Source of the DNA: Pseudomonas lalkuanensis
GTDB lineage: Bacteria; Pseudomonadota; Gammaproteobacteria; Pseudomonadales; Pseudomonadaceae
Direction: 5' to 3'
DNA length: 64,000 nt
Assembly (NCBI RefSeq): GCF_008807375.1
Contig: NZ_CP043311.1
Span: 1,840,001-1,904,000, forward strand
Shown: piece after piece, positions 1 through 64,000 of the stretch
How positions within the stretch are numbered: position 1 is the stretch's first letter
Layout: the number at the start of each line of letters is the position of its first letter
The notes under the pieces: generated by a model
Database searches by the model: none
What the model was told of the DNA's origin: nothing
What the model saw: the letters and a program-made list of their open reading frames with translations, nothing else
Translations under genes and position numbers: made by a program

Positions 1-1389
1 CATGCCGAGGGTCAGCAGCCACTTGGCGCCGTCGGGCAGGCTGGAGAAGTTGCCGGCCGGGCCGATGATCTCGCCCAGGCCGGGACCGACACCCGAAACC
101 GTCGCCGCGGCGCCGGTGAGCGCGGTGATCCAGTCCAGCCCCATCAGCGACAGGCCTAGCGCGATGGCGCAGATGATGATGGTGAAGAAGAACGAGAAGG
201 TCAGGATCGAGCGAACGATGTCTTCGTCCAGGCGATGGCCGTTGTAGACCTGCTTGATCACGGCGCGTGGATGTACCAGTTGGGTCAGGTTTGCCTTCAA
301 CAGGATGTAGGCGACCTGGAAGCGGAAGATCTTGATGCCGCCGGCGGTCGAGCCGGAGCAGCCACCGATGAAGCCCAGGTAGAAGAACAGCATCAGCGAG
401 AAGTTGCCCCAGAGGCTGTAGTCGCCCAGGGCGAAACCGGTGGTGGTCAGCACCGAGGTGGTGTTCACCGCCACGTGGCGAAGCGCGTCCAGCCAGTGCA
501 GTTTGGTCGTCATCCAGTACCAGGTGCCGAGCACCAGCCAGATGACCACCAGCAGCGCGAGGAAACCTTGCACCTGCTCATCCTTGAACAGCGCCATGCG
601 ATGGCCGCGCAGCACCGATACGTAGAGCATGAACGGCAGGCTGCCGAGGATCATCACCACCACGGCCACCCAGTGCACCGCCGGCAGGTCCCACTTGGCC
701 AGGGACTGGTCGGAGGTGGAGAAACCGCCGGTGGCGATCGCCGACATGGCGTGGTTGACGGCATCGAACAGCCCCATGCCCGCCGCCCAGAAGGCCAGGC
801 TGCCGAGCAGGGTGAATCCCACATAGATGGCGACGATGTACTTGGCCACCATGTGCGAGCGCGGCATGACCTTTTCCGAGCGATCGGATGATTCGGTCTG
901 GAACAGGCGCATGCCACCGATGCGCAGCAGCGGCAGGATCGCTACCGCCATGCCGATGAAGCCGATGCCACCCAGCCAGTGCAGCAGCGAGCGCCAGATG
1001 AGGATGCCCGGCGACATGCCGTCCAGGCCGCTCAGTACCGTGGCGCCGGTGGCGGTGATGCCGGACATGCTCTCGAACCAGGCATCGGTGTAGCTGATGT
1101 GCTGGGTGAACAGGAAGGGCAGGGCCGCGAACACGCAAACGATGATCCAGCTCGACACCGTCAGCAGGTACATGTCGCGAGGACGCAAGTGGACGTGCTC
1201 AGGGCGCCCGGGAATGACCAGGGCCAGCCCTGCGATGAAGGTGATCAGGCTCGACCAGACGAAGGAGTTGATGTCGCCTGGGCGGTCGTAGACCACCAGT
1301 GTCAGCACGGGAATGGCCATGCTGACCGCCAAGGTGATCAGGAAGATACCGTTGAGGAAGCCGATGATGCGAAGTGTCGGCAGGGCCAT
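1..1389 (-). CDS. trkH: Trk potassium uptake protein TrkH, first copy, C-terminus cut by window edge
   Basis: Membrane subunit of the Trk K+ uptake system, which works with cytoplasmic TrkA. The reading frame starts at an ATG (1387-1389 on the complement; protein begins MALPTLRIIGF) and stays open for 463 codons to the left edge, so roughly the last 20 residues lie outside. It shows many hydrophobic helices and the TrkH blocks HWLGGIGFIGMAVAILP, STGGFSTSDQS-like pore loops and GGCSGSTAGG. It is strongly similar throughout to the trkH 78 bp upstream, so the pair looks like a tandem duplication. No terminator is obvious between the two genes, and they may be cotranscribed. Confidence 0.93.
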   Translation of the reverse strand, partial: MALPTLRIIGFLNGIFLITLAVSMAIPVLTLVVYDRPGDINSFVWSSLITFIAGLALVIPGRPEHVHLRPRDMYLLTVSSWIIVCVFAALPFLFTQHISYTDAWFESMSGITATGATVLSGLDGMSPGILIWRSLLHWLGGIGFIGMAVAILPLLRIGGMRLFQTESSDRSEKVMPRSHMVAKYIVAIYVGFTLLGSLAFWAAGMGLFDAVNHAMSAIATGGFSTSDQSLAKWDLPAVHWVAVVVMILGSLPFMLYVSVLRGHRMALFKDEQVQGFLALLVVIWLVLGTWYWMTTKLHWLDALRHVAVNTTSVLTTTGFALGDYSLWGNFSLMLFFYLGFIGGCSGSTAGGIKIFRFQVAYILLKANLTQLVHPRAVIKQVYNGHRLDEDIVRSILTFSFFFTIIICAIALGLSLMGLDWITALTGAAATVSGVGPGLGEIIGPAGNFSSLPDGAKWLLTLGM

Positions 1390-1467
1390 GGGGTCCGTTT
1401 CAGGCAGGGGGGCGAAAGGCGCAATTCTAACCCTGCGCCGCGTCCTGTAAACCAGGGCATGGTGGCT

Positions 1468-2922
1468 TCAGTGCCGCCAGAACTTCGGTGTGAACAGCAC
1501 CAGCACCGTGAGGATCTCCAGGCGGCCGAGCAGCATACCGATGGTCAGTAGCCATTTGGCTGAATCCGGCAGGGTGGAGAAGTTGCCCGCCGGGCCTATG
1601 ATGGGGCCCAGCCCTGGCCCCACGTTGCATACCGCTGTGGCGGCACCAGTGAGGGCGGTAACCCAGTCCAGGCCCAGCAGGCAGAGGCCAAGGGCGATCA
1701 CGGCGATGGTGGTGGTGAAGAAGAACGAGAAGGTAATCAGCGAGCGGACGATGTCGTCGTCGAGGTTGTGGCTGTTGTACTGCTGTTTGATCACCGCGCG
1801 CGGGTGCACCAGCTGCTGCAGGTTGGCCATCAGCAGTTGCCAGGCCACCTGGAAACGGAAGATTTTCAACCCGCCGGCGGTGGAGCCGGAGCAGCCGCCG
1901 ACGAAGGTCAGGTAGAAAAACAGCATCACCGCGAAGCTGCCCCAGAGGGTGTAATCGCCCAGAGCGAAGCCCGTTGTGGTGACGACGGAGGTAATGTTCA
2001 CCGCGACGATGCGCACCGCGTCGAGCCAGGTATTGTCGGAGTTGAACCAGAGCCAGGTCCCGACGGCCATCCACGAGACGACCAGGAAACCGATGAAGCC
2101 ATGCACCTGATGGTCGCGCAGCAGCGCCTTGCGGTTGCCGCGCAGGGTGGCGACGAAGAGGGTGAAGGGCAGGCTGCCGAGGATCATCACTACCACGGCG
2201 ACCCAGTGCACCGCCGGTTGTTTCCAGTTTGCCAGGGACGAATCCGAGGTGGAGAAGCCACCGGTGGAAATCGAGGCCATGGAGTGGTTGATCGCGTCGA
2301 ACGGGGTCATCCCGGCCAGCCAGAAGGCCAGGGCGCCCAGCAGGGTTAGTGCGATGTAAACCAGCACAATGAACTTGGCCACCATGTGCGAGCGTGGCAT
2401 GACCTTATCGCCCCAGTCGGACGACTCGGTCTGGAACAGACGCATGCCGCCGACCCGCAGCAGTGGCAGGATCGCCACCGCCATGCCGATGAAGCCGATA
2501 CCACCAAGCCAGTGCAGCATGGAGCGCCAGATCAACAGGCCTGGTGAGGCGTGATCCAGGCCGGTGAGCACCGTGGAACCGGTCGTGGTGATGCCGGACA
2601 TGGTCTCGAAGAAGGAGTCGGTGTAGCTGATGTGCTGGATCAGCACCATGGGCAGCGCCGCGAAGCAGCAGACGATGACCCAGCTCGCCGTGGTCAGCAT
2701 GTACATGTCGCGCGGGCGCAGTTGCGTGTGCTCAGGGCGTCCGGGACCAACCAGCGCCAGGCCGACGACGAAAGTGATCAGGCTCGACCAGAGGAAGGCG
2801 AAGATATCGTCGGTGCGCTCGAAGAGCAGCAGGGTGAGCATGGGGATGACCATGCTGACCGCCAGCGTGATGAGAAACAGGCCGATGATGAAGCCGAGAA
2901 TGCGTAGTGTCGGCAGGGACAT
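1468..2922 (-). CDS. trkH: Trk potassium uptake protein TrkH, second copy, complete
   Basis: A 484-residue TrkH, the normal family length. The start is the ATG of MSLPTLRILGF. Four pore-loop repeats typical of the TrkH/KtrB superfamily can be followed, including TMSGITTTGSTVL, SISTGGFSTSDSS, TSVVTTTGFALG and TAVCNVGPGLG, each with the filter glycine. Ten or so transmembrane helices lie between them. It is the upstream member of a same-strand pair with the partial trkH at 1-1389. Two diverged copies suggest different affinities or TrkA coupling, but nothing here shows which. It reads away from the nitroreductase gene. Confidence 0.95.
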   Translation of the reverse strand: MSLPTLRILGFIIGLFLITLAVSMVIPMLTLLLFERTDDIFAFLWSSLITFVVGLALVGPGRPEHTQLRPRDMYMLTTASWVIVCCFAALPMVLIQHISYTDSFFETMSGITTTGSTVLTGLDHASPGLLIWRSMLHWLGGIGFIGMAVAILPLLRVGGMRLFQTESSDWGDKVMPRSHMVAKFIVLVYIALTLLGALAFWLAGMTPFDAINHSMASISTGGFSTSDSSLANWKQPAVHWVAVVVMILGSLPFTLFVATLRGNRKALLRDHQVHGFIGFLVVSWMAVGTWLWFNSDNTWLDAVRIVAVNITSVVTTTGFALGDYTLWGSFAVMLFFYLTFVGGCSGSTAGGLKIFRFQVAWQLLMANLQQLVHPRAVIKQQYNSHNLDDDIVRSLITFSFFFTTTIAVIALGLCLLGLDWVTALTGAATAVCNVGPGLGPIIGPAGNFSTLPDSAKWLLTIGMLLGRLEILTVLVLFTPKFWRH

Positions 2923-3118
2923 GGAGCTCTCTGGACGGTGTTCGGACCCGGCATTCTATCCGGCCTTTGAAACCCCTGAAACGCCCTGATGGAGGGGGCT
3001 TCATAGAAGTCAGCGCTGAAGAGAAATGTTGCCCTTGAGCCGGTCTGATTGTGGCACTTACGAGACTGAGTTGCGTTATCGGCTAGAATGCCGGCTCCCT
3101 GATTTCTGGAGGTGGCCG

Positions 3119-3676
3119 ATGGAGGCTCTCGACGCTCTGCTCAATCGCGTATCCCTGGCTCGCTTGCAGGAGCCGGCGCCGGACGCCGCCCAGCGCGAAG
3201 TGCTGTTCCGAGCCGCCCTGCGCGCGCCGGACCACGGCTACCTGCGCCCCTGGCGTTTCCTCAGCATCGAGGGTGCGGCGCGCGAGAAGCTTGGCGAGCT
3301 GTTCGTTTCCGCCGTGCTGGCCAAGGACCCGCAAGCCCCGGAAGCCGCGACGACCAAGGCACGCAATATGCCGATGCGGGCGCCGCTGATGGTGGTGGTG
3401 ATCGCCAGGCTGCAGGCCGGCCACAAGGTTCCGGAGGTGGAGCAACTGCTCTCGGCCGGCTGTGCTGCCCACAGCATCCTGCTGGCCGCCCATGCTCAGG
3501 GCCTGGGCGCCATCTGGCGTACCGGCGACATGGCTTACGACCGCACCGTCGCTGCAGGCCTCGGCCTTGCGGAGAACGAGCGGGTGGTCGGATTCCTCTA
3601 CCTGGGCAGTGTCGAAGGTGAGCGCCGCACCGCGCCGGAGCTGGCTCCAGCGGACTTCGTCCAGACCTGGGGCTGA
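3119..3676 (+). CDS. Nitroreductase family protein, YdjA type
   Basis: A 185-residue FMN-dependent NAD(P)H nitroreductase of the small YdjA type (the E. coli protein is about 183 residues). The ATG at 3119 (MEALDALLNRVS) has a TGGAGG ribosome site eight bases upstream; an in-frame start at 3026 would add residues foreign to the family. The FMN-binding segment RAALRAPDHGYLRPWRF and the later GLGAIWRTGDMAYD block match YdjA. It ends one base before the convergent sensor kinase gene. The physiological substrate is unknown for this family. Confidence 0.88.
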   Translation: MEALDALLNRVSLARLQEPAPDAAQREVLFRAALRAPDHGYLRPWRFLSIEGAAREKLGELFVSAVLAKDPQAPEAATTKARNMPMRAPLMVVVIARLQAGHKVPEVEQLLSAGCAAHSILLAAHAQGLGAIWRTGDMAYDRTVAAGLGLAENERVVGFLYLGSVEGERRTAPELAPADFVQTWG

Positions 3677-5002
3677 TCAGGCTTTCAGTGCGGCAGGCAA
3701 TTCGAGGGTGGCGATGAAGCCGCCCCCGGGATGATTGTCCAGCCGCAGGTTTCCCCCGAGGCGTTCCACCGCCCGGCGGGCGATGGCCAGCCCCAGGCCA
3801 TGGCCGGCGCCCGTCTGGTTCGGCGCACGGAAGAAGGGTTCCCCCAACTGCGCCAGATGTTCGGCGGCGACGCCCGGGCCGTGGTCGCGGACGCTGATCG
3901 CCAGGCCGGCGTCCTGCTCCGTCACCGTCACCTCCACCGGCTGTCCCTGCGGGTTGAAGCGCAAGGCGTTGCGCAGCAGGTTGTCCAGTGCCCGTTCCAG
4001 CATGTCCGGCCAGCCTTCGAGCTGCGGCTCGCCGCTGCAGTCGATGCGTACGTCCTGTTCCGGCGCCAGCAGCCGGGCGTCTTCCTTCAGTTTCGCCAAC
4101 AGCGGCCGCACGGCAATGGTCTGGCGCGCGCCCGGTTCTGCGTCCAGTCGGGCCAGGGCGAGGATTTCGGCGATCAGCGCTTCCAGGCGGTCGCATTCCT
4201 GGCCCAGGCGTGGCCAGAGGGCTTCCCGCTGGTGCGGTTCGGCTCGCTCCGCCAGGGCCAGGGCGATGCGCAGGCGCGCCAGGGGCGAGCGCAGTTCGTG
4301 GGACACGTCACGCAGCAACTGGCGCTGGCTGCCGATCAGTCCCTGCAGCCGCTGGCCCATGCGGTTGAAGTCACCGGCCAGGACGCCCAGTTCATCCCGG
4401 CGCCGCGCCAGGCGGGCGAGGCTGTCTTGCTGGTAGGCGGTCTGGCCGAGGTCGTGGACGGCGCGACGCAGGCGATCCAGTGGCCGTGTGATGGAAAGGG
4501 TCAGCGCGAGGCTGAACAGGGTCAGCACCACCAGGGCGATGCCCAGCGCACTCATGGGCCAGAGCAGACTGCCACGATGCCAGGCATCCAGCTCAGGGTA
4601 GGGGATGCGGTAGATGAGCAGATAGGACTCGCCGCTGGTCGGGCTGGTGAATTCCTCGGTCAGGCGACGCCAGGGCAGGCGGCGTGGGTTCTTATGGCGG
4701 GCTTCGAAGGCCGCGGCACGGGGTGGGAACGTACCTTCGACCACGGGTTGGCCGGTGTCATTGAGGATCTGTATGTCGATGCGTGCGCGATGGCGGAAAT
4801 GCTCCAGGTAGCGCTGGGTGTCCTTCGGCCCCTGTTCTTCATAGCGTTGCACCAGGCGTTCGGCCAAACCCTGGAGGGTTGGGTGATGGCTGAGGATCCA
4901 GGCATCCTGGTTCAGGGCACGACCCAGCAGGATGGACAGGCCGGCCACCAGGGCCAGGGCCAGCCACAGGGTCGCCAGAATTCGCCAGAAGAGTGAACGC
5001 AC
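3677..5002 (-). CDS. CpxA-like sensor histidine kinase
   Basis: Membrane sensor kinase of 441 residues. The chosen start is a GTG at 5002 (protein MRSLFWRILATLW), with AGGAG nine bases upstream; a TTG at 5023 would precede that site. Order: transmembrane helix 8-28, periplasmic sensor 30-145, second helix 148-171, HAMP, then the HisKA box RDVSHELRSPLARLR with phospho-acceptor His235, N box NLLRNALRFN, G1 DHGPGV and G2 GHGLGLAIARR. The partner regulator is at 5618-6295, with a Spy/CpxP-like gene between them, which is the Cpx arrangement. A terminator-like hairpin (5026-5057) lies just before the ribosome site, so it may be expressed below the rest of the operon. Confidence 0.88.
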   Translation of the reverse strand: MRSLFWRILATLWLALALVAGLSILLGRALNQDAWILSHHPTLQGLAERLVQRYEEQGPKDTQRYLEHFRHRARIDIQILNDTGQPVVEGTFPPRAAAFEARHKNPRRLPWRRLTEEFTSPTSGESYLLIYRIPYPELDAWHRGSLLWPMSALGIALVVLTLFSLALTLSITRPLDRLRRAVHDLGQTAYQQDSLARLARRRDELGVLAGDFNRMGQRLQGLIGSQRQLLRDVSHELRSPLARLRIALALAERAEPHQREALWPRLGQECDRLEALIAEILALARLDAEPGARQTIAVRPLLAKLKEDARLLAPEQDVRIDCSGEPQLEGWPDMLERALDNLLRNALRFNPQGQPVEVTVTEQDAGLAISVRDHGPGVAAEHLAQLGEPFFRAPNQTGAGHGLGLAIARRAVERLGGNLRLDNHPGGGFIATLELPAALKA

Positions 5003-5025
5003 GGAGTAGCTCCTGAACGGCAAAA

Positions 5026-5057
5026 CCCACCAGGCCGGGAGGGGATGACCTGGTGGG
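5026..5057 (-). terminator. Hairpin with T-run between spy-like gene and sensor kinase gene
   Basis: A perfect 9-bp inverted repeat (CCCACCAGG / CCTGGTGGG) with a 14-base loop. On the minus strand it is followed by TTTTG, and it ends about 12 bases before the kinase ribosome site. It looks like a weak intrinsic terminator or attenuator for transcripts leaving the spy-like gene. The short T-run suggests partial read-through. Confidence 0.6.
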
Positions 5058-5095
5058 TGTCGGGATGGATGCCAGCGGCCGCGGCCGCCCGGCGA

Positions 5096-5506
5096 TTATT
5101 GGGCCTTCTTGTCCTTCTCGGCTTTCCAGGCTTCGAACTCGGCGCGTTCGGCGCGGCGTTCTTCCATCTTCTTCTGGATGTCGTCGAAGGCTTTCTGCTG
5201 CTCGGGCTTCAGCTTGGCGCGGATGGCGTCGCGGTTCCTGGTTTCGGCGGCCTTGAGTTCGTCCTGCATGGCTTTCTTCTCGGCGGCCGGCAGTTTGTCC
5301 AGGTAACGCTCGGTGATGTCGTGGCGGGCCTTCATCTGGTCGCGCATCAGTCTGCCGATCTCGTGGCGCTGTTCCTCGGTCAGGTTCAGCTCCCTGAACA
5401 TGTGGCCACCGAAACCGCGCTCGTGGCGCGGGCCGCCTTCCGGCATGGCCATGGCCATGGCCGGCAGGGTAGCGGCGAGCAGCAGGGCGGTGAGGGTCTT
5501 GCGCAT
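5096..5506 (-). CDS. Spy/CpxP family periplasmic protein
   Basis: A 136-residue secreted protein. MRKTLTALLLAATLPAMAMA is a signal peptide; the mature part is charged and helical. It carries the two LTxxQ-type motifs of the family, LNLTEEQRHEIG near residue 40 and LKPEQQKAFDDI in the second half. CpxP/Spy proteins act as periplasmic chaperones or feedback inhibitors of the Cpx sensor. Its place between regulator and kinase genes supports that role here. A 111-bp gap separates it from the regulator gene, leaving room for its own promoter. GGAG lies upstream of the ATG. Confidence 0.85.
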   Translation of the reverse strand: MRKTLTALLLAATLPAMAMAMPEGGPRHERGFGGHMFRELNLTEEQRHEIGRLMRDQMKARHDITERYLDKLPAAEKKAMQDELKAAETRNRDAIRAKLKPEQQKAFDDIQKKMEERRAERAEFEAWKAEKDKKAQ

Positions 5507-5617
5507 GGTGGTTCTCCTAGTCTCGATTCCGGCCGGTTGCCGGATGTGCCCAGTCTAGGGATGGCAAGGTCAAGGGCGGTCAGGGCTGGGTAAAGCCTCG
5601 GTAAAGACGGTGCCGGC

Positions 5618-6295
5618 CTACGCGCTGTAGTAATAGCCGCGGCTGCGCAGGGCCAGGATGCGCGGGCGACCGTCGGCATGGGGGCCGAGCTTCTTGCGCA
5701 GGTTGCTGACGTGCATGTCCAGGCTGCGGTCGTAGAGGGTCAGTTTGCGGCCCAGGGCCAACTGCGCCAGTTGCTGCTTGTCCAGCGGTTCGCCGGGCTG
5801 GCGCAGCAGGGCTTCGAGCAGGCGGCCTTCGGACAGGGTCAGGCTGATTTCGTGGCTGCCGACGGTGACGATGCCGCGCACCGGGCTGTAGCAGAGGTCA
5901 CCCAGCTCCAACTGGCTGGAAGGCTGTGGCGGCTGGCTGCGGCGCAGCACGGCGCGCAGCCGCGCAGTGAGCTCGCGGGGATCGCAGGGCTTGGCCAGGT
6001 AGTCGTCGGCACCCAGTTCCAGGCCGAGGATGCGGTCCAGGGGTTCGCCACGGGCGGAAAGCATGAGCACCGGCAGCTCGGGATGGTCGCTGCGCAGTTG
6101 CTTGAGCAGCTCCAGGCCACTGCCGTCGGGCAGCATCACGTCGAGCACCACTGCCGACGGGGCGTGCTCGGCCAGGGCGGCGCGCGCCGAATGGCCGTCA
6201 TGGCAGGCGCGGACGTGGAAGCCTTCCTGGCTGAGCCAGCTGATCAGGAGCTCGCAGAGTTCCTGGTCGTCGTCGATAAGCAGCAGTTCACTCAT
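5618..6295 (-). CDS. CpxR-like OmpR-family response regulator
   Basis: A 225-residue two-component regulator. The ATG at 6295 (MSELLLIDDDQEL) fits the family; a start seven codons earlier is possible but would overlap the upstream stop. The receiver domain has the acidic pair IDDD, phospho-acceptor Asp52 in VVLDVMLPDG and the conserved Lys in LAKPCDP. The C-terminal half is an OmpR winged helix (LYDRSLDMHVSNLRKKLG). It begins eight bases after the coiled-coil gene stop, so the two are probably cotranscribed. With the kinase and Spy-like protein it forms a Cpx-type envelope-stress circuit. Confidence 0.9.
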   Translation of the reverse strand: MSELLLIDDDQELCELLISWLSQEGFHVRACHDGHSARAALAEHAPSAVVLDVMLPDGSGLELLKQLRSDHPELPVLMLSARGEPLDRILGLELGADDYLAKPCDPRELTARLRAVLRRSQPPQPSSQLELGDLCYSPVRGIVTVGSHEISLTLSEGRLLEALLRQPGEPLDKQQLAQLALGRKLTLYDRSLDMHVSNLRKKLGPHADGRPRILALRSRGYYYSA

Positions 6296-6303
6296 GGTGC
6301 GGG

Positions 6304-6756
6304 TCAGTTGATCCATTGACGGCGCTGGCGTCGCCCACCACGGGCGATCAGGCCGGTAAACAGGGAGAGCAGGGCGACGCCGCCGCCCACCGCGAACCAG
6401 GTCTGCTGTTCGCTCAGCAGGCGCGGAGCCTGGGAAGCCTGAGCTTCCTTGAGCTGCAACTTGAGGCGCTGGTTTTCCTGGCGCAGGCGAGCGAGCTGGG
6501 CATTCTCACGCTCGCCGCTGGCGGCTTCCAGCCGGTTGTTCAGCTCGCTGCGCTGGCGCTCGCTGTCTTCGAGCTGGCGCTTGAGCTGGTCGAGTTGGGC
6601 GACCAGGGCGTCGCTGGCCGGCGCCGGCGCGGCGGGTGCATCCTCAAGCGCCGGAGCGATTTCCGCCGTCGGCGCCGTAGGTTGGGGTTCTTCAGCCTGG
6701 GCCAGGCTGCAGAGCAGCGCGGCGGTTAACAGCAGGGGCAATCGACCGACGTGCAT
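6304..6756 (-). CDS. Exported or membrane-anchored coiled-coil protein of unknown function
   Basis: A 150-residue protein I do not recognise by name. An N-terminal signal sequence (MHVGRLPLLLTAALLCSLAQA) is followed by a Pro/Ala-rich linker and a long heptad-like charged coiled coil (about residues 45-110). A single C-terminal hydrophobic helix WFAVGGGVALLSLFTGLIA and a basic tail RGGRRQRRQ come last. The layout resembles YgiM/TIGR04211-type proteins without the SH3 domain. A strong AAGGAG site precedes the ATG. It sits directly upstream of the cpxR-like gene, suggesting an envelope role. Confidence 0.7.
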   Translation of the reverse strand: MHVGRLPLLLTAALLCSLAQAEEPQPTAPTAEIAPALEDAPAAPAPASDALVAQLDQLKRQLEDSERQRSELNNRLEAASGERENAQLARLRQENQRLKLQLKEAQASQAPRLLSEQQTWFAVGGGVALLSLFTGLIARGGRRQRRQWIN

Positions 6757-6800
6757 GGGAACTCCTTTTTCCTGGCGTGGGACGGCTGGAGAGTAGTGCC

Positions 6801-7100
6801 TTAGGGGAGGACCTGCTTGAACGGCTTGACCACCACGTCGGCGTAGACGCCGGCGGCGCGGTAGGGGTCGGCGTCGGCCCAGGCCCTGGCCGCCTCCAGG
6901 GATTCGAACTCGGCGACGATCAGGCTGCCGGTAAAGCCGGCGCTGCCCGGATCATTGCTGTCCACTGCCGGGTGTGGGCCGGCCAGCACGATGCGGCCTT
7001 CGGCTTTCAACTGCTCCAGGCGGGCGAGGTGCGCGGGGCGGGCGGCGAGGCGGTTTTCCAGGGAACCGGCAACGTCGGTGGCGATGATGGCGTAGAGCAT
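6801..7100 (-). CDS. yciI: YciI family protein
   Basis: A 99-residue YciI-like ferredoxin-fold protein starting [15 protein letters not shown]. The pattern of a conserved His after the first strand (ARPAHLARL), then [13 protein letters not shown] and the C-terminal [17 protein letters not shown], matches the family. Members have been linked to small hydrolytic or dehalogenase-like reactions, but the cellular role is unsettled. It starts eight bases after yciB, and yciB-yciI adjacency is widely conserved in proteobacteria. Confidence 0.88.
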
Positions 7101-7108
7101 GGCAATCC

Positions 7109-7699
7109 TTACTGTTGGGGCTTTTCGGTTTCGCCGTCGTGGATATGGCGGGCCAGGTAGACGCCCTGACCGACCAGGAAGAGCACGGTCATGCCGAGGC
7201 TGCCGAAGACTTTGAAGTCCACCCAGAACTCGTGGAAGGTGAAGGCCACGAACAGGTTGGCGAAGCCGCAGACGAGGAAAAACACGATCCAGGCCAGGTT
7301 CAGGCGTACCCAGACGGCCGGCGGCAGGCTCAGGGCGTGGCCCATCATGCGCTGGATCAGGGGCTTGTCGCCGATGAAGTGGCTGCCGGCGAAGGCCAGG
7401 GCAAAGAGCCAGTTCACCACCGGCGCTTTCCATTTGAGGAAGGTTTCGCTGTGGAACGCCAGGGTCATGCCGCCGAATACTAGGCAGGCCACGAGGGTCA
7501 GCCACTGGCCTTTTTCAAGGCGGCGCTGGAGCAGGAAGATGGCGCCGTAGACGATCGCCGAGCTGATGATCAGAACCGCTGTGGCGCTGAAAATACCGCC
7601 TAGCATATAGGTATGCCCGGCCAGCTCGACGGCGCGTGGTTCCAATTTGTAGACGATAAAGAAAAGGATAAGCGGGATGAAGTCGATGAATTGTTTCAC
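7109..7699 (-). CDS. yciB: Septation protein A / inner membrane protein YciB
   Basis: A 196-residue membrane protein with five to six hydrophobic helices. The GTG start at 7699 gives the family N-terminus [18 protein letters not shown]; in-frame starts further upstream would add an unrelated extension. The later conserved segment [19 protein letters not shown] is diagnostic. YciB interacts with cell elongation and division complexes and affects envelope integrity. It is the first gene of the minus-strand run yciB-yciI-coiled-coil-regulator and is divergent from rnm across 66 bp. Confidence 0.9.
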
Positions 7700-7765
7700 G
7701 GCGGCAGCCAGAAGCGGGATGTGGCGGCATAATAACAAACCATTCCCCTAGCGAAAGCAGACCCC

Positions 7766-8632
7766 ATGCAGATCGACCTGCATTGCCACAGTACGGCCTC
7801 AGACGGTGCCCTGGCCCCCGCGGCCCTGGTCGCCCGTGCCCATGAGCGCGGCGTGCGCGTGCTCGCGCTGACCGACCACGACACCGTGGAAGGCCTCGAC
7901 GAAGCCCGTGCAGCGGCCGAAGCGCTGGACATGCAGCTGATCAACGGCATCGAGCTGTCCTGCACCTGGGGTGGCGCCACCATCCATGTGCTGGGTTACG
8001 CCTTTGCCACTGACGCACCGGCCCTGGTCGAGGCCATCGGCAGCCTGCATCAAGGGCGCTGGTCGCGTGCCGAGGAAATCGCCCGGCGCCTGGCCGCCAA
8101 GGGCATGCCGGGCGCTCTGGAAGGCGCGAGGGCAGTGCAGAAGGAGCTGGGGGACAGCGGCAACGCGCCGGCGCGCCCGCACTTCGCCGAGTTCCTCGTT
8201 CGCGCGGGTTATGTCAGCGATCGCGCCGACGCTTTCCGCAAATGGCTGGGCGCTGGAAAGCTGGGGGACGTGAAGCAGCATTGGCCGACCCTGGCCGAAG
8301 CCGTGGATACCCTGCGTGCCGCGGGCGCCTGGATCAGCCTGGCGCACCCCTGGCAGTACAACTTCACCGGGGCCAAGCGGCGCCGGTTGGTGGCAGATTT
8401 CATTCAGGCTGGCGGTCACGCACTGGAAGTGGTGAACGGCCTGCAGCCTGCGGACCAGGTGGGAAGCCTGGCTGTGCTGGCGCGAGAATTCGGCATGCTG
8501 GTCAGTGCCGGTAGTGACTTCCATGCACCCTGCGATTGGTCGGATCTGGGTATGTACCGACCCTTGCCGGATGACCTGCCGCCGATCTGGGGGCGCTTCC
8601 GCCATGCACACAGCCCTACTGCTGCCCTCTGA
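7766..8632 (+). CDS. rnm: PHP-domain 5'-3' exoribonuclease RNase AM (YciV/TrpH)
   Basis: A 288-residue PHP-superfamily phosphoesterase. Metal-binding motifs are all present: DLHCHSTASDG at the N-terminus, LTDHDTVEG near residue 38, ISLAHPWQYN and SAGSDFHAP near the C-terminus. The E. coli homologue (YciV, renamed RNase AM) trims the 5' end of 23S and other rRNAs and degrades short RNA and pAp. It is followed after 13 bases by yciO, a conserved pairing. Confidence 0.88.
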   Translation: MQIDLHCHSTASDGALAPAALVARAHERGVRVLALTDHDTVEGLDEARAAAEALDMQLINGIELSCTWGGATIHVLGYAFATDAPALVEAIGSLHQGRWSRAEEIARRLAAKGMPGALEGARAVQKELGDSGNAPARPHFAEFLVRAGYVSDRADAFRKWLGAGKLGDVKQHWPTLAEAVDTLRAAGAWISLAHPWQYNFTGAKRRRLVADFIQAGGHALEVVNGLQPADQVGSLAVLAREFGMLVSAGSDFHAPCDWSDLGMYRPLPDDLPPIWGRFRHAHSPTAAL

Positions 8633-8645
8633 ACAGGGAGACGTC

Positions 8646-9275
8646 GTGAGTCAATTTTTCCAGATTCATCCGGAGAATCCACAGCCGCGCCTGATCAAGC
8701 AGGCCGTGGAGATCGTCAAGGCGGGCGGGGTGATCGTCTATCCCACCGACTCGTCCTACGCCCTGGGTTGCCTGATTGGCGACAAGGGCGCGGTCGAACG
8801 CATTCGCCGACTGCGCCGGCTGGATGAGAAGCACAACTTCACCCTGGTGTGCCGGGATCTGTCGGAGATCGGTGTGTTCGCCAAGGTGGATACCGCCGCG
8901 TTTCGCCTGATCAAGGCGCATACGCCCGGCCCCTACACCTTCATTCTCAGCGCCACGCGCGAAGTCCCGCGCATGCTGATGCACCCGAAGCGGCGAACCA
9001 TCGGCATGCGGGTGCCGGACCACCCCATCGCCCTGGCGCTGTTGGAGCAGTTGGGCGCGCCCCTGATGAGCACCAGCCTGATCCTTCCGGGCGAAGACCT
9101 GCCCATGAGCGACCCGTACGAGATGCGGCAAATCCTCGAGCATCAGGTGGACCTGATCATCGATGGCGGCCATGGGGGGATGGCGGCTTCCACCGTGATC
9201 AACCTCTCCGAAGGCAAGCCCGAAGTGCTGCGTGTGGGCTGCGGCGACCCGCAGCCCTTCCTGGACGAGGACTGA
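8646..9275 (+). CDS. yciO: YciO family (Sua5/YrdC/YwlC fold) protein
   Basis: A 209-residue protein with the Sua5/YrdC double-stranded RNA/nucleotide-binding fold. The GTG at 8646 (MSQFFQIHPENPQPRLIKQ) follows AACAGGGAGA and yields the normal family N-terminus. Typical blocks are VIVYPTDSSYALGCLIGD, LDEKHNFTLVCRD, PGPYTFIL and RTIGMRVPDHP. It is related to the threonylcarbamoyl-AMP synthase TsaC, but YciO proteins form their own subgroup and their role in tRNA t6A synthesis is less certain. It ends nine bases from the convergent PA2779-like gene. Confidence 0.87.
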   Translation: MSQFFQIHPENPQPRLIKQAVEIVKAGGVIVYPTDSSYALGCLIGDKGAVERIRRLRRLDEKHNFTLVCRDLSEIGVFAKVDTAAFRLIKAHTPGPYTFILSATREVPRMLMHPKRRTIGMRVPDHPIALALLEQLGAPLMSTSLILPGEDLPMSDPYEMRQILEHQVDLIIDGGHGGMAASTVINLSEGKPEVLRVGCGDPQPFLDED

Positions 9276-9284
9276 GGGCGCCGC

Positions 9285-9641
9285 CTAAAGCAGGATCGCC
9301 ACCAGGATGATCACCAGCAGGATGATGATGAAGTCGGTGCTGCTGATGTTCCCGCCCGCGGGCGCTACATTCATCTTCTGCGCCAGCTGGGCGGCTTCCT
9401 CGTTGGTCAGTGCCTGTACCCTGGCGCGGGCCGTGGCGATATCCACGCCCATCGCGCGCATCTGGTCCTGAACCTCGGATTTGCTCAGAAAGGCATCGAT
9501 TCGGGCTCGATCTCCGGATTGCTGCTGGGCGGAGACCGCTTCGTCGGTGCCAATCATTCCCGCCTGTGCCGTTGTCGCCGGCACCAGGGTGAGGAAGAGG
9601 AACATGAGGACGGCACTGAACATCAGGGTGACGAGTTTCAT
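9285..9641 (-). CDS. PA2779 family small membrane protein
   Basis: A 118-residue protein of the kind annotated PA2779 family in pseudomonads. A signal-like helix (MKLVTLMFSAVLMFLFLTLV) is followed by a soluble middle with the family pattern DRARIDAFLSKSEVQDQM, MGVDIATARARVQALTNEE and APAGG. A C-terminal membrane helix (FIIILLVIILVAILL) ends the chain. Its AAGGAGGTT ribosome site is strong. Function unknown. The usual partner, a C39-peptidase/TPR protein, is not next to it. It lies antisense between yciO and scpA, genes otherwise on the plus strand. Confidence 0.78.
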   Translation of the reverse strand: MKLVTLMFSAVLMFLFLTLVPATTAQAGMIGTDEAVSAQQQSGDRARIDAFLSKSEVQDQMRAMGVDIATARARVQALTNEEAAQLAQKMNVAPAGGNISSTDFIIILLVIILVAILL

Positions 9642-9777
9642 TTGAACCTCCTTGAGCGCTTTGCTCCAAACCTGACCAGGGGTGCTGCGTCGTACTTTTT
9701 TAGTCTGGCACATGGTGCTAATTTGCCCGCTTTCCCGCCGGCCGGTCTTTGCCGGCAGGCCTGATCGAGAGACCCTG

Positions 9778-10605
9778 ATGCACGAAACACCGCCAACCGA
9801 GTCGCCGGATCCCCAGGCGGGCGCCCAGCAGGAGCTGCCTTTCGCCCTGGTCTACGGCCAGGCGGTGACCGAGTTGCCGCAGGACCTCTATATCCCGCCG
9901 GATGCGCTGGAAGTGTTCCTCGAAGCCTTCGAAGGCCCGCTCGACCTGCTGCTCTATCTGATCCGCAAGCAGAACATCGACATCCTCGACATCCCCGTGG
10001 CCGCCATCACCCACCAGTACATGGCTTATGTCGAGCTGATGAAGTCGGTGCGCCTGGAGCTTGCCGCCGAATACCTGGTGATGGCCGCCATGCTGGCCGA
10101 GATCAAGTCGCGCATGCTGCTGCCGCGCTCGAACGAGGCGCAAGAAGAGGAAGAGGACCCGCGCGCCGAGCTGATCCGCCGCCTGCAGGAGTACGAGCGC
10201 TTCAAGGCCGCCGCCGAAGGCATCGACGAACTGCCGCGGGTTGGGCGCGACCTGATCGTGCCGCGCCTGGATGCTCCGGACGCGCGGGCGCGCAAACTGC
10301 TGCCGGACGTGGCGCTGGAAGAAGTATTGCTGTCCATGGCCGAAGTGCTGCGCCGTGCCGATATGTTCGAGAGCCACCAGGTGACCCGCGAGGCGCTGTC
10401 CACCCGCGAGCGCATGAGTGAGGTGCTGGAACGGCTGAAGGGCGGCGCGTTCGTGCCCTTCGTCGCCCTGTTCACGGTGGAGGAGGGGCGTCTTGGCGTG
10501 GTCGTTACCTTCATGGCGGTGCTCGAGCTGATCAAGGAACAGTTGGTGGAACTGGTGCAGAATGAACCCTTTGCCCCCATCCATGTACGCGCCAGGGCCG
10601 AGTAG
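9778..10605 (+). CDS. scpA: Segregation and condensation protein A
   Basis: The kleisin subunit of the SMC-ScpAB condensin, bridging SMC heads during chromosome segregation. The core begins with FLEAFEGPLDLLLYLIRKQNIDILDIPV and runs through LVMAAMLAEIKSRMLLP to the winged-helix C-terminus. The ATG at 9778 (MHETPPTES) gives 275 residues, with a weak GAGAG site upstream; earlier in-frame starts exist and the exact N-terminus is uncertain. Its TAG stop abuts the ATG of scpB, indicating coupled translation. Confidence 0.9.
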   Translation: MHETPPTESPDPQAGAQQELPFALVYGQAVTELPQDLYIPPDALEVFLEAFEGPLDLLLYLIRKQNIDILDIPVAAITHQYMAYVELMKSVRLELAAEYLVMAAMLAEIKSRMLLPRSNEAQEEEEDPRAELIRRLQEYERFKAAAEGIDELPRVGRDLIVPRLDAPDARARKLLPDVALEEVLLSMAEVLRRADMFESHQVTREALSTRERMSEVLERLKGGAFVPFVALFTVEEGRLGVVVTFMAVLELIKEQLVELVQNEPFAPIHVRARAE

Positions 10606-11394
10606 ATGAACCTCAACGATCCCAAGGAACTCGCCTCGCTGCTGGAAGCCTTTCTCCTGGCATCCGGAAAACCCCTGTCGCTGGAGCGCTTGGCTGAACT
10701 CTTCGAAGAGGCCGAGCGTCCCGAGTTGTCGGTGATCCGTTCCGCTCTGGCCATCCTGGGCAAAAGTTGTGAAAAGCGTGCATTCGAGCTGCGCGAGGTA
10801 GCTTCCGGTTACCGCCTGCAAGTGCGCGAGCGCTTTTCCCCCTGGGTCGGGCGGCTCTGGGAGGAGCGCCCGCAGCGCTACTCCCGCGCCATGCTGGAAA
10901 CCCTGGCACTGGTGGCTTACCGCCAGCCCATTACCCGTGGCGAGATCGAAGACATCCGTGGCGTGGCGGTCAACAGCCAGATCGTCAAGACGCTGCTGGA
11001 GCGCGAGTGGATTCGCGTGGTCGGCTACCGCGATGTGCCCGGCAAGCCGGCCATGTTCGCCACCACTCGCGCCTTCCTCGACCACTTCAACCTGAAGAGC
11101 CTGGAAGAACTTCCGCCACTGGCAGCCCTGCGCGAGCTCGAGCCGGAGCCGGTGCTGGCCCTGGAAGATGGCGAAGAGCCGGTGCCGGAAGGGCTGCAGG
11201 CGCGGGCCGATGCCGAGCTGCCCGCCGAACCGCGTGAAGAAACCAGCTTCCGCAGCCTGCTGGCCGAACTGGACATCATGGAAGAAGGCCTGAAGACCGA
11301 CTTCGACGACCTGCTGCTCGCCGAGGATGACGATGCAGCCGAGGTCGCCGCGGAAGAAGACGACGAGTCGCTGCCGGACGAAACCCTGCATTGA
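10606..11394 (+). CDS. scpB: Segregation and condensation protein B
   Basis: A 262-residue ScpB, the KITE subunit of SMC-ScpAB. Two winged-helix domains occupy residues 1-170, with the signature segment MLETLALVAYRQPITRGEIEDIRG. The last 90 residues are an acidic, low-complexity extension (EPEPVLALEDGEE, AEDDDAAEVAAEEDDE) common in Pseudomonas ScpB. The start codon directly follows the scpA stop with no gap. rluB follows 111 bp downstream. Confidence 0.9.
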   Translation: MNLNDPKELASLLEAFLLASGKPLSLERLAELFEEAERPELSVIRSALAILGKSCEKRAFELREVASGYRLQVRERFSPWVGRLWEERPQRYSRAMLETLALVAYRQPITRGEIEDIRGVAVNSQIVKTLLEREWIRVVGYRDVPGKPAMFATTRAFLDHFNLKSLEELPPLAALRELEPEPVLALEDGEEPVPEGLQARADAELPAEPREETSFRSLLAELDIMEEGLKTDFDDLLLAEDDDAAEVAAEEDDESLPDETLH

Positions 11395-11505
11395 GCGCCA
11401 CCGGTCAGCGGCCAGGCTGACGTCCGGGCATTGCTCAACTAGCCTGAGTGCCAGTGGCCGCGTATGATGCGCGGCCTTTTTACTGCTACACCGGGAGGTG
11501 CCCAG

Positions 11506-12834
11506 ATGAGTGAAGTCGAATACAGCCCCGCAGGGGAGAAGCTGCAGAAGGTCCTGGCCCGCATGGGGCTGGCTTCTCGCCGCGATATCGAGGCCTGGAT
11601 CACGGAAGGCCGAGTGAAGGTCAACGGCGAGCCCGCCACCCTGGGCCAGCGCGTCGACAGCCATGACGCCATCAGCGTCGACGGCCGTCTGCTCAAGCGC
11701 GAAGAGGAAGCCGAAAGCGTCCGTCGCGTGCTGATCTACAACAAGCCGGAAGGCGAAGTCTGCACCCGCGACGATCCGGAAGGCCGTCCTACCGTTTTCG
11801 AGCGCCTGCCGCGTGCGAAGGTTGGCCGCTGGATCAACGTCGGCCGCCTGGATATCAACACCACCGGCCTGCTGCTGTTCACCACCGATGGTGAACTGGC
11901 CAACCGCCTGATGCACCCCTCCTTCGAGATGGACCGCGAGTACGCGGTGCGCGTGCGTGGCGAGGTCACCGAGGAAATGCTCGAGAATCTCAAGCACGGC
12001 GTGATGCTGGAAGACGGCCCGGCGAAGTTCACCGACATCCAGGAAGCACCCGGCGGCGACGGCCTCAACCATTGGTACCACTGCGTGGTGATGGAAGGCC
12101 GCAACCGTGAAGTGCGCCGCCTGTGGGAGTCCCAGGGGCTGGTGGTCAGCCGCCTGAAGCGCGTGCGCTTCGGTCCGGTGTTCATCACTTCCGACCTGAC
12201 CATGGGGCGCTGGCGCGAAATGAGCCAGACCGAGGTGGACATCCTTAGTGCCGAAGTCGGTCTCAAGCCTGTGGCCCTGCCGGCCATGAAGGGCAAGTTC
12301 CGCGAGAAGCTCGACCGTCTGCAGCGCAAGTCGCCGAAGCCGACGGGCGCCCGGGCTCCGCGTCGCGAAGGTGACGAGCGCCCCGCCCGTGGTCCGCGCC
12401 ACGAGGGTGATGAGCGTCCTGCACGTGGCCAGCGTCGTGAGGGCGATGAGCGTCCGGTTCGTGGTCCGCGTCGCGAAGGCGACGAGCGCCCGGCCCGTGG
12501 CCAGCGCCGTGAAGGTGATGAGCGTCCGGCTCGCGGCCCGCGTCGCGAGGGCGATGAGCGTCCTGCACGCGGTCAGCGTCGTGAGGGTGACGAGCGTCCG
12601 GCTCGTGGCCCGCGTCGCGAGGGTGACGAGCGTCCAGCCCGTGCTCCGCGCGGCACGCCGGTTGCCGATCGTCCGCGCGACGTGAACAAGAAGCGCCCGG
12701 CCAAGCCCCAGGGCGAGCGTCCGGCCGTCGAACTGGCCGATCGTCCGGCTCGCAAGCCCCAGCGTCCGCAGCACAAGCGCAGCGGCCCGGCCGGCGGCGA
12801 AGGCCAGCGTCCGGGGTTCGGTCGCAAGCGCTGA
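11506..12834 (+). CDS. rluB: 23S rRNA pseudouridine(2605) synthase RluB
   Basis: A 442-residue pseudouridine synthase modifying U2605 of 23S rRNA. Residues 10-60 are an S4 RNA-binding domain; the RsuA-type catalytic domain follows with catalytic Asp116 in VGRLDINTTGLLLFTT. The core ends near residue 260. After it comes a very basic, repetitive tail with eight copies of a 12-residue unit (EGDERPARGPRR/QRR, residues 288-383), then more Arg/Pro-rich sequence. The ATG at 11506 has GGGAGG upstream. A strong intrinsic terminator follows at 12849-12879. Confidence 0.92.
   Translation: MSEVEYSPAGEKLQKVLARMGLASRRDIEAWITEGRVKVNGEPATLGQRVDSHDAISVDGRLLKREEEAESVRRVLIYNKPEGEVCTRDDPEGRPTVFERLPRAKVGRWINVGRLDINTTGLLLFTTDGELANRLMHPSFEMDREYAVRVRGEVTEEMLENLKHGVMLEDGPAKFTDIQEAPGGDGLNHWYHCVVMEGRNREVRRLWESQGLVVSRLKRVRFGPVFITSDLTMGRWREMSQTEVDILSAEVGLKPVALPAMKGKFREKLDRLQRKSPKPTGARAPRREGDERPARGPRHEGDERPARGQRREGDERPVRGPRREGDERPARGQRREGDERPARGPRREGDERPARGQRREGDERPARGPRREGDERPARAPRGTPVADRPRDVNKKRPAKPQGERPAVELADRPARKPQRPQHKRSGPAGGEGQRPGFGRKR
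12367..12654 (+). repeat. Eight in-frame 36-bp tandem repeats in the 3' end of rluB
   Basis: Eight consecutive 36-bp units encode EGDERPARG followed alternately by PRR or QRR, so units 2 to 7 also form a 72-bp higher-order period. The first and last units are degenerate (PRH, APR). All are in frame. Copy number is likely variable among strains through slippage or recombination. Though the period resembles a CRISPR repeat, there are no spacers. Confidence 0.95.
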
Positions 12835-12848
12835 TAGCAGGTGAAATG

Positions 12849-12879
12849 AAGAAGGGGCTCGTATGAGCCCCTTCTTTTT
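12849..12879 (+). terminator. Intrinsic terminator after rluB
   Basis: A 12-bp perfect stem (AAGAAGGGGCTC / GAGCCCCTTCTT) with a GTAT loop runs into a T-tract, 14 bases after the rluB stop. The A-rich 5' side could also let it work on the minus strand. Confidence 0.93.
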
Positions 12880-12883
12880 AGTT

Positions 12884-12920
12884 CTGTGAGAGCGAATTCA
12901 TTCGCGATTGAAATCGCCCC
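12884..12920. repeat. Dispersed GAATTCATTCGCG repeat, copy 1
   Basis: An intergenic copy of a Pseudomonas-type dispersed repeat (TGTGAGAGCGAATTCATTCG, then CGATTGAAATCGCCCC). Related copies in this window are at 36298, 50331, 52686 and 57660. It lies between the rluB terminator and the convergent diguanylate cyclase stop. Confidence 0.75.
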
Positions 12921-12941
12921 GACAATGGGCTGTGGCGGCGC

Positions 12942-13868
12942 TTACCCCGCCATGGACAGGCGGTTGCGGCCTTCGCGCTTGGCCACGTACAGGGCGTTGT
13001 CCGCCCGGCGCAGCAGGCTTTCCACCGATTCCGCCGGCAGCAGGGTGGCGCAACCGAGGCTGATGGACAGGTCCAGCGGGCGGCCCTGCACCAGGTGCTG
13101 CAGTTCGAGGATGCCCATGCGCAGGCGTTCGCCTACCAGGGCGGCGGCTTCTCGGCAGGTGCCGGAGAGCAGCACGAGGAATTCCTCACCGCCGAAGCGG
13201 AACACCATGTCGACGTTGCGCAGGCGGGTCTTGAGGGTATTGGCTACCGCCTTCAGGACTTCGTCGCCGGTGCCGTGGCCGAACTCGTCGTTGATGCGCT
13301 TGAAGTGGTCGATGTCCAGCATCAGAACCGACATCGGTTGCAGGTTACGCCGAGCGAGGTCGACTTCGCGCTGCAGGGTCTGCTCCATGGCGATGCGGTT
13401 GCCGGTGTCGGTCAACGGATCGCGCAGGGCGCTCTGGATGGCGGCGCGGTAGAGCAAGGCGTTGCGCAGCGGGAAGAGCAGGGTGGCGAGCAGGGATTCC
13501 AACTGGTTCAGCTCGTGCTCGTCGAAGCGCTGGTTGCGGCGGAAGATCAGTTCGCCCAGGTACTCGCCTTCGTGGGTCAGGCGATAGCCGGCGGAATGGT
13601 TCGAACGGCTGCCGTACTCCAGGCGCAGGTCGCTGCTCTGGTGCTGGTAGCCCAGGGCGTCCAGGGGCACCAGGCGCTGAACCTCGCTGAAGAACAGACT
13701 GACGATGCGCTCCACCTCCAGACTGGTTTGCAGTTGCAGGGTCAGCTGACGACGCAGCTCCGCCAGGCTGATGGGGCGCAGCTTGGGCTGGCGCTTGCCG
13801 GAGAAGCCGAGGCGCTGCAGCTTGGCCGCGTCGAAATCGATGGTATTGGTCTGGATGGGAGGAACCAT
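12942..13868 (-). CDS. Diguanylate cyclase (GGDEF domain)
   Basis: A 308-residue protein starting MVPPIQTNTIDFD, with AGAGG before the ATG. The N-terminal 145 residues look like a GAF-type sensory region without membrane helices. The GGDEF domain occupies about residues 150-308. The active-site motif is GGEEF (226-230), a catalytically competent variant, and an RxxD inhibitory site (RNVD, 217-220) stands the usual five residues before it, so c-di-GMP feedback inhibition is expected. It appears to be a single-gene unit converging on rluB. Confidence 0.92.
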   Translation of the reverse strand: MVPPIQTNTIDFDAAKLQRLGFSGKRQPKLRPISLAELRRQLTLQLQTSLEVERIVSLFFSEVQRLVPLDALGYQHQSSDLRLEYGSRSNHSAGYRLTHEGEYLGELIFRRNQRFDEHELNQLESLLATLLFPLRNALLYRAAIQSALRDPLTDTGNRIAMEQTLQREVDLARRNLQPMSVLMLDIDHFKRINDEFGHGTGDEVLKAVANTLKTRLRNVDMVFRFGGEEFLVLLSGTCREAAALVGERLRMGILELQHLVQGRPLDLSISLGCATLLPAESVESLLRRADNALYVAKREGRNRLSMAG

Positions 13869-14077
13869 TGAGTTGAACCTCTGACGCAAAATGCGACGAC
13901 ACCAGGCATAGAGCTATTTCCGTGCCAGGAGTTCGCGATCCCTTGCAATCGCTTTAATTTCAATGAGTTAGATTGCTGGCGCCAGCTCTCGCGGCAAGCC
14001 TTTGCCGGTTTGATGGCGAAATAATGGCAATGTGATGCCGTTCACAGGGAGAAGCCGCCGGAAAACTGGCGGAGGCT

Positions 14078-14099
14078 GCGGCGGTCGGATGACCGCCGC
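14078..14099 (-). terminator. Stable hairpin downstream of the yciK-like gene
   Basis: A 9-bp perfect stem (GCGGCGGTC / GACCGCCGC) with a four-base loop lies 10 bases beyond the stop of the short-chain dehydrogenase gene. No long T-run follows directly, although a second smaller stem and TTTT come about 20 bases later. It probably ends the mtaD-ubiG-mupP-yciK transcript or protects its 3' end. The other part of the 240-bp gap is relatively AT-rich and holds no gene I can support. Confidence 0.5.
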
Positions 14100-14108
14100 G
14101 GAGGGAGG

Positions 14109-14849
14109 TCATTGTGCGTCGAAAGCCTGGCCGTTCACACCAGCGCTGTCCGGCCCCATGAGATAGAGGTAGACAGGCATGATTGCGGCGGGTTCCGGAT
14201 TGTTTTCGGGGTTTTCACCCGGATAGGCCTGCGCGCGCATGCTGGTACGGGTGGCGCCGGGGTTCACGCTGTTGGCGCGCACGCTGGCAATGCCGTCCAC
14301 TTCGTCGGCCAGGACCTGCATCAGGCCTTCGGTGGCGAACTTGGATACCGCGTAGGCGCCCCAGTAGGCACGGCCCTTGCGACCAACGCTGCTGGAGGTG
14401 AACACCACCGAGGCATCCTTGGACAGCTTCAGCAGCGGCAGCAGGGTGCTGGTCAGCATGAACACGGCGTTGACGTTGACCTGCATGACGCGCATGAAGT
14501 TATCGCCGGAAAGCTGCTCGAGGGGCGTGCGCGGGCCGAGGATGGACGCGTTGTGCAGTACGCCGTCGATGCGCCCGAACTCCGCTTCCAGGGTCGCCGC
14601 CAGCTCGTCGTACTGGTGCGGCTGGGCGGTTTCCAGGTTGAAGGGGATGACGGCGGCCTGCGGATGGCCGGCGGCTTCTATCTCGTCGTAAACAGCGTTC
14701 AGGCTGGCTTCGGTCTTGCCCAGCAGCAGCACGGTGGCACCGTGGGCGGCGAAGGTCCTGGCGGCGGCGGCGCCGATGCCTCGGCCGGCACCGGTGATGA
14801 GGATCACCCGGTCCTTGAGCAGGTCGGGGCGGGCGGAATACTGGAACAT
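14109..14849 (-). CDS. yciK: YciK family short-chain dehydrogenase
   Basis: A 246-residue classical SDR, close in length and sequence to E. coli YciK. The cofactor motif TGAGRGIG is near residue 19, NASILG corresponds to the NNAG motif, and the catalytic Ser and Tyr-x3-Lys are in TSSSVGRKGRAYWGAYAVSK. The ATG at 14849 (MFQYSARPDLLKDRV) has GGAGAC upstream. The substrate is unknown. It follows mupP by 28 bases in the ubiG-mupP-yciK order conserved in Pseudomonas. Confidence 0.87.
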   Translation of the reverse strand: MFQYSARPDLLKDRVILITGAGRGIGAAAARTFAAHGATVLLLGKTEASLNAVYDEIEAAGHPQAAVIPFNLETAQPHQYDELAATLEAEFGRIDGVLHNASILGPRTPLEQLSGDNFMRVMQVNVNAVFMLTSTLLPLLKLSKDASVVFTSSSVGRKGRAYWGAYAVSKFATEGLMQVLADEVDGIASVRANSVNPGATRTSMRAQAYPGENPENNPEPAAIMPVYLYLMGPDSAGVNGQAFDAQ

Positions 14850-14877
14850 TTGAGTCTCCTTCGGGGCGCTGCCGGTA

Positions 14878-15549
14878 TCAGCAGCTGCACAGCGCGCGGT
14901 CGAGCACGGCACGCAGTTCGAGCGGATGGTGGACCACCACGTCGGCACCCCAGTGAGCGGGGTTGTCGCTGGGATGGATGTAGCCGTAGCTGACCGCCGC
15001 GGTGCGGGTGCCTGCGGCGCGTCCGGACTCGATGTCGCGCAGGTCGTCACCGACGAAGAGCACGCTGGCCGGGTCCAGGTTCAGCTGGCTGCAGGCCAGC
15101 AGCAGCATTTCCGGGTCCGGCTTGCTGTTCTTCACGTGGTCCGGGCAGATCAGTACAGCGGAGCGGCCGGCGAGGCCGAGTTGCTCCATGATGGGTTCGG
15201 CGTAGCGAACCGGCTTGTTGGTCACCACGCCCCAGATCAGCTTGGCCTGCTCGATGTCCGCCAGCAGTTCGTCGATGCCGTCGAAGGGGCGGGTGAGCAC
15301 GGCGCAGTGGTTCTGGTAGCGCTCCAGGAACTCCAGGCGCAGCGGCTCGAATTCAGGCGCTTCCGGATCCATTTCGAAGGCGGTGGCGACCATGGCGCGG
15401 GCTCCGCCGGAAACCACGTCGCGAATCGCCTTCTCATCCTGAGGCGGAAGGCCGCGGTCGGCGCGCATGGCCTGGCAGATGGCGATGAAGTCCGGCGCCG
15501 AGTCGAGCAGGGTGCCGTCCATGTCGAAAAGTACCGCTTGAAGTCGCAT
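14878..15549 (-). CDS. mupP: N-acetylmuramic acid 6-phosphate phosphatase MupP
   Basis: A 223-residue HAD-superfamily phosphatase. The nucleophile motif is [14 protein letters not shown] at the N-terminus, and [14 protein letters not shown] carries the distal acidic pair. In Pseudomonas, MupP removes phosphate from MurNAc-6-P in the anhMurNAc peptidoglycan recycling route that bypasses de novo synthesis. The gene's place directly after ubiG is the context in which it is known. The ATG at 15549 has GAGGAG eight bases upstream; a GTG three codons earlier overlaps the ubiG stop and is less likely. Confidence 0.9.
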
Positions 15550-15554
15550 GCCGG

Positions 15555-16253
15555 TCACTCCTCGCGCAGGGTCTGGATCATGTAATTGACGTCTACGTCG
15601 GCTTCCAGCTTGTAGTGCTTGGTCAGCGGGTTGTAGGTCAGGCCTATGATGTCTTTCACCTGCAGGCCGGCGGCGCGGCTCCAGGCGCCCAGCTCGGAGG
15701 GGCGGATGAACTTCTTGAAGTCGTGGGTGCCGCGCGGCAGCAGACGCATCACGTACTCGGCACCGACGATGGCGAAGAGATAAGCCTTGGGATTGCGGTT
15801 GATGGTGGAGAAGAATACCTGTCCGCCCGGCTTGACCAGGGTGTAGCAGGCGCGAATCACCGAGGCAGGGTCCGGTACGTGTTCGAGCATTTCCATGCAG
15901 GTCACCACGTCGAATTGGCCGGGCATTTCAGCGGCCAGGGCTTCGGCGGTGATGCGGCGATACTCTACCGGCACGCCGGATTCCAGTTGATGCAGCTGGG
16001 CGACCGCCAGAGGGGCTTCACCCATGTCGATGCCGGTTACGGTGGCGCCGCGCTGGGCCATGGACTCGCTGAGAATGCCGCCGCCGCAGCCGACGTCCAG
16101 CACTTTCTTGCCGGCCAGCCTGACGCGTTCGTCAATCCAGTTGACCCGCAGCGGGTTGATGTCGTGGAGGGGCTTGAACTCGCTCTCGCGGTCCCACCAG
16201 CGGTGGGCGAGGGCCTCGAACTTGGCGATTTCGACGTGATCGACGTTGGTCAT
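15555..16253 (-). CDS. ubiG: Ubiquinone biosynthesis O-methyltransferase UbiG
   Basis: A 232-residue SAM-dependent O-methyltransferase acting at two steps of ubiquinone synthesis. The N-terminus [33 protein letters not shown] is typical. The SAM motif [13 protein letters not shown] follows, then [15 protein letters not shown] and [22 protein letters not shown] lies before the ATG. It is transcribed from mtaD towards mupP, with a 21-bp gap on the mtaD side. Confidence 0.95.
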
Positions 16254-16274
16254 GGAATGTCCTCGAAACAGAAT

Positions 16275-17600
16275 TCAGCGGCCGGCGATGCGATCGCCCC
16301 AGGCGCGGGCAGTGGCGCCCAGGCGCTCCTCGTCCAGGCGCGTCAGGCGGCCGTCGTCCAGCAGTTGCCTGCCGTCGACCCAGAGGTGCCGCACCGAATC
16401 GCGCCCGGTGGCATAGATGAGTTGGGAAACCGGGTCGTAGACCGGTTGCTGGGCCAGCCCGGAAAGGTCGAAGGCTACCAGGTCGGCGGCCTTGCCCGGT
16501 TCCAGGGAGCCGGTGTCCTGGTCGATACCAAGGGCTCGCGCGCCATTGAGGGTGGCCATGCGCAGGGCGCGATGGGCATCCAGGGCGCTGGCCGAGCCGG
16601 ATACGGCCTTGGCCAGGAGGGCGGCGGTACGGGTTTCGCCGAGCAGGTCCAGGTCATTGTTGCTGGCTGCGCCATCGGTGCCGACGGCGACGTTCACGCC
16701 GGCCTGCCACAGGCGTTCCACCGGGCAGAAGCCGCTGGCCAGCTTGAGGTTGGATTCGGGGCAATGGATCACGTTGCTGTTGCTTTCCACCAGCAGGGCC
16801 AGGTCGGCGTCGTCCACCTGGGTCATGTGCACGGCCTGGAAACGCGGGCCCAGCAGGCCGAGGCGGGAGAGGCGCGCCATCGGGCGCTCGCCGCGCAGCT
16901 CCAGGCTCTGCTGGACTTCGAAGGCGGTTTCCTGGACGTGCATATGAATGCCGGTGTCCAGCTCCTCTGCCAGCACGCGGATGTTTTCCAGCTTGTCATC
17001 GCTGACGCTGTACGGGGCGTGGGGGCCGAAGGCGACCTTGATGCGTGGATGGTGCTTGAGGTCGCTGAACAGCTCGACGCCGCGGCGAATGGCTTCGGCA
17101 GAGTCGACGGCGCCGGGAATGGGGAAGTCCAGCACCGGAATCGCCAGTTGCGCCTTGATGCCGGCCGCATGGATGACGGCGCTGGCCTGTGCCGGGAAGA
17201 AATACATGTCGGAGAAGCAGCTGATGCCGCTCTTGATCTGCTCGGCCACGGCCAGTTCGGTGCCGTCGCGAACAAATGCCTCGTTGACCCACTTGGCCTC
17301 GGCAGGCCAGATGTGCTCCTGTAGCCAGGTCATCAGCGGCAGGTCGTCGGCCAGGCCGCGGAACAGGGTCATCGCGGCGTGGCCGTGGGCGTTGATCAAG
17401 CCGGGGGCCAGCAGCATGCCCGGCAGTTCGCGGCGCTCGCGGGCTTCGGCGCGCAGCGCCACGTCTCGCGGGGCGAGCAGGGCGATACGACCGTCGCGGA
17501 TACCCAGCGCGTGATCCCGCAGCACTACGCCGGCTGGTTCCACCGGGACTATCCATGACGGGAGCAGGAGCAGGTCGAGCGGGGCGTTGGAACTGGGCAT
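16275..17600 (-). CDS. mtaD: 5'-methylthioadenosine deaminase (TRZ/ATZ amidohydrolase)
   Basis: A 441-residue amidohydrolase-superfamily deaminase. Metal ligands are visible as the HxH of [23 protein letters not shown] in mid-chain, and the Asp of [17 protein letters not shown]. In Pseudomonas this enzyme converts methylthioadenosine to methylthioinosine in methionine salvage. The divergent mtnA gene 112 bp away supports MtaD over a generic S-adenosylhomocysteine or guanine deaminase, although activity on SAH cannot be excluded. Confidence 0.87.
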
Positions 17601-17667
17601 GGCGGCGCATCCTGGGCGCAGATTGAAGTGGCGGCAGTATACCCGAGCCAGAAGGGCTCCGGCTCGC

Positions 17668-17673
17668 TATAAT
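17668..17673 (+). promoter_or_regulatory. Candidate -10 element for mtnA
   Basis: A perfect TATAAT lies 40 bases before the mtnA start in the mtaD/mtnA divergent region. No good TTGACA is found 16-18 bp upstream, so the promoter is only suggested. Confidence 0.35.
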
Positions 17674-17712
17674 CTGCGGTTTTTCCGCGAGTTACGGGTG
17701 GCGAGGTGGTCG

Positions 17713-18789
<1,077 letters not shown>

Positions 18790-19033
18790 TAGCGCTGGTG
18801 CGGCATTTTCACCCTGCCGGCGGGGCGCCCGGCGGGGTAGGTGCAAGGCGGTGACTGTGGTAAGCTCCGGCAGTTATTGCCGCCCCTCCATCGAGGCGGC
18901 CCAATTGCACAGATCCTTGGCTTAACTCGTTGATTTGTCGTGAGTCGCTGCAGCATCTGGCCGCAGTGACGAGCTTCGCGCCGCTCAGGATGAGAGGGGC
19001 GGAGTTTCATCAGAAAAAGGAACCAGGCTTCTC

Positions 19034-21808
<2,775 letters not shown>

Positions 21809-21821
21809 TAATTGTAAAAAC

Positions 21822-21845
21822 GGGCAGGCCGTCGGCGGCCTGTCC
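21822..21845 (+). terminator. Hairpin between gyrA and serC
   Basis: A 10-bp stem with one G-U pair (GGGCAGGCCG / CGGCCTGTCC) and TCGG loop lies 13 bases after the gyrA stop. An A-run precedes it but no T-run follows on the plus strand, so it may attenuate rather than stop transcription into serC. Confidence 0.45.
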
Positions 21846-21906
21846 ATTCGGTAGATGACAATCGGCGGGGGCACTGGTGCCCCCGCGCTACCCAGTGAGA
21901 ATGGAT

Positions 21907-22992
21907 GTGAGCAAGCGAGCCTTTAACTTCTGCGCCGGCCCCGCCGCGCTTCCGGAAGCTGTTCTGCAACGCGCCCAGGCGGAACTCCTCGACTGGCAGG
22001 GCAAAGGCCTGTCCGTCATGGAAATGAGCCACCGCAGCGATGAGTACGTCGCCATCGCCGAAAAGGCCGAGCAGGACCTGCGCGACCTCCTGTCCATTCC
22101 CTCGAACTACAAGGTGCTGTTCCTCCAGGGCGGCGCCAGCCAGCAGTTCGCCGAGATTCCGCTGAACCTCCTGCCCGAGAACGGCGTCGCCGACTACATC
22201 GACACCGGCATCTGGTCGAAGAAGAGCATCGACGAAGCGAGCCGCTTCGGCCGCGTCAACGTCGCCGCCAGCGCCAAGGGCTACGACTACTTCGCCATCC
22301 CCGGCCAGAACGAGTGGCAGCTGTCGAAAGACGCCGCCTACCTGCACTACGCCTCCAACGAAACCATCGGCGGCCTGCAGTTCGACTGGATTCCGGAAGT
22401 GGGCGACGTACCGCTGGTGGTGGACATGTCTTCCGACATCCTCTCCCGGCCGCTGGATGTATCCCGTTTCGGCCTGATCTACGCTGGCGCACAGAAGAAC
22501 ATCGGCCCGAGCGGCCTGGTGGTGGTCATCGTCCGCGAAGACCTGCTCGGCCGTGCCCGCGCCAATTGCCCGACCATGCTGAATTACAAGATCGCCGCTG
22601 ATAACGGCTCCATGTACAACACCCCGGCCACCTTCTCCTGGTACCTCTCCGGCCTCGTCTTCGAGTGGCTGAAGGAGCAGGGCGGTGTCGAGGCCATGGA
22701 GCAGCGCAACAAGGCGAAGAAGGAACTGCTCTACGGCTACATCGACAAGAGCGAGTTCTACACCAACCCCATCGCCCACAACGCCCGCTCCTGGATGAAC
22801 GTGCCGTTCCGCCTCGCCGATGAGCGCCTGGACAAGCCGTTCCTGGCTGGTGCCGACGCCCGTGGCCTGCTGAATCTCAAGGGCCATCGCTCCGTGGGCG
22901 GCATGCGCGCTTCCATCTACAACGCCGTCGGCCTCGATGCTGTCGAAGCCCTGGTGGCCTACATGGCGGAGTTCGAGAAGGAGCATGGCTGA
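21907..22992 (+). CDS. serC: Phosphoserine aminotransferase
   Basis: A PLP enzyme of serine and pyridoxine synthesis converting 3-phosphohydroxypyruvate to phosphoserine. The GTG at 21907 gives MSKRAFNFCAGPAALP and 361 residues, the usual Pseudomonas length, with GAGA six bases upstream. An ATG two codons earlier (21901) is the alternative. The PLP lysine is in YAGAQKNIGPSGL; FLQGGASQQF binds substrate phosphate. The stop overlaps the pheA start (ATGA), so translation is coupled. Confidence 0.95.
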   Translation: MSKRAFNFCAGPAALPEAVLQRAQAELLDWQGKGLSVMEMSHRSDEYVAIAEKAEQDLRDLLSIPSNYKVLFLQGGASQQFAEIPLNLLPENGVADYIDTGIWSKKSIDEASRFGRVNVAASAKGYDYFAIPGQNEWQLSKDAAYLHYASNETIGGLQFDWIPEVGDVPLVVDMSSDILSRPLDVSRFGLIYAGAQKNIGPSGLVVVIVREDLLGRARANCPTMLNYKIAADNGSMYNTPATFSWYLSGLVFEWLKEQGGVEAMEQRNKAKKELLYGYIDKSEFYTNPIAHNARSWMNVPFRLADERLDKPFLAGADARGLLNLKGHRSVGGMRASIYNAVGLDAVEALVAYMAEFEKEHG

Positions 22993-24098
22993 TGACGGAT
23001 GTAATCTCCGAGCAAGAACTCAAGGCGCTGCGCCTGCGCATCGACAGCCTCGATGAGAAGATCCTCGAGCTGATCAGCGAGCGTGCTCGCTGCGCCCAGG
23101 ACGTGGCCCGTGTGAAGATGGCCTCCCTGCCCGAGGGCGAGAAGCCGATCTTCTACCGTCCCGAGCGTGAGGCCTGGATCCTCAAGCGCATCATGGAACG
23201 CAACCAGGGCCCGCTGGACAACGAAGAGATGGCGCGGCTGTTCCGCGAAATCATGTCCTCCTGCCTGGCCCTGGAGCAGCCGCTCAAGGTCGCCTACCTT
23301 GGGCCGGAAGGCACCTTCACCCAGGCCGCGGCGCTCAAGCATTTCGGCCATGCGGTGATCAGCTCCCCCATGGCCGCCATCGACGAAGTGTTCCGCGAAG
23401 TGGCCGCCGGTGCGGTCAACTTCGGCGTGGTGCCGGTGGAGAACTCCACCGAGGGTGCGGTCAACCACACCCTCGACAGCTTCCTCGAGCACGACATGGT
23501 GATCTGCGGCGAGGTGGAACTGCGCATCCACCACCACTTGCTGGTGGGCGAGAACACCAAGACCGACAACATCACCCGCATCTACTCCCACGCCCAGTCC
23601 CTGGCCCAGTGCCGCAAGTGGCTGGACGCCCACTACCCGAATGTCGAGCGCGTGGCGGTGTCCAGCAACGCCGACGCCGCCAAGCGGGTGAAGAGCGAGT
23701 GGAACTCGGCGGCCATTGCCGGCGACATGGCGGCCAACCTCTACGGCCTGACCAAGCTGTGCGAGAAAATCGAGGATCGTCCGGACAACTCCACCCGCTT
23801 CCTCATCATCGGCAGCCAGGAAGTGCCGCCCACCGGCGACGACAAGACCTCCATCATCGTCTCCATGCGCAACAAGCCGGGCGCCCTGCACGAACTCCTG
23901 GTGCCGTTCCACAACAACGGCATCGACCTGACCCGCATCGAGACCCGCCCGTCCCGCAGTGGTAAGTGGACCTACGTGTTCTTCATCGACTTCGTAGGCC
24001 ACCACCGCGATCCGCTGATCAAGGACGTGCTGGAGAAGATCAACCAGGAAGCCGTTGCCCTGAAGGTGCTGGGTTCCTACCCCAAAGCGGTGCTTTGA
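22992..24098 (+). CDS. pheA: Bifunctional chorismate mutase / prephenate dehydratase
   Basis: The P-protein of phenylalanine synthesis, 368 residues. Residues 5-95 form an AroQ chorismate mutase (LRLRIDSLDEKILELISERARCA). Residues 98-275 form the prephenate dehydratase with the catalytic TRF motif (NSTRFLIIG). The C-terminal ACT domain has GALHELL and IETRPSRSGKW, the phenylalanine feedback site. It overlaps serC by one base at the start. hisC follows after 79 bp. Confidence 0.96.
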   Translation: MTDVISEQELKALRLRIDSLDEKILELISERARCAQDVARVKMASLPEGEKPIFYRPEREAWILKRIMERNQGPLDNEEMARLFREIMSSCLALEQPLKVAYLGPEGTFTQAAALKHFGHAVISSPMAAIDEVFREVAAGAVNFGVVPVENSTEGAVNHTLDSFLEHDMVICGEVELRIHHHLLVGENTKTDNITRIYSHAQSLAQCRKWLDAHYPNVERVAVSSNADAAKRVKSEWNSAAIAGDMAANLYGLTKLCEKIEDRPDNSTRFLIIGSQEVPPTGDDKTSIIVSMRNKPGALHELLVPFHNNGIDLTRIETRPSRSGKWTYVFFIDFVGHHRDPLIKDVLEKINQEAVALKVLGSYPKAVL

Positions 24099-24177
24099 AT
24101 TCGCGACGGGCCGCCGCGCTCCAGCCAGGGTTGGGGCGCGCCACGGTGGCCCCTAGCCCGTAGTTGAGGCTGAACCC

Positions 24178-25290
24178 ATGAGCTGTGACTTCCTCGCCCT
24201 TGCCCAACCGGGCGTGCAGAAACTTTCGCCCTACGTGCCCGGCAAGCCGGTGGACGAGCTGGCCCGTGAGCTGGACCTCGACCCGGCCGGCATCGTCAAG
24301 CTGGCCAGCAATGAGAACCCCCTCGGTCCGAGCCCCAAGGCCCTCGAAGCGATCCGCAACGAACTTGCCGAACTGACCCGCTACCCGGACGGCAACGGCT
24401 TCGAGCTCAAACGTCGCCTGGCCGAGCGCTGTGGCGTGACCCCGGCCCAGGTCACCCTGGGCAACGGCTCCAACGACATTCTCGACCTGGTGGCCCGTGC
24501 CTACCTGGCTCCCGGCCTGAACGCCGTGTTCAGCGAGCACGCCTTCGCCGTGTACCCCATCGCCACCCAGGCCGTGGGCGCTGCCGGCAAGGTGGTCCCG
24601 GCCAAGGACTTCGGCCATGACCTGCCGGCCATGCTGGCGGCCATCGACGCCGACACCCGCGTCGTGTTCATCGCCAACCCGAACAATCCCACCGGCACCT
24701 GGTTCGGCCCGGCCGCGCTGGAAGACTTCCTCGCCAGGGTCCCGGAAAATGTACTGGTGGTCCTGGACGAGGCCTACATCGAATACGCCGAGGGTGAAGA
24801 GCTCCCCGACGGCCTTCACTATCTGGCCCGTTATCCGAACCTGCTGGTGTCCCGTACCTTCTCCAAGGCCTATGGCCTGGCTTCGCTGCGCGTGGGCTAC
24901 GGCCTGTCCAGCGCCCGGGTGGCCGACGTGCTGAACCGCGTGCGCCAGCCCTTCAACGTCAACAGCCTGGCCCTGGCCGCCGCCTGCGCCGCCCTGGATG
25001 ACGCCGAGTACCTGGCCGAAAGCCGCCGTGTCAACGATGCCGGCATGGCCCAGCTGGAAGAGGGCTTCCGCGCCCTGGGGCTGACCTGGATTCCCTCCAA
25101 GGGCAACTTCATCGCTGTCGACTTCGGCCGCGATGCCTCCCCGATCAACCAGGGCATGCTCGCCGAAGGCGTGATCCTGCGCCCGGTGGCTGGTTACGGC
25201 ATGCCGACTTTCCTGCGCGTCTCCATCGGCCTGCCGGCCGAGAACGCCCGCTGCCTGGAAGCGCTGGCCAAGGTGCTCGGCCGTGGCTGA
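24178..25290 (+). CDS. hisC: Histidinol-phosphate / aromatic aminotransferase
   Basis: A 370-residue class I/II aminotransferase of the HisC2 type. Key segments are VKLASNENPLGPSPKALEAI, LGNGSNDILDLVARAYL and the PLP lysine in SRTFSKAYGLASLRVGYG. Its place between pheA and tyrA suggests it transaminates phenylpyruvate, hydroxyphenylpyruvate or arogenate as well as histidinol phosphate. The stop overlaps the start of the tyrA-aroA gene by eight bases. Confidence 0.93.
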   Translation: MSCDFLALAQPGVQKLSPYVPGKPVDELARELDLDPAGIVKLASNENPLGPSPKALEAIRNELAELTRYPDGNGFELKRRLAERCGVTPAQVTLGNGSNDILDLVARAYLAPGLNAVFSEHAFAVYPIATQAVGAAGKVVPAKDFGHDLPAMLAAIDADTRVVFIANPNNPTGTWFGPAALEDFLARVPENVLVVLDEAYIEYAEGEELPDGLHYLARYPNLLVSRTFSKAYGLASLRVGYGLSSARVADVLNRVRQPFNVNSLALAAACAALDDAEYLAESRRVNDAGMAQLEEGFRALGLTWIPSKGNFIAVDFGRDASPINQGMLAEGVILRPVAGYGMPTFLRVSIGLPAENARCLEALAKVLGRG

Positions 25291-27526
25291 TGTCATGACC
25301 GTGCAACAGGGCGCCCCTATCTTCGGGCGCCTGGTGGTGATCGGCCTCGGCCTGATCGGTGGCTCCTTCGCCAAGGGGCTGCGCGAGAAGGGCCTGTTCG
25401 CCGAAGTGGTGGGTGTGGACAGGGACCACGAGTCCTGCCGTATCGCTGTCGAGACAGGCGTGGTCGACCGTTGCGAGAGTGACCTCGCAGTGGCCTGCCA
25501 CGGTGCCGATGTGATCCAGCTGGCCGTGCCCATCCTCGCCATGGAAAAACTCCTCGCCGAACTTGCCATCCTTGACCTGGGCGACGCCGTGCTGACTGAC
25601 GTCGGCAGCGCCAAGGGCAATGTCGTTCGCGCCGCGCGCCGGGTGTTCGATGGCATGCCGGCGCGTTTCGTACCCGGCCATCCCATCGCCGGATCGGAGA
25701 AGAGCGGGGTGGAAGCCGCCAACGCCAGCCTGTTCCGCCGCCACAAGGTCATCCTCACCCCGGTGGGAAACACCGATCCATCTGCCCTGCAGTGCGTCGA
25801 CCAGCTCTGGCGAGCCCTCGGTGCTGATGTGGAACATATGGACGTCGAGCATCACGATGAGGTGCTCGCTGCCACCAGCCACCTGCCGCACCTGCTGGCA
25901 TTCGGGCTGGTCGACTCGCTGGCCAAGCGCAGCGAGAATCTGGATATCTTCCGTTATGCCGCTGGTGGATTCCGTGACTTCACGCGTATCGCCGGCAGCG
26001 ACCCGGTAATGTGGCACGACATCTTCCTCGCCAACCGCGACGCCGTGCTGCGCATACTGGACGCATTTCGCGATGACCTCGACGCCCTGCGCGGCGCGGT
26101 CGACGCAGGGGACGGGCATGAATTGCTGGGCGTGTTCACTCGCGCCCGCTTCGCCCGCGAGCATTTCAGCAAAATCCTGGCCCGCAGGGCCTATGTGGAC
26201 GCCATGCACAATAACGATCTGATTTACCTGGCTCAGCCGGGTGGCAAACTCGCCGGCCGTGTTCGCGTTCCGGGCGACAAGTCCATCTCGCACCGTTCCA
26301 TCATGCTCGGCTCCCTGGCCATCGGGACCACCGAGGTGGAAGGCTTCCTCGAAGGCGAAGACGCCCTGGCGACCCTGCAGGCCTTCCGCGACATGGGGGT
26401 GGTCATCGAAGGGCCGCACCACGGCCGCGTGACCATCCACGGCGTTGGTCTGCACGGTCTGAAACCGCCGCCCGGCCCGCTGTACCTCGGTAACTCCGGC
26501 ACCTCCATGCGCCTGCTCAGCGGCCTGCTGGCGGCCCAGCCGTTCGATACCACCCTGACTGGCGACGCCTCCCTGTCCAAGCGCCCGATGAATCGCGTGG
26601 CCAAGCCCCTGCGCGAAATGGGCGCGGTGATCGAGACCGGCGCTGAAGGTCGTCCGCCGCTGACCATCCGTGGGGGCCAGCGCCTGACCGGCATGAGCTA
26701 CGAAATGCCCATGGCCAGTGCCCAGGTGAAGTCCTGCCTGCTGCTGGCCGGCCTCTACGCCGCCGGTGAAACCTCCGTGACCGAGCCGGCCCCGACCCGC
26801 GATCACACCGAGCGCATGCTGCAAGGCTTCGGCTATCCGGTGAAGGTTGACGGCAATACCGCCACCGTTGAAAGTGGCCACAAGCTTTCCGCCTGTCGCA
26901 TCGAAGTGCCGGCCGACATCTCCTCTGCTGCCTTCTTCCTGGTGGCCGCGAGCATCGCCGAAGGCTCCGAACTGGTGCTGGAACACGTCGGCATCAACCC
27001 GACCCGTACCGGCGTGATCGACATCCTCAAGCTGATGGGCGGCGACATCACCCTGGAAAACCAGCGTGAAGTGGGCGGCGAGCCGGTGGCCGATATTCGT
27101 GTACGTGCGGCCAAGCTGAAGGGCATCGATATCCCTGAAGACCTGGTTCCGCTGGCCATCGACGAGTTCCCCGTGCTCTTCGTCGCCGCTGCCTGTGCCG
27201 AAGGTCGCACCGTGCTGCGTGGCGCAGAAGAACTGCGGGTGAAGGAATCCGACCGCATCCAGGTCATGGCCGACGGCCTGCTTGCCCTGGGCGTGAAGGC
27301 CGAGCCGACCCCGGACGGCATCGTCATCGAAGGCGGCCCCATGGGCGGCGGCGAAGTCTGGAGCCACGGCGACCACCGTATCGCCATGTCCTTCAGCGTG
27401 GCGTCGCTGCGTGCCAGCGCGCCGATCCGCATCCACGATTGCGCCAACGTTGCAACTTCCTTCCCGAATTTCCTCGGCCTCGCGGCCCAGTCCGGCATCC
27501 GTGTCGCGGAAGAGGGCAAGGCATGA
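25283..27526 (+). CDS. Fused prephenate dehydrogenase / EPSP synthase (TyrA-AroA)
   Basis: A 747-residue fusion characteristic of Pseudomonas. Residues 10-300 are prephenate/arogenate dehydrogenase: Rossmann motif [16 protein letters not shown] and [10 protein letters not shown]. From about residue 312 ([27 protein letters not shown]) it is 3-phosphoshikimate 1-carboxyvinyltransferase, with [32 protein letters not shown] and [10 protein letters not shown]. The blocks are nearer the class II (CP4-like) group, but the Gly of the glyphosate-contact loop (NSGTS) is retained. The GTG at 25283 overlaps hisC; an ATG at 25295 is an alternative start. Confidence 0.95.
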
Positions 27527-28209
27527 ACGCCAACCTGCCCGTAATCGCCATCGACGGACCCAGCGGTTCCGGCAAGGGCACCGTCGCTGGCCGTCTGGCC
27601 AAGCGCCTGGGCTGGCATCTGCTGGACTCCGGCGCGCTGTACCGCCTGCTGGCCTTCGCCGCGCGTAACCACGGTGTCGACCTGACCAACGAGGAATCCC
27701 TCAAGGTCCTGGCGGCGCACCTGGACGTGCAGTTCAACGCGAAGGCCGGTGGCGGCCAGAGCATCGTGCTGGAAGGTGAAGACGTCACCGACGTGATTCG
27801 CTCCGAGCAGGTCGGTGCCGGCGCCTCCCAGGTCGCCGCGCTGCCCGCCGTGCGTGAAGCCCTGCTGCAACGCCAGCGTGCTTTCCTCGAAGCCCCCGGC
27901 CTGGTGGCCGACGGCCGCGATATGGGCACCGTGGTGTTCCCGCAGGCGCAGCTGAAGATATTCCTCACCGCCAGCGCCGAAGAGCGCGCCCGCCGCCGCT
28001 ACCTGCAGCTCAAGGGCAAGGGCATGGAAGCCGACCAGGCTGCCCTGCTGACGGAAATCCAGGAACGCGACGAGCGTGACAGCCAGCGTTCCGTGGCCCC
28101 GCTGAAGCCGGCCGAGGATGCGATCATTCTGGATTCCACCAGCCTCAGCATCGACGAAGTTCAGGACAAGATCCTCGAAGCCTTCGCCGCCCTCGGCCTG
28201 GACGACTGA
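27523..28209 (+). CDS. cmk: Cytidylate kinase
   Basis: A 228-residue CMP/dCMP kinase. The P-loop is [26 protein letters not shown] and [13 protein letters not shown] are conserved substrate-binding segments, and RARRRYLQL and RDERDSQRS form the lid. Its ATG overlaps the stop of the upstream fusion gene (ATGA). Length and C-terminus are intact. In most pseudomonads rpsA follows; here a strong terminator and a convergent BCCT gene follow instead. Confidence 0.96.
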
Positions 28210-28227
28210 AGTCCCGGTTCGACGAAA

Positions 28228-28258
28228 ACGCCGCAGTCACCGACTGCGGCGTTTTTGT
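28228..28258 (+). terminator. Intrinsic terminator after cmk
   Basis: An 11-bp perfect stem (ACGCCGCAGTC / GACTGCGGCGT) with a three-base loop is followed by TTTTTGTTT, 18 bases after the cmk stop. The flanking A-run upstream makes it plausible on the minus strand for the convergent BCCT gene too. Confidence 0.93.
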
Positions 28259-28325
28259 TTGTGGAGCGGGGAGGTCGTATCGGTCGTTTCGCGCAATCAG
28301 TGCGCGCAGCGCACCCTGGGATCCA

Positions 28326-28395
28326 GCACCTGTTCTGAATGGCGCGAGGTGAGCCGTGCGCACCGGCTGTTCAGCGATAGCGAGGAAACAGGTGC
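28326..28395. repeat. Hairpin element with 9-bp terminal inverted repeats
   Basis: GCACCTGTT at 28326 and AACAGGTGC at 28387 are exact inverted repeats bounding about 50 bases that include GCCGTGCGCACCGG, a sequence shared with the element at 62871-62950. It lies between the cmk terminator and the BCCT stop codon, at the apparent synteny breakpoint. It could be a degenerate miniature element or the BCCT 3' structure. Confidence 0.4.
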
Positions 28396-28420
28396 CGCCG
28401 TGAAGCAGCACCCTGGAACC

Positions 28421-29986
28421 TCAATCCGCAGCGGCACGCACCGGATTGCGCAGAGCAGCAAGCGAGTTGTGCGCGACGCCAATCGGCTGGTCATTCATCA
28501 GCGCCTTGCACAGCGATACGCACAATCCCACCATCACCAGCAGGAACGGCGCGGCGAAGATGATGGCGGCGGTCTGCAGTGCATTGAGGCCACCCATCAC
28601 CAGCAGCACGGAGGCGGCTGCGCTGGTCAACACGCCCCACAGCGCCACCAGCCAGCTCGGCGGCTTCAGGTTGCCGTGGGCGCAGAGCATGCCCATGACG
28701 ATGGAGCCCGCATCTGCCCCGGAGATGAAGAACACGCCCACCAGCAGAATGGCCGCAAATGAGGTCAGCGCCGCGGCCGGATACTGGGCCAGCAGCATGA
28801 ACAGCGCCACCGCCGGTCCCTGGTCCTTCACGGCCGTGGCGATGCCGCCCGCACCGGCCAGCTCCGAGTACAGCGCCGAGCCGCCCATGATCGCGAACCA
28901 CACCATCGTCACCCCGCTGGGAATGACGATCACGCCGATCACGAACTCGCGAATGGTGCGGCCGCGCGAAATGCGCGCGATGAAGGTGCCCACGAACGGC
29001 GCCCAGGAAATCCACCAGGCCCAGTAGAAGATGGTCCAGCCGGCGAGCCACTTGCCATCGCTGAACGCCGCGGTGCGGAACGACATCGGCACCAGTTCCT
29101 GGAGGTATTCGCCTATCGAAGCGACCAGCGTATTGACGATGAAGACGCTCGGGCCCACTGCCGCCAGGAACAACAGCAGCACCACCGCGACCACCATGTT
29201 CAGGTTGCTCAGGAACTGCACCCCCTTGCCCACGCCGGAAATGGCGGAAAGGATGAAGAACACCGTCATCACCACGATGATCGCCAACGCAATGTTGTTC
29301 GATTCGCCGGTGTTCCAGAGGTAGTTCAGGCCACTGTTGATCTGCTGCGCACCCAGGCCGAGCGAGGTGGCGGTGCCGAAGAGCGTGGCCAGGACCGCCA
29401 GTATGTCGATCGACTTGCCCAGTGGCCCGCGCACGCCCGCCTCGCCAATCAGCGGTGTAAAGGCACTGGAGATCAGGTTGGGCAGTCCCTTGCGGAACGA
29501 GAAGTAGGCGATGACCAGACCGACGATGGCGTAGATCGCCCAGGGGTGGAATGCCCAATGGAAGTAGGCGTATCCCATTGCGATCTTGGCCGCTTCCCGG
29601 GAGTGCGCCGGCGCCAGTTCGGGCGGAATTGTCGAAAAGTGTGTGATGGGCTCGGCCACGCCCCAGAACATGAGCCCGATGCCCATGCCGACGCTGAACA
29701 TCATCGCGATCCACGACGACGTACTGAACTCGGGTTGTTCATCGTCCTTGCCCAGTCTGATCCGGCCGAAGCGGCTGAATGCCAGGAACAGGGCGAAGCC
29801 CAGAAAGAAGGCGGTGGAGAGGACGAAGCTCCAGCCGAACCAGTCGATGATCTTGTCCAGCAGAGCCTGCGCCGCAGTCGACAAGGCCTTGGGCCAGAGT
29901 GCTCCTCCAGCGACCAACGAGGCCGATATCACGACAGCCCCCCAGAAAACGACCTTGTCGACGGGTGATTTGGGTGTCTTGCGCAT
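28421..29986 (-). CDS. BCCT family (betaine/choline/carnitine) transporter
   Basis: A membrane carrier of 521 residues with 12 hydrophobic segments. The BCCT hallmarks are GMGIGLMFWGVAEPITH in helix 3 and the tryptophan-rich WTIFYWAWWISWAPFVGTFIARISRGRTIREF around helix 8. Substrate is probably a quaternary ammonium compound such as betaine, choline or carnitine. The C-terminal tail is short, unlike the long osmosensory tails of BetT or BetP. The ATG at 29986 has AGGAGG three bases upstream. No bet genes adjoin it. A palindrome CGACCGGTCG at 30131 upstream might be a TetR-type operator. Confidence 0.88.
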   Translation of the reverse strand: MRKTPKSPVDKVVFWGAVVISASLVAGGALWPKALSTAAQALLDKIIDWFGWSFVLSTAFFLGFALFLAFSRFGRIRLGKDDEQPEFSTSSWIAMMFSVGMGIGLMFWGVAEPITHFSTIPPELAPAHSREAAKIAMGYAYFHWAFHPWAIYAIVGLVIAYFSFRKGLPNLISSAFTPLIGEAGVRGPLGKSIDILAVLATLFGTATSLGLGAQQINSGLNYLWNTGESNNIALAIIVVMTVFFILSAISGVGKGVQFLSNLNMVVAVVLLLFLAAVGPSVFIVNTLVASIGEYLQELVPMSFRTAAFSDGKWLAGWTIFYWAWWISWAPFVGTFIARISRGRTIREFVIGVIVIPSGVTMVWFAIMGGSALYSELAGAGGIATAVKDQGPAVALFMLLAQYPAAALTSFAAILLVGVFFISGADAGSIVMGMLCAHGNLKPPSWLVALWGVLTSAAASVLLVMGGLNALQTAAIIFAAPFLLVMVGLCVSLCKALMNDQPIGVAHNSLAALRNPVRAAAD

Positions 29987-30192
29987 GGGCCTCCTCAAGC
30001 ATTGCGTGCTTTTTCTTGTAAGTGTGAAACCTGCCGTGCGAGCGACAGTCAGAGCCCCGTAATGGTCGCGTGGCCGGTGAACCGCTTCTTGTGCGTGGAC
30101 GATGCCCGCCGATCCAATTGCGACAGACTTCGACCGGTCGGTCGCGTTGGCGCTGACGCCGAAGATAGACGGTCATTCGACGCCCAAGAAGC

Positions 30193-30217
30193 AAAACGGG
30201 CCCTGAGGGCCCGTTTT
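30193..30217 (-). terminator. Bidirectional-looking terminator after the MHS transporter gene
   Basis: A perfect 11-bp stem AAAACGGGCCC / GGGCCCGTTTT with a TGA loop lies 33 bases beyond the transporter stop; the minus strand ends in TTTT. The symmetry means it could also work on the plus strand, but no plus-strand gene reads into it. Confidence 0.88.
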
Positions 30218-30249
30218 CGTTTGGACAAGAATCGCTTCCTTCAGATCAC

Positions 30250-31581
30250 TCATACCGAGCGCAGAATCTCCGCACCCGTCTCGACTCCAGAATCCGCATC
30301 GATCTCCTTCATCCCCAGATGCGCCGTCTCCCTCAGCAGGAACGAGCACACCGCCACCAGCGCCAGCGCAGCAGCGCCATAGGCGGCCACGCCAAACGGG
30401 CTGCCGGTGGCGATGAGAATCGCCGTGGCCAGGCTGGACGCCGTGCCGCCACCAAAGGCCGCGCCTATCTGGTAGGCGGCGGACATGCCGGAGTAGCGCA
30501 TGTGGCGCGGGAACTGTTCGGCGAGGAAGGCGGGGATCGGGCCCTGGGTCGCGCCCATCAATGCGCCGACCATGACGTACGCCATGCAGGCGATGGGTAG
30601 GCTGTGGCGGCCCACCAGGGTGAAGAAGACGAAGAAGCCGACGGCCATCAGCAAGGCGCCGAGAATCATCACGGTGCGCCGGCCCAGGCGGTCGGAGAGG
30701 CTGGCGAACAGCGGGGCGCTGATGACGATGGCAACGGACAGGGACACGTCGAACAGCAGTGCTTCGGTGCTGCCGTAGCCCATTTGCGTGGCGTAGGCGA
30801 GGAAGAAGGTGCTGCCGATATAGGCGATGGTCACGTAGCCGAAGGCGATGCCGGTGCACAGCAGCATCTCGCGAGGGCGCGAGCGCAGGGCGGCAACCAG
30901 GGGCAGGCGGGTGTTCTCTTGCGGTTGCAGTGGCTTGCTGGCGGGATTCGACAGGCGCGCGTAGAGGCCGATCAGCACCAGGACACCGCCGAGCCAGAAG
31001 GGGATGCGCCAGGCGAAGTCGGCCAGGTTGTCGTCGTAGGCGGCGCTGACGATGGCGAACACGGCGGAACCGAGGATGCCGCCGATGCCGATGCCCATGC
31101 TGGTGAAGCTGCCCCAGAGGCCGCGCTTTCCGGCCGGGGCGGATTCGATGCCGAAGAGGGCCGCGCCACCCCATTCACCGCCGGCGGCGAAGCCCTGCAC
31201 CAGGCGCAGCAGCACCAGCAGGACAGGCGCCGCAGCACCGATGCTCTCGTGGGAAGGCAGGCAGCCGATGGCCAGGGTGCTGAAACCCATCAGCAGCAGG
31301 GTGACCACCAGCGCTTTCTGGCGGCCAGCCTTGTCGCCGAAATGGCCGAACACCATGCCGCCCAGCGGACGGGCGAAGAAGCCCACGCCGAACGCGCCGA
31401 AGGCGACCAGCGTGGCGGTGAGCGGGTCCAGGTCGGGGAAGAATACCTGGGGGAAGACCAGGGCGGCGGCGACGCCATAGATGACGAAGTCGTAGAACTC
31501 CAGGGCGGTGCCCAGACCCGAGACGAAGAAGGTCCGGAGCGCCGATTGCGATCCCGTTGCCGGGGAAGGTTGATTTGCCAT
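30250..31581 (-). CDS. MFS transporter, metabolite:H+ symporter (MHS) family
   Basis: A 443-residue 12-helix carrier. MHS traits are LEFYDFVIYGVAAALVFPQ in helix 1, the loop motif GHFGDKAGRQKALV, and RLVQGFAAGGEWGGAALFGIESAP. The family (ShiA, ProP, YhjE, KgtP) moves organic acids, amino acids or betaines with protons. It is the last gene of a minus-strand group with the C45 hydrolase 70 bp upstream and the exported amidohydrolase beyond, so it probably imports the product or substrate of those enzymes. Confidence 0.88.
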   Translation of the reverse strand: MANQPSPATGSQSALRTFFVSGLGTALEFYDFVIYGVAAALVFPQVFFPDLDPLTATLVAFGAFGVGFFARPLGGMVFGHFGDKAGRQKALVVTLLLMGFSTLAIGCLPSHESIGAAAPVLLVLLRLVQGFAAGGEWGGAALFGIESAPAGKRGLWGSFTSMGIGIGGILGSAVFAIVSAAYDDNLADFAWRIPFWLGGVLVLIGLYARLSNPASKPLQPQENTRLPLVAALRSRPREMLLCTGIAFGYVTIAYIGSTFFLAYATQMGYGSTEALLFDVSLSVAIVISAPLFASLSDRLGRRTVMILGALLMAVGFFVFFTLVGRHSLPIACMAYVMVGALMGATQGPIPAFLAEQFPRHMRYSGMSAAYQIGAAFGGGTASSLATAILIATGSPFGVAAYGAAALALVAVCSFLLRETAHLGMKEIDADSGVETGAEILRSV

Positions 31582-31651
31582 TTGCCTTTGCTCGTCTTGT
31601 CGTTGTTGGAGGGAGCTGCTGGCGGCAGGTGGCTGCCTGCCGCCGTTGCGG

Positions 31652-32728
31652 TCAGAAGCGCACGCTGCCCGAGCGGGCCAGCACCACCGGGTTGCCCTCG
31701 GCGTATTCGAGTTCGAACGCCTCGGTGTCGATGCCGATGGTGAGCAGGGTTTCCCAGCGCTCTTTCGGCGGCAGGCTCAGGTCCGGATGGAAGCAGATGG
31801 GGGCCTGCTCGCCCGGCTCGCCGCACATGGCGCCGGCGCGCGAGGCCAGGGTCTTGCCGGTCATGGCGTCGAGGTTGCCGTTGACGTGGTCCAGGCGGGC
31901 GTAGGTGGTGGAGACATCCAGGGTGCGTTCGCCGGGTACCAGTTCAGGTGCGAGGAAGTGGTTGGTGTGGGTGATCCAGCCGTCTTCGCGCGGCAGCACC
32001 ACGGCAGTCGCGTGGCGGGACAGCTCGATGCTCGCGGCGCGGGGCGATGCGTCGTGACGGGAGAAAACGGTCAGCACGGTGGAGGCGCTCACCCGTGCGG
32101 AGCGGGCAAGGGCGATGGCGTCGTCCACGCTGCGGGCTTCTTCCAGCAGGCGGCGGGCGATGGCATGCACCGGCACGCCGGCGCTGTCGTCGTCGCTGGC
32201 GTGGTGGAGGATGTTGAAGTGCAAGCCCAGGCCAGCGCTGTTCACGCCGATCTTGCCGAGCATGCCGAACTCGGTGAACAGCTTGACGCCCAGGCCGGCG
32301 CTGCCGGTGAGTTGCAGCATCATGCCGTGGGGCACGAGGGCGTCGTGCCAGTCCCAGGTCTGGATGGTGCGCGGGGCATTGGCACCCGGAGGGGCGAACA
32401 CGGCGGTGGAGCACTCGCCTTCGGGCGGCGTGGGCATCACCGCGAGGATTTCCGTACGTGCATTAAGCGCCGCCAGTTGCCACAGCGGCAGGCCGGCAGC
32501 TTCGGCGGTGGCGACCACTTCCAGGGCCAGGGACGGGCTCCAGGCTTCGAGGGCGCCGAGGCTGGCTTCGCCGATGCTGCGCACCGTGGCTGGATCGACA
32601 TCCACCTGGGAGAAGAAATCGAGGTAGAGCGATACGGTCTGCCGGATCTGCTCCGCCCACCGTTCACCGATCTGCCGGCCACGAATCTGCGGGTTCTGGG
32701 TGTCGGTGACGAAGGTATGGACTTTCAC
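31652..32728 (-). CDS. C45-family autoproteolytic acyltransferase/hydrolase (Ntn fold)
   Basis: A 358-residue member of the acyl-CoA:6-APA acyltransferase (peptidase C45) superfamily. The expected nucleophile is Cys106 in GECSTAVF, which would become N-terminal by self-cleavage after Glu105. LNARTEI (R91), TWDWHDALVPHG and GKIGVNSAGLGLHFNIL match the family. Such enzymes cleave or transfer acyl groups on amides such as penicillins or N-acyl amino acids. No signal peptide is present, so it is cytoplasmic. The GTG start at 32728 has AGGTAA upstream. Substrate unknown. Confidence 0.8.
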   Translation of the reverse strand: MKVHTFVTDTQNPQIRGRQIGERWAEQIRQTVSLYLDFFSQVDVDPATVRSIGEASLGALEAWSPSLALEVVATAEAAGLPLWQLAALNARTEILAVMPTPPEGECSTAVFAPPGANAPRTIQTWDWHDALVPHGMMLQLTGSAGLGVKLFTEFGMLGKIGVNSAGLGLHFNILHHASDDDSAGVPVHAIARRLLEEARSVDDAIALARSARVSASTVLTVFSRHDASPRAASIELSRHATAVVLPREDGWITHTNHFLAPELVPGERTLDVSTTYARLDHVNGNLDAMTGKTLASRAGAMCGEPGEQAPICFHPDLSLPPKERWETLLTIGIDTEAFELEYAEGNPVVLARSGSVRF

Positions 32729-32815
32729 TGCGAGTTACCTGTTCAGCATTGGATTGTTATGGGCGTGAAGCGGCCCGGCGCCTCGGGACGAGGCCCCGGG
32801 ACGGGAGAAGCGGAG

Positions 32816-34543
32816 TCAGCGGTTGCGGGTGTAGACGTCGCGTCCGGCGAACCAGGTCTTCAATACCTGGGTGTCGCGCAGGGCTTCGGGCTCGACCTGG
32901 AACACGTCGCGATCGAGCAGGATCAGGTCGGCCTGCTTGCCGGGCTTGAGCGAACCGATGCGATCGTCCAGGCGCATGGCGCGGGCGGCGTTCAGGGTGT
33001 AGGCCTGGAACATGGTCTCGCGGTCGATCTCCTCGGTCGCGTTCAGCACACCTTTAGGTCCTTTGCGGCTGATCGCCTGGTAGATCGCTTTCCAGGGTTC
33101 CGGGGTGGTGATGGGCCAGTCGCTGGCGCCGGCGATGGTGGCGCCGTTCTTCAACAGCGAGCGGGCCGGGTACTGGTACTGGAAGGCCATGGCGCTGACG
33201 TAGGGCTGGACGAGATCGACGCTGAGCTCGTCGGCGCTGGCCCAGTAGAGCTGCATGGAGGCGATCACATCCAGCGGCTTGAAGCGGGCGAACTCCTTCG
33301 GGTTGACCATCTGCAGATGGGTGATGGAGTGGGGGATGCCGCTGTTGCGGGCCGTGCGCGCCTGCTCGATGCCGTTGAGGGATTCGCGCACCGCGCGGTC
33401 GCCGATGGCATGGACATGCACCAGCCAGCCGCGGGCGTCCGCCGCATTCACCAGTTCGCCGAACCGGACCGGGTCGAACAGCAGCTCGCCGCTCTTTCGG
33501 GAGTTCTTGTAGGGCTCCAGCATCGCCGCGCTCTGTGCCGGGTGCTCCGCCACGCCATCGGCGAATACCTTGATGCCCGGCAGGGTGAGGTTGGGCACGT
33601 CCTGGAACTGCCGGCGCACCTTGTCCAGCTCGTCCAGGTCCCTGGATGTGGCCTTCGAGTCGGCCATCAGCAGGGCGGCGACGTGGGCGCTGAGCTCGCC
33701 GGAGTCGGCCATCGCCTTGTAGGTGGGCAGCACGCCGACGGAGCTGTTGTCGATGGGGCCGCCGGGAATCTCGTTGGCCAGCGGGTCCATCCAGGCGGTG
33801 ATCCCCAGGCTGTTGTAATAGTGCAGGGCATCGCGGGCGGCGGTCAGCAATTCGGCCTGGGAGGGCAGGGGGATCAGCTCCTGGGCGGCGTAGAGGCCCG
33901 CGTCCACCAGAAAGCCGTTGGGCTGGCCGTTCTCGTGGTGGCCGATGGTGGCCAGTTCTTCGCCCTTGAGCGACTTCACCCTGGCGGCGTCGATACCGGC
34001 GCGTTCAAGCATGGCGCGGTTGGCCCAGCCGGTGTGGTAGTCCCAGCCGGCGAAGAGGATGGGCGTGTCGGCCCACTCGCCGGCATTGAAGCGCTGCTCG
34101 AAGGCATCGAGCTGGTCCCAGTAGCTGGTGGGTACACCACCGACCACCAGAAAGTCGCCGCGCTTGGCCTTGCCATCTTCACGCCACTGGCGCAGGCGCT
34201 GCTCCAGTTCGTCCAGCGGGAGCTCCTCGCCATTGAGGTTGGCCTGGTGCATCTGCAGGCCGCCCTTGACCACGTGGGCGTGGGAGTCGATGAAGCCGGG
34301 CATCAGCACCTTGCCGCCCAGGTCGAGCAATCGGGTATCCGCCTGCTTGAGTGACAGCACCTCGGCATCGGAACCCACGGCGACGATCTTGCCGTTCTCG
34401 ATGGCGACCGCCTGTTGCAGCGGCTGGCCCGGTTCGGCGGTGTAGACCTTGGCGTTGTGCAGGATGAGATCGGCGGCTGCCATAGTTTCCATGGAAGAAA
34501 AGGCGAGGGCGACTGAGAGCGCCAGGGAGACGATCGGCTTCAT
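32816..34543 (-). CDS. Exported amidohydrolase, YtcJ/amidohydrolase-3 family
   Basis: A 575-residue metal-dependent hydrolase. Residues 1-23 (MKPIVSLALSVALAFSSMETMAAA) are a signal peptide, so it acts in the periplasm. The HxH pair is in MPGFIDSHAHVVKGGL; later metal or catalytic residues are in VHVHAIGDRAVRESLNGIE and IAGASDWPITTPEPW. YtcJ/NfdA-like enzymes hydrolyse N-acyl or formamide bonds of varied substrates. With the C45 hydrolase and MHS carrier downstream it suggests a route that cleaves an amide outside the membrane and takes up a product. Its start is 107 bp from the divergent LysR gene. Confidence 0.83.
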   Translation of the reverse strand: MKPIVSLALSVALAFSSMETMAAADLILHNAKVYTAEPGQPLQQAVAIENGKIVAVGSDAEVLSLKQADTRLLDLGGKVLMPGFIDSHAHVVKGGLQMHQANLNGEELPLDELEQRLRQWREDGKAKRGDFLVVGGVPTSYWDQLDAFEQRFNAGEWADTPILFAGWDYHTGWANRAMLERAGIDAARVKSLKGEELATIGHHENGQPNGFLVDAGLYAAQELIPLPSQAELLTAARDALHYYNSLGITAWMDPLANEIPGGPIDNSSVGVLPTYKAMADSGELSAHVAALLMADSKATSRDLDELDKVRRQFQDVPNLTLPGIKVFADGVAEHPAQSAAMLEPYKNSRKSGELLFDPVRFGELVNAADARGWLVHVHAIGDRAVRESLNGIEQARTARNSGIPHSITHLQMVNPKEFARFKPLDVIASMQLYWASADELSVDLVQPYVSAMAFQYQYPARSLLKNGATIAGASDWPITTPEPWKAIYQAISRKGPKGVLNATEEIDRETMFQAYTLNAARAMRLDDRIGSLKPGKQADLILLDRDVFQVEPEALRDTQVLKTWFAGRDVYTRNR

Positions 34544-34650
34544 GGGGTGTTGGCCTTGATTCTTGTTGGTCTGAGGCGAAGACTACCCAGTCGCCGCGCC
34601 GGGAATAACGCCGGGGGCGGCATAACTTCTTTTCTGAAGTGGAAATAAAA

Positions 34651-35568
34651 ATGGACCGATTGACCGCGCTGGGCATGTTCGTGGCCGCCGCCGAACAGGG
34701 CAATTTCAGCCGCGCCGCCGAGCAGCTCGGCACCACGCCGTCGTCCCTGACCAAGGCCGTGGCGCAACTGGAAGAGGGGCTGGGCACCAAGCTGTTCGAG
34801 CGCACCACTCGTCGGATGTCCCTCACCGAGGCCGGGCACATCTACCTGGAGGGCGCCCGCCAGGCGCTGATGCAGCTGCAACTGGCCGGCGAGGGCGTCG
34901 AACAGTTGCAGCACGAGTTGCGCGGCAGCCTGCGCATCACGGCGCCGCCATCCTTCGGCCCGGCCTTCCTCAATGCCGTGTGTTGCCGTTTCCTGCGCGA
35001 ATACCCGCATGTGCACCTGGAGGTGGACCTCTCGGACACCTATGTGGATCTGGTGGATGGCGGCTACGACCTGGCCCTGCGCGACGGGCCCACCGACCTG
35101 CCCGGCGTGATCGCCCAGCCCCTGGTGGAAAACCGCATCACCCTCTGCGCCAGCCCCCGCTATCTGGCGCAGCGAGGCGGGGACGTGACCCTGGAAAACT
35201 ACCTGCAGCACGACTGGCTGATCTTTCGCCACCCGCTGCTCAACCGGCATTTCTGGTGGGTGACCAAGGGCGACCAGCGCATCCGTCTCAGCCAACCGGT
35301 GCCGCGCCTGGCCAGCGACAACTACGACTTCCTGCTGGCCTGCCTGCTGGATGGCCTGGGCCTGCAATTCATTCCGCAATGGAGCGCCGCTCCTTACCTC
35401 GCAAGCGGCGAACTGGTGGAAGTAATGCCCGAATACTGGCGCGAGCCCAGCGGCTTCGGTCCGCAGGTCTACGTGCTCTACCTCACCCACCGGCGCAATA
35501 CGCGCAAGGTGAAGGTGTTCATCGAGCACTTGAAGGCGTACTGGCGGGACAGTGGTATCGAAGGCTGA
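34651..35568 (+). CDS. LysR-family regulator, divergent from the amidohydrolase operon
   Basis: A 305-residue LTTR. The N-terminal helix-turn-helix is in MDRLTALGMFVAAAEQGNFSRAAEQLGTTPSSLTKAVAQLEEGLG, and the effector domain follows. SLTKAVAQLE and FERTTRRMSLTEAG place it in the DmlR/CrgA-like group. The ATG at 34651 follows GGAAATAAAA. Being divergent from the amidohydrolase gene by 107 bp, it probably controls that gene and its own expression in the usual LTTR fashion. Confidence 0.88.
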   Translation: MDRLTALGMFVAAAEQGNFSRAAEQLGTTPSSLTKAVAQLEEGLGTKLFERTTRRMSLTEAGHIYLEGARQALMQLQLAGEGVEQLQHELRGSLRITAPPSFGPAFLNAVCCRFLREYPHVHLEVDLSDTYVDLVDGGYDLALRDGPTDLPGVIAQPLVENRITLCASPRYLAQRGGDVTLENYLQHDWLIFRHPLLNRHFWWVTKGDQRIRLSQPVPRLASDNYDFLLACLLDGLGLQFIPQWSAAPYLASGELVEVMPEYWREPSGFGPQVYVLYLTHRRNTRKVKVFIEHLKAYWRDSGIEG

Positions 35569-35697
35569 GCGACGGGGTGGGGCGCCGGACTCGGATGGAT
35601 GCCGCGTGTGGTGAGCGCGCCCTGCAATCCGCATAATTCGCGCACTGCCCGAGCAGGCTGCGGCATGCAGTCGGCACCTTCCCGAACGAGGTTATCC

Positions 35698-36276
35698 ATG
35701 AACGAACACATCGCGCCGGTGGCGCTGGACCGCGCCTATCGCGTGCTGAATCACGGCCCCACCGTGCTGGTATCCGCCAGCCACGACGGCGTCGACAATG
35801 TCATGGCCGCCGCCTGGTCCTGCGCCCTGGACTTCTCGCCACCGAAGGTGACCGTGGTGCTGGACAAGGCCACCCGCACCCGCGCGCTGGTGGAAAAGAG
35901 TGGCTACTTTGCCCTTCAGGTGCCCAACCTCGGCCAACTGGAGCTCACCTACAAGGTCGGCACCCGCAGCCTCAATGAGCTACCGGACAAGCTGGCGCAG
36001 AGCGGCGTCGAGTTGTTCCGCATGGAGGGCTTCGACGTGCCCCTGGTGGAGGGCAGCTCTGCCTGGCTGATCTGCAAACTGATCCCCGAACCCCACAACC
36101 AGCAGGCCTACGACCTGTTCATCGGTGAGGTGGTCGGCGCCTGGGCCGATACCCGTGTGTTCAAGGACGGCCACTGGCAGTTCGAACAGGCCGACGCGCG
36201 CTGGCGCAGCCTGCACTACATCGCCGGCGGCCATTTCTATGCCATCGGCGAGGCGGCGGTAGTGCGGGAGCCGTGA
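35698..36276 (+). CDS. Flavin reductase-like FMN-binding protein
   Basis: A 192-residue protein with the split-barrel flavin reductase domain. The segment GPTVLVSASHDGVDNVMAAAWSCALDFSPPKVTVVL is typical of the FMN-binding group, and RWRSLHYIAGGHFYAIGE closes the domain. The ATG at 35698 has GAGG upstream. Such proteins supply reduced flavin to monooxygenases or act as stand-alone flavoproteins; no partner oxygenase adjoins. It follows the LysR gene by 129 bp and is probably separately transcribed. Confidence 0.82.
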   Translation: MNEHIAPVALDRAYRVLNHGPTVLVSASHDGVDNVMAAAWSCALDFSPPKVTVVLDKATRTRALVEKSGYFALQVPNLGQLELTYKVGTRSLNELPDKLAQSGVELFRMEGFDVPLVEGSSAWLICKLIPEPHNQQAYDLFIGEVVGAWADTRVFKDGHWQFEQADARWRSLHYIAGGHFYAIGEAAVVREP

Positions 36277-36297
36277 GAGGGTTGCGGACCGCTCAAT

Positions 36298-36336
36298 GTG
36301 GGAAGGATTTCAATCGCGAATGAATTCTCTCCCACA
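36298..36336. repeat. Dispersed GAATTCATTCGCG repeat, copy 2 (inverted)
   Basis: TGTGGGAAGG, then CAATCGCGAATGAATTCTCT and CCCAC: an inverted copy of the repeat at 12884, with matching TGTGGG/CCCACA ends. It lies in the 280-bp gap before the fatty acid hydroxylase gene. The rest of that gap holds no gene I can support; TATAAAT at 36491 may be a promoter -10. Confidence 0.72.
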
Positions 36337-36556
36337 ACGACAAAGACCCGCACGACGCGGCGAAGGAGTTCACGCAACGCCGCTACCCGGCTGAACACCA
36401 CGTGCACCGATTCCGGGCTCAGCCCAACCTCCCGACTCGCCTTGGCTCCATTTCGTCTACGAAAGCTCCACTTCTGTAGGCGGTATCGGGTATAAATGCT
36501 TCGCAATTACCACACGATTCCAAATACCCAATCCCATCCCCGAAGGTCAGTCGTTC

Positions 36557-37582
36557 ATGGACGTTCTCTCGCTTGCCTATGAGCGCCTGACCGAACTGGT
36601 CATCGAGCCGGTCGCCGAGCAGTTTCTCGGGATCTTCGACCTGAACGGCCGTCTCGGCGTTCTGTTTCTTCTCCTGTCCTACAGCATCGCCTACGGCCTG
36701 TTCCGCTACCGGAGGCATCGGGGGCTCACGGACGCGCGTTCGTTCTGGCAGTTCATCGGCGGGAGCCGGGTGTATTTCCACCGCTCGGCCTGGCTGGATT
36801 ACCGCTACTACTTCGTGCGCGCGATCCTGAAGGTTGCGCTGGTCGTGCCCATCGTTGGCCTGGTGGACCCGTACATCCTGAAATCCGGGGATTACATCGC
36901 CTTCTTCAGCAACCTGTGGGGCGCGCGTCCGCAGCTCGGCCAGAACCTTTCGCTCTCCCTGCTCTACGGGCTGGGGGTGTTCCTGCTGAAGGATTTCACG
37001 CATTACTGGGCTCATCGGGCTTTCCATTCCCGCTGGCTCTGGGCGTTCCACAAGGTTCATCATTCGGCGCCCGTGCTGGTGCCGGCGACCGCGAGCCGGG
37101 TGCACTTCCTGGAAAAGATCGTCGAGAAGCTGGCCGTTGGCATTCTTCTCGGTCTCTATGCCGGAGTCTTCTGGTACGCCTGCGGCGGGGAGGTCAGCCG
37201 CTACACCCTGTTCGGCGTGACCTATCTGGTGTTCATCTTCAATGGCCTGGCGGCGAACCTGCGTCACAGCCATGTCTGGCTGTCGTTCGGGCCGTTGGTC
37301 GAGCATGTGTTGAACAGCCCGGCCCAGCATCAGATTCACCACAGCGACGCGCCCCGGCACTTCAACAAGAACTTCGGTACCAACCTGTCGCTCTGGGACT
37401 GGATGTTCGGCACCCTCTACGTCACCACTTCGAAGCCCGAGGCAGTCCGCTTCGGCACCGGGGAACAGGACCGCGAGCGCTACCTGACGATCTACGGCCT
37501 GATCGTCACGCCCTTCGTGGACACCGCCCGCAGGCTCGCCCGGGAAAGGCGCCCGCAGCGGATTCCATTGCGCAATGGCTGA
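36557..37582 (+). CDS. Sterol desaturase / fatty acid hydroxylase family protein
   Basis: A 341-residue membrane di-iron enzyme. Histidine motifs are in order: HYWAHRAFHS, FHKVHHSAP, LRHSHVWLSFG and HQIHHSD, matching the HX3-4H, HX2-3HH and HX2HH pattern. Four or more membrane helices surround them. Bacterial members hydroxylate or desaturate lipids, hopanoid-like or ether lipids, and the substrate here is unknown. It stands alone between the flavin reductase gene and a convergent LysR gene. Confidence 0.87.
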   Translation: MDVLSLAYERLTELVIEPVAEQFLGIFDLNGRLGVLFLLLSYSIAYGLFRYRRHRGLTDARSFWQFIGGSRVYFHRSAWLDYRYYFVRAILKVALVVPIVGLVDPYILKSGDYIAFFSNLWGARPQLGQNLSLSLLYGLGVFLLKDFTHYWAHRAFHSRWLWAFHKVHHSAPVLVPATASRVHFLEKIVEKLAVGILLGLYAGVFWYACGGEVSRYTLFGVTYLVFIFNGLAANLRHSHVWLSFGPLVEHVLNSPAQHQIHHSDAPRHFNKNFGTNLSLWDWMFGTLYVTTSKPEAVRFGTGEQDRERYLTIYGLIVTPFVDTARRLARERRPQRIPLRNG

Positions 37583-37620
37583 GCCTGCGCCTCTCTTGCA
37601 GGCGTTGGCGCTGCTCGCAG

Positions 37621-37646
37621 GATGGGTGGAGCTTGCGATACCCATC
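37621..37646. repeat. Intergenic inverted repeat (GATGGGT...ACCCATC)
   Basis: GATGGGT and ACCCATC flank GGAGCTTGCGAT. Just after it, GTTGGGCCTCGCTGCGCTCTG and CAACCTACGG resemble a second, degenerate Pseudomonas intergenic repeat. Both lie between convergent stops at 37582 and 37722 and may form the transcript ends. Confidence 0.5.
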
Positions 37647-37721
37647 GATCAAGGCCGATAGGGACCGTATTGCTCAACCACATCCTGCAAAGTCGTTGGG
37701 CCTCGCTGCGCTCTGATCAAC

Positions 37722-38642
37722 CTACGGGACGTCGTGGGTCTTCCGGGCCAGGCGTTCGCGGCAGAAGTCCACGAACAGCTGCGCTGGCTTGGTGAGCTGG
37801 CCGCGCTTGAGGCGGGCGGCGACCAGGCCGGAGGTGGCGACGGGTTCGGCGATGTCGACGGTGACCACCTTCTTGCCGTCGTAGGTGCACTCCGAATGGG
37901 GACGGGTGACCAGCAGGGAGAAGCCGAAGCCCTGGCCGACCATGCCGCGCACCATCTCGATCGACGGCGAGCTGAACACGATGTTGGGCGTCAGGCCCAG
38001 CTCGTGGAACAGGCTGACGAAGTAGGTTCGGCTCGGCTGCACGTCCAGAAGGATCATCGGCTCCAGGCAGAGGTCGCGCAGGGACACCTGGGCCTGGCTG
38101 GCGAAGCGGTGGTTCTCCGGCAGCAGGGCGTACGGCTTTTGCGGCGGCATCAGCGGTTCGGTGGCGATGGTGCTGTCCAGGTCGTGTTCGTAGAGGAAGG
38201 CCAGGTCGAAGGTGCCGGCGGTCAGGCCCTGGACCAGCTCCTGCTGCTCGCCGTCGCGGATGCGGATGTCCACGCCGGGATACTGCTCGCGGAAGCCGGC
38301 GATGAGCTGGGGCAGGTAGAGCGGGGCGACGGTCTCGAAGCAACCGATGTCGATCTGCCCGGCGACGATGTCGTTGTCGGCAAGGGCGTTCTGTTCGAAC
38401 TCGCGGGCTACCCGCAGCAGCTCCTGGGCCTTCTCGTAGAAGCGTGTGCCGCTGGGCGTCAGCGACACGCCCTGGGCGTGGTGGCGGATGAACAGCTGCA
38501 CGCCGAAGCTCTCTTCCAGGCCCTTGATGGCGGTGGAGATGGACGGCTGGGCGATGTACAGCTTGCGTGAGGCCTCGGCCACGCTGCCGGCCTCCACGGT
38601 CGTCACGAAATACTTCAGTTGTCGCAAGGTATAGGTAGCCAC
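37722..38642 (-). CDS. LysR-family regulator of the amine-utilisation locus
   Basis: A 306-residue LTTR starting with a GTG (MATYTLRQLKYFVTTVEAGSVAEASRKLYIAQPSIS), with AGAGG upstream. The HTH is residues 17-36 and the effector-binding domain follows. It is divergent from the aldehyde dehydrogenase gene, with 230 bp between, including an ATATG-N7-CATAT palindrome. From memory, P. aeruginosa PA0218-PA0222 has a similar set (LysR, aldehyde dehydrogenase, permease, aminotransferase, binding protein), so this regulator probably controls the genes to its right. Confidence 0.88.
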   Translation of the reverse strand: MATYTLRQLKYFVTTVEAGSVAEASRKLYIAQPSISTAIKGLEESFGVQLFIRHHAQGVSLTPSGTRFYEKAQELLRVAREFEQNALADNDIVAGQIDIGCFETVAPLYLPQLIAGFREQYPGVDIRIRDGEQQELVQGLTAGTFDLAFLYEHDLDSTIATEPLMPPQKPYALLPENHRFASQAQVSLRDLCLEPMILLDVQPSRTYFVSLFHELGLTPNIVFSSPSIEMVRGMVGQGFGFSLLVTRPHSECTYDGKKVVTVDIAEPVATSGLVAARLKRGQLTKPAQLFVDFCRERLARKTHDVP

Positions 38643-38761
38643 GGGCACCTCTGTCGTTGGCCGCCTGCGCACGCGCGAGGGGGCTCTCTGTGCTTGTCGT
38701 TATGGGGTGAACCTTACCGCAGGCGGCACCTGCGAGGCCGCACGAGCTGCCGAGTTTTTTC

Positions 38762-38778
38762 ATATGACTCGAGCATAT
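38762..38778 (+). promoter_or_regulatory. Candidate LysR box upstream of aldehyde dehydrogenase gene
   Basis: ATATG-N7-CATAT, containing the T-N11-A pattern of LTTR sites, in an AT-rich island (38755-38791) between the LysR and aldehyde dehydrogenase genes. A related 36-bp sequence precedes the aminotransferase gene at 46012 (25 of 36 identical). Confidence 0.5.
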
Positions 38779-38829
38779 TTTTAATAATTTTCCTCTGCCG
38801 GAAGCTGGCGCACCATCTGCCTCGACCCG

Positions 38830-38837
38830 AATAACAA
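38830..38837 (+). promoter_or_regulatory. Candidate Hfq/Crc A-rich motif before aldehyde dehydrogenase gene
   Basis: AATAACAA fits the AANAANAA motif bound by Hfq with Crc in Pseudomonas catabolite repression. It lies 36 bases before the GTG start, in the predicted leader. Confidence 0.4.
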
Positions 38838-38872
38838 CGTGACCGCGCAGACGGTCGATCTGGGAGTGCAGC

Positions 38873-40363
38873 GTGTTCGATCTCGGCTATTGGCAGCAGC
38901 GAGCTGCCCGGCAAGCATTCACTGACAAGGCGCTGATCGGCGGTCGCCAGGTGTCCGCCGCCTCTGGCGCAACCTTCGACTCGATCAACCCGGCCACCAA
39001 CCAGTTGCTGGCCCGCGTCGCCGCCTGTGGCGAGGCCGAGGTGGACCTGGCGGTCGCTACTGCGCGCCGCGCCTTCAACGAAGGCCCCTGGGCACGCATG
39101 GCACCGGTGGAACGCAAGAAAGTGCTGCTGCGCCTCTCCGAGCTGATGCTCGCCCACCGCGAGGAGCTGGCCCTGCTGGACTCGCTGAACATGGGCAAGC
39201 CGGTGATGGATGCCTACAACATCGACGTACCGGGCGCGGCCCATGTGTTCGCCTGGTACGGCGAGGCGCTGGACAAGCTCTACGACCAGGTCGCTCCCAC
39301 CGCGCCAAACGCCCTGGCCACCATCACCCGCGAAGCGCTGGGCGTGGTCGCCGCCGTGGTGCCCTGGAACTTCCCCCTCGACATGGCGGCCTGGAAGTTG
39401 GCGCCGGCTCTGGCCGCCGGCAACAGCGTGGTGCTCAAGCCCGCCGAGCAGTCGCCGTTCTCCGCCTTGCGCCTGGCCGAACTGGCGCTGGAAGCGGGCC
39501 TGCCGGAAGGCGTGCTGAACGTGGTGCCGGGCCTGGGCGAGCACGCCGGCAAGGCCCTCGGCCTGCACCCCGACGTGGATTGCCTGGTGTTCACCGGTTC
39601 CACCCAGGTGGGCAAATACTTCATGCAGTACTCGGCGCAGTCGAACCTCAAGCAGGTCTGGCTGGAATGCGGCGGCAAGAGCCCGAACCTGATCTTCGAG
39701 GATTGCCGCGACCTGGACCTCGCCGCCGAGAAGGCCGCCTTCGGCATCTTCTTCAACCAGGGCGAAGTCTGCTCGGCCAACTCACGCCTCTACGTGCAAC
39801 GCTCCATCCAGGACGAATTCATCGAGCGCCTGCTGGCCAAGTCCCGCGACTGGATGCCGGGTGATCCGCTGGACCCGGCCAGCCGTGCCGGCGCCATTGT
39901 CGATGCCGGGCAGACCGCCCGCGTCATGACCTTCATCGAAGGGGCGCAAGGCGAGGGCGCGCGGCTGCTCGCAGGTGGTCGCCGCCTGACCTTCAACGGC
40001 TCCAGCAACTTCGTCGAACCCACCGTCTTCGCCGACGTGCACAGCGATATGCAGTTGGCGCGAGACGAAGTGTTCGGACCGGTGCTGGCCGTCAGTGCCT
40101 TCGATACCGAAGAAGAAGCCCTGCGTCTGGCCAATGACAGCATCTACGGCCTGGCCGCTTCGGTGTGGAGCGACGATCTGCACCGCGCCCACAGGGTCGC
40201 CCGTGCGCTCAAGGCGGGAACGGTATCGGTGAACACGGTAGACGCCCTGGACGTCTCCGTGCCCTTCGGCGGCGGCAAGCAGTCCGGCTTCGGCCGCGAC
40301 CTCTCGCTGCATTCCTTCGACAAGTACAGCCAGCTGAAAACCACCTGGTTCCAGCTTCGTTAA
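38873..40363 (+). CDS. NAD(P)-dependent aldehyde dehydrogenase, PuuC/KauB-like
   Basis: A 496-residue class-3-like ALDH. The catalytic Cys300 is in FNQGEVCSANS and the general base Glu265 in LECGGKSPN; VVPWNFPLDMAAWK and FTGSTQVGK bind cofactor. Closest in feel to PuuC/KauB enzymes that oxidise aminoaldehydes from polyamine breakdown (for example 4-aminobutyraldehyde to GABA). The GTG start has GGAG upstream. It is the first plus-strand gene of the amine locus and divergent from its likely LysR regulator. The aminotransferase at 46111 could supply its aldehyde substrate. Confidence 0.88.
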   Translation: MFDLGYWQQRAARQAFTDKALIGGRQVSAASGATFDSINPATNQLLARVAACGEAEVDLAVATARRAFNEGPWARMAPVERKKVLLRLSELMLAHREELALLDSLNMGKPVMDAYNIDVPGAAHVFAWYGEALDKLYDQVAPTAPNALATITREALGVVAAVVPWNFPLDMAAWKLAPALAAGNSVVLKPAEQSPFSALRLAELALEAGLPEGVLNVVPGLGEHAGKALGLHPDVDCLVFTGSTQVGKYFMQYSAQSNLKQVWLECGGKSPNLIFEDCRDLDLAAEKAAFGIFFNQGEVCSANSRLYVQRSIQDEFIERLLAKSRDWMPGDPLDPASRAGAIVDAGQTARVMTFIEGAQGEGARLLAGGRRLTFNGSSNFVEPTVFADVHSDMQLARDEVFGPVLAVSAFDTEEEALRLANDSIYGLAASVWSDDLHRAHRVARALKAGTVSVNTVDALDVSVPFGGGKQSGFGRDLSLHSFDKYSQLKTTWFQLR

Positions 40364-40411
40364 ACAACCTGTTCAACCGGCCGCGTGCCACTGCAGTGCG
40401 CGACCGCCCAT

Positions 40412-40419
40412 AACAAGAA
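40412..40419 (+). promoter_or_regulatory. Candidate Hfq/Crc A-rich motif before the PotD-like gene
   Basis: AACAAGAA, matching AANAANAA, in the 140-bp gap after the aldehyde dehydrogenase gene, 85 bases before the binding-protein start. Weaker than the copies at 38830 and 43242 because of the distance. Confidence 0.3.
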
Positions 40420-40503
40420 ACACATCCTGCCGCGTGGTGCCACGCGCGGGCTCATGACTGCCTCAGCAACTGACCACAACTTACAAGTAGTGAGGGAGTT
40501 TCC

Positions 40504-41556
40504 ATGCTCAAGTCCTTACCGTGCATCCGTGCCACCCTCGGTATCGCCCTGCTGGCCGCTGCCAGCGCGCCAGCCCTGGCCGAGTCCTCCAACCTCACCG
40601 TGATCTCCTTCGGCGGCGCCACCAAGGCCGCGCAGGAAGAGGCCTATTTCAAACCCTTCGAACAGAGCGGCGCCGGCAAGGTGGTGGCTGGCGAGTACAA
40701 CGGCGAGCTGTCCAAGGTGAAAGCCATGGTGGACATCGGCCAGGTCACCTGGGACGTGGTGGAAGTGGAAAGCCCCGAACTGCTGCGCGGTTGCGAGGAA
40801 GGGCTGTTCGAGCGCATGGACCCGGCCGTGCTCGGCCAGTCCGCCAGCTACATGCCCGGCACGGTCAGCGAGTGCGGCGTGGCCAGCTACGTCTGGTCCA
40901 TGGTGCTGGCCTACAACGCCGACAAACTGGCCAGTGCGCCCAGCTCCTGGGCGGACTTCTGGGATGTCTCGCGTTTCCCCGGCAAGCGCGGCCTGCGCAA
41001 GGGAGCCAAGTACACCCTTGAGGCGGCACTGCTGGCCGACGGGGTGAAGCGCGAAGACCTCTACAAGGTACTGGAAACCCCGGATGGCGTGGCGCGTGCC
41101 TTCCGCAAGCTGGATGAGATCAAGCCGCACATCCAGTGGTGGGAAGCCGGCGCCCAGCCGCCGCAATGGCTGGTGGCCGGTGACGTGGTGATGTCCGCTG
41201 CCTACAACGGCCGCATCGCTGCCGCGCAGAAGGAAGGTTCGAAGCTCGCCATCGTCTGGAACGGCAACCTCTACGACCCGGACCACTGGGCCATCGTCCG
41301 CGGCAGCCCGAACAAGGCGCTCGCCGAACGCTTCATCGCTTTCGCCAGCCAGGCGGAAACCCAGAAGACCTTCTCCAGCCAGATCCCCTACGGCCCGGTC
41401 CACAAGGACGCCCTGGCCGCCTTGCCCGCCGCAACCCAGGCACAACTGCCCACCGCACCGGCCAACCTGGCCGAGGCGCAGCTGGTCAGCGCCGAGTTCT
41501 GGGTCAACCACGGCGAGGAGCTGGAAGAACGCTTCAACGCCTGGGCGGCACGCTGA
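40504..41556 (+). CDS. PotD/PA0222-like periplasmic substrate-binding protein
   Basis: A 350-residue binding protein with signal peptide MLKSLPCIRATLGIALLAAASAPALA. The mature N-terminus LTVISFGGATKAAQEEAYFKPFEQ and the segment DVVEVESPELLRGCEEGLFE are of the polyamine/GABA type (SBP_bac family). I recall P. aeruginosa PA0222, from a similar gene set, as a GABA binder, so GABA or a related amine is a reasonable guess. No matching PotBC-type permease is nearby; the next gene is an APC permease, and the ABC importer downstream has its own binding protein. Confidence 0.85.
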   Translation: MLKSLPCIRATLGIALLAAASAPALAESSNLTVISFGGATKAAQEEAYFKPFEQSGAGKVVAGEYNGELSKVKAMVDIGQVTWDVVEVESPELLRGCEEGLFERMDPAVLGQSASYMPGTVSECGVASYVWSMVLAYNADKLASAPSSWADFWDVSRFPGKRGLRKGAKYTLEAALLADGVKREDLYKVLETPDGVARAFRKLDEIKPHIQWWEAGAQPPQWLVAGDVVMSAAYNGRIAAAQKEGSKLAIVWNGNLYDPDHWAIVRGSPNKALAERFIAFASQAETQKTFSSQIPYGPVHKDALAALPAATQAQLPTAPANLAEAQLVSAEFWVNHGEELEERFNAWAAR

Positions 41557-41570
41557 AATTCGCGCCCCTT

Positions 41571-41590
41571 GGCCGCCACGCGTGGCGGCC
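41571..41590 (+). other. Perfect 20-bp palindrome after the binding-protein gene
   Basis: GGCCGCCACGCGTGGCGGCC lies 14 bases past the stop. There is no T-run, so it is more likely an mRNA-stabilising hairpin, common after highly expressed binding-protein genes, than a full terminator. Confidence 0.6.
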
Positions 41591-41697
41591 GGGAGCGGCG
41601 TGACTGACGGGAACGGCGCCGCCGTTTCCGGTACTGCCAGGCCCGCCGGCATCCACGGCCGGGCGGGCGCATAACAAATACAAGATTGGAGAGTGTC

Positions 41698-43101
41698 ATG
41701 AGCGCAAGTGTGTCCGTTCCTGCCCATGGGCAGGCGGAGGCGGGTGGTTTCCGCCGGGTGCTGGGTCTGGGGGCGCTGCTGTCCGTCGCCATCGGCCTGG
41801 TGGTGTCCCAGGGGGTGATGGTGCTGATGCTGCAAGGTGCCGGTTTCTCCGGCCTGGGCTTCATCGTGCCGCTGGGGCTGGCCTACCTGCTGGCCCTGAG
41901 TTACGCGTGTTCCTTCTCCGAACTGTCGCTGATGATTCCCCGCGCTGGCGGTCTTTCCAGCTACACCGAAGTGGCATTGGGGCACTTCCCGGCCATCCTC
42001 GCGACCTTCTCCGGCTACGTGGTAGTGGCCATGTTCGCGCTGTCGGCGGAACTGCTGCTGCTCGACCTGATCGTCGGCAAGATCTACCCCGGCGTGTTCC
42101 CGCCTTTCAGCATCGCATTCGGCGTGCTCGGCCTGTTCACCATCCTCAACCTGATGGGCATCGACATCTTCGCCAAGCTGCAGACCGCGCTGGCGGTGGT
42201 GATGGTGTTCGTGCTGCTGTTGCTGGGCATCGCCGCCATCGTCGAAGGTGCGCCGAGCGACACCGCCAGCACCGTGATCCAGGGCGACTGGAACCCCATG
42301 GGCGCCGGGGTGCTGACCCTCACCGCGCTGGCTGTGTGGGGTTTCGTCGGCGCCGAGTTCGTCTGCCCGCTGGTGGAGGAAACCAAACGGCCGGAACGCA
42401 ACATCCCGCGCTCGATGATGATCGGCCTGACGGTGATCTTCCTCACCATCGGCCTCTACTGCCTGGGTGCGCTGTTCATGGTGCCGCAGGAAGCGCTGAC
42501 CACCGACGCACTGCCGCACTATCTGTTCGCCACCAAGGTGTTCGGCAAGGCCGGTGAGCTGTTCCTGGTGATCGCCTCGGTGACCGCCACCTTCAGCACC
42601 CTGAACTCCTCGCTCGCGTCCATTCCGCGCATGCTTTACGGCATGGCGCAGAACGGCCAGGCCTTCCCCATCTTCAAGCGCCTCAGCCCGCGCGCCCGTA
42701 CCCCCTGGGTGTCGGTGCTGTTCGTGTCAGCCATCACCGGCCTGCCGATCCTGGTGCTGGGGCAGGACGCCGCTTCGGTCAACCTGCTCCTGCTGGCCGC
42801 CGCGCTGGCCTGGCTGCTGGCCTACATCATCGTCCACCTGGATGTCATTGCCCTGCGCCGCCGCTATCCGGCCATCGCCCGCCCGTTCAAGACGCCGTTC
42901 TATCCGCTGCCGCAGCTCTTCGGCATCGCCGGGATGCTCTACGCCATCTGGTACGCCTCGCCGAGCCCGGACATGACCGGAAAGATCTTCGGCATCGCCG
43001 GCGTCGTGCTGGGGCTGGTGTCGGTGATCGCGCTGGTCTGGATCAAGGTCGTGATGCGCAAGGACCTGTTCCGCCCCGAAGCCCTGGAGGGCACCCACTG
43101 A
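41698..43101 (+). CDS. APC-superfamily amino acid/amine permease
   Basis: A 467-residue, 12-helix permease. The N-terminal LGLGALLSVAIGLVVSQGVMVLMLQGAG is the unwound helix-1 region of APC carriers, and FSELSLMIPRAGGLSSYTEVALG is the family block after helix 2. It resembles the GABA/ethanolamine/amino-acid permease branch. The ATG at 41698 (MSASVSVPAHG) has GGAGAG upstream. It sits between two binding-protein genes, and the PotD-like one before it has no other membrane partner. Confidence 0.87.
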   Translation: MSASVSVPAHGQAEAGGFRRVLGLGALLSVAIGLVVSQGVMVLMLQGAGFSGLGFIVPLGLAYLLALSYACSFSELSLMIPRAGGLSSYTEVALGHFPAILATFSGYVVVAMFALSAELLLLDLIVGKIYPGVFPPFSIAFGVLGLFTILNLMGIDIFAKLQTALAVVMVFVLLLLGIAAIVEGAPSDTASTVIQGDWNPMGAGVLTLTALAVWGFVGAEFVCPLVEETKRPERNIPRSMMIGLTVIFLTIGLYCLGALFMVPQEALTTDALPHYLFATKVFGKAGELFLVIASVTATFSTLNSSLASIPRMLYGMAQNGQAFPIFKRLSPRARTPWVSVLFVSAITGLPILVLGQDAASVNLLLLAAALAWLLAYIIVHLDVIALRRRYPAIARPFKTPFYPLPQLFGIAGMLYAIWYASPSPDMTGKIFGIAGVVLGLVSVIALVWIKVVMRKDLFRPEALEGTH

Positions 43102-43119
43102 CCCTGTGACCGATTCACC

Positions 43120-43162
43120 CGGGGCCGGTCCGGCCCCGATCCCGCCCGGCAGCGTGCCGGGC
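43120..43162 (+). other. Two tandem GC hairpins between APC permease and ABC importer genes
   Basis: CGGGGCCG-GTC-CGGCCCCG (43120-43138) is followed by GCCCGGCA-GCG-TGCCGGGC (43144-43162), both perfect 8-bp stems. No T-run follows. They may be processing or stabilising structures separating two transcript segments. Confidence 0.55.
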
Positions 43163-43241
43163 CCCTGCCTGCCGCCGGCCCGCCAGAGGCCGGCGCAGTG
43201 GAACGACCTTGGCCTTCTGGCCAGCAACTGCCCTGCAATCC

Positions 43242-43249
43242 AACAACAA
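43242..43249 (+). promoter_or_regulatory. Candidate Hfq/Crc A-rich motif before the NMT1-like gene
   Basis: AACAACAA, an exact AAYAAYAA motif, 31 bases before the start of the ABC binding-protein gene, a position that would let Hfq/Crc block translation. Confidence 0.42.
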
Positions 43250-43280
43250 GCAAAGCCATCAGGCTGCGGGAGACTGTTCC

Positions 43281-44267
43281 ATGTTCAAAGCCTCGCTGCG
43301 ACACATCACCAAACCCCTTTGCTGCACCGCCCTGGCCGCAGGCGTCGTCACTGGCGCGCAGGCCGGCACCCTGTCCATCGGCCATACCACCTGGGTCGGC
43401 TACGGCACCCTGTACCTGGCCCGCGATCTCGGCTTCTTCAAGGAGCAGGGCCTGGACGTCGAACTGACCACCATGGAAGAGGCCTCGATGTACATGGCCG
43501 CCCAGGCGTCCGGCCAGCTCTCCGGCTCGGCATCGACCATCGACGAAGTGCTCAAGTACCGCTCTGGCGAATTCTGCTTCAAGGCCGTGGCCGCGCTCGA
43601 CGACAGCTATGGCGGCGACGGCGTGCTGGTGAGCGACAAGGTCACCAGCCTGAAGGAGTTGAAGGGCCAGTCGGTGGCGGTCAACGAAGGCTCCGTCTCG
43701 CAGTTCTGGCTGTCCTACCTGCTCAAGCGCAACGGCATGAGCATGGCTGACCTGGACGTGCAGAACATGACCGCGGACGACGCCGCGACCGCCTTCATCG
43801 CCGGTCGCGTGCCCGCCGCCGTGACCTGGGAGCCGCACCTGTCGATGGTGCGCCAGAAGGGCGAGGGCAAGGTGCTGATCGACAGCACCGAGACGCCTGG
43901 CGTGATCGTCGACGTCGTGGCCCTGTCCTGCGATGTGATCGAGAAGCAGCCGGAGGATGTGAAGGCGCTGGTCAAGGGCCTGTACAAGGCTGTGCAGTTC
44001 ACCCGCGACAACCCCGAGAAGGCCCACGAAATCATGGCCAAGGGTGTCGGCGGCTATCTCTCCGACCCGGCCGAGCTGGCCAACGCCGCCAAGGGCGTGC
44101 GTTTCTACGACCAGGCCATGAGTGAGACGCTGCTGGGCACGCCCGGCAAGCCGGGGCAGATCCAGGAGGTGATCCGCCTGGCCAACGAAACCTGGAGCAG
44201 CCTGCAGGGCAAGCCCTTTGCCGTCAGCTACGACGACCTGGTCGATACCCGGTTCGTCACCCCCTGA
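43281..44267 (+). CDS. ABC importer substrate-binding protein, NMT1/TauA type
   Basis: A 328-residue periplasmic protein with signal peptide ending GVVTGAQA. SIGHTTWVGYGTLYLARDLGFFKEQGLDVELT is the standard start of the NMT1/TauA/SsuA group. These bind taurine, sulfonates, nitrate, or pyrimidine and thiamine precursors. The permease gene begins 13 bases downstream and the ATPase overlaps that, so the importer is complete. In this locus an amine, amino-sulfonate or pyrimidine-derived substrate is likely, but the sequence does not decide. Confidence 0.87.
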   Translation: MFKASLRHITKPLCCTALAAGVVTGAQAGTLSIGHTTWVGYGTLYLARDLGFFKEQGLDVELTTMEEASMYMAAQASGQLSGSASTIDEVLKYRSGEFCFKAVAALDDSYGGDGVLVSDKVTSLKELKGQSVAVNEGSVSQFWLSYLLKRNGMSMADLDVQNMTADDAATAFIAGRVPAAVTWEPHLSMVRQKGEGKVLIDSTETPGVIVDVVALSCDVIEKQPEDVKALVKGLYKAVQFTRDNPEKAHEIMAKGVGGYLSDPAELANAAKGVRFYDQAMSETLLGTPGKPGQIQEVIRLANETWSSLQGKPFAVSYDDLVDTRFVTP

Positions 44268-44280
44268 GCGGAGAGCCGAT

Positions 44281-45084
44281 ATGACTTCCAAGCAGAACTG
44301 GCTCAGCCGCTGTCTGACCCCCAAGGTCGACCTGCCGGCGCGGCTGATACTGAGTGCCAGCACCCTCGGCTGGCTGCTGGTGCTCGGCCTGTGGGCCGGG
44401 CTGTCCTACGGCGGGCTGGTGCCGTCGATGTTCCTGCCGACACCGGGCGCGGTACTGGAGGCAGCCGGGCGACTGGCCGCCGACGGCACCCTCGGCAAAC
44501 ACGTGCTGGCCAGCGTCGAAGTGGTGCTGATCGGCTTCATCCTGTCGTCCCTGGTGGCGGTGCCGCTGGGGCTCCTGATGGGCAGTTTCCGCATCGTCCA
44601 GGCGTTCCTCGAACCCTTGGTGAACTTCATCCGCTACCTGCCGGTGACCTCCTTCGTGCCGCTGTTCATCCTCTGGATCGGCATCGGCCTGGAGCAGCGG
44701 GTGACGGTGATCATCTTCGGCGTGTTCTTCCAGCAACTGGTGATGATCGCGGACGTGTCCAAGGGCGTTTCCAAGGACCTGATCAACGCCTCCTACACCC
44801 TCGGCTCGAACCGCCGCGACGTGATCTTCCACGTCCTCGGCCCGGCATCCTTGCCCGGCGTGCTGGATACCCTGCGGGTGACCATGGGTTGGGCCTGGAC
44901 CTACCTGGTGGTGGCCGAACTGGTCGCCGCCAGCAGCGGCCTGGGATACATCAGCCTGAAGGCCATGCGCGGCTTCCAGGTGGACGTGATCTTCCTCGCC
45001 ATCGCCATCATCGGCCTGCTCGGCCTGGTGACCGATCAGCTGTTCCGTCTGCTCCGACTGAAGGTGGCTTCATGGGCTCAGTAA
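44281..45084 (+). CDS. ABC importer permease, TauC/SsuC type
   Basis: A 267-residue inner-membrane permease with six helices. The cytoplasmic EAA loop ADVSKGVSKDLINASYTLGSNRRDVIFHVLGPASLPGVLD contacts the ATPase. GGLVPSMFLPTPGAVLEA is typical of the TauC/SsuC/NrtB group. It overlaps the ATPase gene by 13 bases. Works with the neighbouring NMT1-like binding protein. Confidence 0.9.
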   Translation: MTSKQNWLSRCLTPKVDLPARLILSASTLGWLLVLGLWAGLSYGGLVPSMFLPTPGAVLEAAGRLAADGTLGKHVLASVEVVLIGFILSSLVAVPLGLLMGSFRIVQAFLEPLVNFIRYLPVTSFVPLFILWIGIGLEQRVTVIIFGVFFQQLVMIADVSKGVSKDLINASYTLGSNRRDVIFHVLGPASLPGVLDTLRVTMGWAWTYLVVAELVAASSGLGYISLKAMRGFQVDVIFLAIAIIGLLGLVTDQLFRLLRLKVASWAQ

Positions 45085-45908
45085 CCGCAATGCACAGAGA
45101 TGCGGCCGTCAATCAGGCGGCAACCGGCAACCAGCAGGACCGGTTGCGGGTGGAGCAGGTCTGCCTGCGCTACAGCACACCGGACGGGCAGACCTTCACC
45201 GCCCTGGAGAACGTTTCGCTCAGCGTTCCGGACCAGCAGTTCGCCGTGCTGGTGGGGCCATCCGGCTGCGGCAAGTCGAGCCTGCTCTACCTCACCGCCG
45301 GCCTGGCCGAACCCACCTCGGGCAGCATCTGCGTCGGTGGCAAGCGGGTGGAAGGGCCGGGCGCCGACCGTGGCATGGTGTTCCAGAGCTACACGTTGTT
45401 CCCCTGGCTCAGCGTGCGGCAGAACATCGAGTTCGGTTTGAAGCGCAAGGGCATGGTCAGTGCCGAGCGGGAGGAGATCGTCGACTTCTACCTCAACGAG
45501 GTAGGCCTGACGCAGTTCGCCGACCGTTATCCCAAGCAGCTCTCCGGCGGCATGATGCAGCGGGTGGCCATCGCCCGGGCCCTGGCCAACGACCCGCAGA
45601 TCCTGCTGATGGACGAGCCCTTCGGCGCCCTCGACAGCCAGACCCGCATGCAGATGCAGCAATTGCTGCTAAGGGTCTGGGAGCACAGCAAGAAGACCGT
45701 GGTGTTCGTCACGCACGACATAGACGAGGCCATCCTGCTGGGCGACCGGGTCTACGTGATGGGTGCGCGGCCGGGGCGGATCAAGCGCGAGATGGAGGTG
45801 CCCATGCCGCGCCCGCGGGACATGGACATGGTGATGGAGCGCCAGTTCATCGAGATGAAGCGGGAGATCCTCGGGCTGCTGCACAACGAACTGGACAAGC
45901 CTCACTGA
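45072..45908 (+). CDS. ABC importer ATPase, TauB/SsuB type
   Basis: A 278-residue ATP-binding subunit. Walker A is GPSGCGKSS, the Q loop is FQSYTLFPWLSV, the signature LSGGMMQRVAIARAL, Walker B ILLMDEPFGALD and the switch His is in VFVTHDIDEA. It starts inside the permease gene, indicating coupled translation. The group energises taurine, sulfonate, nitrate or pyrimidine uptake. Confidence 0.92.
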   Translation: MGSVTAMHRDAAVNQAATGNQQDRLRVEQVCLRYSTPDGQTFTALENVSLSVPDQQFAVLVGPSGCGKSSLLYLTAGLAEPTSGSICVGGKRVEGPGADRGMVFQSYTLFPWLSVRQNIEFGLKRKGMVSAEREEIVDFYLNEVGLTQFADRYPKQLSGGMMQRVAIARALANDPQILLMDEPFGALDSQTRMQMQQLLLRVWEHSKKTVVFVTHDIDEAILLGDRVYVMGARPGRIKREMEVPMPRPRDMDMVMERQFIEMKREILGLLHNELDKPH

Positions 45909-45948
45909 GGCCACTGGCCGGGCGGCGTGCAGTTCGTCGCCCGTGCCT

Positions 45949-46016
45949 CTGCCCGCCGGCCTTGCACCCCGCCAGGTGCCTGGCGCCAGGGCGTCTGGCG
46001 GGCAGGGCAGCTTTTT
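45949..46016 (+). terminator. Extended hairpin and T-run after the ABC operon
   Basis: CTGCCCGCC (45949) pairs with GGCGGGCAG (45997-46005); a smaller stem CCAGGTGCCTGG lies inside. A run of five T begins seven bases later. A likely terminator for the ABC genes, just before the aminotransferase promoter region. Confidence 0.65.
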
Positions 46017-46047
46017 CGTATAGCCCGAAGACAAATTTAGTAATTTC
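46012..46047 (+). promoter_or_regulatory. AT-rich motif shared with the aldehyde dehydrogenase leader
   Basis: Aligns without gaps to 38756-38791 (25 of 36 identical, including TTTTTC, TAT, TTTA and TAATTT blocks). Most differences in the LysR-box half are single transitions, and the right half-site is degenerate. Suggests common control of both units by the LysR at 37722. Confidence 0.45.
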
Positions 46048-46110
46048 GCTGCCCGGCAGCTTCAGCCAGCATCGGTACCACTGAATACCGGGACGAGGAG
46101 ACCCCTAACA

Positions 46111-47493
46111 ATGAACGCTCAATTCCAGGCCCAACGCGAAACCCGTGACTACCAGGCATCCGATGCGGCCCACCACATCCATGCCTTCCTCGACCAGAAG
46201 GCGCTGAACGCCGAAGGGCCGCGGGTGATCGTTGGCGGCGAGCGCCTCCACCTCTGGGACAACGACGGCAAGCGCTACCTCGACGGCATGTCCGGCCTGT
46301 GGTGCACCAACCTCGGCTACGGCCGCAAGGACCTCACCGCTGCCGCTACCCGCCAGCTGGAGCAGCTGCCGTACTACAACATGTTCTTCCACACCACCCA
46401 CCCGGCCGTGGTCGAACTGTCGGAACTGCTGTTCAGCCTGCTGCCGGGGCACTACAGCCACGCCATCTACACCAACTCCGGCTCCGAGGCGAACGAGGTG
46501 CTGATCCGCACCGTGCGCCGCTACTGGCAGATCCTCGGCAAGCCCGAGAAGAAGATCATGATCGGCCGCTGGAACGGCTACCACGGCTCCACCCTGGGCG
46601 CCACGGCGCTTGGCGGGATGAAGTTCATGCACGAAATGGGCGGCATGCTGCCGGACATCGCGCACATCGACGAGCCGTACTACTTCGCCAACGGCGGCGA
46701 CCTGACTCCGCAGGAGTTCGGCCTGCGTGCCGCCCGCCAGCTGGAGGAGAAAATCCTCGAACTGGGCGCCGACAAGGTGGCCGCGTTCGTCGCCGAACCC
46801 TTCCAGGGCGCGGGCGGCATGATCTTCCCGCCGGAAACCTACTGGCCGGAAATCCAGCGCATCTGCCGCAAGTACGACGTGCTGCTGTGCGCTGACGAAG
46901 TGATCGGCGGCTTCGGTCGCACCGGCGAGTGGTTCGCCCACCAGCACTTCGGCTTCGAGCCGGACACCCTGTCCATCGCCAAGGGCCTGACCTCCGGCTA
47001 CATCCCCATGGGTGGCCTGATCCTCAGCAAGCGCATGGCCGAAGCCCTGGTGGAGCAGGGCGGTGTGTTCGCTCACGGCCTGACTTACTCCGGGCACCCG
47101 GTGGCGGCGGCCGTGGCCATCGCCAACCTCAAGGCGCTGCGTGACGAAGGTGTGGTCACCCAGGTGAAGAACGACACCGGCCCTTACCTGCAGCAGTGCC
47201 TGCGTGAAGTCTTCGGCAACCACCCGCTGGTGGGCGATATCCAGGGCACCGGCTTCGTCGCCGCGCTGCAGCTGGCCGAGGACAAGGCCACCCGCAAGCG
47301 CTTCGAGAACGAGAACGACATCGCCTGGCGTTGCCGCACCATCGGCTTCGAGGAAGGCCTGATCATCCGCTCCACCCTCGGCCGCATGATCATGGCGCCG
47401 GCGCTGGTAGCCACTCGCGGCGAGATCGACGAGCTGGTGAGCAAGACGAAAATCGCGGTGGATCGCACCGCGCAGGAACTGGGACGCTTCTAA
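46111..47493 (+). CDS. Class III (omega) aminotransferase, SpuC-like
   Basis: A 460-residue PLP-dependent aminotransferase. The active-site lysine is in LSIAKGLTSGYIPMGG; TNSGSEANEVLIRTVR, IGRWNGYHGSTLG and CADEVIGGFGRTGEWF are class III blocks. It resembles SpuC (putrescine/spermidine:pyruvate) and beta-alanine:pyruvate enzymes. The aldehyde formed would suit the ALDH at 38873. A 12-bp hairpin follows, then the NCS1 permease and deacetylase genes, probably one operon. Confidence 0.88.
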   Translation: MNAQFQAQRETRDYQASDAAHHIHAFLDQKALNAEGPRVIVGGERLHLWDNDGKRYLDGMSGLWCTNLGYGRKDLTAAATRQLEQLPYYNMFFHTTHPAVVELSELLFSLLPGHYSHAIYTNSGSEANEVLIRTVRRYWQILGKPEKKIMIGRWNGYHGSTLGATALGGMKFMHEMGGMLPDIAHIDEPYYFANGGDLTPQEFGLRAARQLEEKILELGADKVAAFVAEPFQGAGGMIFPPETYWPEIQRICRKYDVLLCADEVIGGFGRTGEWFAHQHFGFEPDTLSIAKGLTSGYIPMGGLILSKRMAEALVEQGGVFAHGLTYSGHPVAAAVAIANLKALRDEGVVTQVKNDTGPYLQQCLREVFGNHPLVGDIQGTGFVAALQLAEDKATRKRFENENDIAWRCRTIGFEEGLIIRSTLGRMIMAPALVATRGEIDELVSKTKIAVDRTAQELGRF

Positions 47494-47504
47494 GTCCCTG
47501 TCGA

Positions 47505-47534
47505 CTGCCCCGGTCCGGATCTGGACCGGGGCAG
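47505..47534 (+). other. Strong intercistronic hairpin after the aminotransferase gene
   Basis: A perfect 12-bp stem (CTGCCCCGGTCC / GGACCGGGGCAG) with a six-base loop, 12 bases past the stop and without a T-run. Probably sets a 3' end by RNA processing so that the aminotransferase message exceeds that of the downstream genes. Confidence 0.65.
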
Positions 47535-47629
47535 CCATTCCCGGATCTGCGCTGACGACGGCGGTGCTTCGGTTTGCTCCGGACTGCCGGGGCGGCGCTC
47601 ATCCCCAATAAACGAGTGCGAGACCTGGC

Positions 47630-49039
47630 ATGCATAACAATGACAATCCACAGGCTCCGGCGCTGGAACTGAGTACGATCCAGCCGATCTCCGCCGAGGA
47701 GCGCCATGGGCGCCCACGGGACCTGTTCACCATCTGGTTCGGCTGCAACCTGATCCTGTTGACCGTAATTACCGGCGCCCTCGCGGTGACCGTGTTCAAA
47801 CTGCCCTTCTTTTCCGCACTGGCAGCGCTGGTACTGGGCAACCTGGTGGGGGGCGTGTTCATGGCCCTGCACTCGGCCCAGGGGCCACAACTCGGCGTGC
47901 CCCAGATGGTGCAGACCCGCGGCCAGTTCGGCTCCTTCGGCTCCCTGCTGGTGGTGGCCCTCGTCGTCGTGATGTACCTCGGCTTCTTCGCCTCGAACCT
48001 GGTGCTGGGTGGCCAGTCGCTGCACGGTCGTTTCCCGGCCGTCAACACCAACGTCGGCATCCTTCTGGTGGGCTTCATCAGCCTGGTGGCGGCGTCGGTG
48101 GGCTATCGCCTGATCCACGCCTACACCCGCGTCATGACCTATCTTTCCGGCGCGGTATTGTTGCTTGCCTTCGTCTGGCTGGTGTTCGGCCACGGCCTGC
48201 CGGCGGACTTCCTTGAGCGCAATGAAACCTCCCTGGCCGGATTTCTCGGCACCCTGTCGGTGGCTGCGCTCTGGCAACTGGCTTATGCGCCCTACGTGTC
48301 CGACTACTCCCGTTACCTGCCGGAAGCCACGGGTTCGCGTAGCGCCTTCTGGTCCAGTTACTGGGGCTGCTGCCTGGGCTCGCTTCTGCCCATGCTGCTG
48401 GGGGTGATGGTGGCCCTGAGTATCGACGGCGATGACGTGGTGGGTGGCCTGATCGAGGCCACCGGCGGCCTCAGTGCCTTGCTGGTGGCGGTGCTCTCCA
48501 TCGGCATCGCTGCTACCAACGCCATGAACCTGTACTGCGGTGCCCTGTCCACCATCACCGTGGGGCAGACCCTCGTGCCGTCCTGGTCGGCCGGGGCCGG
48601 TGCACGCATCCTCATCTCGCTGATCCTGTTCTCGGGCTCGCTGGCGTTGGCGCTGCTGGGGCAGGACGATTTCATGGTCAACTACACCAACTTCATTCTC
48701 CTCCTGCTGTACGTGCTGGTGCCCTGGAGCGCCATCAACCTGGTGGACTACTACCTGGTGGCCCACGGCCGCTACGACCTGCCGTCGTTCTTCCGTCGTG
48801 ATGGTGGCCTTTACGGTCGCTGCAATTGGACGGCGGTCAACTGCTACGTGCTCGGCATCATCGTGCAGATCCCCTTCATGTCCACCGCCCTCTATACCGG
48901 CCCGGTGGCACGCGCCATGGACGGTGCCGATATTTCCTGGATCGTTGGCCTGGGTGTGATCTCGCCGGTTTACTACCTGGCCTGCCGCCTCGGTGGCCGG
49001 ACCCGTGCCCTGGCCCAGACCGCTCAAGGAGGTGCCTGA
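47630..49039 (+). CDS. NCS1-family (purine/cytosine-type) permease
   Basis: A 469-residue membrane carrier with about 12 helices. The N-terminus ISAEERHGRPRDLFTIWFGCNLILLT and GPQLGVPQMVQTRGQFGSFGS are diagnostic for the CodB-like NCS1 family; PYVSDYSRYLP and NFILLLLYVLVPWSAINLVDYY follow. Members carry cytosine, hydantoins, allantoin, thiamine or related nitrogen compounds. The deacetylase gene overlaps its stop (TGATG), strongly suggesting that it imports the deacetylase substrate. Confidence 0.87.
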   Translation: MHNNDNPQAPALELSTIQPISAEERHGRPRDLFTIWFGCNLILLTVITGALAVTVFKLPFFSALAALVLGNLVGGVFMALHSAQGPQLGVPQMVQTRGQFGSFGSLLVVALVVVMYLGFFASNLVLGGQSLHGRFPAVNTNVGILLVGFISLVAASVGYRLIHAYTRVMTYLSGAVLLLAFVWLVFGHGLPADFLERNETSLAGFLGTLSVAALWQLAYAPYVSDYSRYLPEATGSRSAFWSSYWGCCLGSLLPMLLGVMVALSIDGDDVVGGLIEATGGLSALLVAVLSIGIAATNAMNLYCGALSTITVGQTLVPSWSAGAGARILISLILFSGSLALALLGQDDFMVNYTNFILLLLYVLVPWSAINLVDYYLVAHGRYDLPSFFRRDGGLYGRCNWTAVNCYVLGIIVQIPFMSTALYTGPVARAMDGADISWIVGLGVISPVYYLACRLGGRTRALAQTAQGGA

Positions 49040-50151
49040 TGACCCGTCGTAGCGGATTTTTCTTCGACGAGCGCTGTTTCTGGCACGCTGCCGGGCTGCA
49101 TAGCCTGGTGCTGCCGGTGGGGGGGTGGCTGCAGCCGCCAAGCGGTTCCGGCCATGCCGAATCGCCGGAGACCAAGCGCCGGCTGAAAAGCCTGATGGAC
49201 GTGTCCGGACTGAGTGACCGACTGGTGCTATCCAGCGCGCCGATGGCAGCCAAGGAGGACCTGCTGCGGGTCCATCCGGCCCAGTACCTGGAGCGCTTCA
49301 AGGCCATGAGTGACGCTGGCCACGGTGAGCTGGGCGAGGAGGCTGCCGTCGGGCCGGGTACCTATGAAATTGCCCGGCAGTCGGCAGGGCTGGCCATTGC
49401 CGCCGTAGATGCCGTACTGCGTGGCGAGCTGGACAACGCCTATGCCCTGTCGCGCCCGCCGGGCCACCACTGCCTGGCGGATCGCGGCATGGGGTTCTGC
49501 TACCTGGCGAACATTGCTGTCGCCGTGGAAACCGCCAAGGCCCGCCACGGTGTCGGCCGGGTGGCCGTACTGGACTGGGATGTACACCACGGCAACGGAA
49601 CCCAATCGATCTTCTACGGCCGCGACGATGTGCTGACCCTGTCGATCCACCAGGACAACTGCTTCCCTGTCGGTCAGGGCGCAGTGGCGGAGCGGGGCAC
49701 CGGCACCGGGCTTGGATACAACCTCAACCTGCCGTTGTTCCCGGGCAGCGGCGACGACGCCTACCGCTACGCCATGGAGCGAGTCATCGTGCCGGCGCTG
49801 GAGCGTTTCGAACCGGAGCTGATAGTGGTCGCCTGCGGCTTCGACGCCAACGGCGTGGACCCGCTGGCGCGGATGCTGCTGCACAGCGAATCGTTCCGCG
49901 CGATGACGGCCATTTTGCGGGAGGCGGCCGACCGGCTCTGTGGCGGGCGGCTGGTGCTGGTTCACGAAGGGGGCTATGCGGAGGCCTACGTACCGTTCTG
50001 CGGCCATGCGGTAATCGAAGAGTTGGCCGGGGTGCGGACGGCAGTCGAAGACCCCTTCCTGCCGATGCTGGAAGGGCAGCAGCCCAATGCCGAGTTCCGT
50101 GCATTCCAGCGCCAGGCGATCGACCGGATGGCGGCAGTGCTGCTGAACTGA
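49039..50151 (+). CDS. HDAC-superfamily amidohydrolase, probable acetylpolyamine deacetylase
   Basis: A 370-residue class II HDAC-like enzyme. The active site is complete: His143-His144 in RPPGHHCLADRG, zinc ligands Asp181 and His183 in LDWDVHHGNG, the third zinc Asp in CGFDANGVDP, and the transition-state Tyr in HEGGYAEAY. Bacterial relatives include acetylpolyamine amidohydrolase and the Pseudomonas HDAH proteins. The ATG overlaps the permease stop, with AAGGAGG upstream. Context with a SpuC-like aminotransferase and aminoaldehyde dehydrogenase favours N-acetylated amines over protein substrates. Confidence 0.88.
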   Translation: MTRRSGFFFDERCFWHAAGLHSLVLPVGGWLQPPSGSGHAESPETKRRLKSLMDVSGLSDRLVLSSAPMAAKEDLLRVHPAQYLERFKAMSDAGHGELGEEAAVGPGTYEIARQSAGLAIAAVDAVLRGELDNAYALSRPPGHHCLADRGMGFCYLANIAVAVETAKARHGVGRVAVLDWDVHHGNGTQSIFYGRDDVLTLSIHQDNCFPVGQGAVAERGTGTGLGYNLNLPLFPGSGDDAYRYAMERVIVPALERFEPELIVVACGFDANGVDPLARMLLHSESFRAMTAILREAADRLCGGRLVLVHEGGYAEAYVPFCGHAVIEELAGVRTAVEDPFLPMLEGQQPNAEFRAFQRQAIDRMAAVLLN

Positions 50152-50263
50152 AAGCACATCGCGGTGGTAATCACCGCGCGGAAGTCGGGGCTGTTTCCAG
50201 CCCCACTACGGACTGCCGGCGACCAGGGCCGGCGGTCCGACACCACAGCTGCTAGGCAGTTTT

Positions 50264-50299
50264 ACGGCGCTCGGGATTGCTGCCCGCGCGCCGTTTTTT
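50264..50299 (+). terminator. Intrinsic terminator of the aminotransferase-deacetylase operon
   Basis: ACGGCGC pairs with GCGCCGT, with an inner CGGG/CCCG stem, followed by six T residues (50294-50299). It lies 112 bases after the deacetylase stop, beyond two further hairpins. Confidence 0.8.
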
Positions 50300-50330
50300 A
50301 TTGCCCGCATTCTTTGTGCGACCAACTTCC

Positions 50331-50421
50331 TGTAGGGGCGAACTCATTCGCCAAGCAGGCCGAAGGTCTGCCCCCCCCGGGGTTGCTTCGCAACCCTTGC
50401 CGATTGAAATCGCCCCCACAG
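50331..50421. repeat. Dispersed repeat pair with inverted ends, copy 3
   Basis: TGTAGGGGCGAACTCATTCG at the left and the inverse of TGTGGGGGCGATTTCAATC at the right bound a 90-bp unit, with an internal GGGTTGC-TTCG-CAACCC hairpin. It is the most complete copy of the dispersed element found at 12884, 36298, 52686 and 57660, and resembles a paired REP (BIME) arrangement. Confidence 0.65.
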
Positions 50422-50468
50422 CAAATCAGCACCATAGGGACCTGACGACGAATGGTTGGTGAAGATAT

Positions 50469-50496
50469 ATTGCACTCGTAATATTACGAGTGTAAT
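50469..50496 (+). promoter_or_regulatory. 28-bp palindromic operator upstream of SDR gene
   Basis: The core CACTCGTAATATTACGAGTG (50473-50492) is a perfect 20-bp palindrome; with one mismatched pair it extends to 28 bp. It overlaps a possible promoter (TTGCAC at 50470, TGTAAT at 50491), so a dimeric repressor of the TetR kind is suggested. It ends 48 bases before the dehydrogenase start. No regulator gene adjoins. Confidence 0.75.
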
Positions 50497-50544
50497 TTAA
50501 GCCCATCGCTTGGAACCCCAAGCCCTTTCCCTGGAGACAGAACC

Positions 50545-51342
50545 ATGAGCGAACAGAAGCACCAAGGCGTTGCCCTGATCACTGGCGCATCCACCGGCAT
50601 CGGCGCCACCTATGCCAAGCGCCTGGCCGAACGGGGCCATGACCTGCTGCTGGTCGCCCGTGACCAGAACCGCCTGGAGGCCCTGGCCGCCCAGCTGCGC
50701 GAGCAGGCGGGCGTGAAGGTGGAAGTGCTGAAGGCCGACCTGACCGACCGGGCCGACCTGACCCGCGTGGCCCAGCGCCTGCGCAGCGACGCCGCCATCA
50801 GCGTGCTGGTGAACAACGCCGGTGTGGCCATCAGCGGCAGCTTGCTGGACACCGACCTGGACCGCTTCGACGCGATGATCCAGCTCAACGTGGTGGCCGT
50901 GACCCACCTGGCCGCCGCCGCTGCCGCCAACTTCGTCGCCCAGGGGCGCGGCACCATCATCAACATCGCCTCGGTGCTGGCGCTGGCACCGGAAATGTTC
51001 AACGGCACTTACAGCGGTACCAAGGCCTTCGTGTTGAACCTCAGCCAGTCGCTGAATGCGGAAGTGAAGGACAAGGGTGTGCGCGTGCAGGTGGTACTGC
51101 CGGGCGCGACCCGTACCGAGATCTGGGAACGCTCGGGCACCGGCATCGAGAACATCCCGCAGGAAATCCTCATGGACGTGGGCGAAATGGTGGACGCCGC
51201 GCTGGCCGGCCTGGACCAGGGCGAGCTGGTGACCATTCCCTCGCTGCCGGAAAAAGAAGACTGGGACCGCTTCACCGCCGCGCGCTTCCACATGGCGCCG
51301 AACCTGTCGCGCTCGTCGGCGGCGGATCGTTACAAGGCCTGA
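50545..51342 (+). CDS. Short-chain dehydrogenase/reductase
   Basis: A 265-residue SDR. TGASTGIG binds the nucleotide; NNAGVAISG follows near residue 90; catalytic residues are Ser in NIASVLALAP and the YxxxK of YSGTK. The ribosome site CTGGAGAC is clear. The substrate is unknown. It is a single-gene unit bounded by a palindromic operator upstream and a strong terminator downstream, so it is probably induced by a small molecule through an unlinked repressor. Confidence 0.88.
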   Translation: MSEQKHQGVALITGASTGIGATYAKRLAERGHDLLLVARDQNRLEALAAQLREQAGVKVEVLKADLTDRADLTRVAQRLRSDAAISVLVNNAGVAISGSLLDTDLDRFDAMIQLNVVAVTHLAAAAAANFVAQGRGTIINIASVLALAPEMFNGTYSGTKAFVLNLSQSLNAEVKDKGVRVQVVLPGATRTEIWERSGTGIENIPQEILMDVGEMVDAALAGLDQGELVTIPSLPEKEDWDRFTAARFHMAPNLSRSSAADRYKA

Positions 51343-51358
51343 TCGGTAACGTGAATGG

Positions 51359-51388
51359 AAAAGGCCGGGCAAATGCCCGGCCTTTTTG
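51359..51388 (+). terminator. Intrinsic terminator after the SDR gene
   Basis: A 10-bp stem (AAGGCCGGGC / GCCCGGCCTT) with AAAT loop followed by T5. The A-run on the 5' side makes it usable by the convergent cupin gene too. Confidence 0.93.
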
Positions 51389-51413
51389 TTTCGCGTGGGT
51401 TCGCTCCCACAGG

Positions 51414-51758
51414 TCAGGCGAATACGAAGTACTTGCGCACCGTCTCCACCACTTCCCAGGTGCCCTTCATGCCCGGCTCGATCACGAACACATCGCCAGC
51501 CTTCAGGTGCTTGGGCGCTTCGCCTTCGGGCGTGATGATGCAGTAGCCATCCAGGAAGTGGCAGTACTCCCACTTCTCGTAGTTCACCTCGAACTTGCCG
51601 GGGGTGCAGATCCAGGTACCCATGATCTTGCTGCCGTCCTTCGACAGGTAGGCATTGAGGTTCACGGTGTGCGGATCGCCGCCGATGCGCTTCCACTTGG
51701 TGGCATCCAGCACGGGGGTGGGGCAGGTTTCGCGCAGAACGGTGATGAAGTCGGACAT
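51414..51758 (-). CDS. Cupin-domain protein (EutQ/DUF861 type)
   Basis: A 114-residue single-domain cupin. The segments GTWICTPGKFEVNYEKWEYCHFLDGYCIITPEGE and HLKAGDVFVIEPGMKGTWEVVETVRKYFVF match the DUF861 cupin_3 group, which often shows the motif TPGKFxVxY. Function unknown; relatives are found with amine or ureide metabolism. GGAGCTGAA precedes the ATG. It converges on the SDR gene and shares its terminator. The 224 bp to inaA contain no gene I can support. Confidence 0.83.
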   Translation of the reverse strand: MSDFITVLRETCPTPVLDATKWKRIGGDPHTVNLNAYLSKDGSKIMGTWICTPGKFEVNYEKWEYCHFLDGYCIITPEGEAPKHLKAGDVFVIEPGMKGTWEVVETVRKYFVFA

Positions 51759-51982
51759 TTCAGCTCCAAACGATCTGATGAAAGGTCCGTCACCATAGGT
51801 CTAACGCTGTGCCGGGAGTTGTCTGGATTCGACCCCCAGGTGTCTGGGAACGCGCCGGCAAAGTTGGCAAAAGGGCGCTAACGTGAATCCAGGGGCCTAT
51901 CCCGGTCCCAGGCGGCGGCCCTTGTCGGGTTGCCTCGGCAGTAGCCCGGTGGAGCGATGGTGCTTCACGAGGAGGTGCTCTC

Positions 51983-52678
51983 ATGAACACCCAGTGGTTC
52001 AGGCACGACAACGGCGCTTCGGAAGGCAGCTTCGACAAGTGGTGGGATACCTACGGCGAGTGGTTCGATTCCCAGGACCAGCTCCTGAGTGGCGAAAGCG
52101 GCATCCAGCGCCTGCACGGCCCGGATGGCCAGGTGCTGTACAGCAAGCGGCAGATCAACCACTTCCACCGCGATCTGGTCCATCCCTTCGGCGAGCCCAC
52201 CATCCTGCATGAGATGAAGGTGCTGCAGGCCCTGGCCCAACTGGGTATCCGTGTGCCCAAGGTGGTGTTCAGCGCCGCGCGCAAGACCGACACCGAATGG
52301 CAGGCGCTGCTGGTGACCGAGAGCCTCGATGGCTTCATCAGCCTCGAAGAGTGGTACGCCCAGCCGGAAGCCGCCGACCTGCGCCAGCAGATGATCCAGC
52401 AACTGGCCAACACCATCGGCCGCATGCACCGGGCAGGCTGGGAGCATGGCCGGCTGTACCCGAAGAACATCTTCGTCAAGGTCAGCGGCGAGCGGGACAG
52501 GAAGGTGGAGATCGCCTTGCTGGGCCTGGCCAAAAGCAACCACCGCCTGACGGCCTACAGTGCGTCCAAGCACGATTTCGAGCTGTTCAAGCAGCACCGC
52601 AAACCCATGCCCGATGAAGACTGGAAAGCCTTCGCCACGGCGTATCGGGATGTGATGGAGAGTGACTACGTGCCGTAG
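51983..52678 (+). CDS. inaA: InaA-like lipopolysaccharide kinase family protein
   Basis: A 231-residue protein of the Kdo/WaaP kinase-like family, similar to InaA, which is induced by weak acids and redox stress. The small kinase fold is visible: a glycine-poor N-lobe (LYSKRQINHFHRDLVHPFGEPTILHEMKVLQAL), then MHRAGWEHGRLYPKNIFVKV in place of the HxDxxxxN catalytic loop. The Arg/Leu substitutions make catalysis uncertain. The ATG at 51983 follows GAGGAGGTG. Substrate unknown. Confidence 0.82.
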   Translation: MNTQWFRHDNGASEGSFDKWWDTYGEWFDSQDQLLSGESGIQRLHGPDGQVLYSKRQINHFHRDLVHPFGEPTILHEMKVLQALAQLGIRVPKVVFSAARKTDTEWQALLVTESLDGFISLEEWYAQPEAADLRQQMIQQLANTIGRMHRAGWEHGRLYPKNIFVKVSGERDRKVEIALLGLAKSNHRLTAYSASKHDFELFKQHRKPMPDEDWKAFATAYRDVMESDYVP

Positions 52679-52685
52679 TCCGGCA

Positions 52686-52754
52686 TTTCGCGAATGAATT
52701 CGCTCCCACAGCGGCGGCTCCTCTGGCCGTTTGGCGGAGGAATTCGCCTCCACA
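52686..52754. repeat. Dispersed GAATTCATTCGCG repeats, copy 4 (two partial units)
   Basis: TTTCGCGAATGAATTCGCTC, then CCACA, at 52686, and GGAGGAATTCGCCTCCACA at 52735. The two partial units fill the gap between the inaA and TAXI protein stops. Confidence 0.7.
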
Positions 52755-52769
52755 GGAGGGCACGGACAG

Positions 52770-54248
52770 TCAGGGCTTCTCCAACGCCTTCAACGCCCCT
52801 TCGTGCAGCGTAATCGCCAGCCCGCGCCGGGCGTTGGCTTTGGACAGCTGCTCGCCCTGGATACTGCCAGCTGCCAGCCAGTCGTTGTCTGGCGCGAACA
52901 GTTGTTGCACAAGCTGTTCGGCTTCGCCTGCACTCAGTTGTTCGTCGCACAGCAGGAGCGCGCTCACGGCAATGGTGGGCACTGGCGCCGTCTGGTTGGG
53001 ATAGGTCGCGGCAGCCACCTGGGCGGCGAAGGTGCCGGGGCGGCTGGTTTCCAGTTGGCGGATGGCCAACTCCTCCAGCGGCAGCAGTCGCAGCTGCATG
53101 GCCTCGCTGGCGGCGCGAATGCTGTCGGCGGGAGCGCCTATTACCTGCAGGGTGGCATCCAGCTTGCCGTCACGGATGGCGGTCAGCGCCTGCTGCAGGT
53201 CCAGGCTGGTGGTTTCCGCGAGGTCCGCCGTGCCGATGCCATGGGCCGCCAGCACGGCGACAGCGGTATCCCGCGAGGCCGAGCCCGGCTGGCCGAGGTT
53301 GACCCGCTTGCCGCGCAGTCCCGCCAGGTCATGGATGGGGCTGTCGCCGCGCACCAGCACATGCACGGGCTCGGGATAGAGGCTGGCCAGGGCGCGCAGC
53401 CCGGTGTAGGGGCCGACCTCCGTGAAGGGGCCGCTGCCGCTCACCGCCAACTGCGCCATGTCGCTCTGGGACAGGGCCACCACCACGTCGCCCCGGCGCA
53501 GCATGCGCAGGTTGTCGAGGCCGCCTTCGGTGGTCAGCGGCGTCAGTTGCAGGCCCTTCGGCCGCATCAGGCTGGCCATGGCCTGGGCCAGTCGCGCGTA
53601 CTGGCCGGCCGCCGGGCCACCCGCCAACGGATAACCCTCCTGCAGCCGGCTCAGGCGGCCCTGGATATTGTTCAGCGAGCGGCTCAACTCGTCGGCGATG
53701 ATGGCGCGCTCCTTCGTCCCGGTGCCGCCCGGTGCGAGGTTCAGCGCGGTGCCGATGGCTGCCACCAGTTGTTCGCGGGTCTGGCCGACGCCGGGCTCTA
53801 TGGTCTCGGGCGCTGGCGGCGCCTTGAAGCCCTGGGGTACGACGGCCACCCAGCCGCTGTCCGTCTCGCGGTAGATCAGGCTGCCGTGGGCGCTCAGCAG
53901 GTCGCCTTGCCGGTTGCCTTCATTGCGGATGCCGGACATCCCGCGTGGCCCGGCGCCGAGGGCGCTGATCAGGCTGGCGACGCCGGGGGAATCCCAGGAG
54001 CCGAAGTCCTGGTCACGCTCCACTTTCAGGGTGCTGTCGAAGTAGATCACCAGGCGTTTCTCGCCTTCCGGCGCGTTGGCGTCCCTGGCAGAACCGCGCC
54101 GCTTCAACTCGGCAAGGCTGAGCACGCTGCTGCCGAAGGCCTGCTTCAGGCGTTGCTGCACCTCGGTTTCCAGGGTCGCCTGGTCGGGGCCACGGGAGCA
54201 GGCGGTGACGGCCAGGGCGAGGAGGGCGATGAGGAGGGCACGCAGCAT
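52770..54248 (-). CDS. TAXI-family periplasmic solute-binding lipoprotein
   Basis: A 492-residue protein. The N-terminus MLRALLIALLALAVTACSRG has a lipobox-like end at Cys17, so it is probably lipid-anchored. After a 150-residue N-terminal extension, the TAXI TRAP binding domain begins near ARLAQAMASLMRPKGLQL and includes VVVALSQSDMAQLAVSG, LASLYPEPVHVLVRG and LRGKRVNLGQPGSASRDTA. Such proteins usually serve a fused DctQM permease; none is here. GGGAGG in the end of gltS is its ribosome site, two bases separate the genes, and coupling to gltS is therefore strong. Confidence 0.83.
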   Translation of the reverse strand: MLRALLIALLALAVTACSRGPDQATLETEVQQRLKQAFGSSVLSLAELKRRGSARDANAPEGEKRLVIYFDSTLKVERDQDFGSWDSPGVASLISALGAGPRGMSGIRNEGNRQGDLLSAHGSLIYRETDSGWVAVVPQGFKAPPAPETIEPGVGQTREQLVAAIGTALNLAPGGTGTKERAIIADELSRSLNNIQGRLSRLQEGYPLAGGPAAGQYARLAQAMASLMRPKGLQLTPLTTEGGLDNLRMLRRGDVVVALSQSDMAQLAVSGSGPFTEVGPYTGLRALASLYPEPVHVLVRGDSPIHDLAGLRGKRVNLGQPGSASRDTAVAVLAAHGIGTADLAETTSLDLQQALTAIRDGKLDATLQVIGAPADSIRAASEAMQLRLLPLEELAIRQLETSRPGTFAAQVAAATYPNQTAPVPTIAVSALLLCDEQLSAGEAEQLVQQLFAPDNDWLAAGSIQGEQLSKANARRGLAITLHEGALKALEKP

Positions 54249-54250
54249 GG

Positions 54251-55441
54251 TCAACCTCCCATTCCCGGCAATGCGAGAAAGCCCGTGAGTACCAGTGCGT
54301 TGAGCAGGTCGATCAGGAAGGCGCCCACCAGGGGCGCGACGATGAAGGCCTCCGGCGCCGGGCCGTACTTGTGGGCGATGGCCTGCATATTGGCGACGGC
54401 GGTGGCCGTGGCGCCAATGGCGAAGCCGCAGAAGGCGGCCGATAGCACGGCGCTTTCGTAGTCGCGGCCGGTGAAGCGGTAGACCACCCAGGCGCCGTAG
54501 ACCATGGCCAGCGCCGACTGGGCGATCAGCATCACCAGCAGCGGCCCGGCCACGCTGGCCACGTGGCCCAGGCTCAGCGCCATCATGGTGATCACCAGGA
54601 ACAGCGACAGCGTGACCGACGCCATCAGGTCGATGGCGCCGTCGTTCAACCTCACGCCCGCCACCGGCAGGACGTTGCGGATCAGCACGCCCAGCAGCAG
54701 GCACCAGAGGAAGCTCGGCAGGGTCACGGCGCCTTCGCCGAACATCCCCGCCAGGAACTGGCCGCCTACCAGGGCCGCCATGGTGGCCGCCAGCACATTG
54801 AGGAAGTTGCTCGCGGTGACCGGCGGGGCCGTTTCACCGGTGATCTCGTGGTGTTCGCCGGTGGCGCCACTCCCCGCCAGTCGGTGGCGCTTGATCAGCC
54901 ATTGCGCCAGCGGCCCGCCGATGATGCCGCCGGCCACCAGGCCAAGGGTGGCGGAGGTCATCGACAGCTCCATGATCGCCTGCAGGTTGTTCACCTCGGC
55001 GAAGCGCTCGGCATAGGCCGCCCCGGTGCCATGACCGCCGACCAGGGTGATGGTGCCGCCCACCAGTCCCATCAGCGGGTGCATGTCCAGGCCCCAGGCC
55101 ACCAGTATTCCGAGGATGTTCTGCAGGAACAGGAAGGGGATCAGGGCGATGACGAACATCAGCAGGCGCTTGCCGCCGTGCTTGAGCATGCCCAGGTCCG
55201 CCGACAGCCCCACCGCGGAGAAGAACGCCAGCAGCAGGGCGGGTTTCATGGTGGTGTCGAATTCCACACTGAAGTCGCTGGCCGCTCCGGCAATGGCCAG
55301 GGCGATGGCGAACAGCAGGCCGCCGGTGATGGGTTCGGGGATGTTGTAGCGGGACAGCAAGGGGACCAGGCGGTTGACCAGGCGTCCGAGCAGCAGGGCG
55401 AGGGCGGCCAGGAGAAGGGTATCCAGGGGACTCAGCGTCAC
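54251..55441 (-). CDS. gltS: Sodium/glutamate symporter GltS
   Basis: A 396-residue carrier of the ESS family (E. coli GltS is 401). The GTG at 55441 gives MTLSPLDTLLLAALALLLG; a start 15 codons upstream is possible. Two pore-loop GGH/GG motifs of the inverted repeat structure are visible: GGTITLVGGHGTGAAYAERF in the N-half and FCGFAIGATATAVANMQAI in the C-half. About ten helices. Imports L-glutamate with Na+. The TAXI binding lipoprotein gene follows at two bases. A LysR gene lies 88 bp upstream on the same strand. Confidence 0.92.
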   Translation of the reverse strand: MTLSPLDTLLLAALALLLGRLVNRLVPLLSRYNIPEPITGGLLFAIALAIAGAASDFSVEFDTTMKPALLLAFFSAVGLSADLGMLKHGGKRLLMFVIALIPFLFLQNILGILVAWGLDMHPLMGLVGGTITLVGGHGTGAAYAERFAEVNNLQAIMELSMTSATLGLVAGGIIGGPLAQWLIKRHRLAGSGATGEHHEITGETAPPVTASNFLNVLAATMAALVGGQFLAGMFGEGAVTLPSFLWCLLLGVLIRNVLPVAGVRLNDGAIDLMASVTLSLFLVITMMALSLGHVASVAGPLLVMLIAQSALAMVYGAWVVYRFTGRDYESAVLSAAFCGFAIGATATAVANMQAIAHKYGPAPEAFIVAPLVGAFLIDLLNALVLTGFLALPGMGG

Positions 55442-55529
55442 GTTGGTGCTTCCTGCCAGGGACTGCCCCGCAACAGGCGGGACCATATGCCTGGAGGTCT
55501 AGCCAAGGTTGGCGGGCTTGTCGACCCGC

Positions 55530-56474
55530 TCAGAGGCGGGTCTCCAGCGCGTGGGGCCCCTCGGCGAGCTGCTCCTTGAGGAAGTCGATGCAGAGTTTCA
55601 CCTTGGCCGAACCCGAGGCTCGCGCGGCCGTCACCGCCCAGACATCGGCGCTCTGCTGGTAGGCCGGCAGCACGCGTACCAGCTTGCCGGCGCGGATACT
55701 CGGGGCGGCATCCCAGACCGAGGCCATGATCACCCCGTGGCCCTCGTGGGCCCACTGGCGCACCACGTCGCTGTGATTGGAGGCCATGGGGCCGGTGACT
55801 TTCACCGTTTCCTCGCCATTCGGGCCGGACAGGCGCCAGACGCCGAACCCCAGTTCGCGCTCGCGGAACAGCAGGCAGTCGTGTTGCGCGAGGTCCGCCA
55901 GGGTACGCGGCTGCCCGCGTCGCGCCAGGTAGGACGGCGCGGCGCAGAGCATGCGGTAGCTCTCGGCGATCTTGTGGGCGATCAGGTGCGGCTCGTGCAC
56001 CTCGCCCACGCGCAGGTCGATGTCGAAGTTCTCGCCGATCAGGTCCACCCGCCGGTCCAGCAGTTCCAGCCAGACTTCCAGTCCCGGATGACGCTGGCGC
56101 AGCAACGACAGCACCGGCGACACGTAATCCCGCCCCAGGCGCAGGCTGGTGGCCAGGCGCAGCACGCCGCGCGGTTCGCCCTTCAGGCCCGAGAGCGCCT
56201 CCACCATGCCTTCCACGTCTTCGAGGATCTTCTGCGCCCAGAGGAAGGCCGCCTCGCCATCAGCGGTGATGTTCACTCGCCGGGTGGTGCGATTGAACAG
56301 CTTGACCCCGAGGGTTTCCTCCAGCATCGCGATGCGCTTGCTGACATGGGCGGGCGAGATACCCAGCTCGGTCGCGCCGGCGACGAAGCTGGAGCGCCGC
56401 GCCACGGTGCAGAACAGCAGGAGGTCGCGGAGGAAGGGGTCATTATTCGCTAAAAGCGCATTCTGATTTTTCAT
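55530..56474 (-). CDS. LysR-family regulator, DmlR-like
   Basis: A 314-residue LTTR. The HTH lies in LLLFCTVARRSSFVAGATELGISPAHVSKRIAMLEETLGVKLFNRTTRRVNIT, and the effector domain follows. It is divergent from the Gfo/Idh/MocA gene (75 bp between starts) and upstream of gltS on its own strand, so either could be its target. Divergence favours the oxidoreductase; I infer nothing on the effector. Confidence 0.87.
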   Translation of the reverse strand: MKNQNALLANNDPFLRDLLLFCTVARRSSFVAGATELGISPAHVSKRIAMLEETLGVKLFNRTTRRVNITADGEAAFLWAQKILEDVEGMVEALSGLKGEPRGVLRLATSLRLGRDYVSPVLSLLRQRHPGLEVWLELLDRRVDLIGENFDIDLRVGEVHEPHLIAHKIAESYRMLCAAPSYLARRGQPRTLADLAQHDCLLFRERELGFGVWRLSGPNGEETVKVTGPMASNHSDVVRQWAHEGHGVIMASVWDAAPSIRAGKLVRVLPAYQQSADVWAVTAARASGSAKVKLCIDFLKEQLAEGPHALETRL

Positions 56475-56549
56475 TGGGGCTGATTATCGGTTGGATAGTG
56501 AATATTAGTCTCTCGATCGACCTTCCCCCACCGGAATCGATCGAACGAC

Positions 56550-57599
56550 ATGAGCAGACTCCGCATCGCCATTGCCGGCGCCGGCCTGATCGGCCAGCGC
56601 CACCTCGAACTCCTCCAGGCCAGCGCCCCCTGCGACCCCGTCGGCCTGGTGGACCCGGCTCCCGCCGCCGAAGCCGTGGCGCAGCGCGCCGGCCTGCCGC
56701 TGTTCCCCTCGCTTGAGGCGATTTTCGAAACTGGACGCCCCGACGGCATCATCCTCGCCACGCCCAACCAGTTGCATGTGGAACAGGCACTGACCTGCCT
56801 GCAAGCCGGTGTGCCGGCGCTGATAGAGAAGCCGGTGGCCCATACGCTGGAAGCAGGCGAGCGCCTGCTGGCGGCCGCGCAGGGCTCTAAGGTGCCGCTG
56901 CTGGTGGGTCACCACCGTGCCCACAGCCCGATCCTCGAACGGGCGCGGGCCATCATTCGCGAGGGGCGCCTCGGTAACCTGGTGGCAGTGATGGGCAGTG
57001 CGCTGTTCTACAAACCGGACGATTACTTCGACGCCGCGCCCTGGCGCCGCCAGGCAGGCGGCGGGCCGGTGCTGATCAACCTGATCCACGAAATCGGCAA
57101 CCTGCGCTCGCTGTGCGGCGAGATAGTCGCCGTACAGGCCCTGGCCTCCAGCGCCACCCGGGGTTTCCCGGTGGAGGACACGGTGTCCATCAGCCTGCGC
57201 TTCGCCAGCGGCGCCCTGGGCAGCTTCCTGCTCTCGGACACCGCCGCTTCGGCCCGCAGCTGGGAGCAGACCTCCCGGGAGAATCGCGACTACCCCAGCT
57301 ACGACGACGAAGACTGCTACCTCATCGCCGGCACCGGCGGTTCCCTGGCCGTGCCCACCATGCGGCTGAAGTGCTACGACCAGCCGGAGGACCGCTCCTG
57401 GTGGAAGCCCTTCAACTGCGAGGTGGCCGACCTGGTGCGCGAAGACCCGCTGGCGCGCCAGCTGGAGCATTTCTGCCAGGTCATCCGTGGCGAGGCCGAG
57501 CCGCTGGTGAGTGTGCGCGATGGCCTGCAGAACCTGCGGGTCGTGGAAGCCATCGCCCAAGCGGCGCGGGAAGGCGGAACCGTGGTGGTTGCGCAGTAG
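56550..57599 (+). CDS. Gfo/Idh/MocA family oxidoreductase
   Basis: A 349-residue NAD(P)-dependent dehydrogenase. The Rossmann motif is AGAGLIGQRHLE, the cofactor/catalytic lysine lies in IEKPVAHTLEAGE (EKP motif), and the C-terminal substrate domain includes LINLIHEIGNLRSLCG with the conserved His. Members oxidise inositols, sugars or dehydroshikimate-type hydroxyls. It appears alone, with a divergent LysR regulator. Confidence 0.88.
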   Translation: MSRLRIAIAGAGLIGQRHLELLQASAPCDPVGLVDPAPAAEAVAQRAGLPLFPSLEAIFETGRPDGIILATPNQLHVEQALTCLQAGVPALIEKPVAHTLEAGERLLAAAQGSKVPLLVGHHRAHSPILERARAIIREGRLGNLVAVMGSALFYKPDDYFDAAPWRRQAGGGPVLINLIHEIGNLRSLCGEIVAVQALASSATRGFPVEDTVSISLRFASGALGSFLLSDTAASARSWEQTSRENRDYPSYDDEDCYLIAGTGGSLAVPTMRLKCYDQPEDRSWWKPFNCEVADLVREDPLARQLEHFCQVIRGEAEPLVSVRDGLQNLRVVEAIAQAAREGGTVVVAQ

Positions 57600-57659
57600 C
57601 TTGTGGGGGCTCAGAACCTGCCATCAGGCGACGCGGGACGGGATCGCTTTTCTGAAATC

Positions 57660-57683
57660 GTGGGAGCGAATTCATTCGCGATG
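57660..57683. repeat. Dispersed GAATTCATTCGCG repeat, copy 5, overlapping a stop codon
   Basis: GTGGGAGCGAATTCATTCGC. The copy overlaps the last codons and TGA of the small Ada-like gene on the complement, so the repeat supplies its C-terminal residues (HRE-stop). Confidence 0.75.
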
Positions 57684-57929
57684 AGCCTTCCACTCCCGAT
57701 ATGCGTCTTTCATGCACCGCGCACAAGGCCGATATCCCGCTGCTTGCGCGGTCGCTGCATCGAGAAAGAACACCCGCTCCTTCACATAGCCGCCCCGTGC
57801 GATGGCGCGCAGGGCGGTGGGGCAGTCGAGGCGGCCGTAGATGCGCGACGTGCGGTGCCCACCCAGGGTTCCGGGAGCGGGGCTGGGGTATGGCCTCCCG
57901 TCTGCTCCCAGCAGGGTCCAGGCTTTCAC
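57672..57929 (-). CDS. Small Ada-like metal-binding domain protein
   Basis: An 85-residue protein resembling the N-terminal zinc domain of Ada. The stretch RTSRIYGRLDC aligns with Ada RTTGIYCRPSC, and FFLDAATAQAAGYRPCARC aligns with the second Ada cysteine pair. It retains Cys36, Cys69 and Cys72, but Gly replaces the methyl-accepting Cys38 of E. coli Ada. Its GTG start overlaps the ada stop (GTGA), so translation is coupled. Function untested. It ends inside a dispersed repeat, and its original C-terminus may have been longer. Confidence 0.8.
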   Translation of the reverse strand: MKAWTLLGADGRPYPSPAPGTLGGHRTSRIYGRLDCPTALRAIARGGYVKERVFFLDAATAQAAGYRPCARCMKDAYREWKAHRE

Positions 57930-58990
57930 CCCCCGGCCTCGAGCTCCAGCAGGCGGCGCTTGCGTTCCACACCCCAGCGGTAGCCGGAGAGGTTGCCGTC
58001 GCTGCGGACCACCCGATGGCAGGGGATGGCCACTGCCAGGCTGTTGGCTGCGCAGGCCTGCGCCACGGCGCGTACCGCGCGGGGCGAGCCGATGCGCTCG
58101 GCGATTTCCGCATAGCTCGCGGTACTGCCTGGGGGAATCTCCCGCAGAGCCTGCCAGACCCGTTCCTGGAAGGCCGTGCCGCGTACGTCCAGCGGCAGGT
58201 CCAGGCCCAGCCTGGGTGCTTCGATGAAGCCGATGACCTTGGCCACCAACTGCTCGAAGCAGCTGTCGCCGCCGATCAGGCGTGCGCGGGGAAACTTGTC
58301 CTGCAGGTCTCGCAGCAGCGCATCCGGGTCATCGCCCAGGAGGATGGCGCAAACACCGACGCCGCTCTGCGCCACCAGGAAGTGGCCCAGGGAGCATTCG
58401 CCCAGGGCAAAGCGGATCTCGTTGTTGGCACCGCCGGCGCGGTAGTCGGCCGGCTTCATGCCCAGCACCTGGGCCGAGTCGGCGTAGAAGCGGCTGTTGG
58501 AGTTGAAGCCGGCGTCGTAGATCACCTCGGTCACCGAGGCGCCCGGACCCAACTGGTCACGCACCTTGCGGGCGCGGCGGGCGCGGGTGTAGGCCTTTGG
58601 GGTCAATCCGGTGACCGCCTTGAACACCCGGTGGAAATGCGAGGCACTCATGCCCGCCGATTCGGCCAGGGCTTCCAGGCCGGGTAGTTCCTCGGCGCTT
58701 TCGATCTGCCGGCAGGCGGCTGCAACCAGCGCCGCGTGCTGCTCGGCCACGTGGGTCATGCTGGCTGCGGCGCGACGGCTGGGGCGATAGCCGGCTGCCT
58801 CGGCCTGCTCGGCGCTGTCGAAGAACTCCACGTTCTCCGGACGCGGCAGGCGGGTCGGGCTGCTGGGGCGGCAGTAGATGCCGGTGGTCTTCACCGCGTA
58901 GACGAACTGCCGGTCGGCGGCCGGGTCCCGTGCCTGCACGGCGGCCCAGCGCGGGTCCTGTTCGATGGTGGTCGTGGCTGCGGGCTTCAT
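57926..58990 (-). CDS. ada: Ada: AraC-type activator / O6-methylguanine-DNA methyltransferase with degenerate zinc site
   Basis: A 354-residue Ada, the same length as E. coli Ada, from the ATG at 58990 with GGAGAG upstream. Order: N-terminal domain (1-80), AraC HTH domain (about 90-180, including MSASHFHRVFKAVTGLTPKAY), and methyltransferase (190-354) with acceptor Cys324 in IPCHRVV. In the N-domain only Cys40 (E. coli Cys38, the phosphotriester methyl acceptor) remains. The other zinc ligands are replaced: Ser44 in YCRPSS, and Ser71 and Ala74 in GYRPSRRA. How methylation activates it is therefore unclear. It follows the 2OG oxygenase gene and overlaps the small zinc-protein gene. Confidence 0.9.
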   Translation of the reverse strand: MKPAATTTIEQDPRWAAVQARDPAADRQFVYAVKTTGIYCRPSSPTRLPRPENVEFFDSAEQAEAAGYRPSRRAAASMTHVAEQHAALVAAACRQIESAEELPGLEALAESAGMSASHFHRVFKAVTGLTPKAYTRARRARKVRDQLGPGASVTEVIYDAGFNSNSRFYADSAQVLGMKPADYRAGGANNEIRFALGECSLGHFLVAQSGVGVCAILLGDDPDALLRDLQDKFPRARLIGGDSCFEQLVAKVIGFIEAPRLGLDLPLDVRGTAFQERVWQALREIPPGSTASYAEIAERIGSPRAVRAVAQACAANSLAVAIPCHRVVRSDGNLSGYRWGVERKRRLLELEAGG

Positions 58991-59044
58991 GGCGCTCTCC
59001 GCTTTCCGTTCGGTCATGGCAGAGAGTATGCGGCCAGCCGGGGG

Positions 59045-59073
59045 CGTGCATCCCGACTCTTGCGGTCGAATTC
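59045..59073 (-). promoter_or_regulatory. Candidate Ada box upstream of ada
   Basis: On the minus strand it begins GAATTCGACCGCAAGAG. It is 22 of 29 identical to 59827-59855. It ends 55 bases before the ada ATG, with a CATACT -10-like hexamer at 59025-59030. It lies just after the oxygenase stop, giving ada its own promoter. Confidence 0.55.
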
Positions 59074-59075
59074 GT

Positions 59076-59774
59076 TCAGAGCGCGTCATGGAAGATCACC
59101 CCCAGGGTATGTCGCCTGCCGCCCCGCAGCTGGCTGACGCCGTGGCGCAGGCGGACCCTGTGGTAGCCGCGCAGGCCCTGCGCCGGGCGGAAGTTCACCG
59201 CGAACAGCACGCCATCGCCGAGGCCCAGGGGCACCACCTGCACCCGCGATTGCATGCGCGGGCGCTGCTCGGTGATGACGAACTCGCCGCCCTCGAAGTC
59301 GCGGCCGGGCTCGGACAGCAGCACCGCCAGTTGCAGCGGGAAGACCTGCTCGCCATAGAGGTCCTGGTGCAGGCAGTTGTAATCGCCTTCGACATAGCGC
59401 AGCAGCAGCGGGGTAGGGCGCAGCTGGCCGGCGGCGTGGCAGTGCTCGAGGAAATCGGCGTGTTCGGCGGGAAAGCTGCCTTCCAGGCCCAGGCGCTCGT
59501 GCCAGAGGTTGGCCAGCGGCGCCAGACGCGGGTAAAGGCGGGTGCGCAGTGTGGCCACCAGCGGCGGCAGCGGGTAGTCGAAGTACTGGTATTCGCCCTG
59601 GCCGTAACCGTGGTTGGCCATGCGGATGCGCGAGCGGAAACGCGCCTGCTCGCCATAGAGGTCGGCCAGCGCCGCGCATTCCCGCGGATCCAGCAGTTGG
59701 CGGACCAGGGCCCAGCCGTCGCGGTCGAGGTCCGCCTCGATACGTGGCCAGTCCAGGCTGTCGATGGCTTTCAT
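59076..59774 (-). CDS. 2OG-Fe(II) oxygenase family protein
   Basis: A 232-residue dioxygenase with the iron triad His136-x-Asp138 (CLHQDLYGEQ) and His211 (LRHGVSQ); Arg221 would bind 2-oxoglutarate. It is not AlkB by sequence, but such genes commonly accompany ada in Pseudomonas and may act in alkylation repair or a linked stress response. Transcribed towards ada with 85 bp between them. A box like that of ada lies 53 bases before its start. Confidence 0.85.
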   Translation of the reverse strand: MKAIDSLDWPRIEADLDRDGWALVRQLLDPRECAALADLYGEQARFRSRIRMANHGYGQGEYQYFDYPLPPLVATLRTRLYPRLAPLANLWHERLGLEGSFPAEHADFLEHCHAAGQLRPTPLLLRYVEGDYNCLHQDLYGEQVFPLQLAVLLSEPGRDFEGGEFVITEQRPRMQSRVQVVPLGLGDGVLFAVNFRPAQGLRGYHRVRLRHGVSQLRGGRRHTLGVIFHDAL

Positions 59775-59826
59775 GTCCGTGCCCCTGTTCTGTGGTGGGC
59801 GCCGAGCATAGGCAGGCGCAAGCGCC

Positions 59827-59855
59827 GGGGCACTCCGTCGCTTGCGCTCGAATTC
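59827..59855 (-). promoter_or_regulatory. Candidate Ada box upstream of the 2OG oxygenase gene
   Basis: On the minus strand it begins GAATTCGAGCGCAAGCG, including AGCGCA as in the E. coli Ada box AAAGCGCA. TATGCT at 59805-59810 is a possible -10 at almost the same distance as in the ada copy (45 versus 43 bases). Confidence 0.55.
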
Positions 59856-59862
59856 TCTGCCC

Positions 59863-60759
59863 TCAGGGACGCGAATACACCTTGAACAGGGTCTGGTCCA
59901 GTTCGCCGGGGGCGCCGAAGTACTGGCTGTAGAGCGGCACGATGGCGCCGGATCGATAGACCTGGCTCAGCGCGGTATCCACCACCAGGCGGAAGTCCTC
60001 GTCGTCACGGGCCATGGCCAGGGCCACCGGCTCGAACTCGAAACGTCGCTCCAGGACGACGAGGCCGGCGTTGGCGGCATCCCGCGCCACCAGGCTGCGC
60101 AGGATCATCTGGTCGGCGAAGAAGGCATCCACCTTGCCGCTGGCCACCTGATCCACGCCTTCGGCCGGGCTGGTCACGGTTTCCAGGGTCACCAGCACCT
60201 TCAGCAGGCGCAGTTTCTCCCGTGCCCAGGTCTCCACCAGTGTGCCGCCCTGCACCGCGAAGCTGTGGGCGGCCAGGCCGCGATTCAGGGTGGCGCGCCA
60301 GGTAGGGCCGGTCTGCTCCACCTCGCCGTTGAGCACCTTCACCAGGGAAATGGGGGCTTCCTTGCGCACCACGACGCCGATCCCGGCGGTGTACACAGGC
60401 AGGGAGAAGGACACGTTCTGGCGGCGTTTCAGGGTTTCCACCATGGGGCTGCAAAGCAGGTCGACGCCGCCGTCATGCACCACGTCCAGCGCCTTGTCTG
60501 GCGCCAGGGGCACGAAGCGCACCTTGACCGAGGCCAGTCCCGGCTGGCCGCGGATCTGGTCGGCGACTTTCTGGCAGAGGTCGATGGTGTAGCCGGATGC
60601 CCCTTCACCCTCGGCGGACGAGAAGGGCGGCTGGTCCGGCAGGTAGCCGAGGGTGAAGGTGCCGCTGGCGCGGATGCGGTCCAGGGTCTGGGCCGGGGCC
60701 AGTGACGGCAGCAGCAGGGTCAGCAGCAGGGGCAGCGAGGCCAGCGCTTTCGGGCTCAT
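59863..60759 (-). CDS. Amino-acid ABC-type periplasmic binding protein (GltI-like)
   Basis: A 298-residue binding protein. MSPKALASLPLLLTLLLPSLAPAQ is a signal peptide; TLDRIRASGTFTLGYLPDQPPFSS and GYTIDLCQKVADQI are typical of the SBP_bac_3 amino-acid group, with the GltI-like basic/acidic binding pocket segments FEFEPVALAMARDDEDFR. No ABC permease or ATPase adjoins. Its ATG overlaps the stop of the potE-like gene (ATGA), so the two are made together, an unusual pairing of a binding protein with an antiporter. Confidence 0.83.
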   Translation of the reverse strand: MSPKALASLPLLLTLLLPSLAPAQTLDRIRASGTFTLGYLPDQPPFSSAEGEGASGYTIDLCQKVADQIRGQPGLASVKVRFVPLAPDKALDVVHDGGVDLLCSPMVETLKRRQNVSFSLPVYTAGIGVVVRKEAPISLVKVLNGEVEQTGPTWRATLNRGLAAHSFAVQGGTLVETWAREKLRLLKVLVTLETVTSPAEGVDQVASGKVDAFFADQMILRSLVARDAANAGLVVLERRFEFEPVALAMARDDEDFRLVVDTALSQVYRSGAIVPLYSQYFGAPGELDQTLFKVYSRP

Positions 60760-62105
60760 GCTTTGTCCTCCAGGCCGAGGGCGCGGACCTGCGCGGCGCG
60801 TTCTTCGAGGAAGCGGTCGGCGATATAGCCGAACATCAGGTAACCCACCGCGGTGACGATCATGCCGCCGAACACCGCCTCGGTCCCTGAGGCGTAGAGC
60901 GCATAGAAGCTGTAGGCCATGGCGATGATCAGCACTACGACGTTGCGGTGGTGCGGGTAACCCGTCACCCCGGCTTTCTGCATGATCACCAGCAGCGCCG
61001 ACAGCGAAGTGATGTAGGGGACGATGTTGGTCACCGCCGCCAGGTTCACCAGCTTGCCGAACTGTTCCGAGGCATTGGGCGAAATGGTCGACACCGCCAT
61101 CGCACTCTGCAGCATGGCATTGGCCACCAGCCCGGCGATGGGCGCACCCAGCAGGGTGACCCTGGCGAACAGCGCCGGGAACATATGCTGGTCGGCGGTG
61201 ACCTTGGCGGTCTGCGCCAGGGTGAACTGCCAGCCCAGCAGCGAGCCGACGCAGGCCATCACCGCCAGCGCCATGATCACATCGCCCACCAGCGGATTGA
61301 ACATCTTCGCGTAGACGAAGGCGAAGGGCGCGCTGGAGTTGGCCAGCTCGGGGTTGGGCACGATGCCCATGATCACCGAGGTAGACAGCACGTAGATCAC
61401 CGCCGCGCCCAGGGTGCCCAGCAGGCAGGCCAGGGGCACGTTGCGCTTGGGGTTCTCCACGGCGTCGGAGTTCTGCGCCGCCGACTCCATGCCGAGGAAC
61501 GCCCAGAGGGTGAGCGGAATGCTCTGGGTAATGGCGTCGCTCATGGCGATTCCGTTGGGGTTCCAGGCGGCGGCGAAGATGTTGGTATCGAACCAGAACC
61601 AGCCGATCACCGACAGCCCGGCTACCGGGATGATCACGCCCCAGACCGTGATCGAACCGATGTGCCCGGTGATCTTCGGCCCGCCGAAATTAGCCAGGGT
61701 GGTCAGCCAGATCAGCACGACGGCGCCAACGAACAGCGGCACGGCGCCGGTGCCCAGCCAGGGGATGAAGGGCGTGAGATAGCCCACGGCGGAAATGGCG
61801 ATGGCCACATTGCCGATGGCCAGGGAGAGAAAGTAGAGATAGGAGCAGAGGAAGAAGGCCGACTTGCCGTGGGCTTCTTCCGTGTAGGCGGACATCCCGC
61901 CGGAACGTGCGCAGAAAATCCCGCACTGGGCGAAGCAGTACGCGATGGCCATGGAACCCACCGCGGTGATCACCCAGGACAACAGGGAGATCGCCCCTAG
62001 CTGCGCCATGCTGGAGGGCAGCATGATGATGCCCGAGCCCATCATGTTCACCGCCACCAGGGTCGTTAGCCCGGTCAGGCCCATTTTCTTGCCGGAAGCC
62101 GCCAT
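60756..62105 (-). CDS. potE: PotE-like putrescine/ornithine antiporter
   Basis: A 449-residue APC-superfamily antiporter. MGLTGLTTLVAVNMMGSGIIMLPSSMAQLGAISLLSW (helix 1 with the GSGI motif) and CARSGGMSAYTEEAHGKSAFFL are close to PotE; TLWAFLGMESAAQNSDAVENPKRNVP is the helix 6-7 block. It could exchange putrescine for ornithine or handle a related amine or amino acid. The ATG at 62105 has AAGGA upstream. No ornithine decarboxylase gene adjoins; the GltI-like binding protein gene overlaps its stop. Confidence 0.87.
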   Translation of the reverse strand: MAASGKKMGLTGLTTLVAVNMMGSGIIMLPSSMAQLGAISLLSWVITAVGSMAIAYCFAQCGIFCARSGGMSAYTEEAHGKSAFFLCSYLYFLSLAIGNVAIAISAVGYLTPFIPWLGTGAVPLFVGAVVLIWLTTLANFGGPKITGHIGSITVWGVIIPVAGLSVIGWFWFDTNIFAAAWNPNGIAMSDAITQSIPLTLWAFLGMESAAQNSDAVENPKRNVPLACLLGTLGAAVIYVLSTSVIMGIVPNPELANSSAPFAFVYAKMFNPLVGDVIMALAVMACVGSLLGWQFTLAQTAKVTADQHMFPALFARVTLLGAPIAGLVANAMLQSAMAVSTISPNASEQFGKLVNLAAVTNIVPYITSLSALLVIMQKAGVTGYPHHRNVVVLIIAMAYSFYALYASGTEAVFGGMIVTAVGYLMFGYIADRFLEERAAQVRALGLEDKA

Positions 62106-62218
62106 TGCCGAATCCTTCTTGGGAAAACGTTTCCAGAAAGATAGGCGGCGTCCGGCGTTGTTGCCGGCACGCGAGGAGTAGAATTCACCTTCCTGCAACG
62201 CACCGCACAGAGCAGCCC

Positions 62219-62851
62219 ATGCCCCTGCAGCCTGAAGACCTCGCCAGCATCACGGCCACCACCCTCGACGACTACAATCGCAATGCCGAAGGATTCCGCG
62301 AAGGCACCCGCGACCACGATGTGAGCCAGAACATCGAGGCGCTGTTGCGGCATATCCGGGGTGAAGCGCCTTTCACCATCCTCGACTTCGGCTGCGGCCC
62401 TGGCCGCGACCTGCGCACCTTCACCCGGCTCGGCCACCAGGCCATCGGCCTGGACGGTGCGGAAAGCTTCGTCGTCATGGCTCGTGCCGATTCCGCTTGC
62501 GAGGTCTGGCACCAGGATTTCCTCAACCTCGACCTGCCCGCCGCGCGCTTCGACGGCATCTTCGCCAACGCCAGCCTGTTCCACGTCCCGCGCCAGGAAC
62601 TGCCCCGCGTCCTGCGCCAGCTCTGTGGCACCCTGAAGCCCGGCGGCGTGCTCTTCAGCTCCAATCCCCGTGGCGAGAACGACGAAGGCTGGAATGGCAG
62701 CCGCTACGGTTCCTGGCACGACTACCAGAGCTGGAAGGCACTGCTGGAAGAGGCGGGCTTCGACGCCCTGGAACACTACTACCGCCCAGCTGGCCTGCCA
62801 CGGGAGCAGCAGCCCTGGCTGGCGAGCGTGTGGCGCAAGCGCGCCTCGTAA
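62219..62851 (+). CDS. Class I SAM-dependent methyltransferase
   Basis: A 210-residue methyltransferase. The SAM motif I is ILDFGCGPGRDLRTF, acidic motif LGLDGAESFV-like (AIGLDGAE) follows, and the ASLFHVPRQELPRVLRQLCGTLKPGGVLFSSNPRG block is motif III-IV of the UbiE/tellurite-resistance-like group. The ATG at 62219 is divergent from potE (113 bp). Substrate unknown. Confidence 0.85.
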   Translation: MPLQPEDLASITATTLDDYNRNAEGFREGTRDHDVSQNIEALLRHIRGEAPFTILDFGCGPGRDLRTFTRLGHQAIGLDGAESFVVMARADSACEVWHQDFLNLDLPAARFDGIFANASLFHVPRQELPRVLRQLCGTLKPGGVLFSSNPRGENDEGWNGSRYGSWHDYQSWKALLEEAGFDALEHYYRPAGLPREQQPWLASVWRKRAS

Positions 62852-62870
62852 GAGTGTTGTCGAGGCCGGG

Positions 62871-62950
62871 CCGGTAGGGTGCGCCGTGCGCACCGGCGGT
62901 TTGCGGCGGTGGGTTGACCTTGGAGTCGGTACAGGTGGTGCACCCTACGG
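62871..62950. repeat. Inverted-repeat element (GTAGGGTGC...GCACCCTAC)
   Basis: GTAGGGTGC (62874) and GCACCCTAC (62940) bound about 57 bases including GCCGTGCGCACCGG, a sequence also present at 28353. A miniature dispersed element common in pseudomonads or a long hairpin, lying between the methyltransferase gene and dmeF. Confidence 0.6.
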
Positions 62951-63042
62951 TCAGACAGGTGCAAGGGGTATGCCCCGCATGGCAGCGCAGCCACTATCCT
63001 GTGCGGTCTCGGCTAATTCAAATTTTCTGGAGCATGATTGGC

Positions 63043-63999
63043 ATGACCACGCGCAACCCGGAACACTGGGTGCACTCCCACCAATTCCACCAGAGCAACC
63101 TGTCGGCTGAGCGCAAGACGCGCCTGGTGATGTGGATTACCGCGGTGATGATGCTGGCCGAGATCGCCGGTGGCTGGTTCTTCAACTCCATGGCGCTGCT
63201 GGCCGATGGCTGGCACATGAGCTCCCACGCGCTGGCGCTTGGCCTTTCGCTGTTCGCCTATGCCGCCGCGCGCAACCTGGCCCACGATCGTCGCTTCGCC
63301 TTCGGGACCTGGAAGGTGGAGATACTGGGCGGCTATTCCAGCGCCATCCTGCTGCTGGGGGTGGCGGGGCTGATGGTGTTCCAGTCGGTGGAGCGCCTGC
63401 TGTCGCCGGGGCCGATCCACTACGACGAAGCCATCGCCATCGCGGTTCTGGGGTTGCTGGTGAACCTGCTCTGTGCCTGGCTGCTGCGCGATGACCACGA
63501 CCACCATCACCACGATCATGGTCACGGCCATGCTCATCACCATCACGCCCACCATCACCAAGACCTCAACCTGCGTTCGGCCTATTTGCACGTGGTCGCC
63601 GATGCCGCGACCTCGGTGCTCGCCATCGTTGCCCTGCTGGCAGGCAAATTCTGGGGTGCGGCCTGGCTCGACCCGGTTATGGGCCTGGTGGGCGCCGTGC
63701 TGGTGGCACGTTGGGCCAAGGGGCTTCTGCGCGACAGCGCCCGGGTGCTGCTGGACGCGGAGATGGACGCGCCGGTGGTGGAAGAGGTCCGCCAGGTGAT
63801 TGCTGCGTTGCCGGCGGCACCCACCATTACCGATCTGCATGTGTGGCGGGTCGGCAAGGACCGCTATGCCTGCGTCCTCACCCTGGCCACGACAGGGGCG
63901 GTGGATGCCGACTGCGTGCGGCAGGCGCTCGCCATCCATGAGGAGCTGGCGCACGTGACGGTGGAAATCAATCGGCTGGGCGCTTCGCTGCCAGTCTGA
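63043..63999 (+). CDS. dmeF: CDF-family Co(II)/Ni(II) efflux transporter DmeF
   Basis: A 318-residue cation diffusion facilitator. The N-terminal HWVHSHQFHQSN is the DmeF hallmark; six helices follow, with metal-site segments MALLADGWHMSSH and ADAATSVLAI. A long His-rich loop (HDHHHHDHGHGHAHHHHAHHH, residues about 153-173) lies between helices 4 and 5, and the cytoplasmic domain completes the chain. The ATG at 63043 has GGAG 11 bases upstream; an ATG at 63034 is an alternative. It exports cobalt or nickel from the cytoplasm. No dmeR/rcnR-like regulator is next to it. Confidence 0.9.
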   Translation: MTTRNPEHWVHSHQFHQSNLSAERKTRLVMWITAVMMLAEIAGGWFFNSMALLADGWHMSSHALALGLSLFAYAAARNLAHDRRFAFGTWKVEILGGYSSAILLLGVAGLMVFQSVERLLSPGPIHYDEAIAIAVLGLLVNLLCAWLLRDDHDHHHHDHGHGHAHHHHAHHHQDLNLRSAYLHVVADAATSVLAIVALLAGKFWGAAWLDPVMGLVGAVLVARWAKGLLRDSARVLLDAEMDAPVVEEVRQVIAALPAAPTITDLHVWRVGKDRYACVLTLATTGAVDADCVRQALAIHEELAHVTVEINRLGASLPV

Positions 64000-64000
64000 T

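Follow-up and report, generated by a model that had tools for sequence, protein, structure and literature searches.

Two overlapping genes in the window, the 64,000-nucleotide stretch of the Pseudomonas lalkuanensis genome analysed here, divide between them the cysteines that correspond to the zinc ligands of E. coli Ada. The complementary pattern is real, but the simplest account is that two separate families occur side by side: a full-length Ada that retains one of the four ligand cysteines and a small stand-alone protein that carries the other three. We consider it probable that each family acts alone in one alkylation-repair regulon, without the two sharing one zinc. What is of interest here is a predicted zinc-less class of Ada together with an uncharacterised three-Cys protein, rather than a split sensor.

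Organization of the locus

All features of the cluster lie on the minus strand, in the order oxygenase, ada, small gene. At its head is a gene for a PF09859 (Oxygenase-NA) oxygenase (59076..59774; 277.7 bits), the sole PF09859 match of the genome, in which H136, D138 and H211 are read as putative iron ligands; they are kept in 59/60, 55/60 and 60/60 related ORFs, respectively. A literature search on PF09859, Oxygenase-NA and DUF2086 returned no relevant paper, as judged by titles and the beginnings of abstracts. Downstream of the oxygenase gene lies ada (57926..58990), which encodes 354 amino acids with a Cys-poor Ada_Zn_binding domain, an AraC-type HTH and an O6-methylguanine methyltransferase domain, followed by the small gene (57672..57929), which has a GTG start and encodes 85 amino acids with a three-Cys Ada_Zn_binding domain. 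Four nucleotides (GTGA) are common to ada and the small gene, the TGA stop of the former overlapping the GTG of the latter, and the products of the two genes are the only two PF02805 matches in the 6.06 Mb genome. The 3' end of the small gene also overlaps AATTCATTCGCGA (57669-57681), which has further copies at 12895, 36314 and 52688 and looks like a piece of a short dispersed repeat.

A Cys-poor Ada with retained operator boxes

The window Ada has the domain set of the E. coli type (PF02805, PF12833 and PF01035), scoring 103.2 bits against PF02805 (cut-off 23) and 448.6 bits against NCBIfam PRK15435 (cut-off 345). It shares with E. coli Ada (1u8b, 1zgw, 1adn, 1sfe) the domain order, the fold, the A-box arginines, the A/B-box operators and the C-terminal PCHR acceptor, and differs from it in lacking three of the four zinc ligands; some members of its clade lack the Cys38 equivalent as well. 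Cys40 (58871..58873), at the position of Cys38, is retained in most of this Cys-poor clade, whereas the cysteines corresponding to Cys42, Cys69 and Cys72 are gone, replaced by Ser44 (58859..58861), Ser71 (58778..58780) and Ala74 (58769..58771). The earlier note had read this arrangement from the sequence, and it proved to be fixed among close relatives: across the window Ada and its 120 closest relatives, C40, S44 and S71 all occur in 121/121 proteins, and Ala occupies position 74 in 102/121. Zinc binding at these positions, as at those of the small protein, is predicted by homology. The structural model of Ada is weak beyond the N-terminal part (mean pLDDT 65, pTM 0.36).

Five AAT-N6-GCAA sites occur in the window against 3.67 expected, an ordinary number since 31 of 100 shuffles also reach five. 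Two of them lie on the coding strand, AATTCGACCGCAA at 59060..59072, 69 nt ahead of the ada ATG, and AATTCGAGCGCAA at 59842..59854, 67 nt ahead of the oxygenase ATG; with a matrix derived from related boxes these two sites score 24.6 and 22.3, the next-best site reaching 12.0. Genome-wide, AATTYRANNGCAA is present five times, twice at this locus, and the reversed pattern three times. Judged by its sequence, AATTCGACCGCAA is a putative A/B operator box in the promoter of ada itself, and such a box was found at 48 of 51 Cys-poor loci.

As the DNA-contact arginines R47 and R73, the box in its own promoter and Cys324 (58019..58021) are all retained, the window Ada is likely still an autoregulated activator, one that would work through Ada boxes. 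Cys324 belongs to the PCHR motif, which is present in 49/49 Cys-poor Ada proteins; it is the C-terminal methyl acceptor by homology and is invariant in sequence sets A3 and A4. We propose that Ada is switched by methylation of this residue, in the course of O6-methylguanine repair, instead of by zinc-bound Cys38. Such a switch is likely by analogy with Caulobacter Cada2, for which the PCHR cysteine is reported as the switch, and which is described as having an RLHD motif and no A-box domain (PMC10957082). The same paper reports that the Cada2 response includes induction of ccna_00745, which is predicted to encode a 2OG dioxygenase. Both proteins are Ada-type regulators without a four-Cys zinc site, but the analogy is partial because Cada2 lacks the A-box domain altogether. 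The window Ada, for which the PCHR switch is a prediction, has this domain; unlike Cada2, the Cys-poor Ada proteins retain both the A-box domain and A boxes, and the RLHD motif occurs in 0/49 of them. That 2024 study reports the four-Cys A-box as a conserved feature of every EcAda-like regulator in its set and as missing from every Cada2-like one (PMC10957082). The Cys-poor clade represents a third arrangement, with the full EcAda architecture and operator boxes but with the zinc ligands gone. If Cys324 is indeed the switch, the clade would illustrate a way for sensing to shift from the DNA backbone to O6-methylguanine with the operator unchanged. Our literature search found no title on an Ada without its zinc ligands.

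It is possible, although we regard it as doubtful, that sensing still resides in Cys40 of the zinc-less Ada, the free thiolate of this residue being methylated by small alkylators or, zinc-free, by phosphotriesters. Cys40 is mostly retained though it has no obvious role without zinc, which is a point against our preferred explanation; a sensor at Cys40 is in turn difficult to reconcile with the Ala or Gly found there in three clade members, two of which have kept the box. The ligand positions of these three proteins read GSSA (L229), AASV (L232) and AASL (L235), and no operator box was seen within the 201 bases examined at L235.

Some other features of the boxes deserve mention. Inverted box pairs with a 12-bp spacer precede some Cys-poor ada genes, at L085 (4785-4822), L102 (4097-4134), L107 (4089-4126), L094 (4162-4199) and L287 (4696-4733), as well as upstream of ada at L229, one arm being weak in L107, L094 and L287. 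In E. coli, Ada acts at a single box; the inverted pairs would suit binding of a dimer. In the P. lalkuanensis genome itself, a third copy of AATTCGAGCGCAA (G000:C1:4069517-4069529; L354) is found 90 nt upstream of a gene that, judged from its beginning, looks like ligA for NAD-dependent DNA ligase.

The small three-Cys protein

The small protein scores 34.6 bits against PF02805, above the cut-off of 23, and is a member of the stand-alone PF02805 proteins. It lacks the four-Cys ligand set of the domain: Gly32 (57834..57836) occupies the position of the methyl acceptor Cys38, and Cys36 (57822..57824), Cys69 (57723..57725) and Cys72 (57714..57716) correspond to Cys42, Cys69 and Cys72. This pattern, also described in the earlier note, extends well beyond the window, as all four residues are kept in 121/121 proteins (the small protein of the window and its 120 closest relatives) and in 84/84 genomic small loci. 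When 50 codons were compared with 10 relatives (one of 11 was skipped), the summed differences at codon positions 1, 2 and 3 came to 31, 39 and 153, which indicates that the small gene is under purifying selection. Its AlphaFold2 model (pLDDT 78) has a predicted N-Ada-like fold, and the top three Foldseek rows for this model were N-Ada entries (best E 0.01).

The small protein would hold zinc through Cys36, Cys69 and Cys72, with Gly32 at the position of the nucleophile. Among the likely ligand positions counted in the 84 small loci there is no invariant fourth protein ligand, only the three cysteines being present in 84/84, and the separate fourth ligand that the earlier note had considered as an argument against a shared site did not materialise in invariant form. 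His25 (78/84, elsewhere Tyr in three, Gln, Asn and Thr) and Asp35 (81/84) were both rejected as a fixed fourth ligand since neither is invariant. A cysteine of the oxygenase was likewise rejected, C112 being common (55/60) but without any tie to the small protein. Because an invariant fourth protein ligand is missing, the fourth ligand of the zinc would be supplied by water, by a thiol or by a side chain that varies, in many cases His25. As in Zn(Cys)3-type sites, the sequences thus combine three invariant cysteines with no invariant fourth protein ligand, and the predicted site resembles the three-Cys zinc with a free fourth position of betaine-homocysteine methyltransferase, an unrelated enzyme. 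The Zn(Cys)3 site of that methyltransferase is reported to coordinate the thiol of the substrate (PMC4101490).

The family, whose source name is "Ada metal-binding domain-containing protein", is widespread, with 4588 matches, and our literature search found no study of stand-alone Ada metal-binding-domain proteins.

Gene neighbours of the small gene

Neighbours were recorded at the best 80 of at least 505 confirmed matches to the small gene, a sample that leans towards close relatives and includes near-duplicates (L090 and L123 come from one genome); phyla of named loci were assigned from record titles. An alkylation-repair gene lies directly upstream, at a distance of 150 bp or less, in 61/80 loci. 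The commonest such neighbour is the PF09859 oxygenase, a different protein from the small one (44/80), followed by Ada (11), AlkA (4) and Ogt (2), and 19 loci have none. The 26 Pseudomonadota loci comprise 11 with Ada, 4 with the oxygenase, 4 with AlkA, 1 with Ogt and 6 with none, and the 54 loci outside Pseudomonadota 40 with the oxygenase, 1 with Ogt and 13 with none. Pfam searches with ten neighbours, two of them (L284 and L286) from outside the best 80, returned five PF09859 proteins, three HhH-GPD glycosylases, one Ogt and one unrelated PIG-L protein (L099). All 61 linked loci belong to Actinomycetota or Pseudomonadota, and the link is limited to these two phyla, as the eight loci from other phyla (L073, L083, L097, L109, L111, L132, L136 and L137) are all among the 19 without such a neighbour. 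Two PF09859-like oxygenase genes each are present in L084, L094, L102, L107, L286 and L287, where the one adjoining the small gene diverges more from that of the window.

The repair genes directly upstream make the small gene part of an alkylation-repair set in Actinomycetota and Pseudomonadota. With relatives mostly behind the PF09859 oxygenase gene and elsewhere behind Ada, AlkA or Ogt, also in genomes in which no other Ada zinc domain was found, the small protein is likely a separate repair helper, and we propose that it is a stand-alone accessory which would act at methylated DNA for direct-repair enzymes. A widespread family that sits behind repair genes in two phyla and on which no study was found is a candidate for a new component of direct repair.

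Box-like sites accompany some of these loci. Eight Pseudomonas small loci lie away from ada, and in five of them (L103, L120, L121, L129 and L139) a box-like site scoring 12.7 to 21.9 precedes alkA or ogt; no box was found near the gene at L122, L128 and L133. These three loci, like the 19 that lack a repair gene directly upstream, count against the proposed accessory role.

We think it improbable that the small protein plays no part in repair and is a DNA-binding zinc ribbon of a hitch-hiking or structural kind. The 13/80 loci with no Ada, oxygenase, AlkA or Ogt anywhere in the locus sequence examined, some of them from Bacillota and Chloroflexota, would suit such a protein, but the position directly behind a repair gene in the 61 actinomycetal and pseudomonadotal loci and the purifying selection on the gene speak against it. 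We give still less credence to a more elaborate proposal, in which the small protein would be a turnover counterpart of the suicide acceptor of Ada: a Zn(Cys)3 site opened by the invariant Gly32 would take up as fourth ligand a thiol present in the cell (glutathione, mycothiol, bacillithiol or a cysteine of a partner), and this thiol would accept methyl groups repeatedly from the DNA backbone. In Actinomycetota and Pseudomonadota the small protein would work alongside the PF09859 oxygenase, and the neighbouring zinc-less Ada would have transferred sensing of damage to its C-terminal cysteine.

Loss of Ada cysteines and distribution of the small gene

The relation between the two families was surveyed in 148 Pseudomonadaceae genomes. 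Searches for Ada used a threshold of E <= 1e-40, no more than 14 candidates were scored in each genome, cysteine status was read from all full-length Ada hits of at least 35% identity, leaving out four at 32-34% (G045, G127, G138 and G044), and the small gene was counted as present at 90 bits or more. A Cys-poor Ada was found in 36 genomes and the small gene in 20, all of them within the 36, so that the small gene is absent from 16/36 genomes with a Cys-poor Ada and present in 0/112 without one (Fisher 3e-15, but 17/20 belong to one genus). Outside this dominant genus the comparison is 3/18 versus 0/112 (p = 0.002). Cys40 is kept in 20/20 Cys-poor genomes with the small gene versus 13/16 without it (p = 0.08). 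The small gene is rare in an evenly drawn set of Pseudomonadota, being detected at E <= 1e-15 in 2/398 genomes, one of which is that of the window.

In a tree of 111 Ada proteins, whose rows were chosen by hand, the 49 Cys-poor ones form one clade, and the distinction between four-Cys Ada and the rest requires one change (support 99/91), which indicates a single loss of the Ada cysteines. Within this clade the presence of the small gene requires at least six changes, with L058 (G195; two PF02805 matches) taken as negative, and the gene is absent from the earliest Cys-poor branches, G143 (AASL), G018 (CASA) and G035 (AASV). Given the single loss and the first branches devoid of the small gene, the loss likely predates the small gene and did not need the small protein.

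Beyond this family, the best 80 small loci include 23 from genomes with a Cys-poor Ada, every one of them among the 26 Pseudomonadota loci; in one further genome, G594, the Ada adjoining the small gene reads CSSG. The other three Pseudomonadota loci, two from Nevskia (L149 and L327) and one from a gammaproteobacterial MAG (L290), come from genomes in which every Ada read was of the four-Cys type. The 54 loci outside Pseudomonadota (53 genomes) yielded no Cys-poor Ada, weaker PF02805 matches of about 42-50 bits in some actinobacterial genomes being left out of the cysteine reading. Thirteen genomes represented in the best 80 have no second PF02805 match; nine of these are MAGs by title or isolate name, and the named strains among the 13 include Rhodococcus aetherivorans, Neobacillus rhizophilus, Oerskovia rustica and Tetrasphaera australiensis. 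The same three cysteines are kept where the Ada read is of the four-Cys or SCCC type only, or where there is no other PF02805 match. The three-Cys protein thus occurs without a Cys-poor Ada. The expected co-variation of the small protein with degenerate Ada holds in Pseudomonadaceae (20/20) and fails outside Pseudomonadota.

These distributions bear most directly on the proposal of the earlier note that Cys40 of Ada completes the Cys36/Cys69/Cys72 site in trans, the joint zinc sensing methylphosphotriesters. The exactly complementary ligands, the 4-nt gene overlap, the missing invariant fourth ligand and the retention of Cys40 in the Cys-poor Ada of all 20 small-bearing Pseudomonadaceae are what such a sensor would predict; we nevertheless hold it to be very improbable, as 16 of the 36 Cys-poor genomes do without the small gene, the Ada loss precedes that gene on the tree, the small protein is unchanged in the Nevskia genomes, where the Ada read was four-Cys only, and in the 13 genomes with no other PF02805 match, and Cys38 lies inside Ada's own domain, part of which a second chain would have to displace. 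A better fit is the other possibility raised there, in which classical sensing by Ada has been lost and the small protein has a different function, and we retain as our explanation two families acting separately. The close association of the small gene with Cys-poor Ada in 23/26 Pseudomonadota loci and in 20/20 Pseudomonadaceae runs counter to it, and Ada and the small protein may be in physical contact within the genus of P. lalkuanensis.

Two further kinds of Ada-like sequence were encountered. A second Ada-like frame with an in-frame TGA is present in a small-bearing Pseudomonas genome (L350; G421:C4:91040-91380). Actinobacterial Ada-like domains at L164, L322, L328 and L341 have Ser at the Cys38 position and read SCCC or SCCR, keeping three or two of the other cysteines and in this respect resembling the small protein.
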